This document shows positions 1 through 35,488 of a stretch of 35,488 nucleotides of DNA, one piece after another (the stretch's first letter is position 1; every line of letters starts with the position of its first letter). Both the position numbers and the translations under genes were made by a program. Location: the NCBI GenBank assembly GCA_904374485.1, contig CAJFFX010000034.1, forward strand, positions 1 through 35,488, in the 5' to 3' direction. The notes below the pieces were generated by a model. The model did no database searches. It worked only from the letters and a program-made list of their open reading frames with translations, and was not told where the DNA came from. The stretch is from Candidatus Pseudoscillospira falkowii (GTDB lineage Bacteria > Bacillota > Clostridia > Oscillospirales > Oscillospiraceae).

Positions 1-160
1 CCGGCAGAATCAGCCCCGGCCAGCGGCGGTCGCTCAGCGAAAGCCAAATCTGCAGGAAAATGGCGGCCACTACCACCACAATGATCAAGCATACAAAGGC
101 GATGCCCCAATACACGCCCAGATGCATCGTTCCCGTGACCGTTCCCGTACTTTCCACCAT
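1..160 (-). CDS. Partial small membrane protein (N-terminal 53 residues)
   Basis: ATG at 160-158 on the minus strand, one base after the TGA of the upstream DUF2089 gene, so the two are almost certainly co-transcribed. The 53 residues before the window edge hold a short polar N-terminus, a hydrophobic stretch at about residues 14-38 rich in V/I/A that is a clear membrane segment, and then a charged LSLSDRRWPG region. I do not recognise a family. The open frame, its 1-bp spacing from the regulator gene and the TM segment are seen directly; a role coupled to that regulator (for example a membrane protein under its control) is inference. The remainder of the gene lies outside the window. Confidence 0.6.
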   Translation of the reverse strand, partial: MVESTGTVTGTMHLGVYWGIAFVCLIIVVVVAAIFLQIWLSLSDRRWPGLILP

Positions 161-161
161 A

Positions 162-473
162 TCACGCATCCCCTTTCTTCTCTTTGTCCATCTTTTTGTA
201 TTCGGCGATCAGGAGCTTGGCCGTGTCGTAATCCAGCTTATCGTCGATGGCCAGGCGCTTGATCAGGGCGATATAGGGTTCCTGTTCGGCCTGCTCGGCC
301 ATCTGGATGCGCTGGATCAGCCGGTCCAGCCGCAGCCGCACGGTGGGGTACGTCACCCCGTACTGCCGGGCCACCTCCTTCAGCGACCCCGAGGCGAGCA
401 TAAAGCGCCGGATAAACGCCAGGTCCTCGTCCTCCAATCCGCCCATCCAGGCGGGCAGGATCTCAACAGCCAT
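162..473 (-). CDS. DUF2089-type helix-turn-helix protein lacking its zinc ribbon
   Basis: 103 residues, preceded by AAGGAGAG on the minus strand. Residues about 8-55 match the C-terminal half of DUF2089 proteins: the run LASGSLKEVARQYGVTYPTV corresponds to the family's helix-turn-helix with its SYPTVRxRLD-like signature. Usual DUF2089 proteins start with a Cys4 zinc ribbon; here there are no cysteines and the protein starts directly at the HTH region. The tail (about 60-103) is charged and probably helical. It is followed after 1 bp by a membrane-protein gene, a layout typical of small regulator/membrane-protein pairs. A DNA-binding role is inferred from the fold; the target could be its own promoter, where a perfect 13-bp palindrome overlaps the -10 box. 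Confidence 0.75.
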   Translation of the reverse strand: MAVEILPAWMGGLEDEDLAFIRRFMLASGSLKEVARQYGVTYPTVRLRLDRLIQRIQMAEQAEQEPYIALIKRLAIDDKLDYDTAKLLIAEYKKMDKEKKGDA

Positions 474-491
474 ACGTCTCTCTCCTTTCGT

Positions 492-527
492 TATATTAAA
501 TATATACTTTCATTTTATTAAAGTCAA
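492..527 (-). promoter_or_regulatory. Promoter of the DUF2089 gene with palindromic operator candidate
   Basis: On the minus strand TTGACT (527-522) and TATATT (504-499) are separated by 17 bp, a good sigma-A promoter. A perfect 13-bp palindrome, TATATT-A-AATATA (492-504), covers the -10 element, as expected for an autorepressor site. Confidence 0.7.
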
Positions 528-561
528 GATGAAAATAAAAATTTCATATTATTTCCCCCAG

Positions 562-606
562 CAAAAAACGCAGGGGCCGCGCTGCGGCGGTCCCTGCGGC
601 TTTTCT
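562..606 (-). terminator. Rho-independent terminator after deoC
   Basis: GC-rich hairpin (arms near 570-580 and 586-599) whose minus-strand transcript runs into TTTTTT (567-562). It lies about 55 bp past the deoC stop. A short T run on the plus side (601-604) could make it weakly bidirectional. Confidence 0.7.
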
Positions 607-660
607 GCACAGATCGCAATTTCAGATTGAAATGAAAAGGCAAGATATTGCAGAGCGTAT

Positions 661-1326
661 TCACTTTTCGTTCATTTCCAGGGCCTGTGCGGCCTTGACC
701 AGGCGGGAAGCGCCCAGGCGGCCGACGCCCAGGGCCAGAAACTGCTCGGCTTCTTCCAGGGTATTGATGCCGCCGGCGGCCTTGATCTTCAGGCCCGGGA
801 GGATGTGCTTTTTCATCAGCGCCACATCTTCGAGGGTGGCCCCGCCGCCGGCAAAGCCGGTGGCGGTCTTGATATAATCCGCGCCGGAGAAGGACGTGAG
901 CTCGCACATGCGGATCTTCTCCTCCTCGGTCAGCAGGCAGGTCTCGATGATGACCTTCAGGATATGACGGCCGCAGACGTCCTTCACCGCCCGGATCTCC
1001 TGGCCGAGCCATTCCCAGCGGGCCGTTTTCACCCAGCCGAGATCCACCACCATGTCGATCTCGTCGGCCCCGTTCTGCAATGCGTCCTGGGCTTCAAAGC
1101 ACTTGGTATAGGTGGTGCTGTAGCCGTTCGGGAAGCCGATGACGGTACACACGGGCAGGCGGCCGGCGAGATAGGATGCCGCCGAGGCCACCTGGGACGG
1201 CGGGATGCAGACGCTGGCCACGCCATAGCGCAGCCCTTCGTCGCACAGCGTCCGGATCTCCGGCCAGGACGCCTCCGGCCGCAGCAGCGTGTGATCCACA
1301 TGTTTGAGAATTTCGCGCACTTCCAT
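661..1326 (-). CDS. deoC: Deoxyribose-phosphate aldolase
   Basis: 221 residues, full length for the bacterial DeoC family. It cleaves 2-deoxy-D-ribose-5-phosphate to glyceraldehyde-3-phosphate and acetaldehyde in nucleoside salvage, in the cytosol. The N-terminus has the family DHTLLRPEA motif (11-19); the Schiff-base lysine is K153 in YIKTATGF, and further active-site positions are D91 in EIDMVVD and K182 in KIKAAGGIN. The start is 3 bp after the HAD phosphatase stop, with AAGGAG inside the end of that gene, so the two are translationally close and form one operon. The HAD partner may act on sugar phosphates, but that link is inference. Function is confident. Confidence 0.96.
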   Translation of the reverse strand: MEVREILKHVDHTLLRPEASWPEIRTLCDEGLRYGVASVCIPPSQVASAASYLAGRLPVCTVIGFPNGYSTTYTKCFEAQDALQNGADEIDMVVDLGWVKTARWEWLGQEIRAVKDVCGRHILKVIIETCLLTEEEKIRMCELTSFSGADYIKTATGFAGGGATLEDVALMKKHILPGLKIKAAGGINTLEEAEQFLALGVGRLGASRLVKAAQALEMNEK

Positions 1327-1329
1327 GAT

Positions 1330-2001
1330 TCATCGCTCCTTTGGCATTTCCGCGCCGCTCAGGCAGCGCTCCAGTTCTTCCGCCGTCCGGCACACCGCGG
1401 CGGCGCCGGCGGCTTCCAGTTCGCCGGGCACGGCGAAATCGAAAAATTCCACGCCGATGCAGGAAAGGCCGCATTCCGCGGCCCCTTCCACGTCAAATTT
1501 CCGGTCGCCCACCATGACGGTCTCCGCCTTTTCCTCCTCGGAAACGCCCAGGCGGACCAGGGCCTTGCGGATGACGTCGGCCTTTTCCTCGCTTTTCCCG
1601 TCGCTGCCGCAGGCCGCGGCGAGATAGGGCATGAAGCCGAATTTCTCCGCGATGGGCACCACGCTGCGCTCCGGCTTGGACGAGGCGATGGCGAGAACGC
1701 AGCCCCGCGCCTTCAGGCGGGCCATCAGGTCCGCCATGCCGTCGGCCGCCTTGTTTTCCGCCCAGCCCACGGCTTCATACCGCTCCCGGAACACCGCCAC
1801 CGCGCGGCGGGCCTCCACCTCGTCCATGGCGCAGTAGCGCATGAAGGAATCGTACAGCGGCGGGCCCACAAAGCGCCGCAGAGTGCCCTCGTCGGGGCAG
1901 GGGCGACCCAGCTTTTCCAGGCTATAGCGCACGCTTTTGAAGATTCCCTCCCGGGAATCGGTCAGCGTGCCGTCGAGATCGAATAAAATATAACGATACA
2001 T
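1330..2001 (-). CDS. HAD-superfamily phosphatase, Gph/PpaX-like
   Basis: 223 residues. HAD motif I is FDLDGTLTD (D8 nucleophile, D10 acid/base); motif II is the AIASS stretch near residue 105; motif III is a lysine in the KSEEKADVI region; motif IV is MVGDRKFD. An alpha-helical cap between motifs I and II gives the phosphoglycolate phosphatase / PpaX subclass. The substrate cannot be read from sequence; candidates are phosphoglycolate, pyrophosphate or a small sugar phosphate. It is transcribed ahead of deoC with 3 bp between them. Its own promoter lies at 2052-2081, overlapping the terminator of the upstream gene, so the operon probably combines its own start with read-through. Confidence 0.88.
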   Translation of the reverse strand: MYRYILFDLDGTLTDSREGIFKSVRYSLEKLGRPCPDEGTLRRFVGPPLYDSFMRYCAMDEVEARRAVAVFRERYEAVGWAENKAADGMADLMARLKARGCVLAIASSKPERSVVPIAEKFGFMPYLAAACGSDGKSEEKADVIRKALVRLGVSEEEKAETVMVGDRKFDVEGAAECGLSCIGVEFFDFAVPGELEAAGAAAVCRTAEELERCLSGAEMPKER

Positions 2002-2015
2002 GAAACCTCACATAA

Positions 2016-2050
2016 GAAAAAAAGATGGCGGGGCCCATTGCCCCGCCGTC
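2016..2050 (-). terminator. Terminator after the 2104-2570 membrane-protein pair
   Basis: Minus-strand hairpin GGCGGGGC/GCCCCGCC around 2027-2047 followed by a run of seven T residues (2023-2016). It ends the transcript of the small membrane-protein pair upstream of the HAD-deoC operon. Confidence 0.75.
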
Positions 2051-2051
2051 T

Positions 2052-2081
2052 ATTATATCGTATCCCGGCGCACAAATGCAA
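2052..2081 (-). promoter_or_regulatory. Promoter of the HAD phosphatase-deoC operon
   Basis: On the minus strand TTGCAT (2081-2076) and TATAAT (2057-2052) are 18 bp apart. The predicted start (about 2045) falls inside the upstream hairpin, so the promoter's own transcript lacks one arm of that terminator and is not stopped by it. Confidence 0.6.
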
Positions 2082-2103
2082 CCGTTCCTTTTTCCGCGCA
2101 TCT

Positions 2104-2493
2104 TCAGCCTTCCTCCGCCGGCGCGCGCCGGGCCCAGAGGAGCCAGTAAGTCAGCATGCCCAGCACATAGGCGGCCACGTCCAGCCAGTCGCCGGTGCTG
2201 TCGGGCAGGACCAGCGGGGCGATCCCCTCCCAGGCAAGGCCGCACAAAAGGCCCGCCAGGATGAACTGCAGGGGCTTGCAAAGCCGCCGCTCCGGCCATC
2301 TGCTCAGGGAGATGACCAGATTCAGATAGGCGGCAAAGGCCACGCCGCCCAGGTAATCGTTGCAGTGGCAGCGCAGGAAATATCCCAGAAGCGGCGTTTC
2401 CACCTGGTATTTGATCTGCTGGTTGATCGCGTAAAACACAAAGGGCGCGGCGAAAAAGGCGAGATCGACGCGCTGCGTCCGGCTCAGCCGCAA
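2104..2493 (-). CDS. Small integral membrane protein, unknown function
   Basis: About 129 residues if started at the TTG at 2493, which overlaps the TGA of the small ORF upstream (TTGCGGCTGA arrangement). A longer frame opens at an ATG at 2541, but its extra 16 residues (Arg/Gly-rich) are only the other-frame reading of the small ORF, so I prefer the TTG. Four hydrophobic segments can be seen: FFAAPFVFYAI near the start, GGVAFAAYLNLVISL, LQFILAGLLCGLAWEGIAPLV, and AAYVLGMLTYWLLWA near the C-terminus. The overall shape (several short TMs, conserved-looking acidic WEG) resembles VanZ-like or DUF-type small membrane proteins, but I cannot assign a family. Likely coupled in translation to the preceding 28-residue ORF. 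Confidence 0.65.
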   Translation of the reverse strand: MRLSRTQRVDLAFFAAPFVFYAINQQIKYQVETPLLGYFLRCHCNDYLGGVAFAAYLNLVISLSRWPERRLCKPLQFILAGLLCGLAWEGIAPLVLPDSTGDWLDVAAYVLGMLTYWLLWARRAPAEEG

Positions 2494-2570
2494 AGCGCGA
2501 AAATGCACAGCGCCACCAGAACGGCGCCCACAACGCCCCAAAAGCCCAAACCGTTTCCGTTTCCGTTCAT
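2484..2570 (-). CDS. 28-residue single-TM small protein
   Basis: ATG at 2570-2568 with AAGGAG placed 7 nt upstream; another in-frame ATG at 2576 would sit too close to that ribosome site. The product starts MNGNGNGLGFWG and continues into a hydrophobic stretch (VVGAVLVALCIFALCG) that would span the membrane. It follows a consensus promoter at 2601-2629 and its stop overlaps the start of the next membrane-protein gene. Ribosome site, promoter and overlap are seen; that it is translated and works with its neighbour is inference. It could alternatively be a leader peptide that opens translation of the downstream gene. Confidence 0.55.
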   Translation of the reverse strand: MNGNGNGLGFWGVVGAVLVALCIFALCG

Positions 2571-2600
2571 AGTCATTCTCCTTCTCTATTTGCTGCCCCC

Positions 2601-2629
2601 ATTATATCGGTTCGGTCGAACGGTGTCAA
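2601..2629 (-). promoter_or_regulatory. Consensus sigma-A promoter for the small membrane-protein pair
   Basis: On the minus strand, TTGACA (2629-2624), 17-bp spacer, TATAAT (2606-2601): both hexamers are perfect consensus. Confidence 0.85.
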
Positions 2630-2690
2630 TGCCGTCCCGCCGGGGCGGCGGCCGTCCTCCCCGCTAACCTTAAATTATCCTAAAAAAATA

Positions 2691-2719
2691 TTGACTATTT
2701 TTTCGTCGAATGCTATACT
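2691..2719 (+). promoter_or_regulatory. Promoter of the zinc-ribbon protein cluster
   Basis: TTGACT (2691-2696), 17-bp spacer, TATACT (2714-2719). It starts a leader of about 140 nt before the first zinc-ribbon gene; apart from the ribosome site I see no clear structured element in that leader. Confidence 0.8.
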
Positions 2720-2866
2720 GATTTTAGTCAAATTTCCCAAACGCGCGGAATTGCTGTATAGGCGGTCATTCCCTCGTTTTGCCCGCGGCCCCAGCGCTCC
2801 GCTGTCGCCCCGGGTCCTTTTTTACCCTGCGGCAAACTCTGTTTTATCGAGAGTGAGGTATGTCTT

Positions 2867-3376
2867 ATGATCTGTCCCAACTGCGGCGCATCTGTGCCGG
2901 ACGATTCCGCATTCTGCACCGCCTGCGGCGCGTCTATTCCCTCCCAAGGCACACCCTCCGCCGCAGACGCCCCGGAGACGGCAGCGCCGGCAAGCAAAGC
3001 GTCAGCGGCCGCGCCGCAAAGCGGAAAAATACGGCTTACGCTGCCGAAAACACCCGCGCGCATCCCGTTCAACCCGGATTATGCGGGTATTATCATCGGC
3101 GCGCTGTGCATCGTCGTCGGCCTGTTTTTCTTTGCCACTACGTCGAGTTCTGTGTCCTCCACTTCCTTCGGTGCAGACTTCTATACCTACGTTTACCGAG
3201 GCGTCGTGGCCACAGCGGAACTGCTGGTGCGTCTGATCAAGCTGCTTTCCCTGACGCTGGTCCTGGGCGGCGCCGCGCTGGAGTGCCACTACATTCGCCG
3301 GCTGCTGCAAAACCGGCCCGTCGGCCAGGTCTCTCCGGATGATCCCCAGGACGACAGCGACAAAAAGGAGATGTGA
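2867..3376 (+). CDS. Zinc-ribbon membrane protein (first of three)
   Basis: 169 residues; ATG at 2867 is preceded by GTGAGG 8 nt upstream. Residues 3-21 form a Cys4 zinc ribbon (CPNCGASVPDDSAFCTACG). A Ala/Pro/Ser linker of about 35 residues follows, then two hydrophobic segments: roughly 74-91 (IIIGALCIVVGLFFFATT) and about 119-139 (VVATAELLVRLIKLLSLTLVLGGAAL), and a charged C-terminus. No enzymatic motif is visible. The stop overlaps the next gene's start by 4 bp (GTGA), so the two are translationally coupled. Zinc-ribbon-plus-TM proteins are common in Clostridia and mostly uncharacterised; a role in sensing or in organising envelope proteins is a guess. Confidence 0.8.
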   Translation: MICPNCGASVPDDSAFCTACGASIPSQGTPSAADAPETAAPASKASAAAPQSGKIRLTLPKTPARIPFNPDYAGIIIGALCIVVGLFFFATTSSSVSSTSFGADFYTYVYRGVVATAELLVRLIKLLSLTLVLGGAALECHYIRRLLQNRPVGQVSPDDPQDDSDKKEM

Positions 3377-4080
3377 TCGCCATATACTGCCGAAAATGCG
3401 GAAAACCGCTGCCCGATGACGCCGCGTTCTGCGTCCATTGCGGCGCTAAAGTCGTATCGACCCGGCCGCAGGAAACGCCAAAGCCGTCGGGCGGCGCCGA
3501 TCTGCACAGCCGGGCAGACGCTCTGCGCAGTGCCTGCGCCCGGTCGGAACCGCTGCAGAAAGCGCAGGTCTTCCTGCGCAGAAAATGGCCCGTCGTGCTG
3601 CTGGCAGCCATTCTGCTTCTCATTGTGATTGCCGGCACAGCCGTCTATTGGAACAACACCCGCTGCGCCTACAGCGGCTGCAGCAATAAGGCCGAATACG
3701 GGCGCTACTGTGCAAGACATGTGTGCCTGGCCGCTGGCTGCACCAATCCCCGTACCGCCGGCAGCAGTTATTGCTATGCTCACCAGGCCCCCACTTACTC
3801 CGCCATCGTGGATCTCGACATCGGCCCGGTGGACCTGAGCACCAATTCCAGTTACACCATCGCCACCGGCACCGTAACCAACAACGGCTCCCATACCTAC
3901 ACCTTTGTGAAGGTCAAGGGCACTTTTGAGGATTCCAGCGGAACCGTGGTTGATACCGACTGGACCTACGTCGTCGGGTCGGAAGGCCTGGCGCCGGGCG
4001 AAACAAAAAGTTATCGCCTGTCCGTACCCAAGGATTATACCATTCGCAGCTGCACGGTCTCGATCCTCGATTATGATTGA
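3373..4080 (+). CDS. Zinc-ribbon membrane protein with outer Cys/His motifs and an FxLYD-like domain
   Basis: 235 residues from GTG at 3373, with AAGGAG directly upstream and a 4-bp overlap with the previous gene. Order of parts: Cys4 zinc ribbon at about 5-24 (CRKCGKPLPDDAAFCVHCG); polar linker; one TM at about 75-95 (VVLLAAILLLIVIAGTAVYW); two back-to-back C-x4-C-x9/10-C-x2-H motifs (about 98-138: CAYSGC...CARH and CLAAGC...CYAH); then a beta-rich domain of about 95 residues with the SYTIATGTVTNNG pattern typical of FxLYD/DUF4352-like immunoglobulin-fold domains. By topology the ribbon is cytosolic and the Cys/His motifs plus beta domain face outward. No catalytic residues are recognisable. 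Sequence features are clear, function unknown. Confidence 0.82.
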   Translation: MIAIYCRKCGKPLPDDAAFCVHCGAKVVSTRPQETPKPSGGADLHSRADALRSACARSEPLQKAQVFLRRKWPVVLLAAILLLIVIAGTAVYWNNTRCAYSGCSNKAEYGRYCARHVCLAAGCTNPRTAGSSYCYAHQAPTYSAIVDLDIGPVDLSTNSSYTIATGTVTNNGSHTYTFVKVKGTFEDSSGTVVDTDWTYVVGSEGLAPGETKSYRLSVPKDYTIRSCTVSILDYD

Positions 4081-4147
4081 TGCAATGATACAGCATACAA
4101 AGCATAAAACATAAATAGCAGATAGTAAGGAAAGGAAGGTTTTGTGT

Positions 4148-4996
4148 ATGTTCTGTAAGAAATGCGGGGCAGAACTGCCCAGTGACGCCGTATTCTGCGA
4201 AAAATGCGGCGCTCCCGTCTCCGCTCCCGCACCGGCGGACGCGCCCCCTGCCGCAGCGCCGGTGAACGAGCCGGTCCAGAACGCCGCGTTCCCGGGCGGC
4301 ACAGAGACGCCCGCGGCCGGTCCGGTCCCCTTCGACATCCCCCAGGGAACGCCCGCGGCCGCTCCCACTTCCTCCGACATCCCGCAGGGAACGTCCCCGG
4401 CCAGCCCGGTCTCCTCCAATATCCCGCAGGGAACGCCCTATGCCCCCGCGGCGCCCGCCGCGCCGAAGAAGAGCAAAAAGGGCCTGATCGTCGGCATCGT
4501 CGCCGTGGTGGTGATCCTTTTGATCATCCTCCTGGCCGTTTTCGGTCTCGGCGGCGGCAAAAACAACGATGGCGGCAATGACGGCGGCGGCGCTGCGACC
4601 GCCGGCGACGACAGCGGCGCCAACATCAACGACGACAACGACGGCAGCGGTTTCGGCGGCTTTGGCGGCGGTTCGGACCCGATCATCGGCGAATGGGAGC
4701 TGTTCGCCCTGATCGACAACAACAATACCGACGACATCACCGCCGTCCCCAGCGGCAACGGCTCCCTGATTTGCGAGAGCGACTATTCCTGCACCCTGAC
4801 CATCACCACCGATTCCTATTACGGCGACTGGGAGCAGAACCCCGAGCTGACCGACCGTCTCGACGACGCCACGGGCTACACCATCGACTTTGACGATCTG
4901 CCCGACGGCTCCGTCTCCCTGACGGAAATCAGCGGCGAGGATACGGTCCTGCTGCTGATCCCCGGCATCGATTACGGCATGGCGTTCCAGAAATAA
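4148..4996 (+). CDS. Zinc-ribbon membrane protein with repeat linker and outer domain shared with the next lipoprotein
   Basis: 282 residues. ATG at 4148 is chosen over an in-frame TTG at 4142 because AAGGAAAGGAAGG lies 8 nt before it. Parts: zinc ribbon (residues 3-21, CKKCGAE...CEKCG); Pro/Ala linker (25-105) with three copies of a 14-residue unit beginning DIPQGT at residues 63, 77 and 91; TM at about 112-134; a Gly/Asn/Asp-rich spacer (135-176); and an outer domain (177-282) starting DPIIGEWELFAL and ending GIDYGMAFQK. That last domain is repeated, without gaps and at roughly two-thirds identity by eye, in the following lipoprotein. Its G-x-W start and beta-strand pattern recall lipocalin-like or copper-resistance-type barrels, but I do not assign it. 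Confidence 0.82.
   Translation: MFCKKCGAELPSDAVFCEKCGAPVSAPAPADAPPAAAPVNEPVQNAAFPGGTETPAAGPVPFDIPQGTPAAAPTSSDIPQGTSPASPVSSNIPQGTPYAPAAPAAPKKSKKGLIVGIVAVVVILLIILLAVFGLGGGKNNDGGNDGGGAATAGDDSGANINDDNDGSGFGGFGGGSDPIIGEWELFALIDNNNTDDITAVPSGNGSLICESDYSCTLTITTDSYYGDWEQNPELTDRLDDATGYTIDFDDLPDGSVSLTEISGEDTVLLLIPGIDYGMAFQK
4334..4459 (+). repeat. In-frame 42-bp tandem repeat (3 units) in the linker
   Basis: Three units of 42 bp, starting at 4334, 4376 and 4418, each encoding 14 residues that begin D/N-IPQGT. The third unit diverges at its end. Such repeats usually change copy number by slippage and would alter the linker length between zinc ribbon and TM segment. Confidence 0.8.
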
Positions 4997-5055
4997 GAAC
5001 AGCCGGGATCCGAAACGATCCTGAATAATTATTTTGAGAAAGTGAGTGTAATGAA

Positions 5056-5454
5056 ATGAAAAAATTGACTGCGATCCTTCTTGCGGCGCTCCTCGTCTTG
5101 TCCCTGACGGCCTGCGGCAGTGGCGGCGGAAAAGACCCCATCATCGGCGAATGGGACCTGTTCGCCCTGACAGACCTGAACGACACCAGCAGCAGCACCG
5201 CCGTGCCCAGCGGCAGCGGCTCCATCACCTTCAACGACGACGGCTCCTTCACCCTGGTCATCGACACGGATTCCTATTCCGGCACCTGGGAGCAGGACGC
5301 CGACCTGACCGAAAATCTGGACGACGCCACCGGCTACGCCCTCGACTTTGACAATCTGCCCAGCGGCAATGCCTCCCTCACCGAAATCAGCGGCGAAGAC
5401 ACGGTCCTCGTCATCGTCAGCGGCATCGACTACGGCATGTCCTTCCAGAAATAA
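5056..5454 (+). CDS. Lipoprotein duplicate of the preceding protein's outer domain
   Basis: 132 residues. A lipoprotein signal peptide (residues 1-20) ends in the lipobox LTAC, with C20 as the lipidated cysteine. After a short GSGGGK spacer, residues 27-132 align end to end with residues 177-282 of the upstream zinc-ribbon protein: same length, no gaps, both beginning DPIIGEW and ending with the same GIDYGM and FQK motifs. So one domain is present twice in tandem genes, once on a TM anchor linked to a cytosolic zinc ribbon and once as a free lipoprotein. Duplication is the simplest explanation. The domain's ligand or partner is unknown; competition or dimerisation between the two forms is a testable idea only. 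Confidence 0.85.
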   Translation: MKKLTAILLAALLVLSLTACGSGGGKDPIIGEWDLFALTDLNDTSSSTAVPSGSGSITFNDDGSFTLVIDTDSYSGTWEQDADLTENLDDATGYALDFDNLPSGNASLTEISGEDTVLVIVSGIDYGMSFQK

Positions 5455-5495
5455 GGACGTTTCCGGCAATACATATCCGAAACGCACAGAACCCC

Positions 5496-5526
5496 AGCTC
5501 CCTCGGCGCAGCCGCGCCGGGGGAGT
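5496..5526 (+). other. Strong hairpin between lipoprotein genes
   Basis: Inverted repeat with 14-bp arms (AGCTCCCTCGGCGC paired with GCGCCGGGGGAGTT, one G-T pair) and an AGCC loop. No T run follows, so it is more likely an mRNA-stabilising or processing hairpin, or a weak terminator, than a full intrinsic terminator. Confidence 0.5.
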
Positions 5527-5607
5527 TCCCACAGCACCGCGGCTTTCTGCCGAAACGGCGCGCATTCGCATCAAATGCATCAAATCTGATCGATTGGAGG
5601 AATCCTG

Positions 5608-6639
5608 ATGAAAAAAGCAATCGTACTGCTTCTCACCGGCGCCATGGCCCTGTCTCTGGCCGCCTGCGGCGGACAGGCGCGCACAATCCCCGGCACATAT
5701 AAAAGCGCCGGCTTCATCCAAACAGCGGACTATGTGCTGAACGAGGACGACACCTATATCCACGGCGAAGAAAAGGGCACCTATGCCGCCGGCGACGGCG
5801 ACGTCCTGTCCCTGACGCCCCAGGGTTCTGAAGAAGCCATCACCCTGTCCCCCAGCGGCGCCTATTATTACGACAGCAGATACGCCATGACGGAGGACAC
5901 TGAATTCGGCGCGGCCCCGGCTTTTGAAAACGGCGTGTCCGGCCAGACGTTCAGCATCGACGTCAGCGGCGTCACGGCGACGCTGGCGCTGAGCGAGGAT
6001 GGCACGTTCCAGTTTACCGTCAGCAGCCCCGCACCGGAATACACCATCATGGACAACACCGTGACTTACGAAGGCACCTATGCCCTGGACAAGGAAGTGC
6101 TGACCCTGACCTGGAACGACATGGCTTTCCCCTGCCTGTTTGTGGACGACGCCCTGTATGCAGTGGTCTATGAGCAGGAAAATGACGAAAACAGCGACGC
6201 CATCGCCCAGCGCCAGGCCGCCGTCAGCGAGGCGGAGCAGGCCGCCAAGGACGCCGCCTGGTGGACCGCCGCAGAGGACGGGCGCGCCGCCGAGATCATG
6301 GCCGCCGCCCAAGGCACCTGGACCTATACGGAGTCCGGCGCCTACGGCCTGACCTATCAGTACCAGTTCGTCAACGACTATGTTTACGTCACCGTTTCGA
6401 TGCTGGGCTATCCCGCCCAGAATCAGGGCGAATTCACCGTCTGCAACGACGTTCTCCTGGTCAAGTACGACGGCGGCACCCAGGGCTCCGTGGCCATCCC
6501 CTATGTCTACGAGGACGACGGGACGCTGAAGCTCTATCCCATCAACGCGCTGAACGACGATGCCGTGAAGGACCCCGGCATGGAATTTGTGACCGCGGAA
6601 CAGGCCGCCAGCGGCCCTTGGGCCGCAAAGGCGGGCTGA
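5608..6639 (+). CDS. Lipoprotein with repeated beta-barrel-like domains
   Basis: 343 residues; TGGAGG lies 9 nt before the ATG. The signal peptide ends in LAAC with C20 lipidated. The mature part looks like three related beta-rich units that each start with a G-T-(Y/W) strand: about 28-80 (GTYKSAGF...), about 108-185 (FSIDVSGVTATLALSEDGTF..., then EGTYALDKEVLTLTWN), and about 236-320 (GTWTYTESGAYGLTYQYQF...). A helical Glu/Ala-rich segment (about 190-230) separates the last unit. This pattern resembles lipocalin-like lipoproteins of Firmicutes. No catalytic motif. It closes the zinc-ribbon/lipoprotein cluster and ends at a shared terminator. Outer-face binding protein is inference. Confidence 0.78.
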   Translation: MKKAIVLLLTGAMALSLAACGGQARTIPGTYKSAGFIQTADYVLNEDDTYIHGEEKGTYAAGDGDVLSLTPQGSEEAITLSPSGAYYYDSRYAMTEDTEFGAAPAFENGVSGQTFSIDVSGVTATLALSEDGTFQFTVSSPAPEYTIMDNTVTYEGTYALDKEVLTLTWNDMAFPCLFVDDALYAVVYEQENDENSDAIAQRQAAVSEAEQAAKDAAWWTAAEDGRAAEIMAAAQGTWTYTESGAYGLTYQYQFVNDYVYVTVSMLGYPAQNQGEFTVCNDVLLVKYDGGTQGSVAIPYVYEDDGTLKLYPINALNDDAVKDPGMEFVTAEQAASGPWAAKAG

Positions 6640-6663
6640 CACCCCGCTGCCCCGCGAAAAAGC

Positions 6664-6699
6664 AAAAAGCAGGAAGAGCCGCTGCTCTTCCTGCTTTTT
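6664..6699. terminator. Bidirectional terminator between convergent genes
   Basis: Perfect hairpin AAAAAGCAGGAAGAGC / CGCT loop / GCTCTTCCTGCTTTTT. A and T runs on both sides allow termination of the lipoprotein gene (plus) and of the ribbon-helix-helix gene (minus), whose stop codon overlaps the T run. Confidence 0.9.
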
Positions 6700-6892
6700 A
6701 TTCCTCCACCTTGACAATGTCCATCGCTGCGTCCAGCAGAAGGTTGATCAGCTCGTTGCGCGAGCGGTTCGTCCGCGCCGACAGATCGTCCAGCCGGGCG
6801 ATCATTTCTTCCCGCATGCGGACAGACACGACCTTATAGCCGTCGTCGCCCCGGCGGGCGGCTTTTTTTGTGATCTTGATTTCTTTTTCCAT
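6698..6892 (-). CDS. Ribbon-helix-helix (CopG/Arc-like) regulator
   Basis: 64 residues, with GAGGTGG upstream of the start. Residues about 18-62 have the ribbon-helix-helix pattern: the strand YKVVSVRMREEMIARLDDLS, then a helix and NRSRNELINLLLDAAMDIV. The N-terminus (EKEIKITKKAARRG) is basic. Such proteins bind DNA as dimers through the strand. It is divergently transcribed from the lipoprotein gene at 7004, and the control region between them contains a perfect 15-bp inverted repeat over the lipoprotein promoter plus two 12-bp direct repeats. Repression of the lipoprotein and of itself is the natural inference. No toxin gene is adjacent, so an antitoxin role is not supported. Confidence 0.85.
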   Translation of the reverse strand: MEKEIKITKKAARRGDDGYKVVSVRMREEMIARLDDLSARTNRSRNELINLLLDAAMDIVKVEE

Positions 6893-6908
6893 GCTGCCAC
6901 CTCGTTTG

Positions 6909-6939
6909 CAGTTCCAGTTTACCTTGACAGCTCCAGTTT
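6909..6939 (+). repeat. 12-bp direct repeats in the divergent control region
   Basis: CAGTTCCAGTTT (6909-6920) and CAGCTCCAGTTT (6928-6939), one mismatch, 19 bp apart; the second overlaps the end of the -35 element. Possible half-sites for a regulator. Confidence 0.55.
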
Positions 6940-6953
6940 GGATATACTATAAT
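6924..6953 (+). promoter_or_regulatory. Perfect-consensus promoter of the 7004 lipoprotein gene
   Basis: TTGACA (6924-6929), 18-bp spacer, TATAAT (6948-6953). Both hexamers are perfect, so the basal promoter should be strong unless repressed. Confidence 0.85.
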
Positions 6954-6985
6954 AATATAGTAAATATTAACTATATTATTATAGT
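6946..6985. promoter_or_regulatory. Large AT-rich palindrome, operator candidate
   Basis: Arms ACTATAATAATATAG (6946-6960) and CTATATTATTATAGT (6971-6985) are perfect 15-bp complements around a 10-bp AT spacer. The left arm contains the -10 box of the plus-strand promoter; the right arm carries a TATAAT on the minus strand, so the same palindrome could influence both divergent genes. Likely binding site of the adjacent ribbon-helix-helix protein. Confidence 0.75.
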
Positions 6986-7003
6986 TACAACAGGAGGGAG
7001 CAA

Positions 7004-7624
7004 ATGATGAAACGCATCACAGCATTGTCCGCAGCCCTGGCGCTGGCCCTGTCCCTGACGGCCTGCGGCGGTCCGGCGGCCCCGTCCAGCCAGTCTGAAG
7101 ATCCCGCGCCGGGCAGCCAGGGCGAAACGGTCCGCGCCTTCGGCGACACCGTCACCACGGAGGACGGTCTCTTCACTTTCACCCCCACCTTCGGCGGTTT
7201 CGCCCCGGAAGTGGGCAACTGGCCGGATGAAAATTACCTGACACCCGACGGCACTGCCGTGGACAGCAACCCCTTCAAGGCCGAGGAAGAAAAGACCATT
7301 ATGTGGTTCTCTGCCGACGTGGAATACATCGGCGACTCCACGGAAAACGAGACCTTCTCCTACGCCTTCACCGTGGTCTATGACGGCGATTACGAGTTCA
7401 CTTCGGACCCTTACAACTGCAGTTATACCGAGGATCCCGCCGGCGGCGAATGGGAGCAGGGCTCGGACAGCACCACCATGACCTTCGAGCCCCTGAGCTC
7501 CAAGACCATGCGCCTGGCCCGCTTCTGCATCGAGGTGCCCCAGCAGCTGGAAACGGACACCGAGGCCCCGCTGCAAGTCATCTTCACCCTCAACGGCACG
7601 GAATACGTCTATCAGATCCGCTGA
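7004..7624 (+). CDS. Lipoprotein under divergent ribbon-helix-helix control
   Basis: 206 residues, AGGAGG upstream; the start may be either of two adjacent ATGs (7004 or 7007). Signal peptide ends in LTAC with the lipidated cysteine at residue 21. A Pro/Ser-rich spacer (22-40) is followed by a beta-rich domain of about 160 residues containing IMWFSADVEYIGDST and a later KTMRLARFCIEVPQ stretch, the general pattern of DUF4352/DUF5067-like immunoglobulin-fold lipoproteins that carry ENxT-type features. No catalytic motif. The promoter is perfect-consensus and overlaid by a large palindrome, so the gene is probably tightly regulated. Function unknown. Confidence 0.8.
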   Translation: MMKRITALSAALALALSLTACGGPAAPSSQSEDPAPGSQGETVRAFGDTVTTEDGLFTFTPTFGGFAPEVGNWPDENYLTPDGTAVDSNPFKAEEEKTIMWFSADVEYIGDSTENETFSYAFTVVYDGDYEFTSDPYNCSYTEDPAGGEWEQGSDSTTMTFEPLSSKTMRLARFCIEVPQQLETDTEAPLQVIFTLNGTEYVYQIR

Positions 7625-7640
7625 AGGGCTGTACCAACCT

Positions 7641-7672
7641 AAAAAAGGACGGGAATACTCCCGTCCTTTTTT
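7641..7672 (+). terminator. Terminator of the 7004 lipoprotein gene
   Basis: AAAAAAGGACGGGA / ATAC / TCCCGTCCTTTTTT, perfect stem with T run. Confidence 0.92.
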
Positions 7673-7755
7673 GCCGGCCGGCAGCTGCAAGTCCGCGCAA
7701 TAGGCGTATATCAGCATTATGATCTGAAAAAATCCCTTCAAAATCCGCCGCACGG

Positions 7756-7784
7756 TTGCAAAGGGCCGCACGGCGTGGTATGTT
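7756..7784 (+). promoter_or_regulatory. Probable ferredoxin promoter
   Basis: TTGCAA (7756-7761), 17-bp spacer, TATGTT (7779-7784), 33 bp before the ferredoxin start codon. Confidence 0.5.
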
Positions 7785-7817
7785 AGATACAGCTTTCAGG
7801 AGAAGGAGGGATTTTGC

Positions 7818-7994
7818 ATGGCTGTTACCATCAAGGATCCGGGCGGCTGCATCGGCTGCGCCTGCTGTGTCGAAGCATGCCCCATGGGCGTTCTGGATGT
7901 GGAGGATACGGTGAAGATCTCCAGCGGCAGCGACTGCATCAGCTGCGGCTTGTGCGTCGAAGCATGCCCCGCAGACGTGCTGACAGTAGAGTAA
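7818..7994 (+). CDS. 2x[4Fe-4S] ferredoxin, 58 residues
   Basis: ATG at 7818 with AGGAGG 11 nt upstream. The product is a classic clostridial low-potential ferredoxin: two C-x2-C-x2-C-x3-CP motifs, CIGCACCVEACP (residues 11-22) and CISCGLCVEACP (residues 40-51), joined by a short linker; length is normal for the family. It carries electrons between oxidoreductases such as pyruvate:ferredoxin oxidoreductase and hydrogenase in the cytosol. It is a single-gene transcription unit with its own promoter and terminator. Assignment is firm; which enzymes use it cannot be told from here. Confidence 0.95.
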   Translation: MAVTIKDPGGCIGCACCVEACPMGVLDVEDTVKISSGSDCISCGLCVEACPADVLTVE

Positions 7995-8017
7995 CCCATT
8001 CCCCCAAGCCTTCCGCA

Positions 8018-8055
8018 AACGGGCCGGCAGCCAAAAGGCTGCCGGCCCGTTTTGT
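8018..8055 (+). terminator. Ferredoxin terminator
   Basis: AACGGGCCGGCAGCC / AAAA / GGCTGCCGGCCCGTTTT: perfect 15-bp stem followed by T residues. Confidence 0.92.
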
Positions 8056-8065
8056 CCGCCGCGCA

Positions 8066-8099
8066 CAAAAAAGCGGGAGAGACATTGCCTCTCCCGCTC
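8066..8099 (-). terminator. Rubrerythrin terminator
   Basis: Minus-strand hairpin GAGCGGGAGAG/CTCTCCCGCTT followed by six T residues (8071-8066), about 30 bp beyond the rubrerythrin stop. Confidence 0.85.
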
Positions 8100-8125
8100 A
8101 AAACATTCAGAATATGGACTTTCTC

Positions 8126-8668
8126 TTAGCCGAAATATCTCTTCAGCAGGCCCTCGAAGGCCTTGCCGTGTCTCGCTTCGTCGCGGGCCATCTCGTGGAC
8201 GGTGTCGTGGATGGCGTCCAGGTTCAGGGCCTTGGCGCGCTTGGCCAGGTCGAACTTGCCGGCGGTGGCGCCATTCTCGGCGTCAACGCGCATCTCCAGG
8301 TTCTTCTTGGTGGAGTCGGTGATCACCTCGCCCAGCAGCTCTGCGAACTTGGCGGCGTGCTCGGCCTCTTCCCAGGCAGCCTTCTCCCAGTACAGGCCGA
8401 TCTCGGGATAACCCTCACGATGGGCCACACGGGCCATCGCCAGATACATGCCGACCTCGGAGCACTCGCCCTCGAAGTTGGCACGCAGATCCGCCTTGAT
8501 ATCCTCAGGCACGTCCTTGGCTACGCCCACCACATGCTCGGCAGCCCAGGTACGGTCACCGGCCTGCTCCTTGAACTTTGCGCCGGGAACGCCGCACTGA
8601 GGGCACTTCTCCGGGGGATTCTCACCTTCGTAAACATAGCCGCAGACAGGGCAAACCCACTTTTTCAT
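8126..8668 (-). CDS. Reverse rubrerythrin (rubredoxin domain first)
   Basis: 180 residues. Start chosen at 8668: an earlier ATG at 8674 lies too close to AAGGAGG, while the second ATG has an 8-nt spacing. Residues 1-35 are a rubredoxin-like Fe(Cys)4 domain (C6, C9, C22, C25: [10 protein letters not shown]...CPQCG); residues about 55-180 are the ferritin-like di-iron domain with ExxH pairs E101/H104 and E164/H167. In ordinary rubrerythrin the order is reversed; this order defines the reverse rubrerythrins that act as NADH-dependent peroxide reductases in clostridia with separate electron donors. Adjacent to the peroxide regulator PerR on the same strand, supporting a role in peroxide/oxygen defence. 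Confidence 0.93.
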
Positions 8669-8720
8669 AATCATTTCCTCCTTAAAAATTTTTTCACACT
8701 TCTGAAAGTAAAGACGTACT

Positions 8721-8735
8721 TAAATAATTATATCA
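8721..8735 (-). promoter_or_regulatory. Rubrerythrin -10 region with AT-rich PerR-like site
   Basis: Minus-strand TATAAT (8732-8727) lies in an AT-rich partial palindrome with core ATAATTAT. It loosely fits a PerR box; no good -35 hexamer is visible, so this is a weak call. Confidence 0.35.
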
Positions 8736-8772
8736 AAATCCCTCCGGTTTGGCCAGAGCGGATTTCAATATC

Positions 8773-9153
8773 TCAGGATGTTTCCCGGCAGGCGCTGCAC
8801 ACACCGCGGAACAGCAGTTCGCTGCGCCGGACGCGCACGCCGTAGCGCGTTTCCAGGTCGGACCGCAGGTCGTCCTGGGGCACGTCCACATCCAGCACGG
8901 CGCCGCACTGCTCGCAGATGAAGTGGGCATGGGGCTCCGTGCAGGCGTCCAGCCGGTCCGCGCCGCGGACCGTGGCCACGCAGACCACCTCGCCGCTTTC
9001 GCGGAAGAGCGCCAGGTTGCGGTACACCGTGCCCAGGCTCAGGTCCGGGTGCTCCGGCTTGAGCTGGGCATAGATCCATTCCGCCGAAGGGTGGACGCGG
9101 CTCTGCCGGATGCAGTTCAGGATCGCATCGCGTTTTCTGCTGTGTCTGCGCAC
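8773..9153 (-). CDS. perR: PerR-like Fur-family peroxide regulator
   Basis: 126 residues, slightly short for the family. An N-terminal winged helix contains HPSAEWIYAQ and LSLGTVYRNLALF, the Fur-family DNA-recognition region. The C-terminal dimer domain carries structural-zinc cysteines C80/C83 and C119/C122 and metal-site candidates H35, D69, H75 and H77, matching the regulatory Fe/Mn site of PerR. PerR represses oxidative-stress genes until peroxide oxidises its metal-bound histidines. Genes on its downstream side (rubrerythrin) fit that role. Its own promoter carries an inverted repeat over the start site, pointing to autoregulation. Fur or Zur cannot be excluded from sequence alone, but context favours PerR. 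Confidence 0.88.
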   Translation of the reverse strand: MRRHSRKRDAILNCIRQSRVHPSAEWIYAQLKPEHPDLSLGTVYRNLALFRESGEVVCVATVRGADRLDACTEPHAHFICEQCGAVLDVDVPQDDLRSDLETRYGVRVRRSELLFRGVCSACRETS

Positions 9154-9180
9154 GGTCCTCCTCCCTTCGTTCCTCTAATC

Positions 9181-9227
9181 AATAACGATTACTGTTATTA
9201 TTATATCGAATCACGTTCGTTTGTCAA
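9181..9227 (-). promoter_or_regulatory. perR promoter with Fur/PerR-type operator
   Basis: On the minus strand TTGACA (9227-9222), 16-bp spacer, TATAAT (9205-9200). Just downstream, at the expected start site, lies the inverted repeat AATAAC-N7-GTTATT (9181-9199), of the size and AT character of Fur-family boxes. Confidence 0.75.
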
Positions 9228-9287
9228 TCCCCTTTTTGAAAAAATTTTTGTTTGTCGGCCATTGGCGGCGCCGTTTTCCCGAAACGC

Positions 9288-9326
9288 AAAAAGCTGCCCG
9301 GAGCATCCGCTCCGGGCAGCCTTTTT
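9288..9326 (-). terminator. Terminator of the EF-G-like gene
   Basis: Perfect 12-bp stem (GCTGCCCGGAGC / ATCC / GCTCCGGGCAGC) with A and T runs on both sides; on the minus strand it ends in five T residues. Confidence 0.9.
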
Positions 9327-9333
9327 GATCGGT

Positions 9334-11409
9334 TTATTCCTCGTCGCCCTGCATCTGCTTTGCTTCGGCGATGGCTTTTTCCTGCACGGCGGGAGGCGCG
9401 TCCTCATAGCGCAGGAAGGCATAGGTGAACATGCCTCTGCCCTGGGTCATGGAGCGCAGGTCGATGGCATAGGTGCCCATTTCGCCCATGGGGACCTCCG
9501 CCACGATCTCCTGCTCGCCGGCCTCCACGGGGTTCATGCCCACCACGCGGCCGCGGCGCTTGTTCAGATCGCCCATCACGTCGCCGGTGTAGGAATCGGG
9601 GACGATGACGTGCAGCTCGCCGATGGGCTCCAGCAGCACGGGGTTGGCCTGGGCCAGGCCCGCCTTGTAGGCCAGGGACGCCGCCGTCTTGAAGGCCATT
9701 TCGGAGGAGTCCACAGGGTGATAGGAACCGTCCACCAGAGTGGCCTTCAGGTTGACCACGGGATAGCCGGCCAGGACGCCGTGCTGCACGCACTCGCGCA
9801 GACCCTTTTCCACGGCGGGGAAGAAGTTCTTGGGCACGCTGCCGCCGAACACGTTCTCTTCAAAGACCAGGTCCTCGCTGTCGCAGGGCTCGAACTCGAT
9901 CCAGACGTGGCCGTACTGGCCGTGGCCGCCGGACTGCTTCTTGTGCTTGCCCTCGACCTTGACCTTTTTGCGGATCTTCTCGCGGTAGGGCACGCGGGCA
10001 GGGCTCAGGGTGACGTCCACGCCGTAGCGGTCCTTCAGCTTGGCGCACAGGACGGACAGCTGGATGTCGCCGGTGCCGGTGAGGACCATCTGGCGGGTCT
10101 CGGCGTTGTTGACGCAGTGGAAGGTCATATCCTCTTCGGCCAGGCGCACCAGGCCGTTGGCCACCTTGTCCTCCTGGCCCTTGGTCTTGGGGGCGATGGC
10201 CATGGTGTAGTTGGCCACGGGGAAGGGGATGGCCGTCAGGTTCACGGGGTGCTTGGGATCGCAGAGGCTGTCGTTGGTGCGGGTGTCGGTCATCTTGGAA
10301 ACGGCGCCGATGTCGCCGCAGCAGACCTCCTGCACCTCGGTGGCCTTCTTGCCGCACATGGTGTACAGGTGGCCCAGCTTGGCGATGTTGCCGGTGCGGG
10401 CGTTGATGACGGACATATCCGGCGTCAGCTTGCCGGAGATCACCTTGAAATAGGAATACTTGCCGTACTGGTCAGAGGTGGTCTTGAACACGAAGGCGTA
10501 GGGCGCGCCGTCCTCGGAAATGTCGATCTCCACCTTGTTGCCCTGCATGTCGGTGCCCTTGCGGTTGGGGATCTCCACGGGGTTGGGGAACAGCTTGATG
10601 ATGCAGTCCAGCAGCGTCAGGGTGCCCAGGCCCGTGAAGGCGGAGCCGCAGACCACGGGGCACAGCGTCAGATCCCGGACGCCGTTGTGCAGGCCCTGGA
10701 TGACCTCTTCCTGGGTGAAGGGCTCGCCGGAGAAGTATTTGTCCATGAATTCCTCGCTGGTCTCGGCCACGGACTCACACAGCTGCTCATAGAGCTCCTC
10801 GACAACGTCCTTCTTGTCCTCGGGGATGGGCACTTCCTTGCGGCGCTTGCCCTCGAGCTGATAGGCACGGCGGTAAACGATGTCGAGCAGGGTCTCGATA
10901 TGTTTTTCCTCGTCCCACAGAGGCATCATTACCGGGCACACGCTGCGTCCGAACTTTTCGCGCAGGGTCTGCCATGCGCCGTTGAAGTCGCCGTTTTCCT
11001 CGTCGGTCTTGGAGATGTAGATGGCGCGGGGCATGTTGCGCTCCTGGAGGTATTTCCAGGCCTTTTCGGTGCCCACGGAGAGGCCGCCCTTGGCACTGCC
11101 GACGATGATGCCGGCGTCGGCCACGCGCAGACCTTCCATCACTTCGCCGGAGAAATCGAAGTAGCCCGGCGTATCCAGGACGTTGATCTTATATCCCTTA
11201 AACTGGACCGGCGCCACCGACAAAGAAATCGAGATCTGTCTTTTGATCTCCTCGGGGTCGCTGTCGCAGACTGTGTTGCCGTCGGTCACCTTGCCCAGGC
11301 GGTCGATGCTGCCGGTCAGATACAGCATGCTTTCCACCAGGGAGGTCTTTCCGGTGCCGCTGTGGCCCAGCAGGCAGACATTGCGGATATCTTTTGCAGT
11401 GTAGCTCAT
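9334..11409 (-). CDS. EF-G-like translational GTPase (paralogue subgroup)
   Basis: 691 residues with AAGGAGA upstream. The five-domain EF-G layout is present: GTP-binding domain with P-loop GHSGTGKT (15-22), domain II, and the C-terminal domains III-V (for example GGHGQYGHVWIEFEP and the NKRRGRVVGMN region near the C-terminus). It differs from canonical EF-G at two key sites: the switch II motif reads DTPGYFDF (79-86), so the catalytic histidine of DTPGHVDF is Tyr83, and the base-recognition NKxD motif reads SKTD (133-136). These changes fit the second EF-G subgroup (EF-G2/EF-G-like) found in many Firmicutes. Monocistronic with its own promoter and terminator. A housekeeping fusA is expected elsewhere; precise role is unknown. 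Confidence 0.9.
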   Translation of the reverse strand: MSYTAKDIRNVCLLGHSGTGKTSLVESMLYLTGSIDRLGKVTDGNTVCDSDPEEIKRQISISLSVAPVQFKGYKINVLDTPGYFDFSGEVMEGLRVADAGIIVGSAKGGLSVGTEKAWKYLQERNMPRAIYISKTDEENGDFNGAWQTLREKFGRSVCPVMMPLWDEEKHIETLLDIVYRRAYQLEGKRRKEVPIPEDKKDVVEELYEQLCESVAETSEEFMDKYFSGEPFTQEEVIQGLHNGVRDLTLCPVVCGSAFTGLGTLTLLDCIIKLFPNPVEIPNRKGTDMQGNKVEIDISEDGAPYAFVFKTTSDQYGKYSYFKVISGKLTPDMSVINARTGNIAKLGHLYTMCGKKATEVQEVCCGDIGAVSKMTDTRTNDSLCDPKHPVNLTAIPFPVANYTMAIAPKTKGQEDKVANGLVRLAEEDMTFHCVNNAETRQMVLTGTGDIQLSVLCAKLKDRYGVDVTLSPARVPYREKIRKKVKVEGKHKKQSGGHGQYGHVWIEFEPCDSEDLVFEENVFGGSVPKNFFPAVEKGLRECVQHGVLAGYPVVNLKATLVDGSYHPVDSSEMAFKTAASLAYKAGLAQANPVLLEPIGELHVIVPDSYTGDVMGDLNKRRGRVVGMNPVEAGEQEIVAEVPMGEMGTYAIDLRSMTQGRGMFTYAFLRYEDAPPAVQEKAIAEAKQMQGDEE

Positions 11410-11457
11410 TGTGCTCTCTCCTTATACTGTGAACTTTGGTCTGCACCAATTGTGTCA

Positions 11458-11486
11458 ATTATATAATATTTCGCCCGGACATACAA
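11458..11486 (-). promoter_or_regulatory. Promoter of the EF-G-like gene
   Basis: Minus strand: TTGTAT (11486-11481), 17-bp spacer, TATAAT (11463-11458). A short palindrome AATTG-TGT-CAATT (11448-11460) overlaps the -10 end and the start site. Confidence 0.6.
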
Positions 11487-11624
11487 GCAGAATCTGTCAA
11501 AAGCACCAAATTTTTTGCACCTCCGGTGCGCCCGCCTTCCGCGCTGCCGCAGGCAGGGCTTCGTCAATCTGCCCCGGCGCCGCGCCGGAAAATAGATTTT
11601 TGCAGTCCAAAAATAACGAAAAGC

Positions 11625-11665
11625 AGAAAAATCCGAAGGAAAGCTGGCGCTTCCCTCCGGATTTC
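11625..11665 (-). terminator. Terminator of the rlmB/P-type-ATPase-like operon
   Basis: Hairpin of AAATCCG.AGG.AAGC against GCTT.CCT.CGGATTT; on the minus strand it is followed by TTTTT. It lies about 20 bp past the stop at 11683. Confidence 0.75.
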
Positions 11666-11682
11666 TTTTCGTGATTTTGCTG

Positions 11683-13959
11683 TCAATACTGGCTCACCCA
11701 GCCGTTGATCATGGCCGCAGGCACCGACCAGAGCAGCTGGAAGATCAGCAGCGCCGCCGGATTGAGCACGTTGTAGCCGCTGACGAACGTCAGGTAAAAG
11801 GCCAGAAGCGTGCCGCAGATGCTGCCGATCAGCGCCCAGGCGCAGTTTTTGCGCACGGCGCCGTGCATCCGCTTGCCGCCGATGACCACTTCCGCATAGG
11901 GCATCAAGCCGTTGCGGAACAGCAGCGCGCCGGGGCGGCCGCTGCTTTCGTACTCCTCCTCCGACAGGGCCAGCCGGTCGGAAAGCTCCGGGTACAGGCA
12001 GCGCTTTTTCGTGTTGATCCTGAACTTGCGTTTGATCAGCGCCGGGGTGATATTGAAGTCCCGCACGGCGAACACCGGGCGGATGCCGTTGTGCAAAATC
12101 GCCTGCAGGGCCGCGTCCACATTGTCCGAGGCCATGTATTTCACGGCGAACACGGCCACCAACTCCTTGTCCACCGCCAGGAAGACGCCGGTCTTCAGCT
12201 TGATCTCCCGGGGCAGGCGCACGCCCATCTGGGCCATGAAATCCGCCCGGCCCACCAGGACGCTCTCACCGCGGATCGTGCCGGCGACGCCGCCCTCCTG
12301 GTAAAAGCTGAAGTCCTCCACCGGATAGGTGTGGCCGCCCTGGCTGCGGCACAGATCGTCGAACACCTGGCGCAGCCCGCAGCCGGAGGCCGTCATCAAA
12401 CTGCTGGCATAGGACACGGCCTGGATGGCGTCGTGGGCGTAGACCTTCATGCCGTTCATGAACACGGTGCCCGGCGGGAACAGGTCGCTGTCCGTCAGGA
12501 CCATGCTGCCTTTGCGGCTCATCATGGCCGCGCCGCTGTAGGACGCCACGGCGCAGCCGTCCCGCTGCAGCCGGCGCGCCAGCTTGCCCAGGGGGGTGCC
12601 GAAGGCCGCCGTGAAGGCAAAGGACGAGGCCGCCCCCAAGATGGCCGACCAGTACCAGAAGAAATTGTCGAGGTCGAAGCGGTTGACCGCCGTCAGCACG
12701 GCAAAGACCGTGCAGGCCGTCAGGATCACCGGCAGCAGCAGGTAATACCAGGCGCGCTGCTCGCTCTCCTGCTCCGTCATGCGGATGAAGCCCTCGGCGG
12801 AGCTGGACTGCTTGCGAAAGCCCCCTGCCACAGCCGTGACGATATAGGGCTCCTGATCGTAGGTCGCCATGTGGCAGGAATCCCGCAGACCGCGCAGGCG
12901 AAGCATTTCGCCCCGCATCGTGAGATACAGCGCCGCCGCGGCCACCGTACACAGGGGCAGCTGCGCGCCGCGGCCACCGTCCAGCCAGAAAGACGCGCCG
13001 TCCGCCGCCGCGGCCAGGGCGAACAGTGACACCAGCAGTTCCGGCTGACAGCGCCGGTGCAGCAGCTCCGTCACGGCCCGGGCAAACACTGGCAAGCACA
13101 AAAGGCACTGGATCAGCAGAAGCCCCAGATGTAACGCCATGCCGGCGTCGGGCTCCAGATAGCCCGCCGCCGCGCCGCTGTATTCCACGCCCGCCAGGGC
13201 GCAGGCCAGCAGCGCCAGCAGCAGCGCCGGGCGAGAACGCCGGCGCAGGCGCTTGTAGCGCCGGTGGTAATCCCCGGTGGCCTCGCCGCTGTCGCGCTCG
13301 GGCAGTTCTTCTTCCGCTTCCTCCTCTTCCCCGCGGGCGTCCTCCACATAGGAGGGCTCTTCCGGCTCCTCCTCCGGCGGGGTGTACAGGGGCTCGGTGT
13401 CTTCAAAGCGGCGGCGCTTGCGGGAAAACAGGCCCCGGCGCACCGCGGGCTGGGCCACCTGCCGCCGGGCCTCTTCTTCCTCCATCACGGCGTCCACCAC
13501 CTGGGCCATCACGTCCTCCAGGGGCACGCCGCCGCGCGGCTCCTGCCGCGGCACCGGCGGCTCGTAAAGGGCCTGGGGCTCCGGGTCCCAGGTCTCCGGC
13601 TCGGATAGGGATGCTTTGCGCGCCGGGGCGTCTTCCGCCGGGCGCGGATCTTCTTTCGTTTCTTCCTGCCGGGGCCGCGTTTCCGCCGGCGGCTCCGGGG
13701 CCGGCGGCGCTTCCTTCCGCACCGCGGCGCGGGGGCTCCGCTCCTTCCGGGGCCGGACCGGCTTGGGCACATACCCTTCGTTGACCCACACTCCGTCCTC
13801 CGCTGGCGCAGGCGGCGCTTCATGGCTCCCGTATTCGGCCAGGATCTCCTCCAGATCGAGTTCCTCCATGACCCGGGAAAGGTCCACGCCCTCCAGGAGC
13901 TTTTTCGTATCGAAGGCGTCGTCCTTCTCTATGAACTTGTCAAACTCCTTCTGATCCAT
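11683..13959 (-). CDS. Catalytically degenerate P-type ATPase-like membrane protein
   Basis: 758 residues. Residues 1-240 are a cytosolic acidic/Pro/Arg-rich region with low complexity; TMs lie at about 244-266, 277-297, 307-325, 332-347, 405-424, 431-453, 706-726 and 731-750. From residue 430 on it follows the plan of a P1-type ATPase: TM, FGTPLGKLARRL in place of the CPC/TPL region, then TDSDLFPPGT at 489-498 where the phosphorylation motif DKTGT belongs (D490 kept, the rest lost), a nucleotide-domain-like stretch GGVAGTIRGESVLVG (556-570), VRDFN (632-636) where TGDN is expected, no GDGxND, and the closing pattern N-(x)n-NPAALLIFQLLWSVPAAMING of the last two TMs. It follows rlmB by 36 bp in one operon. 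Inference: a non-pumping scaffold or sensor. Confidence 0.7.
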   Translation of the reverse strand: MDQKEFDKFIEKDDAFDTKKLLEGVDLSRVMEELDLEEILAEYGSHEAPPAPAEDGVWVNEGYVPKPVRPRKERSPRAAVRKEAPPAPEPPAETRPRQEETKEDPRPAEDAPARKASLSEPETWDPEPQALYEPPVPRQEPRGGVPLEDVMAQVVDAVMEEEEARRQVAQPAVRRGLFSRKRRRFEDTEPLYTPPEEEPEEPSYVEDARGEEEEAEEELPERDSGEATGDYHRRYKRLRRRSRPALLLALLACALAGVEYSGAAAGYLEPDAGMALHLGLLLIQCLLCLPVFARAVTELLHRRCQPELLVSLFALAAAADGASFWLDGGRGAQLPLCTVAAAALYLTMRGEMLRLRGLRDSCHMATYDQEPYIVTAVAGGFRKQSSSAEGFIRMTEQESEQRAWYYLLLPVILTACTVFAVLTAVNRFDLDNFFWYWSAILGAASSFAFTAAFGTPLGKLARRLQRDGCAVASYSGAAMMSRKGSMVLTDSDLFPPGTVFMNGMKVYAHDAIQAVSYASSLMTASGCGLRQVFDDLCRSQGGHTYPVEDFSFYQEGGVAGTIRGESVLVGRADFMAQMGVRLPREIKLKTGVFLAVDKELVAVFAVKYMASDNVDAALQAILHNGIRPVFAVRDFNITPALIKRKFRINTKKRCLYPELSDRLALSEEEYESSGRPGALLFRNGLMPYAEVVIGGKRMHGAVRKNCAWALIGSICGTLLAFYLTFVSGYNVLNPAALLIFQLLWSVPAAMINGWVSQY

Positions 13960-13995
13960 GGGCAGCGCGTTCCTCTGTTTTCTTTCGTTGGTTTC

Positions 13996-14844
13996 TCACT
14001 GCATCCGCTGGCGCACAGCTTCGTACAGCAGAATCGCCGCGGCCGCCGATGCGTTCAGGGAAGAAATGTGCCCCTTCATGGGGATGCTGACCAGAAAGTC
14101 GCACTTCTCCGCCGTCAGGCGGCTCATGCCGTCGCCTTCACTGCCGATGACGATGGCCGCCGGCCCCTTCAGGTCCGCGTCGTACAGCGCCGTCGTGCCG
14201 TCCGCCGCCGTGCCGAACACCCAGAGGCCCTGTTTCTTCAGATCCTCCAGCAAGGCCGGGATATTGGCCACCCGGGCCACCGGCAGATAGGACACGGCCC
14301 CGGCGCTGGTCTTGGCCACCACCGCTGTCAGCCCCGCGCTGCGGCGCTTGGGAATGATGACGCCGTGGGCCCCGGCGCACTCCGCCGTGCGGATCACCGC
14401 CCCCAGGTTGTGGGGGTCGGACAACTCGTCGCAGATCACAATCAGGGGTTTTTCGCCCTTATCCGCGGCGACGGCCAGAATGTCCTCCACCGCGGCGTAA
14501 GCCTTGGCCGCCGCCACGGCGATGACGCCCTGGTGGGCCTGGGTGACGCTCATGGCGTCCAGCTTGCGGTGGTCGGCTTCCACCACCACAACGCCCTGCT
14601 CCCTGGCCTGGGCTGCGATGGCGCGGAGCGTGCGGTCCGTGGCGCCCCGGACAACGTAGAGCTTGTCGATAGCCGTTCCGGCGCGCAGCGCCTCTGCAAC
14701 GGCGTTGCGCCCTTCGATCAGCGTTTCTCCGCCGTGCTCCTCCCGCTGCTCTGCCCGTTCCCGGGCATGCTCCGCCCGGTCCTCCCGGCGGCCGCTCCGG
14801 TCCCGCGCGGCGCGGAATGTCTTTTGCCGTTTTTCCTCTTTCAT
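13996..14844 (-). CDS. rlmB: 23S rRNA 2'-O-ribose methyltransferase, RlmB/TrmH type
   Basis: 282 residues: about 38 basic/charged N-terminal residues, then a SpoU substrate-binding domain starting at about residue 36 (LIEGRNAVAEALRAG) and a C-terminal SPOUT knot domain with the three SpoU motifs: DELSDPHNLGAVIRTAECAG, IVIGSEGDGM and the final IPMKGHISSLNASAAAAILL. It 2'-O-methylates a guanosine in 23S rRNA (G2251 in E. coli numbering) using S-adenosylmethionine. The ribosome site GGGAGAG is modest. First gene of the operon with the P-type-ATPase-like gene. Family is firm; that it is RlmB and not a close TrmH-type paralogue is likely but not proven. Confidence 0.9.
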   Translation of the reverse strand: MKEEKRQKTFRAARDRSGRREDRAEHARERAEQREEHGGETLIEGRNAVAEALRAGTAIDKLYVVRGATDRTLRAIAAQAREQGVVVVEADHRKLDAMSVTQAHQGVIAVAAAKAYAAVEDILAVAADKGEKPLIVICDELSDPHNLGAVIRTAECAGAHGVIIPKRRSAGLTAVVAKTSAGAVSYLPVARVANIPALLEDLKKQGLWVFGTAADGTTALYDADLKGPAAIVIGSEGDGMSRLTAEKCDFLVSIPMKGHISSLNASAAAAILLYEAVRQRMQ

Positions 14845-14975
14845 GTGCTCTCTCCCGTGATTTTTTCCGCAAAACGGATCGATTGCTGTTAATAATGCAG
14901 GATAGAGTATAGCATAAAACCGCCTTTTTAGAAAGACTATTTACAGAAATTTTACAACTGCCGCAGCGATTCAGC

Positions 14976-15004
14976 TTGTCTGTTCGGCGAAACTGTGTTA
15001 AGAT
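14976..15004 (+). promoter_or_regulatory. Probable ftsH promoter
   Basis: TTGTCT (14976-14981), 17-bp spacer, TAAGAT (14999-15004), about 90 bp before the ftsH start. A second weaker pair may exist around 15009-15040. Confidence 0.5.
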
Positions 15005-15095
15005 ATGTTGTACTTTTATATTGATATCGCTGTAAAATCGCGGGCGCCGGCGCGCCCCGTTTCACGATTCTGAAATTCATCAAAGGAGGCACCCT

Positions 15096-17231
15096 ATGCC
15101 ATCCAACAACAATAAAAATAAGAAAAAAGGCGGCGGGAATCTCACCGGTCTGATCACACTGATCGCATGGGCGCTGTTTTTGACGGTCATCATCAATTAT
15201 ATGGCCAACTTTTCCCTGAACAACGCCGGCTCCCAGCGTTCCGCCCGGGCCGAGATCCTGTATACGGATTTCCTCGACATGGTGCGCAACGACGAGGTCG
15301 CGTCCGTCTCCTTCACCAGCGAGCTGATCAATATCACGCCGGTGGAGGGCTATATCTACATCGACGAGAACGGAAACGAGATCTCCGGCGACATCACCCT
15401 GTACACCAGCATCATCAACAGTGAGGCGATGTTCACCCTGCTGGACGCCCACGACGTGCCCTACACCAAGCCCTATGTGGCCAAAATGTCCCCGGTGTGG
15501 AGCGTGCTGCTGTCCATGGCGCCGTTCCTGCTCATCATCCTGCTGACGCTGTTCATGTTCCGCGGCATCGGCGGAAAAGGCGGCATGGGCGGCATGATGA
15601 ACGTGGGCAAGTCCAACGCTAAGGTGTATATGGAAAAATCCACCGGTGTCACCTTTGCAGACGTAGCCGGCCAGGACGAAGCCAAGGAAAGCCTGGAGGA
15701 GATCATCGACTTCCTCCACAACCCCGGAAAATATACCGCCATCGGCGCAAAGCTGCCCAAGGGCGCGCTGCTGGTGGGCTCCCCCGGCACCGGCAAGACA
15801 TTGCTCGCCAAGGCTGTGGCCGGCGAAGCCAAGGTCCCCTTCTTCTCCATCTCCGGCTCCGATTTTGTGGAAATGTTCGTGGGCGTAGGCGCTTCCCGCG
15901 TGCGCGACCTGTTCAAGGAAGCGGCGAAAGTCGCCCCCTGCATCATCTTTATCGACGAGATCGACACCATCGGCAAGAGCCGCGACGCCAGCAAGTTCGG
16001 CGGCAACGACGAGCGCGAGCAGACCCTCAACCAGCTGCTCAGCGAGCTGGACGGCTTTGACCCCAGCAAGGGCATCATCGTCCTGGGCGCCACCAACCGC
16101 CCCGAGGTGCTGGACAAGGCGCTGCTGCGTCCCGGCCGCTTCGACCGGCGCATCACCGTGGACCGGCCCAACCTGGCCGGCCGCCTGGCCACGCTCCAGG
16201 TACACACCCGCAACATCCGCCTGAGCGAAGACGTGGACCTGAACAAGATCGCCCAGGCCACCGCCGGCTGCGTCGGCGCGGACCTGGCAAACCTGGTCAA
16301 CGAAGCCGCCCTGCGCGCCGTGCGCCTGGGCCGCCACGCCGTCAATCAGGAAGACCTGCTGGTCTCCTTTGAGACCGTCATCGCCGGCACCGAAAAGAAG
16401 GGCACCGTGCTGACCGAAAAGGAAAAGCGCCTGATCGCCTACCACGAGGTGGGCCACGCCCTGGTGGCCGCCATGCAGAAGGGCACCGAGCCCGTGCAGA
16501 AGATCACCATCGTACCCCACACCCAGGGCGCCCTGGGCTACACCATGCAGACTCCCGAGGAAGAGCGCTACCTCATGGACCGCGACGAGATCTATGCCGA
16601 GATCCGCACCATGCTGGGCGGCCGCGCCGCGGAAAAAGTGGCTTTCAACACCATGACCACCGGCGCCTCCAACGATATCGAGCGCGCCACGGACCTGGCC
16701 CGCAAGATGATCACCATGTACGGCATGAGCGACAAATTCGGCGTCATGGGCCTGGCCACCATCCAGAACCAGTATCTGGACGGCCAGATGGGCCTGACCT
16801 GCGCCCAGGACACCGCCGCCCAGGTGGACACCGAGATCCACAAGGTGCTGGGGCGCTGCTTTGCCGAGGCTGTGGAGATTTTGGAAAACAACCGCGCCCT
16901 GCTTGACGAGATCTCCAGCTACCTGCTGATCAAGGAGACCATCACCGGCGCCGAAATGATGGCCATCATCAACAACGAGCATCCCGTGGCCATCGAGGAC
17001 GGCGAAGCCCAGGGCGCCATCGCCGGCGAGAGCGCCCCGGAAGGCGGCGCTTCCCAGGATGCGCCCGCCGCGCCGGAAGCATCCCCGGCAGAAAACGCCG
17101 CGGCGGCCGCGCCGGAGAATGCGCAGGATGCGGCAAGCGCCCCCGCTGCCGAACCGGCAGCGCCGGCCAATGCGCCCCAGTCCCCCGCAGCGCCCCGGGA
17201 GGGCGATCCGGCGGATGACGCGCAGAAATGA
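15096..17231 (+). CDS. ftsH: ATP-dependent zinc metalloprotease FtsH
   Basis: 711 residues with AAAGGAGG 9 nt before the ATG. Order: short basic N-terminus, TM1 (about 17-38), extracytoplasmic domain, TM2 (about 133-155), AAA+ module with Walker A GSPGTGKT (228-235), Walker B IIFIDEID (283-290) and the SRH region [20 protein letters not shown], then an M41 peptidase domain with the zinc motif HEVGH (450-454). The last about 80 residues are a Pro/Ala/Glu-rich tail without predicted fold. FtsH degrades misfolded membrane proteins and some regulators as a hexamer in the membrane. Stands alone, between an upstream promoter and a convergent terminator. The extra SRDASKFGG in place of the usual RGRGG is a minor variation. 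Confidence 0.96.
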
Positions 17232-17260
17232 TCCCTCCGCATCCCTTTTCTATGCAAAAA

Positions 17261-17301
17261 AACATGCAGCCTCGCGCCAGTAGGGCGCGAGGCTGCATGT
17301 T
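17261..17301. terminator. Bidirectional terminator between ftsH and pdxY
   Basis: AACATGCAGCCTCGCGCC and its complement around a five-base loop, with A-rich and T-rich flanks. Terminates ftsH (plus) and the pyridoxamine kinase gene (minus). Confidence 0.88.
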
Positions 17302-17305
17302 TCAT

Positions 17306-18148
17306 TTACAGGCGATCCGCCGCGATGGTATACAGCAGCGGCTCAAAGTCCACGCCCTCCTGGGGCGGCGTGTGCAGCGGGTAGGTCCGCGCGGCGCAGT
17401 CGCGCACGAAGCGGACCGCCAGGGCCGACGCCTCCACCAGGGAACGGCCCCGCAGCAGCGCGCCGGTGAGCACGCTGGCGAACACATCCCCGGTGCCGTG
17501 GTACTCCCCCGGGATGCGGTCGGTCAGCACAAAATCCACCCGGTCCGTCTCCCGGTCGTAGACCGCCGCGCCGATGGTCGATTCGCCGTCAGAGGCCCCG
17601 GTCAGCACAACGGACCGGCCGCCTCCGCAGGAAAGGCGCCGCGTCAGCTCCGCCAGCCCCGCCCAGTCTGCGGGCAGGGCGTCGAACGCCTCCTCCAGAA
17701 GGAAAGCCGCCTCCGTCAGGTTCGGTGTGATCACGTCCGCTTTTTCCGCCAGGCGGCGGGTAGCTTCGCACATTTCATCGGTATAGGTCACATAGCGCCT
17801 TCCGTAGTCGCCCATCACCGGGTCCACGATGGCAAGGCCCCCTTCGCGCCGAAAACGGCGGATAAAATCGGCCACGATGTCGATCTGTTCCACGCCGCCG
17901 AGAAAACCGCTGTACACCGCGTCGAACTGCAGCCCCAGCGCTTCCCAGTGGCCCATGGTTTTTTTCATTTCCTCCGTCAGGTCCAGAAACGTGAAGCCCG
18001 GAAAGGCCGTGTGGGCAGAGAGATAGGCCGTGGGCAGCACGGAGCACTGCACGCCCATGACGGAAAGGATCGGCAGCGCCACCGTCAGCGAACAGCGGCC
18101 GTAGCCGGAAAGATCGTGAATAGCGGCAACCTTTGGCGTGACGGTCAT
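17306..18148 (-). CDS. pdxY: Pyridoxamine/pyridoxal kinase
   Basis: 280 residues with AAGGAG 8 nt before the ATG. A ribokinase-fold kinase of the PdxK/PdxY family: early SGYGRCSLTVALPILS motif, middle DPVMGDYG, TPNLTEAAFLL, and the catalytic GTGD (in EYHGTGDVFAS) anion-hole region. It phosphorylates pyridoxal/pyridoxamine to feed the PLP pool, in the cytosol. PLP is needed by the racemase at 22979, but there is no reason to think the two are linked. PdxY versus PdxK cannot be separated by sequence inspection; the symbol follows the common Firmicute annotation. Confidence 0.88.
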   Translation of the reverse strand: MTVTPKVAAIHDLSGYGRCSLTVALPILSVMGVQCSVLPTAYLSAHTAFPGFTFLDLTEEMKKTMGHWEALGLQFDAVYSGFLGGVEQIDIVADFIRRFRREGGLAIVDPVMGDYGRRYVTYTDEMCEATRRLAEKADVITPNLTEAAFLLEEAFDALPADWAGLAELTRRLSCGGGRSVVLTGASDGESTIGAAVYDRETDRVDFVLTDRIPGEYHGTGDVFASVLTGALLRGRSLVEASALAVRFVRDCAARTYPLHTPPQEGVDFEPLLYTIAADRL

Positions 18149-18223
18149 AGGGATAACTCCTTTTTCAAAAAGAAAATTCGGCTATAGCATACCATACCGC
18201 CGCGCCGCGCGCAAGTTTTTTCC

Positions 18224-18252
18224 TTGCATCGCCCCTGTCCCTGTGATACAAT
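18224..18252 (+). promoter_or_regulatory. tRNA-Leu promoter
   Basis: TTGCAT (18224-18229), 17-bp spacer, TACAAT (18247-18252), 11 bp before the mature tRNA 5' end. Confidence 0.75.
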
Positions 18253-18263
18253 GATAAAACTAT

Positions 18264-18350
18264 GCGGGCATGAATGATGGAATTGGCAGACATGCGAGAT
18301 TTAGGTTCTCGTGCGCAAGCGTCAGGGTTCAAATCCCTGTGCCCGCACCA
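18264..18350 (+). tRNA. tRNA-Leu, anticodon UAG, CCA encoded
   Basis: 87 nt. Acceptor arms GCGGGCA (18264-18270) and TGCCCGC (18340-18346) pair perfectly; discriminator A and encoded CCA at 18347-18350. The anticodon stem CGAGA/TCTCG encloses loop TTTAGGT with anticodon TAG. A long variable arm (TGCGCAAGCG) identifies a class II leucine tRNA. T arm CAGGGTTCAAATCCCTG. Confidence 0.97.
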
Positions 18351-18387
18351 AAACGAAAGGCACGACGAAAGTCGTGCCTTTCGTTTT
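18350..18387 (+). terminator. tRNA-Leu terminator
   Basis: Perfect 17-bp stem AAAACGAAAGGCACGAC / GAAA / its complement, ending in TTTT, immediately after CCA. Confidence 0.95.
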
Positions 18388-18431
18388 GAGCTCCGTGAGC
18401 CGTTGGCCCGCTCCGTCCTTCGGTATTGGAC

Positions 18432-18611
18432 ATGCTCGGCGGAAAGCTGGAGAAGATCCGCTTCAAGTATACCGGCCCCTCCATCGAAGCCGCGCTGGAC
18501 ACCACCACGCAGAAAGCCGAAAATCATCTGACCCAAGTGCAATCTGCGCATTGCCAAGGAAAAATGGGTCAGGAGAACGTATACTACGTCGATCCCTCTT
18601 TCGACCAGTAA
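18432..18611 (+). pseudogene. Gene fragment, possibly the C-terminus of a WYL-domain regulator
   Basis: A 59-codon open stretch without a good ribosome site begins MLGGKLEKIRFKYTGPSIEAALD, whose KxRFxYxGPSIEAxLD pattern resembles the C-terminal extension of WYL-domain regulators. The rest (ending YYVDPSFDQ) does not continue that pattern, so the piece looks truncated and frameshifted. It lies between the tRNA terminator and the first 29-nt repeat, in a stretch otherwise without genes. The family guess is weak. Confidence 0.3.
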
Positions 18612-18642
18612 AAAGCGAGAACCTGAAAGCCTGATCCTGGGT

Positions 18643-18671
18643 GCGGCTGCCTGTTGTTGTCCGCGGCGGAT
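18643..18671 (+). repeat. 29-nt direct repeat, copy A (upstream of vanR)
   Basis: GCGGCTGCCTG...CGCGGCGGAT, identical over 29 nt to copy B at 24082-24110, in the same orientation; after one mismatch AACG is also shared. The two copies bracket the whole van module. The surrounding 18388-18768 holds only the gene fragment above and no intact gene. Confidence 0.85.
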
Positions 18672-18768
18672 AAACGATTTGTTCTGCACGATTTTGAGCG
18701 ATTCAAAACGCCCTCACCTTCCTTGCTGTTCCCAGGCCAGCGCCCCCCTTCCCTCCCGGCCTGATCTG

Positions 18769-18777
18769 TGCTACAAT
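18769..18777 (+). promoter_or_regulatory. Extended -10 promoter of vanRS
   Basis: TGC-TACAAT, extended -10 type, 34 bp before the vanR start. No good -35 hexamer. Confidence 0.5.
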
Positions 18778-18811
18778 AACCGACAGAAACCATGTGCCGA
18801 GGAGGGGCGGT

Positions 18812-19510
18812 ATGCAGACAGATATTTTAGTGGTGGACGACGAGGCCGCCATTGCTGACCTGGTGGAGGTCTATCTCCGGAACGAGGGCTTCACCGTCCA
18901 CAAATTTTACACCGGACAGGAAGCCCTGGACTGCGTGGCCCGCACCCATCTGGACCTTGCCATTCTGGACGTCATGCTCCCGGATATCGACGGGTTCACC
19001 CTGTGCCGCAGGATCCGGGAGCAACATCTGTTCCCCATCCTGATGCTCACGGCCAAGGTGGAGGACATGGACAAGATCACCGGCCTGACCCTGGGGGCGG
19101 ACGATTACCTCACAAAACCCTTCAATCCCCTGGAACTGGTGGCCCGGGTGAAAACCCAGCTGCGGCGCTACCTGCGCTACAATCCCGCCGCGCCGGCAGC
19201 GGAGGAAGCACCGGAGGAATACGATTTCCGGGGCCTGCAGATCTGCCGCGACACCCACAAATGCCTTCTGTTCGGCGAGGAACTGTCCCTGACGCCGCTG
19301 GAATTTTCCATCCTCTGGTACCTGTGTCAGCGGCGGGGGAAGGTGGTCTCCAGCGAAGAGCTGTTCGAGGCCGTGTGGGGCGAGCGGTATTTTGACAGCA
19401 ACAATACCGTCATGAGCCATATCGCCCGGCTGCGGGAGAAAATGCACGAAAACAGCCGCAAGCCGAAATTCATCAAAACCGTCTGGGGGGTGGGGTACAC
19501 CATTGAGTAA
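18812..19510 (+). CDS. vanR: VanR-type OmpR-family response regulator
   Basis: 232 residues. The ATG at 18812 has AGGAGG 6-7 nt upstream; a longer frame from GTG 18794 adds only residues encoded by the ribosome-site region. Receiver domain: acidic pocket DD (9-10), phospho-acceptor D53 in LAILDVMLPDIDG, K103-region KPFNP. Winged-helix output domain about 130-232 (LSLTPLEFSILWYL, GVGYTIE end). Immediately upstream of and overlapping the kinase gene vanS, followed by the vanG ligase operon, so it is the VanR of a vanG-type cluster. It would activate the resistance operon when phosphorylated by VanS. Confidence 0.9.
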   Translation: MQTDILVVDDEAAIADLVEVYLRNEGFTVHKFYTGQEALDCVARTHLDLAILDVMLPDIDGFTLCRRIREQHLFPILMLTAKVEDMDKITGLTLGADDYLTKPFNPLELVARVKTQLRRYLRYNPAAPAAEEAPEEYDFRGLQICRDTHKCLLFGEELSLTPLEFSILWYLCQRRGKVVSSEELFEAVWGERYFDSNNTVMSHIARLREKMHENSRKPKFIKTVWGVGYTIE

Positions 19511-20600
19511 CCGAAATACCGACACCGCCCGCACTGCGGGACGGCGGGGTCTGCGTGCCTGGGGTCTCTATCTCCTGGTATTGACGGCCTGGGCCGCCTT
19601 TGTGGCACTAGGCGCCTTCCTGGGCGTCGTGATCTGCGCGGGCTTCACCTGGTACCCCGGCCCGCTGTACAGCCTGCTCAACTGGGTCCAGGAATATCTG
19701 CTGCTGGCGATCATCGTCTGCGTGCTGGCCGGCTGGGTAGTCATCAGCTATTTCTTCATCGCCCGCCCCGCCCGGGACAACGCCCTGCTGCTGGCCGCCG
19801 CGGAGGAACTCTCCCATCCCAGCGAAACGCCCATCGCCCTGCCCGCTTCCCTGAAAGAGGCGGAAAATCAGCTGAATCTGACCCGGGAAGAAGCCCTGCG
19901 CGCCCAGCGCGCCGCCCGGGACGCAGAACAGCGGAAAAACGACCTGGTGGTCTATCTGGCCCACGATCTGAAAACGCCGCTGACCAGCGTCATCGGCTAT
20001 CTGACGCTGCTGCGGGACGAGCCGGACCTCCCGCCGGAGATGCGCGGGCGCTACACCGGCATCGCCCTGGACAAGGCCGAGCGGCTGGAAGACCTGATCA
20101 ACGAATTTTTCGACATCACCCGCTTCAACCTCAGCCACCTGGAGCTGGAGCGGCGCGACACCGATCTGCGGCGCATGCTGGAGCAGATGTGCAGCGAATT
20201 CGCCCCCGTGCTGGCCCAGCAGCAGCTGACCGTGTCCCTGGACCTGCCGGAGCGCCTGCACGTGGTCTGCGACGCGGACAAGATGGCCCGGGTCTTCGAC
20301 AATCTGCTCAACAACGCCTGCCACTACGCTTATCCCGCCTCCACCGTATACGTGCGGGCCTGGCAGGAAAAGGGCCATGTGACCATCACGTTCCGCAACG
20401 CGGGCGCCACCATTCCGCCGGAAAAGCTTTCGCGCATGTTCGAGCAGTTTTTCCGCCTGGACACCTCCCGTGCCAGCCGGACGGGCAACGCCGGCCTGGG
20501 CCTGGCCATCGCCCGGGAGATCGTGAACGCCCACGGCGGCGCCATCACCGCCAAAAGCGCCCAGGAACAGATCCTCTTCACCGTCACGCTGCCGCTGTAA
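19503..20600 (+). CDS. vanS: VanS-type sensor histidine kinase
   Basis: 365 residues from TTG at 19503, overlapping the vanR stop. Two TM segments (about 20-45 and 65-87) enclose a very short loop of about 18 residues, so sensing is probably within the membrane. A HAMP-like linker with a coiled-coil (about 100-145), the phospho-acceptor His154 in VVYLAHDLKTPLTSVIGYL, N box NLLNNACHYA, and G boxes AGLGLAIAREIVNAHGG follow. The D/G1 box is NAGATIPPEKL in place of DxGxG; an asparagine here is found in vanG/vanC-type VanS and reduced ATP binding can be expected but is not shown. Two-component partner of VanR. Start TTG is less certain. Confidence 0.88.
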   Translation: MSNRNTDTARTAGRRGLRAWGLYLLVLTAWAAFVALGAFLGVVICAGFTWYPGPLYSLLNWVQEYLLLAIIVCVLAGWVVISYFFIARPARDNALLLAAAEELSHPSETPIALPASLKEAENQLNLTREEALRAQRAARDAEQRKNDLVVYLAHDLKTPLTSVIGYLTLLRDEPDLPPEMRGRYTGIALDKAERLEDLINEFFDITRFNLSHLELERRDTDLRRMLEQMCSEFAPVLAQQQLTVSLDLPERLHVVCDADKMARVFDNLLNNACHYAYPASTVYVRAWQEKGHVTITFRNAGATIPPEKLSRMFEQFFRLDTSRASRTGNAGLGLAIAREIVNAHGGAITAKSAQEQILFTVTLPL

Positions 20601-20614
20601 GAAAATCGCAAGGA

Positions 20615-20631
20615 TTTTGCCGCAGCTTTGC
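20615..20631 (+). promoter_or_regulatory. Direct-repeat VanR-site candidate before the ligase operon
   Basis: TTTTGC (20615-20620) and CTTTGC (20626-20631), 11 bp apart, the spacing usual for OmpR-family regulators. They lie in the only gap of the module (20601-20729). Clear -35/-10 hexamers are not visible. Weak. Confidence 0.3.
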
Positions 20632-20665
20632 AAGAACCCCGAAAGGGAATGCGCATACCCCCATC

Positions 20666-20714
20666 GCCCTGCTCTGCTACCATAAAGGCAGCTGAGCAAG
20701 GCGATTTCTTTTTT
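20666..20714 (+). promoter_or_regulatory. Terminator-like hairpin in the vanG leader (attenuator candidate)
   Basis: Arms 20666-20681 and 20687-20702 pair at 13 of 16 positions around an ATAAA loop and are followed by GATTTCTTTTTT (20703-20714). It ends 16 nt before the vanG start, so RNA polymerase could pause or stop here before the resistance genes. Confidence 0.45.
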
Positions 20715-20729
20715 CAGGAGGTTTTTGCG

Positions 20730-21767
20730 ATGAAAACGATCCTTGTGCTGTTCGGCGGCTGCTCCACGGAATACGACGTATCCCTGCAGTCCGCCCACGC
20801 CGTCCTGACCCATATAGACCGGCAGCTGTTCACGCCGCTGACCGTGGGCATCACCCGCGACGGCCGGTGGCGCTTCTATACCGGCGCGCCCGACGATATT
20901 GCCGCGGACCGCTGGGAGCCGTCCTGCGTTCCCTGCACCCTGTCCCTGGACCGGGGCGACTGGGCGCTGCTGCTTTTGGACGGCTCCCGCCGCCGTCTGC
21001 CCTTCGATGCAGCCTTTCCCGTGCTCCACGGGAAAAACGGCGAAGACGGCACCCTGCAGGGTCTTTTCGAGTTGGCGGGCGTGCCCATCGTCGGCTGCGG
21101 CATGCTTTCCAGCGCTCTGTGCATGGACAAAGACCGCGCCCACAAGCTGGCGGCCCTGGCCGGAGTGCGCGTCCCGAAAAGCGCCGTTTTTTCCCGGGGT
21201 GCAGCGGAGGCCGCCGTGATCGCGGCGGCGGCGCAGCTGGGCTATCCCCTCTTCGTCAAGCCAGTGCGCTCCGGCTCCTCCTTCGGCATCACCCGGGTGA
21301 CCGAAGCCGGGCAGCTTTCCGCCGCGGTGCGGGAAGCCTTTGCCAACGACCGGGAGATCCTGCTGGAGGAAGCCGTGCCCGGCTTTGAGGTGGGCTGCGC
21401 CGTGTTGGGTACGGAAGCGCTCACCGTGGGACTGGTGGACGAGATCGAGCTTTCCCAGGGATTCTTCAACTATGAGGAAAAATACACCCTCAAGACCTCC
21501 GCCATCCACTGCCCCGCCCGCATCGCCCCGGAAAAGGCGGAGGAGATCCGCCAGACCGCTCGGCGCATCTACCGCGCCCTCGACTGCAAGGGCTTCGCCC
21601 GGGTAGACTTGTTTTTGACGCCGGCAGGGGATATCGTCTTCAATGAGGTCAACACCATCCCCGGCTTTACTGCCCACAGCCGCTACCCCAGCATGATGCG
21701 CGGCATCGGCATCGGTTTTTCCGAACTGATCACCCGCATGATCCGGACGGAGGTGACGGAAGGATGA
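20730..21767 (+). CDS. vanG: D-Ala-D-Ser ligase, VanG type
   Basis: 345 residues; ATG 20730 has CAGGAGG 9 nt upstream. ATP-grasp ligase: N-terminal FGGCSTEYDVSLQSA, GKNGEDGTLQGL (101-112), metal/ATP motif FVKPVRSGSSFGITRV, and the C-terminal metal ligands with FNEVNTIPGFTAHSRYP (304-320). The omega-loop signature EEKYTLKTS (249-257) is that of the D-Ala-D-Ser ligases VanC/E/G/L in contrast to the D-Ala-D-Ala ligases. It joins D-Ala to D-Ser for peptidoglycan precursors, lowering glycopeptide binding. Overlaps vanXY by 4 bp. Assignment to the VanG subtype rests on operon order and signature. Confidence 0.9.
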   Translation: MKTILVLFGGCSTEYDVSLQSAHAVLTHIDRQLFTPLTVGITRDGRWRFYTGAPDDIAADRWEPSCVPCTLSLDRGDWALLLLDGSRRRLPFDAAFPVLHGKNGEDGTLQGLFELAGVPIVGCGMLSSALCMDKDRAHKLAALAGVRVPKSAVFSRGAAEAAVIAAAAQLGYPLFVKPVRSGSSFGITRVTEAGQLSAAVREAFANDREILLEEAVPGFEVGCAVLGTEALTVGLVDEIELSQGFFNYEEKYTLKTSAIHCPARIAPEKAEEIRQTARRIYRALDCKGFARVDLFLTPAGDIVFNEVNTIPGFTAHSRYPSMMRGIGIGFSELITRMIRTEVTEG

Positions 21768-22510
21768 CGGCACCTGTGCGTGAAAAACTGCGTTTTCCCG
21801 ACGCTCTGATGCTGGTCAACGCTGTCCACCCCATCCGCATCGCCTGCCGGCCCGACCTGGTGCCGGTGGATGCGGAGCATCCGGACATCCTGCTGGATCG
21901 TCGGGCGGCGGGATTGCTCAACGCCTGCATCCGCGCCGTGGGCGGCCAGGGGCAGATCGTTCCTGTGTCCGGCTGGCGCAGTCGGAAGGAACAGCAGGCC
22001 ATCTGGGACGACACGCTGGAAAAAGAGGGCGCGGCGTTTGCCCAAAAATATGTGGCCCGGCCCGGCTGCAGCGAGCACGAAACGGGCCTGGCCATCGACC
22101 TGGGCCTGGCCGCGCCCCACATCGACTTCATCCGCCCGGATTTCCCTGACAGCGGCGTCTGCGCCGCCTTCCGGCGGCGCGCGGCGGAATTTGGCTTCAT
22201 CCTGCGCTATCCGGCGGACAAGCAGGCGGTGACGGGCATCGCCCACGAGCCCTGGCACTTTCGCTATGTGGGCGTGCCCCACGCCATGCTCATCGCCGAG
22301 CGCGGCCTGGCGCTGGAGGAATACGTGGCGCTGCTGCGCCGCTGCCCGCCCGGCGCGCCCCTGGAGGGGCGACAGATGGGCCGCGCCTTCTGCGTCTATT
22401 TTCAGCCGGAGGCCGGCTTTCCCCAGCCCCAGCCGGGCCTTCACCGCACCTGCTCCCGGGACAACTGCGGCGGCTGGATCGTCACGCAGTGGCAGGACGG
22501 CGAGGTGTGA
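21764..22510 (+). CDS. vanXY: D,D-dipeptidase/carboxypeptidase, VanXY type
   Basis: 248 residues starting inside the vanG stop (ATGA). The zinc-peptidase M15 core: SEHETGLAIDLG with H105 and D112, and HEPWHFRYVG with catalytic E162 and zinc-ligand H165, matching the HxxxxxxD and ExxH pattern of VanX/VanY/VanXY. The VSGWRS motif (68-73) supplies a substrate arginine. VanXY removes D-Ala-D-Ala dipeptide and the terminal D-Ala of pentapeptide so that D-Ser-ended precursors dominate. No signal peptide is present, so it acts in the cytosol as expected for VanXY. The C-terminal about 70 residues are longer than the core needs. Confidence 0.9.
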   Translation: MTAPVREKLRFPDALMLVNAVHPIRIACRPDLVPVDAEHPDILLDRRAAGLLNACIRAVGGQGQIVPVSGWRSRKEQQAIWDDTLEKEGAAFAQKYVARPGCSEHETGLAIDLGLAAPHIDFIRPDFPDSGVCAAFRRRAAEFGFILRYPADKQAVTGIAHEPWHFRYVGVPHAMLIAERGLALEEYVALLRRCPPGAPLEGRQMGRAFCVYFQPEAGFPQPQPGLHRTCSRDNCGGWIVTQWQDGEV

Positions 22511-22511
22511 C

Positions 22512-22978
22512 ATGAAGTTTCGGGAAGCGCTCCTGGATCTGGCTCAGGGCAACCATCTGGCCTGGTTTTGGTGGGTCTACCGCCGCCGGGCGCAGGCCAA
22601 AAGCCGGCTGATCCGCAGTATTTTCACATTCCTTCTCTGCCGCGCCGCCCGCCGCGGCGGCGGCTATGTGGGCCCCGGAGCCGTTTTCGAGGGCCGGCCC
22701 TCCCTGCCCCACGGGCTCCACGGCGTGTTCATCTCCCGCTTCGCCGTCATCGGCCCGCGGTGCAGGATCTATCAGAACGTGACCATCGGCGAGATAGACC
22801 GCAAAGCGCCCCGCATCGGCGCGGACTGCCTGATCGGTGCGGGCGCCGTGCTGGTGGGCGGCATCCGCATCGGAAACAGCGCAAAGATCGGGGCGGGCGC
22901 CGTTGTCAGCCGGGACGTGCCCGACGGCTGCACCGTGGTGGCCCCGCCGCCCCGGATCCTGGAAGGGAGGGATACGCC

Positions 22979-22982
<4 letters not shown>
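22512..22982 (+). CDS. Left-handed beta-helix (hexapeptide) acyltransferase inside the van operon
   Basis: 156 residues. ATG at 22512 lies 1 bp after the vanXY stop with GAGGTG upstream. N-terminal about 50 residues are basic with a hydrophobic-amphipathic stretch (LAWFWWVYRRRAQAKSRL, RSIFTFLLCRA); residues about 52-150 are hexapeptide repeats (FISRFAVIGPRCRIYQNVTIG, GADCLIGAGAVLVG, IGNSAKIGAGAVVSRDVPDG). The closest known families are serine O-acetyltransferase-like / EPS-type acetyltransferases; a catalytic histidine candidate is in PHGLHG. Its stop overlaps the racemase start by 4 bp (GTGA), so all four genes are translationally coupled. Classical vanG clusters do not contain such a gene to my knowledge. 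Substrate unknown. Confidence 0.82.
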
Positions 22983-24160
<1,178 letters not shown>

Positions 24161-24373
24161 TGCTCCGATCCATAGGCATTGCCGCTCTCAGCCGTCAGGC
24201 CCATATAATTGCTGTCGATCTGCAGGTTTTCGCCGGCAGCGTTCGGCGTGTAGAACACATAGACCAGCTTGAGGGGGCTGCCTTCGTCGTCCTGGGATGT
24301 GGTCTTTGATCTCTGCTGCGCGCTGGAGATCGCGCCGGCGCAGCTGTTTGACTTCCGGGGATGACCCGGCGGA

Positions 24374-24417
24374 CAAAAAATCAAAAACGGGAGACAGGGC
24401 CGCAGCTCTGCCTCCCG
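24374..24417 (-). terminator. Terminator-like hairpin in the vanT-trxB gap
   Basis: Minus strand hairpin (arms 24388-24400 and 24405-24417, 11 of 13 pairs) followed by T-rich stretch GTTTTTGATTTTTTG. It faces minus-strand transcription, but no gene lies upstream on that strand. It may be a relic or stop antisense transcripts. Confidence 0.45.
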
Positions 24418-24475
24418 CTTCGCGTTTCGCGCTCTTTTGCGCTTTTTTGCGCGCCGCGTGCAAAATGTGGCTTTC

Positions 24476-24503
24476 GCCATAGCTTTTTTATGCGATCTAT
24501 GGC
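24476..24503 (+). other. Small inverted repeat upstream of trxB
   Basis: GCCATAG (24476-24482) and CTATGGC (24497-24503), 14-nt loop, next to a possible TGG-CATACT extended -10 element. Could be an operator or part of the trxB promoter. Weak. The remaining 24330-24373 and 24418-24475 hold nothing I can name. Confidence 0.3.
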
Positions 24504-24575
24504 ATACTAAAAAAAGACATCCCTAAAAAAACAGCCGGACTTCCTCCGGCCCGGGACAGAAAGAAGGGTTTTCAG

Positions 24576-25502
24576 ATGAGCGAAAGATACGACGTTGTGA
24601 TCATCGGCGGCGGACCGGGCGGCTACTCCGCAGCGCTGTACTGCGTCCGCGCGGGGCTGCGCACCCTGGTCCTCGAGCGCATGACCCCCGGCGGCCAGAT
24701 GGCCACCACCAACTGGATCGAAAACTATCCCGGCTTTACCCCCGGCATCGACGGCTTTGAGCTGGCCGAAAAAATGAAGGCCGGCGCAGAGCAGTTCGGC
24801 GCCCAGAGCCGCTTTGCCGACGTGCAGTCGGCGGACCTGGCCGCCGCGCCGAAAAAGATCGTCACCGACGCCGGCGAGATCATGGCCGACTGCGTCATCC
24901 TGGCCATGGGCGCCAACCCCCGTCCCCTGGGCCTGCTCGCCGAGGAGCGGCTGCGGGGCCGCGGCGTGTCTTACTGCGCCACCTGCGACGGCATGTTCTA
25001 CCGCGGCAAAACCGTGGTGGTGGCCGGCGGCGGCAACAGCGCCGCCGAGGACGCGCTGACCCTGGCCAAGCTGTGCAGGAAGGTCTATATCGTCCACCGG
25101 CGCGACGCCCTGCGGGCCACCCAGAGCTATCTTGCGCCCCTGGCGGCGGCGGAGAATATCGAGATCCTCTACAACCGCCGCATCACCGACATTTTGGGCG
25201 ACAGCCAGGTCACCGGCGTGGCCCTGGAGGACACGATCAGCGGCGAAGGGAGCACCCTGGCCTGCGACGGCGTGTTCGTGGCCATCGGCCGCACCCCCAG
25301 CACCGCCCTGGCCAGCGGCCAGGTGGCCCTGGACGAAAGCGGCTATATCCTGGCCGGCGAGGACACCTGCACGAACCTGCCCGGCGTGTTCGCCGTGGGC
25401 GATCTGCGCACAAAGCCCCTGCGCCAGGTCATCACCGCCGCGGCCGACGGCGCCGTGGCCTCGAAATTCGCCGAGGAATATCTCCACGCCCTGCAGCGCT
25501 GA
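24576..25502 (+). CDS. trxB: Thioredoxin reductase
   Basis: 308 residues, full length; AGAAGGG upstream of the ATG. FAD motif GGGPGGYSAALYC (11-23), redox-active CATC (residues 132-135) in SYCATCDGMFY, NADPH motif GGGNSAAEDAL, and the C-terminal GVFAVGDLRTKPLRQVITAAADGAVA FAD-binding region. It reduces thioredoxin with NADPH, in the cytosol, and supports disulfide balance and peroxide defence, in keeping with the PerR/rubrerythrin genes earlier in the window but not linked to them. No thioredoxin gene is adjacent. Only a small inverted repeat is visible upstream as a possible control site. Confidence 0.95.
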   Translation: MSERYDVVIIGGGPGGYSAALYCVRAGLRTLVLERMTPGGQMATTNWIENYPGFTPGIDGFELAEKMKAGAEQFGAQSRFADVQSADLAAAPKKIVTDAGEIMADCVILAMGANPRPLGLLAEERLRGRGVSYCATCDGMFYRGKTVVVAGGGNSAAEDALTLAKLCRKVYIVHRRDALRATQSYLAPLAAAENIEILYNRRITDILGDSQVTGVALEDTISGEGSTLACDGVFVAIGRTPSTALASGQVALDESGYILAGEDTCTNLPGVFAVGDLRTKPLRQVITAAADGAVASKFAEEYLHALQR

Positions 25503-25506
25503 AAAA

Positions 25507-25538
25507 CCGCCCGGCGCGGAGCACTCCGCGCCGGGCGG
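25507..25538. terminator. Hairpin between trxB and the double-GNAT gene
   Basis: Perfect 15-bp stem CCGCCCGGCGCGGAG / CA / CTCCGCGCCGGGCGG; T run on the minus strand (25506-25502). Serves convergent genes. Confidence 0.8.
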
Positions 25539-25555
25539 CAAAGCCGGGCAAAAAG

Positions 25556-26536
25556 TCATTTCAGCGGCAGTACCATCTCATACCACCGCGTCCCGCCCCA
25601 CTGGGACAGGGCCGGCCCCGCCGGCAGAAAGCCGAAGGCGCTGTAATAGAGCAGCAGGTGGTCGTGGCAGGTGAGCACCATGCGCGAAAGGCCCATGCGC
25701 CGCGCTTCGCCGATGCGCCGGCGCAGCAGCATGGAGGCAAGGCCCCGCCCCCGATAGGCCGGACGGACGTTCAGGCCCAGCAGCATCATCCCATCCCCCG
25801 CCGGCACATGGCGCACAGCGCCGGAAAACATGTCGTCGGTCAGATGGGGCGCGTCGGAGCGGATGTCGCTGAGGAAGGCGCAGATCTCGCCGCTGTCCGT
25901 GCGCCGCAGCAGCAGGAAATGGTCCGGGCACTGGGCGAGCCGCCGCTCGAAATTCTCCCGCAGGCACATTTCGTTTTCCGGGAAGCACTGGCCCTCGATC
26001 TCCCAGAGTTCCTCCAGGTTCTCCCCCTCCGCCCGGCAGAACGCCAGAGGCAGGTCCAGGTATTTCACCCGGCGGACACCCTCGTAGAGCCCTTCGAGAA
26101 AGGTACTGACGGCGGGGTAGCCCAAATCTTCGTAATAGGCACTGAGGCGGGGGTTGTCCACCGCCGAATCCAGGCGGATACCGCGCTTGCCCCGCCGGCG
26201 GCCCAGGTCCTCGGCAAAGCGGAGCATGGCCGCCCCCGCGCCGGCATGACCCGGCCGGGTCGTCAGGTGGTGGACGTAAAAATAGGCGGGGTCGTCGTCC
26301 CAGCGGCCGTCCTTTTCAAAGAGGGCCACGGCGCCCACGGGCCGCCCCTCCTCCTTCAGCAAATAGAAATCGCCCCGGGCGGCGCCTTCTTCAAAATAAG
26401 CGCGGGGATAGCAGCCGAAATAATCAGTCGCGTTCCACTGCCGCAGCCCCCGCTCGTCCATCCAGGCCATCCGCGCGCAGATCATATCCAAAATCACATC
26501 CACATCCGCCGCGCTGGCCGCAGAAAATTCTGCCAT
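25556..26536 (-). CDS. Tandem two-domain GNAT acetyltransferase
   Basis: 326 residues from the ATG at 26536 (AAGGAAG 8 nt upstream; a longer frame adds 14 residues with a worse context). First GNAT domain about 1-155 (DPAYFYVHHLTTRPGHAGAGAAMLRFAEDL, the R/Q-x-x-G-x-G/A acetyl-CoA loop being RPGHAGAGAA; DSAVDNPRLSAYYEDLGY); second GNAT domain about 165-326 (LLGLNVRPAYRGRGLASML, R-G-R-G-L loop intact; LLLYYSAFGFLPAG). Both acetyl-CoA signatures look functional, the first more degenerate. Substrates unknown; such fusions include mycothiol synthase and aminoglycoside-type enzymes but no specific feature points there. Monocistronic, convergent with trxB. Confidence 0.85.
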   Translation of the reverse strand: MAEFSAASAADVDVILDMICARMAWMDERGLRQWNATDYFGCYPRAYFEEGAARGDFYLLKEEGRPVGAVALFEKDGRWDDDPAYFYVHHLTTRPGHAGAGAAMLRFAEDLGRRRGKRGIRLDSAVDNPRLSAYYEDLGYPAVSTFLEGLYEGVRRVKYLDLPLAFCRAEGENLEELWEIEGQCFPENEMCLRENFERRLAQCPDHFLLLRRTDSGEICAFLSDIRSDAPHLTDDMFSGAVRHVPAGDGMMLLGLNVRPAYRGRGLASMLLRRRIGEARRMGLSRMVLTCHDHLLLYYSAFGFLPAGPALSQWGGTRWYEMVLPLK

Positions 26537-26655
26537 GAGCCATTCTTCCTTTCCGCTGCCGCCGGGCAGCCCCATCAAAGTCGATCCCTATTGTACTATA
26601 AACCGCAGCAAAGCGCAAATCCCGCCGCGGCCATCAAGAAAAGGAGCGAAACGCC

Positions 26656-26916
26656 ATGAAATTTCATTCCACCCCCACCCGGATCTACAGTCTGGACGAC
26701 AACGGCGGCCTGCTGGCCGAGATCACCTTCCCCATGACGGGCAAAAACGTATACTGCATCGACCACACCTATGTAGACGATTCCCTGCGGGGCCAGGGCG
26801 TCGCGGGACAGTTGATGCGCGCGGCGGTGGACCAGATCCACGCTGCCGGCGGCACCGTGGAAGCCACCTGCTCCTATGCCGTGGACTGGCTGGCAAAGCA
26901 TCCGGAAGCGCGCTGA
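26656..26916 (+). CDS. Small GNAT-like protein (NATD1/YjdJ family)
   Basis: 86 residues; AAGGAGCGAAACGCC before the ATG. Core VDDSLRGQGVAGQLMRAAV carries the acetyl-CoA-binding R-G-Q-G-V motif and the conserved HTYVDDSLRGQG pattern of this short N-acetyltransferase family, which has only the CoA-binding half of a GNAT fold. Substrate unknown. Followed by its own terminator. Family assignment is firm; activity is not shown. Confidence 0.85.
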   Translation: MKFHSTPTRIYSLDDNGGLLAEITFPMTGKNVYCIDHTYVDDSLRGQGVAGQLMRAAVDQIHAAGGTVEATCSYAVDWLAKHPEAR

Positions 26917-26925
26917 ACGGCACGC

Positions 26926-26969
26926 AAAGCGGCCCGCACTCCTTTTAAGGAGTGCGGGCCGCTTTTTTT
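26926..26969. terminator. Bidirectional terminator between the small GNAT gene and putP
   Basis: Perfect stem AAAGCGGCCCGCACTCC / TTTT AA / GGAGTGCGGGCCGCTTTTTTT; serves plus strand and convergent putP. Confidence 0.92.
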
Positions 26970-26986
26970 GCAGGCGCAAAGGCGGA

Positions 26987-28522
26987 TCACTTGCCGAGGG
27001 CGCGGTATTCGTCGAACTGATCGGTGATGCGCTTTTCGGGCGCAGCCGTCAGCAGGGAAACGATGACCACCACCACGCAGTTCAGCAGGAACGCCGGCAG
27101 CAGCTCATAGATATCGAAGCCGCCGCCCAGGGGACGCACCAGGAACTTCCACACGAAGACCATAACGCCGCCGGTCACCATGCCGGCCAGGATGCCCCAC
27201 TTGTTGGCCCGGCGCCAGAACAGAGCGAACAGCACGCCGGGGCCGAAAGCCGCGCCGAAGCCGGCCCAGGCAAAGGACACGATGCGGAACACGGAGCTGT
27301 CGGGGTCCCGGGCCAGGAACATGGCCACGATGGCGATGGCGATCAGGGACACGCGGGCGATCAGCATGGCCGTTTTTTCCGACATCTGCACGCGGAACAG
27401 GCCCCACAGCAGGTCCTTGGACACGCTGGAAGACGCCGCCAACAGCTGGGAGTCCGCCGTGGACATGGTGGCGGCCAAGATGCCCGCCAGGATCACGCCG
27501 GCCAGCAGCGCGGCGACGACGCCGTGGGTGGACAGAAGGCTGGCGATGCGGACGATGATCGTTTCAGAATCGGAGCCGGAGAGGAAGGGCACCGCATCCG
27601 CCGCGGTCATGCCCAGACCCACCACGCCGATGAAAATCGCCACGAACATGGAGATCACCACCCAGGAGGTGGCCACGCGGCGGGACAGGGTCAGCTTGCG
27701 CTCATCCTCGATGGCCATGAAGCGCAGCAGGATATGGGGCATGCCGAAATAGCCCAGGCCCCAGGCCATGGTGGAAACGATCGTCAGCGCGCCGTAGGGC
27801 ACTGCGGCGTTCGCCGCCACGTCGAACTTATCGCCCATGCTCAAATAGCCGGGCAGGGCCATGGCGTTCTGCATGACCGCGTCAAGGCCGCCTGCCGTCG
27901 CCACGCCGAAGCACAAAACGATCACCAGCGCCGCCGTCATCACGATACTCTGGATCAGGTCGGTGAAGCTGGCGGCCAGGAAGCCGCCCAGGGCCGTGTA
28001 GATCACGATAACCGCACCGCTGATCACCATGGCCGCCACATAGTCCACGCCAAACAGGCTGCTGAACAGCTTGCCGCAGGCGGCGAAGCCCGAAGCGGTG
28101 TAGGGTACGAAGAAGACGATGATCACCACCGCCGCGATGCCCCGCAGGACGTTGCGGTCGTCGCCGAAGCGCTTGGAGAAAAATTCCGGCATGGTGATGG
28201 AATCGGTCAAAACCGTGTAGCGCCGGATGCGCTTGGCCACGATGAGCCAGTTGAGGTAGGTGCCCACGGCCAGGCCGATGGCGGTCCAGGCCGGATCACA
28301 GATACCGGTGAGGTAGGCCAGGCCCGGCAAGCCCATCAAAAGCCAGCTGGACATGTCCGACGCCTCGGCGCTCATGGCCGTGACGAAGGGGCCGAGCTTG
28401 CGCCCGCCCAGATAAAAATCATCCGCACTGCCATTGCGCTTGGCAAGCCATGCGCCGATGGCGAGCATGGCGAACAGATACACGCCAATGGAAATCAGGA
28501 TGCAGATATTTGCCGTTGTCAT
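26987..28522 (-). CDS. putP: Sodium/solute symporter, PutP-type
   Basis: 511 residues of a sodium:solute symporter (SSS) family protein with about 13 hydrophobic segments, N-terminal ICILISIGVYLFAMLAIGAW onward. The family motif region FYLGGRKLGPFVTAMSAEASDMSSWLLMGLPG near residues 36-66 is the PutP-type Na+/substrate site. It imports proline or a similar substrate with Na+. C-terminal about 12 residues charged. Monocistronic with a terminator on each side; no proline catabolic genes nearby, so the substrate (proline, pantothenate or other) is not settled. The ribosome site is weak (AAGGGAG with a long spacing). Confidence 0.88.
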   Translation of the reverse strand: MTTANICILISIGVYLFAMLAIGAWLAKRNGSADDFYLGGRKLGPFVTAMSAEASDMSSWLLMGLPGLAYLTGICDPAWTAIGLAVGTYLNWLIVAKRIRRYTVLTDSITMPEFFSKRFGDDRNVLRGIAAVVIIVFFVPYTASGFAACGKLFSSLFGVDYVAAMVISGAVIVIYTALGGFLAASFTDLIQSIVMTAALVIVLCFGVATAGGLDAVMQNAMALPGYLSMGDKFDVAANAAVPYGALTIVSTMAWGLGYFGMPHILLRFMAIEDERKLTLSRRVATSWVVISMFVAIFIGVVGLGMTAADAVPFLSGSDSETIIVRIASLLSTHGVVAALLAGVILAGILAATMSTADSQLLAASSSVSKDLLWGLFRVQMSEKTAMLIARVSLIAIAIVAMFLARDPDSSVFRIVSFAWAGFGAAFGPGVLFALFWRRANKWGILAGMVTGGVMVFVWKFLVRPLGGGFDIYELLPAFLLNCVVVVIVSLLTAAPEKRITDQFDEYRALGK

Positions 28523-28627
28523 TCTCTTTTCTTACTCCCTTCCCTGCCGGCCCCCCAGGCCGGTCAATCAAAATTAGATTCAGTATAGCACAAAATCTTT
28601 CCCATGGGAAGTGTGCATTCCGCACAA

Positions 28628-28677
28628 AAGCGGCTGCGGCAGAGCCGCTTGTCCTGCCGCGGAAAATCTGTTAAGAT
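28628..28677 (+). promoter_or_regulatory. Promoter of the response-regulator/ABC module with inverted repeat
   Basis: TTGTCC (28649-28654), 17-bp spacer, TAAGAT (28672-28677), also an extended TGT-TAAGAT. An 8-bp inverted repeat AAGCGGCT/AGCCGCTT (28628-28650) ends on the -35 hexamer, operator-like. Confidence 0.6.
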
Positions 28678-28728
28678 AGGAAAACGATCATTCTGTTTCC
28701 CCGTGGAAACGCCGAGGGGGCACACACT

Positions 28729-29394
28729 ATGGAAACGATTTTTCTTTTGGAGGACGACGCCGCCCTGAGCCGGGGTATCGCCATGGCCCTATCCGGGCCG
28801 GACCGCGCCGTGACCCAGGCAGACACCGTCGCCGGGGCCAGGGAGACCCTGACCCGGGCGGGGTTCGACCTGCTGATTTTGGACGTCAACCTGCCCGACG
28901 GCAGCGGCCTTACGCTGCTGCGCGCCCTGCGGCGGGAGGGGGACCTGACGCCGGCCATCCTCCTCACCGCCAACGACCTGGAGCTGGATCAGGTCACCGG
29001 CCTGGAGGCTGGGGCAGACGACTACATCACCAAGCCCTTCTCCCTGGCGGTGCTCCGGGCCCGGGTGAACGCCCAGCTGCGCCGCGCCGCCCCGGCTCAG
29101 TCGGAACGGCTGGAAGTAGACGGCTTCACCTTTGACTTTGCCCGGCTGGAGTTCGCCCGAAACGGGGAGCCCATCGACCTGTCCAAAACCGAGCAGCGGC
29201 TGCTGCGCCTGCTGGTGGAGAACCGGGGGCGCACCCTGCCTCGGGAGCTGCTGCTGGACCGGGTGTGGGATGGGGGCGAGTTCGTGGATGAGAACGCCCT
29301 GTCGGTGGCGGTCCGGCGGCTGCGGGCCAAGCTGGGCGGCGCGCCCATCAAGACCGTCTACGGAGTGGGCTACACCTGGGAGGTGGGGAAATGA
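28729..29394 (+). CDS. OmpR-family response regulator of an ABC-transporter module
   Basis: 221 residues. Receiver: acidic pair D9/D10, phospho-acceptor D52 in LLILDVNLPDGSG, K102-region TKPFSLAVL; winged-helix output about 125-221 (LSKTEQRLLRLLVEN, VKTVYGVGYTWEV-like end). Stop overlaps the kinase start by 4 bp. Together with the sensor and ABC genes downstream it forms a regulator/transporter cassette of the type that senses peptide antibiotics or envelope stress in Firmicutes, but the inducer cannot be told. Confidence 0.88.
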   Translation: METIFLLEDDAALSRGIAMALSGPDRAVTQADTVAGARETLTRAGFDLLILDVNLPDGSGLTLLRALRREGDLTPAILLTANDLELDQVTGLEAGADDYITKPFSLAVLRARVNAQLRRAAPAQSERLEVDGFTFDFARLEFARNGEPIDLSKTEQRLLRLLVENRGRTLPRELLLDRVWDGGEFVDENALSVAVRRLRAKLGGAPIKTVYGVGYTWEVGK

Positions 29395-30293
29395 CCGCCC
29401 CGGCGTGGGCCTTTCTGGCCCTGGCCGTTGTGGGGCTGGCCTTCGGCCTGTGGCAGTGGGCGTCCCGGCGGCGCACCCTCCGGCGGCTCAGCGCCATGCT
29501 GGACCGGGCCATCGACGGGGGCTTTTCTGAGGACCGGTTCGACGAGACGGAGCTGTCCGCCCTGGAGGGGAAGCTGGCCCGGTTCCTCCGGGGCTCCGCC
29601 GCCGCGAAAAAGACGGTGGAGGGGGAGCAGGCGGCGGTGAAGGCCCTCATCGCCGACATCTCCCACCAGACCCGCACCCCCGTGGCCAATCTCCTGCTGT
29701 ATGCCTCTCTGCTGGGCGAGGGGGACCTCACCCCACAGCAGCGGGAGCAGGTCCAGGCCCTCACCGCCCAGGGGGAGAAGCTGTCCTTCCTGATCCAGGC
29801 CCTGGTGAAGGCCTCCCGGCTGGAGGCGGGCATCGTGGCCCCGGTCCCGGCCATCAACCCCGTGGGGCCGCTGCTGGAAGGAGCGGCGGAGCAGCTGGCC
29901 CAGGCGGCCCGGGCGAAACATATCGCCCTGACCGTGGAGCCCCTGGACGGACAGGCCGCCTTCGACCCCCGCTGGACGGGGGAGGCGCTGTGCAACGTGG
30001 TAGACAACGCAGTGAAGTACACCCCGGCGGGCGGAAGAGTAACGATCTCCGCCCAAATGCTGGACTCCTTCTGCCGCGTGGACGTGGCGGACACCGGCCC
30101 CGGCATCCCGGAGAGCGAACAGGGGGCCGTCTTCGACCGCTTCTTCCGGGGGGCGGGCACCCGGGCCGCCGACGGCCTGGGCCTGGGGCTCTACCTGACC
30201 CGGGAGATCTTGTCCAGGCAGGGCGGCTATATCAAGGTGGCCTCCCGGCCGGGGGAGGGGAGTATCTTTTCCCTGTACCTGCCGAGAGAATGA
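29391..30293 (+). CDS. Small sensor histidine kinase
   Basis: 300 residues starting within the response-regulator stop (ATGA). A single clear N-terminal TM (about 5-22), a linker helix, phospho-acceptor H92 in ALIADISHQTRTPVAN, N box CNVVDNAVKYTP, and G boxes DTGPGIPESEQG and GLGLGLYLTREI. There is no large sensor domain, so it likely senses within or through the membrane, or through the transporter. Partner of the preceding regulator. Only one TM is unusual: BceS-type kinases have two. Confidence 0.86.
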   Translation: MTAPAWAFLALAVVGLAFGLWQWASRRRTLRRLSAMLDRAIDGGFSEDRFDETELSALEGKLARFLRGSAAAKKTVEGEQAAVKALIADISHQTRTPVANLLLYASLLGEGDLTPQQREQVQALTAQGEKLSFLIQALVKASRLEAGIVAPVPAINPVGPLLEGAAEQLAQAARAKHIALTVEPLDGQAAFDPRWTGEALCNVVDNAVKYTPAGGRVTISAQMLDSFCRVDVADTGPGIPESEQGAVFDRFFRGAGTRAADGLGLGLYLTREILSRQGGYIKVASRPGEGSIFSLYLPRE

Positions 30294-30348
30294 AATTCTT
30301 TCAAACCTGTTAGATTTGAGAAAGGATCTGGAAAGATTTTTTTGCTAC

Positions 30349-30382
30349 AGTCTGTATTGTCGAAAGGCAATACAGACTTTTT
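30349..30382 (+). terminator. Hairpin with T run between kinase and ABC genes
   Basis: AGTCTGTATTG (30349-30359) and CAATACAGACT (30368-30378) are perfect 11-bp complements around TCGAAAGG, followed by TTTTT (30378-30382). It would terminate or attenuate transcription into the ABC genes, or act as a regulator-binding inverted repeat. Confidence 0.6.
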
Positions 30383-30399
30383 CCTGGAGGTTGATACCC

Positions 30400-31068
30400 A
30401 TGACGATTCTGGAAACCAAGGATCTGAAGAAATATTACGGCAAGGGGGACACATTGGTGCGCGCCCTGGACGGGGTGGATCTCACGGTGGAGGATGGGGA
30501 GTTCGTGGCCATCGTGGGCACCAGCGGCTCGGGCAAGTCCACCCTGCTCCACATGCTGGGGGGCCTGGACCGGCCCACCTCGGGCACCGTCACCGTGGAC
30601 GGGAAGGACATCTTCTCGCTGAAGGACGAGGCCCTCACCATCTTCCGCCGGCGGAAGATCGGCTTCGTGTTCCAGAGCTACAACCTGGTGCCGGTGCTCA
30701 CGGTGCGGGAGAACATCGTCCTGCCCATCCAGCTGGACGGTGGGAAGGTGGACGAGGCCTATGTGGACCAGGTGGTGGCCGCCCTGGGCCTGGAGAAGAA
30801 ACTCCAGAGCCTGCCCAGCCAGCTCTCCGGCGGCCAGCAGCAGCGGGTGGCCATCGCCCGGGCCCTGGCCACCAAACCCGCCATCCTCCTGGCCGACGAG
30901 CCCACCGGCAACCTGGACAGCCGCACCAGCCAGGATGTGCTCTCCCTGATGAAGGTGACAGGCCGGAAGTTTGCCCAGACCATGGTGATGATCACCCACA
31001 ATGAGGAGATCGCCCAGCTCTCCGACCGGATCGTCCGCATCGAGGACGGCCAGATCGTGACGCGGTAA
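30400..31068 (+). CDS. ABC transporter ATP-binding subunit
   Basis: 222 residues from ATG 30400 (GGAGG upstream; a longer frame starting at 30316 runs through the hairpin and is unlikely). Walker A GTSGSGKST (40-48), Q loop FQSYNLVPVL, signature LSGGQQQR (142-149), Walker B ILLADEP (162-168) with E167, H-loop H194-region ITHNEEIA. A MacB/LolD/FtsE-type exporter ATPase. Partner permease begins 14 bp later with AAGGAGG. Substrate not visible; regulatory genes upstream suggest an envelope or antimicrobial-peptide response. Confidence 0.93.
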   Translation: MTILETKDLKKYYGKGDTLVRALDGVDLTVEDGEFVAIVGTSGSGKSTLLHMLGGLDRPTSGTVTVDGKDIFSLKDEALTIFRRRKIGFVFQSYNLVPVLTVRENIVLPIQLDGGKVDEAYVDQVVAALGLEKKLQSLPSQLSGGQQQRVAIARALATKPAILLADEPTGNLDSRTSQDVLSLMKVTGRKFAQTMVMITHNEEIAQLSDRIVRIEDGQIVTR

Positions 31069-31081
31069 GGAGGCGGGCACC

Positions 31082-33736
31082 ATGAATGTCAGAAACGGCA
31101 AATGTATCCGCCACCTGGCCTGGAAGAGTTTACAGGCCAGCCGCACCCGGAATCTCATCGCCATCGCGGCCATCGCCCTGACAGCGGTGCTGTTTACCTC
31201 CCTGTTCACCATCGCCCTGTCCATCAACGAGGGCTTCCAGCAGTCCAACTTCCGCCAGGTGGGGGGCTTCTCCCACGGCGGGTTCAAGTACCTGACGGAG
31301 CAGCAGGCCGAGGAGCTGAAGGACGACCCCCTGATCGGCCAGTACGGCATGCGGCGCTTCCTCGGCATGCCCACCGGCGTGCCCTTCAACAAGTCCCATG
31401 TGGAGGTAAGCTGGTGCGACGAAAACGAGGCCCACTGGATGTACTGCGACCCGGTGGAGGGCACTCTGCCGGAGGAAGGCACCGACCAGGCCGCCACCGA
31501 CACCCGCGTGCTGGAGCTGCTGGGAGTAGAGCCGGAGATCGGCGCGGCCTTCACCCTCACCTTTGATGTGGACGGACACGAGACCACCCAGAGTTTCACC
31601 CTATCCGGCTGGTGGGAGTACGACGGGGCCATCGTGGCAAACCACGTCCTGGTCCCCGAAAGCCGGGTGGACGCGGTCCTGGCCGAGTGCGGCGTGGACC
31701 CCAACGCCCCCGCCGACACCATGACCGGCACCTGGAACCTGGACGTGATGCTGAAAAGCGGCGCCCGGCACATCGAGCAGGACTTGAACCAGATTTTGAC
31801 CAACCACGGCTATCAGAGCGAGACCGCCGGGGACAACTATATCGACACCGGCGTCAACTGGGGCTACACCGGGGCCCGGATCTCCGACATCGCAGACCCC
31901 ACAGTGGTCATCGCCATCGCCGCCGTGGCCCTGCTGATCATCTTCACCGGCTATCTCATCATCTACAACGTGTTCCAGATCTCCGTGGCCGGGGATATCC
32001 GGTTCTATGGCCTGCTCAAGACCATCGGCACCACCCCCCGGCAGCTGCGGCGGATCATCCGGCTCCAGGCCCTGGCCCTTTCCGCTGCCGGCATTCCCAT
32101 TGGCCTGGTCATCGGCTGGCTCATCGGCGGGCAGCTGACCCCGGTGATCGCGGCCCGGCTCAACGGCGTGCTGGCCGTCACTTCTGTCAGCCCCTGGATC
32201 TTCGTCATCGCCGCCCTGTTCGCCCTGTTCACCGTGCTTCTCTCCTGCCGCAGGCCGGGGAAAATGGCGGCCAAGGTCTCCCCGGTGGAGGCGGTGCGCT
32301 ACGCCGAGGGCGGCGGGAAACCCCGCGCCAAGGGCCGCAAAGCCCGGAGGGTCAGCCCCCTCTCCATGGCCTGGGCCAACCTGGGCCGCAGCCGGGGCAA
32401 GACGGTGGTGACCGTCCTCTCCCTGTCCCTGGCGGTGGTGCTGCTCACCGTGACGGTGAACTTCGCCGGCGGCTTCGACATGGACAAGTACGTGTCCAAC
32501 TTCACCGCCAGCGACTTCATCGTGGCAGGCGCCGGCAAGTTCCAGACCAGCACCACATTCAGCGCGGAACAGGCCGTGCCCCAGTCCGCCATGGACGCCA
32601 TCGACGATCAGGGCGGCGTCACCGACGGCGGCGTGGTGTACGGCCAGACCTTCGGGGCGCTGGAGTACGTCACCGAGGACTGGTTCCGGCAGAATAAAGA
32701 GCGCTTTTACACTCCGGAGCAGATGGACAACCTGATCCGCCTGACCGACCGGAACGAGGCGGGCCTGCTGGCCGACCGGGTCCAGCTCTCCGGCATGAGC
32801 CCCTTTACCCTGGATCACCTGACGGTGCTGGAGGGGGACCTGTCCCCCCTCTATGAGCCGGGCAGCCGGAACATCGCCGCCGTGTACGCCGAGGACGACT
32901 ACGGAAACGCAGACATGAACTCCCACTGGGCCCGGCTGGGGGACACGGTCACGGTGCGGTATGTGGAGGAGAGCGAGTTCTACGACCCGGACACCGGCGA
33001 GGTATGGGCCGCGTACGAGGACATCCCCGACGGAGCCAACTGGGTGGAGCGGCCGACGAAGTACCGGGACGTGGACTACACCGTGGCCGCCCTGGTGACG
33101 GTGCCCTCCGCCCTCTCCTACCGCTACTACGGCGCGGACGAATTCATCCTGAACGACCGAACCTTTGTGCAGGACACCGGCACGGACAGCGTTATGTACT
33201 ACGCCTTCGACACCACCGACGAGGCCAACGGGGATATGGAGGCCTTCCTGGCGGATTACACTGAGAACGTCAACCCGGAGCTGGACTACGAGAGCAAGGC
33301 CACCTACGTCGCCGAGTTTGAGAGCATGCGCTCCATGTTCTGGCTCTGTGGCGGGGCGCTGAGCTTCATCGTGGGGCTGGTGGGGGTGCTCAACTTCTTC
33401 AACGCCGTCCTCACCGGCATCATTGCCCGCCGGCGGGAGCTGGCGGTGCTCCAGGCCGTGGGCATGACCGCAAAACAGCAGCGGACCATGCTGGTGTGGG
33501 AGGGCCTGCTGTACGCCCTGGGGGCGGCGGGGCTGGCCCTGCTGCTGGCCCTGGTGCTGGGGCCGGTGGCCTTCCGGGCGGTGGAGGGGCTGTTCTGGTT
33601 CTTCACCTACCGGCTGGACCTGACGGTCTTCCTGCTCATCGTCCCCCTGTTCGCCCTGCTGGGGGCGGGCATCCCCGTCCTCACCGGCCGCGCCGCCGCG
33701 CGCCGCACCGTGGTGGAGCGGCTGCGGGAGGAGTGA
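31082..33736 (+). CDS. FtsX/MacB-type ABC permease with two large outer domains
   Basis: 884 residues, ATG 31082. About eight TMs: near 21-45, then an outer domain (about 50-270), TMs near 276-301, 332-352, 362-381, a TM at about 440-464, a second outer domain (about 465-740), and TMs near 750-775, 800-822 and 840-862. Both halves end in FtsX-type permease cores, so the gene looks like an internal duplication with two extracellular regions. This differs from BceB (10 TMs, one large loop). Together with the ATPase it should move substrates or force across the membrane. Stop followed by a terminator at 33788. Substrate unknown. Confidence 0.9.
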   Translation: MNVRNGKCIRHLAWKSLQASRTRNLIAIAAIALTAVLFTSLFTIALSINEGFQQSNFRQVGGFSHGGFKYLTEQQAEELKDDPLIGQYGMRRFLGMPTGVPFNKSHVEVSWCDENEAHWMYCDPVEGTLPEEGTDQAATDTRVLELLGVEPEIGAAFTLTFDVDGHETTQSFTLSGWWEYDGAIVANHVLVPESRVDAVLAECGVDPNAPADTMTGTWNLDVMLKSGARHIEQDLNQILTNHGYQSETAGDNYIDTGVNWGYTGARISDIADPTVVIAIAAVALLIIFTGYLIIYNVFQISVAGDIRFYGLLKTIGTTPRQLRRIIRLQALALSAAGIPIGLVIGWLIGGQLTPVIAARLNGVLAVTSVSPWIFVIAALFALFTVLLSCRRPGKMAAKVSPVEAVRYAEGGGKPRAKGRKARRVSPLSMAWANLGRSRGKTVVTVLSLSLAVVLLTVTVNFAGGFDMDKYVSNFTASDFIVAGAGKFQTSTTFSAEQAVPQSAMDAIDDQGGVTDGGVVYGQTFGALEYVTEDWFRQNKERFYTPEQMDNLIRLTDRNEAGLLADRVQLSGMSPFTLDHLTVLEGDLSPLYEPGSRNIAAVYAEDDYGNADMNSHWARLGDTVTVRYVEESEFYDPDTGEVWAAYEDIPDGANWVERPTKYRDVDYTVAALVTVPSALSYRYYGADEFILNDRTFVQDTGTDSVMYYAFDTTDEANGDMEAFLADYTENVNPELDYESKATYVAEFESMRSMFWLCGGALSFIVGLVGVLNFFNAVLTGIIARRRELAVLQAVGMTAKQQRTMLVWEGLLYALGAAGLALLLALVLGPVAFRAVEGLFWFFTYRLDLTVFLLIVPLFALLGAGIPVLTGRAAARRTVVERLREE

Positions 33737-33787
33737 CGCAGATCCCCCGGGAGCACCGACGCCCTTGCGCCGCCCGAACGCGCGTCC

Positions 33788-33822
33788 AAAAGCGCCTGCC
33801 CTTGCAGGACAGGCGCTTTTTC
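33788..33822 (+). terminator. Terminator of the ABC module
   Basis: AAAGCGCCTG against CAGGCGCTTTTT with a short inner stem; T5 run. The gap 33823-33940 otherwise holds nothing I can identify. Confidence 0.85.
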
Positions 33823-33944
33823 CATCTCTCCCCGCGTCCTGCGGCCACCTGCTCCGCGGCGGAAAGGGGCCCGTTTTTGTCGTTTTCGTAATAGATTTTT
33901 AAGATACGGGGGGCTGAAATTAGGTAGATTTTTTCCCGGCGCTG

Positions 33945-33953
33945 TGTTACAAT
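33945..33953 (+). promoter_or_regulatory. Extended -10 promoter of queT
   Basis: TGT-TACAAT, extended -10; the expected start at about 33960 coincides with the first base of the structured leader. No clear -35. Confidence 0.6.
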
Positions 33954-33959
33954 AGGCGC

Positions 33960-34060
33960 GACAGGTTTCCACACCCTGTCCAAGCGCCGGCTCATTTCTG
34001 CCGGCGTTCGTTCGGTGGGGCGAAATTTCCCCGCCGTTCTCTAAATAAAAAATGGAAGGA
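33960..34060 (+). promoter_or_regulatory. preQ1-type riboswitch candidate upstream of queT
   Basis: The leader folds as three hairpins: P1 GACAGG/CCTGTC (33960-33965 with 33975-33980) with loop TTTCCACAC; a second CGCCGGC/GCCGGCG (33985-34006); and a third of 8 bp (34013-34036). An A-rich AAATAAAAAA strand follows. The P1 loop bases TTCCA (33967-33971) are complementary to TGGAA (34053-34057), inside the Shine-Dalgarno TGGAAGGA, giving an H-type pseudoknot. The P1 module AGG-TT-C...CACACCCT resembles preQ1-I aptamers (AGAGGTTCTAGC...ACACCCTCT). Class is uncertain (class I with insertions, or class III known in Faecalibacterium-like bacteria). Its position before queT supports the assignment. 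Confidence 0.65.
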
Positions 34061-34070
34061 TCCTGGAAAA

Positions 34071-34592
34071 ATGAAAAACTACTCTGTCCGTCAACTGACC
34101 TTTGCCGCCATGGTCGGCGCGCTGTACGCCATGCTCACGCTGGCGATCGCCCCCTTCGGCGGGGCCTACAGCCCCGTCCAGTGCCGCGTGTCCGAAGCGC
34201 TGTGCGTGCTCCCCTTCTTCTTTCCCGAGGCAAAGTGGGGATTGTTCATCGGCTGCATCGCGGCAAATCTCATCAGTCCCTACGGTCTGCCCGATCTGGT
34301 GCTCGGCTCCCTGGCGACCCTTCTGGCCGCCTGCGTCACCGCGAAGGTGCCGCGCCGCCTGAAATGGCTGGCGCCGCTGCCCCCTGTCGTGGCCAACGCC
34401 GCCATCGTCGGCGCGCTGCTGGCCTGGTACGGCGCGGGCTTCGGCCCGTCGTTCCCGGCGCTGTACGCTTTCAACGCCTTCACCGTGGGGCTGGGCGAGC
34501 TACTCTCCTGCTATGTATTGGGCGGCGTGCTGCTGGTCGTGATCCCGCGGCTCTCCTTTTTCCGCAGCCGGCTCCCGGCGGACAAGCTGTGA
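34071..34592 (+). CDS. queT: Queuosine-precursor transporter QueT
   Basis: 173 residues. Six or so TMs with the family start TFAAMVGALYAMLTLAIAPFGG, the SEALCVLPFFFPEAKWGLFIGC stretch and the closing CYVLGGVLLVVIPRLSF. QueT proteins are ECF-type S components that import preQ1/queuine-type precursors. Ribosome site GGAAGGA is 10 nt before the ATG and is part of a predicted pseudoknot. Translation control by preQ1 is the natural inference. ECF ATPases are not next to it, so it would use a shared ECF module. Confidence 0.9.
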   Translation: MKNYSVRQLTFAAMVGALYAMLTLAIAPFGGAYSPVQCRVSEALCVLPFFFPEAKWGLFIGCIAANLISPYGLPDLVLGSLATLLAACVTAKVPRRLKWLAPLPPVVANAAIVGALLAWYGAGFGPSFPALYAFNAFTVGLGELLSCYVLGGVLLVVIPRLSFFRSRLPADKL

Positions 34593-34649
34593 CCCTCCGC
34601 CCCGGCGCACCGCGCCGGGCACAATAACAGAAATGCGAGGTTTTCTTGT

Positions 34650-35488
34650 ATGAAAGTCAGAAAAGCTGTGATCCCCGCCGCCGGACTCGGCACCCGGATG
34701 CTCCCCGTCACCAAAACCGTGCCGAAGGAAATGCTCCCCATGGTAGACCGCCCCGTTATGCAGTATATCGTGGAAGAAGCCGTGGCCGCCGGCATCGAGG
34801 ATATCCTGATCATCACCAACCGCGGAAAAGACGTGATGGAGGATTACTTCGACTATGCCCCCGAGCTGGAGGACAAATTGAAAAAGGCCGGCAAGGACGA
34901 CCTGATCGAGCTGGTCCACCGCCCCGCCAACCTGGCCAATATCTTTTTCGTCCGCCAGAAGCAGACCCTGGGCCTGGGCCACGCCATCTATCAGGCCCGC
35001 AAATTCGTGGGCGACGAGCCCTTCGCCGTGCTGCTGGGCGACGATATCATCCGCGCCAAAACGCCGGTCATCGGCCAGCTGATCCGTGCGGCGGAGAAAT
35101 ACGAAGCCTCCGCCATCGGCGTCCAGCAGGTAAGCGACGAGGCCATCAGCCGCTATTCCTCCGTAGCCGTTTCCCCCCTGGAAGAGCGGGTGTTCAGCGT
35201 GTCTGACCTGAACGAAAAGCCCGCCCCGGCGGAAAAATTCTCCAATTATGCCATCCTGGGCCGCTATGTACTGATGCCGGAGATCTTTGAGATCCTGGCC
35301 CATCAGACCCCCGGCTACGGCGGCGAGATCCAGCTGACCGATGGCCTTGAGACCCTGTGCCATAGAGAGCGCATGGTCGCTGTGGACTTTGAAGGCCGGC
35401 GGTACGACACCGGCAATCTCTGCGGCTTCCTCGAAGCCACCCTGGAGATCGCCCTGGAGCACCCCGAAACCGGCGAATGGCTGAAGAA
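34650..35488 (+). CDS. galU: UTP-glucose-1-phosphate uridylyltransferase, truncated by window end
   Basis: Starts at ATG 34650 with GCGAGG upstream, 279 codons visible before the end. Nucleotidyltransferase motif VIPAAGLGTRMLPVTKTVPKEM (residues 7-28), D-loop LLGDDIIRAK, and DGLETL near the end are GalU signatures. It makes UDP-glucose for cell-envelope sugars. 58 bp after queT; whether it shares that transcript is not certain, since a GC-rich hairpin without T run lies between. Confidence 0.93.
   Translation, partial: MKVRKAVIPAAGLGTRMLPVTKTVPKEMLPMVDRPVMQYIVEEAVAAGIEDILIITNRGKDVMEDYFDYAPELEDKLKKAGKDDLIELVHRPANLANIFFVRQKQTLGLGHAIYQARKFVGDEPFAVLLGDDIIRAKTPVIGQLIRAAEKYEASAIGVQQVSDEAISRYSSVAVSPLEERVFSVSDLNEKPAPAEKFSNYAILGRYVLMPEIFEILAHQTPGYGGEIQLTDGLETLCHRERMVAVDFEGRRYDTGNLCGFLEATLEIALEHPETGEWLK

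Follow-up and report, generated by a model that had tools for sequence, protein, structure and literature searches.

Pseudokinases and pseudoproteases are well known, and to our knowledge no clade-wide pseudoenzyme of the P-type ATPases has been described. The closest described relatives of the protein reported here, hereafter X, are the P1B-1 copper pumps of the CopA type (4bbj, 3a1d), with which it shares eight membrane helices, a kinked MB helix, the P and N folds and the order of these elements. In contrast with CopA, X lacks the motifs DKTGT, GDGxND, TGES, SEHP and CPC, its A domain has shrunk to a hairpin, and where CopA has metal-binding domains it carries a long disordered N-terminus with a short conserved motif. 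KdpB and other P-type ATPases resemble X in general fold, but the match is weaker (best Foldseek E 2.6e-10) and no Kdp context surrounds the gene. No Pfam family describes X, and the open-access literature yielded no paper on P-type ATPase pseudoenzymes or on rlmB of Oscillospiraceae, in line with a preliminary description of this DNA, which knew of no described family. A broader search on inactive P-type ATPases, with sources accessible only in part, returned papers on eukaryotic pumps and none about such a family. Since most subscription journals were not covered, this absence is weak evidence of novelty.

X is encoded in the window, that is, the whole stretch of 35,488 nucleotides analysed from Candidatus Pseudoscillospira falkowii, as a single open frame with an ATG start, 36 nt downstream of rlmB on the same strand (Table 1). 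In this region, a simple scan for sigma-70 sites gave no promoter-like candidate. Because of the same-strand 36-nt spacing, the terminator-like hairpin after X and the lack of a promoter-like site, co-transcription of the two genes is likely, as judged from the layout and without transcript data. Two long open frames are found antisense on the forward strand, at 8749-11466 opposite the EF-G gene and at 11671-13029 opposite X; both look spurious, as products of GC-rich coding DNA.

Table 1. Features of the rlmB-X unit and loci elsewhere that carry the same motif (positions refer to the window unless a locus is named; residues are those of X).
Feature	Position or locus	Strand	Basis
rlmB, 23S rRNA (G2251-2'-O)-methyltransferase, first gene of the two-gene unit	13996..14844	-	TIGR00186 E 5e-72, above cut-off
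X, pseudo-P1B-ATPase, 758 aa	11683..13959	-	ORF, homologues, profile alignment, AF2 model, Foldseek
Conserved N-terminal docking-like motif ELDLEEILAEYGS, residues ~31-49 (conserved core 36-43)	13813..13869	-	profile A4, E 8.8e-6 in this genome
Disordered acidic/Pro/Arg linker, residues 47-222, variable	13294..13821	-	AF2 pLDDT mostly below 50, alignment
Four membrane helices equivalent to MA, MB (kinked), M1 and M2 of P1B pumps, residues 224-367	12859..13290	-	A1 profile, AF2 helices
Vestigial A-domain position, short beta hairpin without TGE, residues 368-399	12763..12858	-	profile, AF2
M3-M4 helices, CPC metal site replaced, residues 400-466	12562..12762	-	profile, alignment, AF2
Former phosphorylation motif TDSDLFPPG, residues 489-497	12469..12495	-	alignment of 69
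N domain fold without SEHP, residues 508-608	12136..12438	-	Foldseek HMA6, alignment
TGD-equivalent V-R-D-F-N-I-T-P, residues 632-639	12043..12066	-	D634 in 65/69
GDGxND-equivalent R-N-G-L-M-P, residues 682-687	11899..11916	-	GDGxND in 0/69
Two C-terminal membrane helices M5 and M6, residues 685-754	11698..11907	-	AF2
Terminator-like 18-bp hairpin and T run, 16 nt 3' of the X stop codon	11627..11666	-	sequence scan
Y, second pseudo-P-type ATPase, 629 aa	L239:2535-4424 (G022:C9)	-	motif profile match
Motif-tailed LspA, G005	L241:3345-4220	-	
Motif-tailed LspA, other genomes	G006 L315; G017 L289/L326; G025 L312; G027 L311; G030 L317; G037 L224; G042 L374; G044 L373; G053 L323; G056 L372		

Searches of Pfam and of PDB sequences with the single X protein gave nothing useful, and its match to PRK10671 (CopA) remained far below the cut-off (E 3.9e-5). 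Two blocks of CopA could be aligned with a profile built from 69 X members (A1): MA-MB-M1-M2 at E 2e-20 (model positions 176-329) and M3-M4-P-N-P at E 5e-35; genuine CopA pumps were matched by the family profile at E~1e-34. The AF2 model of X had a mean pLDDT of 82.6, its core lying mostly at 90-98 in ten-residue blocks. When this model was compared with the PDB by Foldseek, LpCopA ranked first (4bbj, E 2.6e-17); ATP7B and further P1B pumps came next, and KdpB ranked below them. The P and N head, modelled alone with a pLDDT of 91.5, matched the heads of CopB and CopA with E values from 5e-12 to 5e-10, and the N domain was aligned with that of HMA6 at a target TM of 0.82. The TM-scores of the whole head were modest, about 0.4-0.6, an expected outcome where the hinge between two domains differs. 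When placed in a tree together with P1B-1 and P1B-2 pumps, X formed a single clade with a support of 100/100, although its exact sister cannot be named, since several X end branches are long. The descent of X from P1B-type ATPases is thereby confirmed, as far as profile alignments and predicted models can confirm it. The preliminary description, which had suggested such a comparison of a model with P1B pumps, had also recognised the landmarks of a P1-type fold in order. This holds for the eight helices and for the P and N folds but not for the A domain: the M2-M3 loop that takes its place has only about 30-40 residues, against ~117 in CopA, so that what had been called an A/P/N fold is really a P/N fold.

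The catalytic motifs were examined across the 69 homologues. At the former phosphorylation site the family reads TDxDLFPxG, with D490 conserved in 63, D492 in 60 and F494 in 65 members; DKTGT at this site and SEHP were found in none of the 69, nor was GDGxND (Table 1), the place of which reads R[E/D/N]GLxP in many members. TGD is replaced by [T/V]RD in most of them, the His position of SEHP is mostly S, C or G, and the CPx/CPC metal site in M4 is replaced in the alignment rows. Stray strings do occur among these proteins (DKTG in two rows, TGE[SPAT] in one and CPx-like strings in three); both DKTG strings lie elsewhere in the protein and not at the site, and the positions of the others were not checked singly. 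In 80 further copies from named genomes, no DKTG[TS] was found in the last 320 residues and no GDGxND anywhere. The replacements first noticed in the window alone (TDSDLFPPGT for DKTGT, VRDFN for TGDN), together with RNGLMP at the place of GDGxND, are thus real and family-wide and do not reflect chance. Nor does an alternative alignment bring the catalytic residues back: even a one-residue shift restores neither the Lys and Thr of DKTGT nor GDGxND, TGES or SEHP.

In the gap-free profile alignment, T489 occupies the position of the phospho-Asp, and D490 and D492 those of the Lys and the Gly of DKTGT. Of the 69 members, 38 have T at residue 489 and 7 have S, while R and D occur in 6 members each. 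The rest of DKTGT is absent from the six divergent members with Asp at this position (L053, VDAKDLFP; L056; L057, LDDSDIF; L058; L061; L064, IDDSDIF), and this Asp is possibly a trace of stepwise loss. It could also be proposed that in TDxD the DxD motif of HAD phosphatases has evolved anew, which would make X a changed enzyme and not a dead one. DxD with its nearly invariant first Asp indeed resembles HAD motif I, and many members have an acidic residue (E/D683) where motif IV has its Asp; however, the gap-free alignment and the predicted end of the strand favour T489 over D490 as the residue at the nucleophile position, and the motif IV position varies (E, D, N and others), with N683 in the X of the window, which leaves a new phosphatase activity very improbable.

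Through a whole-genome protein search, X was found in 89 of 99 related genomes, in one copy each; a few genomes gave extra weak matches, which resemble other P-type ATPases. Among 292 genomes sampled across the class, every genome of the same order matched X at E<=3e-78 and the best match outside the order had an E value of 1.5e-33; at the 16 best outside-order loci, the encoded proteins are genuine pumps in which DKTGT, TGD and GDGxND are all present. Since a small number of fairly complete genomes from other families in the order (e.g. G078, G088) gave no match, X is near-universal, and not universal, in Oscillospirales. The name of the order is a reading of the taxon names in the set of 80 loci from named genomes, which was collected with six closer sequences and includes the complete genomes AP025582 and AP018533 as well as Flavonifractor and Pseudoflavonifractor isolates. 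Conservation next to rlmB, which had been put forward as a check on the locus, was found in both samples: rlmB lies directly upstream of X on the same strand in 52 of the 60 loci having longer flanks, mostly with gaps from -4 to about 100 nt, and directly upstream in 66 of the 80 loci from named genomes, where at least some of those without it stop at a contig edge. Outside the order, a position of X beside rlmB is unsupported, the readable downstream genes being NYN-domain, sigH-like, helicase and other genes, and not X. In one genome X seems to be split (L062:4164-6560, G081:C38) into a motif-bearing N-terminal part (4164-5255) and a core of 430 aa (5268-6560), and fission was not distinguished from an assembly error.

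The selection acting on X was estimated as dN/dS (NG86) against two same-genus copies. In the two pairs, the P and N head gave values of 0.034 and 0.113, compared with 0.139 and 0.214 for rlmB; the linker had values of 0.16 and 0.46, and the four membrane helices that come first had 0.24 and 0.54. The values are approximate because dS is high in one pair (1.33 for the whole gene), and in both pairs the head is the most constrained part of X and is under stronger purifying selection than rlmB. The constraint therefore sits in the cytosolic head and not in the transport path; for a residual transporter, we infer, the reverse would be expected. The loss of every catalytic motif might suggest a decaying pseudogene, but X is open in nearly every homologue examined, across the order, and its dN/dS is far below 1; on these grounds the pseudogene reading was rejected, and we leave it practically no weight. 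Common descent, loss of catalytic residues and retained selection together meet the criteria for a P1B-derived pseudoenzyme that keeps its eight helices and its P and N folds, as the preliminary description had supposed for the membrane and nucleotide-domain scaffold. We regard this status as nearly certain, the loss of activity itself being inferred.

The strength of the constraint on the head, the retention of the N-domain fold and the gathering of conserved D490, D492, D634 and R633/R682 at the former catalytic motifs would also suit a ligand sensor, in which the old active-site cleft binds a nucleotide, a divalent metal or a second messenger and signals through the tether. Such sensing is not excluded, but it seems unlikely to us, as the ATP contacts of P1B N domains (the E/H of SEHP) are absent in 69 of 69 members and there is no evidence that the conserved Asp and Arg residues form one pocket.

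The N-terminal ~220 residues of X are predicted to be disordered and vary greatly among members in length and sequence. The 240-residue acidic, Pro- and Arg-rich N-terminus claimed earlier is accordingly disordered (pLDDT mostly below 50), but it is not acidic disorder only, because a conserved motif occupies residues 36-43. This motif, FSLEDILAEF-like and represented in X by the peptide ELDLEEILAEYG, has the consensus [FYD][ST][LI][ED][EDS]IL[AR]E[FYV] and lies near the start of most full-length members in the alignment. A profile of 22 positions (A4) returned 70 matches in the 99 genomes at the cut-off of E<=0.003. Every match that was inspected or placed belongs to X (the majority), to a C-terminal tail of LspA or to a second pseudo-ATPase, Y, and the idea of a motif general to many membrane proteins was accordingly rejected. 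Some of these matches are X N-termini cut off by contig ends (e.g. G024, G038, G028), and for a few X-like ones at contig ends (e.g. G041, G086) the assignment rests on place alone. Outside the order, the motif had no match below E 1e-3 in a search of 118 genomes of the class. A weak version, RSLEDILQEM, stands at the N-terminus of a VanW-like protein (L240:3098-5005, minus strand, G094:C1; E 0.31), and a DUF1700-like protein gave a weak, isolated match.

LspA (signal peptidase II) is an enzyme unrelated to X. What the two have in common is a disordered tail with this short motif at its tip; in LspA, however, the motif is C-terminal and restricted to a subset of Oscillospiraceae. In 11 genomes (Table 1) LspA has a long, disordered-looking C-terminal extension with the motif at its extreme C-terminus, the protein of G006 ending in EEFSLEDILAEFR followed by the stop codon; a weaker version was seen on the LspA tail of a twelfth genome, G010 (L313). 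A profile search found no motif on LspA without a long tail, that of the window included, and most sampled LspA do not carry it. The C-terminus of LspA is cytosolic, and P1B topology puts the N-terminus in the cytosol, where that of X should also lie; the motif would therefore be presented on the same side of the membrane by both proteins.

Y was found in one of the 99 genomes, that of a member of the Oscillospiraceae. It begins with MIEKKGPGEIESYDLDDILREYGGG, has a short A region, reads NKTGT for DKTGT, keeps TGDN intact and has no GDGxND, and it scores as a P1B ATPase below the cut-off (TIGR01525, E 2.8e-56). It shares with X the state of a degraded P1B pump, the shortness of the A region and the N-terminal motif, but it retains NKTGT and TGDN and falls, on a long end branch, inside the clade of the P1B-2 pump ZntA (99/100), apart from X. 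Judged from its sequence, Y looks like a loss independent of X that bears the same motif. A fructose-bisphosphate aldolase-like gene adjoins Y (L211).

Since the catalytic motifs are lost, yet conservation is strong and a docking-like motif is also present on LspA tails, X is probably a scaffold and not a pump. We lean, without great assurance, towards a dead pump turned membrane scaffold with a docking partner common to LspA; the role, the docking and the partner are inferred, no partner having been identified and no interaction shown. According to this proposal, X would have become established early in Oscillospirales, behind rlmB in the two-gene rlmB-X unit, and would no longer pump, the elements for phosphorylation, Mg2+/hydrolysis, dephosphorylation (A domain), ATP binding (SEHP) and metal binding (CPC) being gone. 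The eight-helix anchor would carry the ordered cytosolic head and a long disordered tether with the short, predicted helical motif near its tip. The motif may dock on a partner that, in at least eleven genera, would also be bound by the LspA tail, and the head, as the most constrained part, may offer a second binding face, so that the partner, plus LspA in some species, would be gathered at one membrane site. LspA cannot be the general partner story, because most sampled LspA, including that of the window, has no tail motif. The motif region reaches a pLDDT of only ~65 in the AF2 model, and for this reason no confident docking of the motif on the X head can be given. The link with rlmB may point to a role near ribosomes or in co-translational membrane work, for which there are no supporting data here.

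A different function would be the regulation of genuine P1B pumps of the same cell, on which X might, for instance, have a dominant-negative or a stabilising effect. Regulation of active paralogs is common among pseudoenzymes, and this genome does have genuine P1B genes; against this, X is linked to rlmB and not to a metal operon, its motif is common to LspA and not to pumps, and it forms a deep separate clade (100/100), for which reasons we consider pump regulation quite improbable.

The membrane scaffold could be part of a wider arrangement, in which Oscillospirales use a private short docking code of FSLEDILAEF-like sequences on disordered tails, read by one conserved receptor, with X as the near-universal bearer and with LspA and the independently killed Y recruited to the site of X by gaining the motif. 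This is a tentative extension, which we think somewhat doubtful. A whole order of gut bacteria has retained the scaffold of an ion pump, the cytosolic head of which is more constrained than an rRNA methyltransferase, and the non-pumping role of a P-type head thereby becomes a testable question. The motif common to X and LspA provides a concrete handle, as one peptide could fish out the partner in a culturable species. Within the linker of X, a second helix, LEDVMAQVVDAVMEEEE, is predicted at residues ~147-168 (about 13456-13521, minus strand) with a pLDDT of ~83, and similar stretches occur in close relatives.
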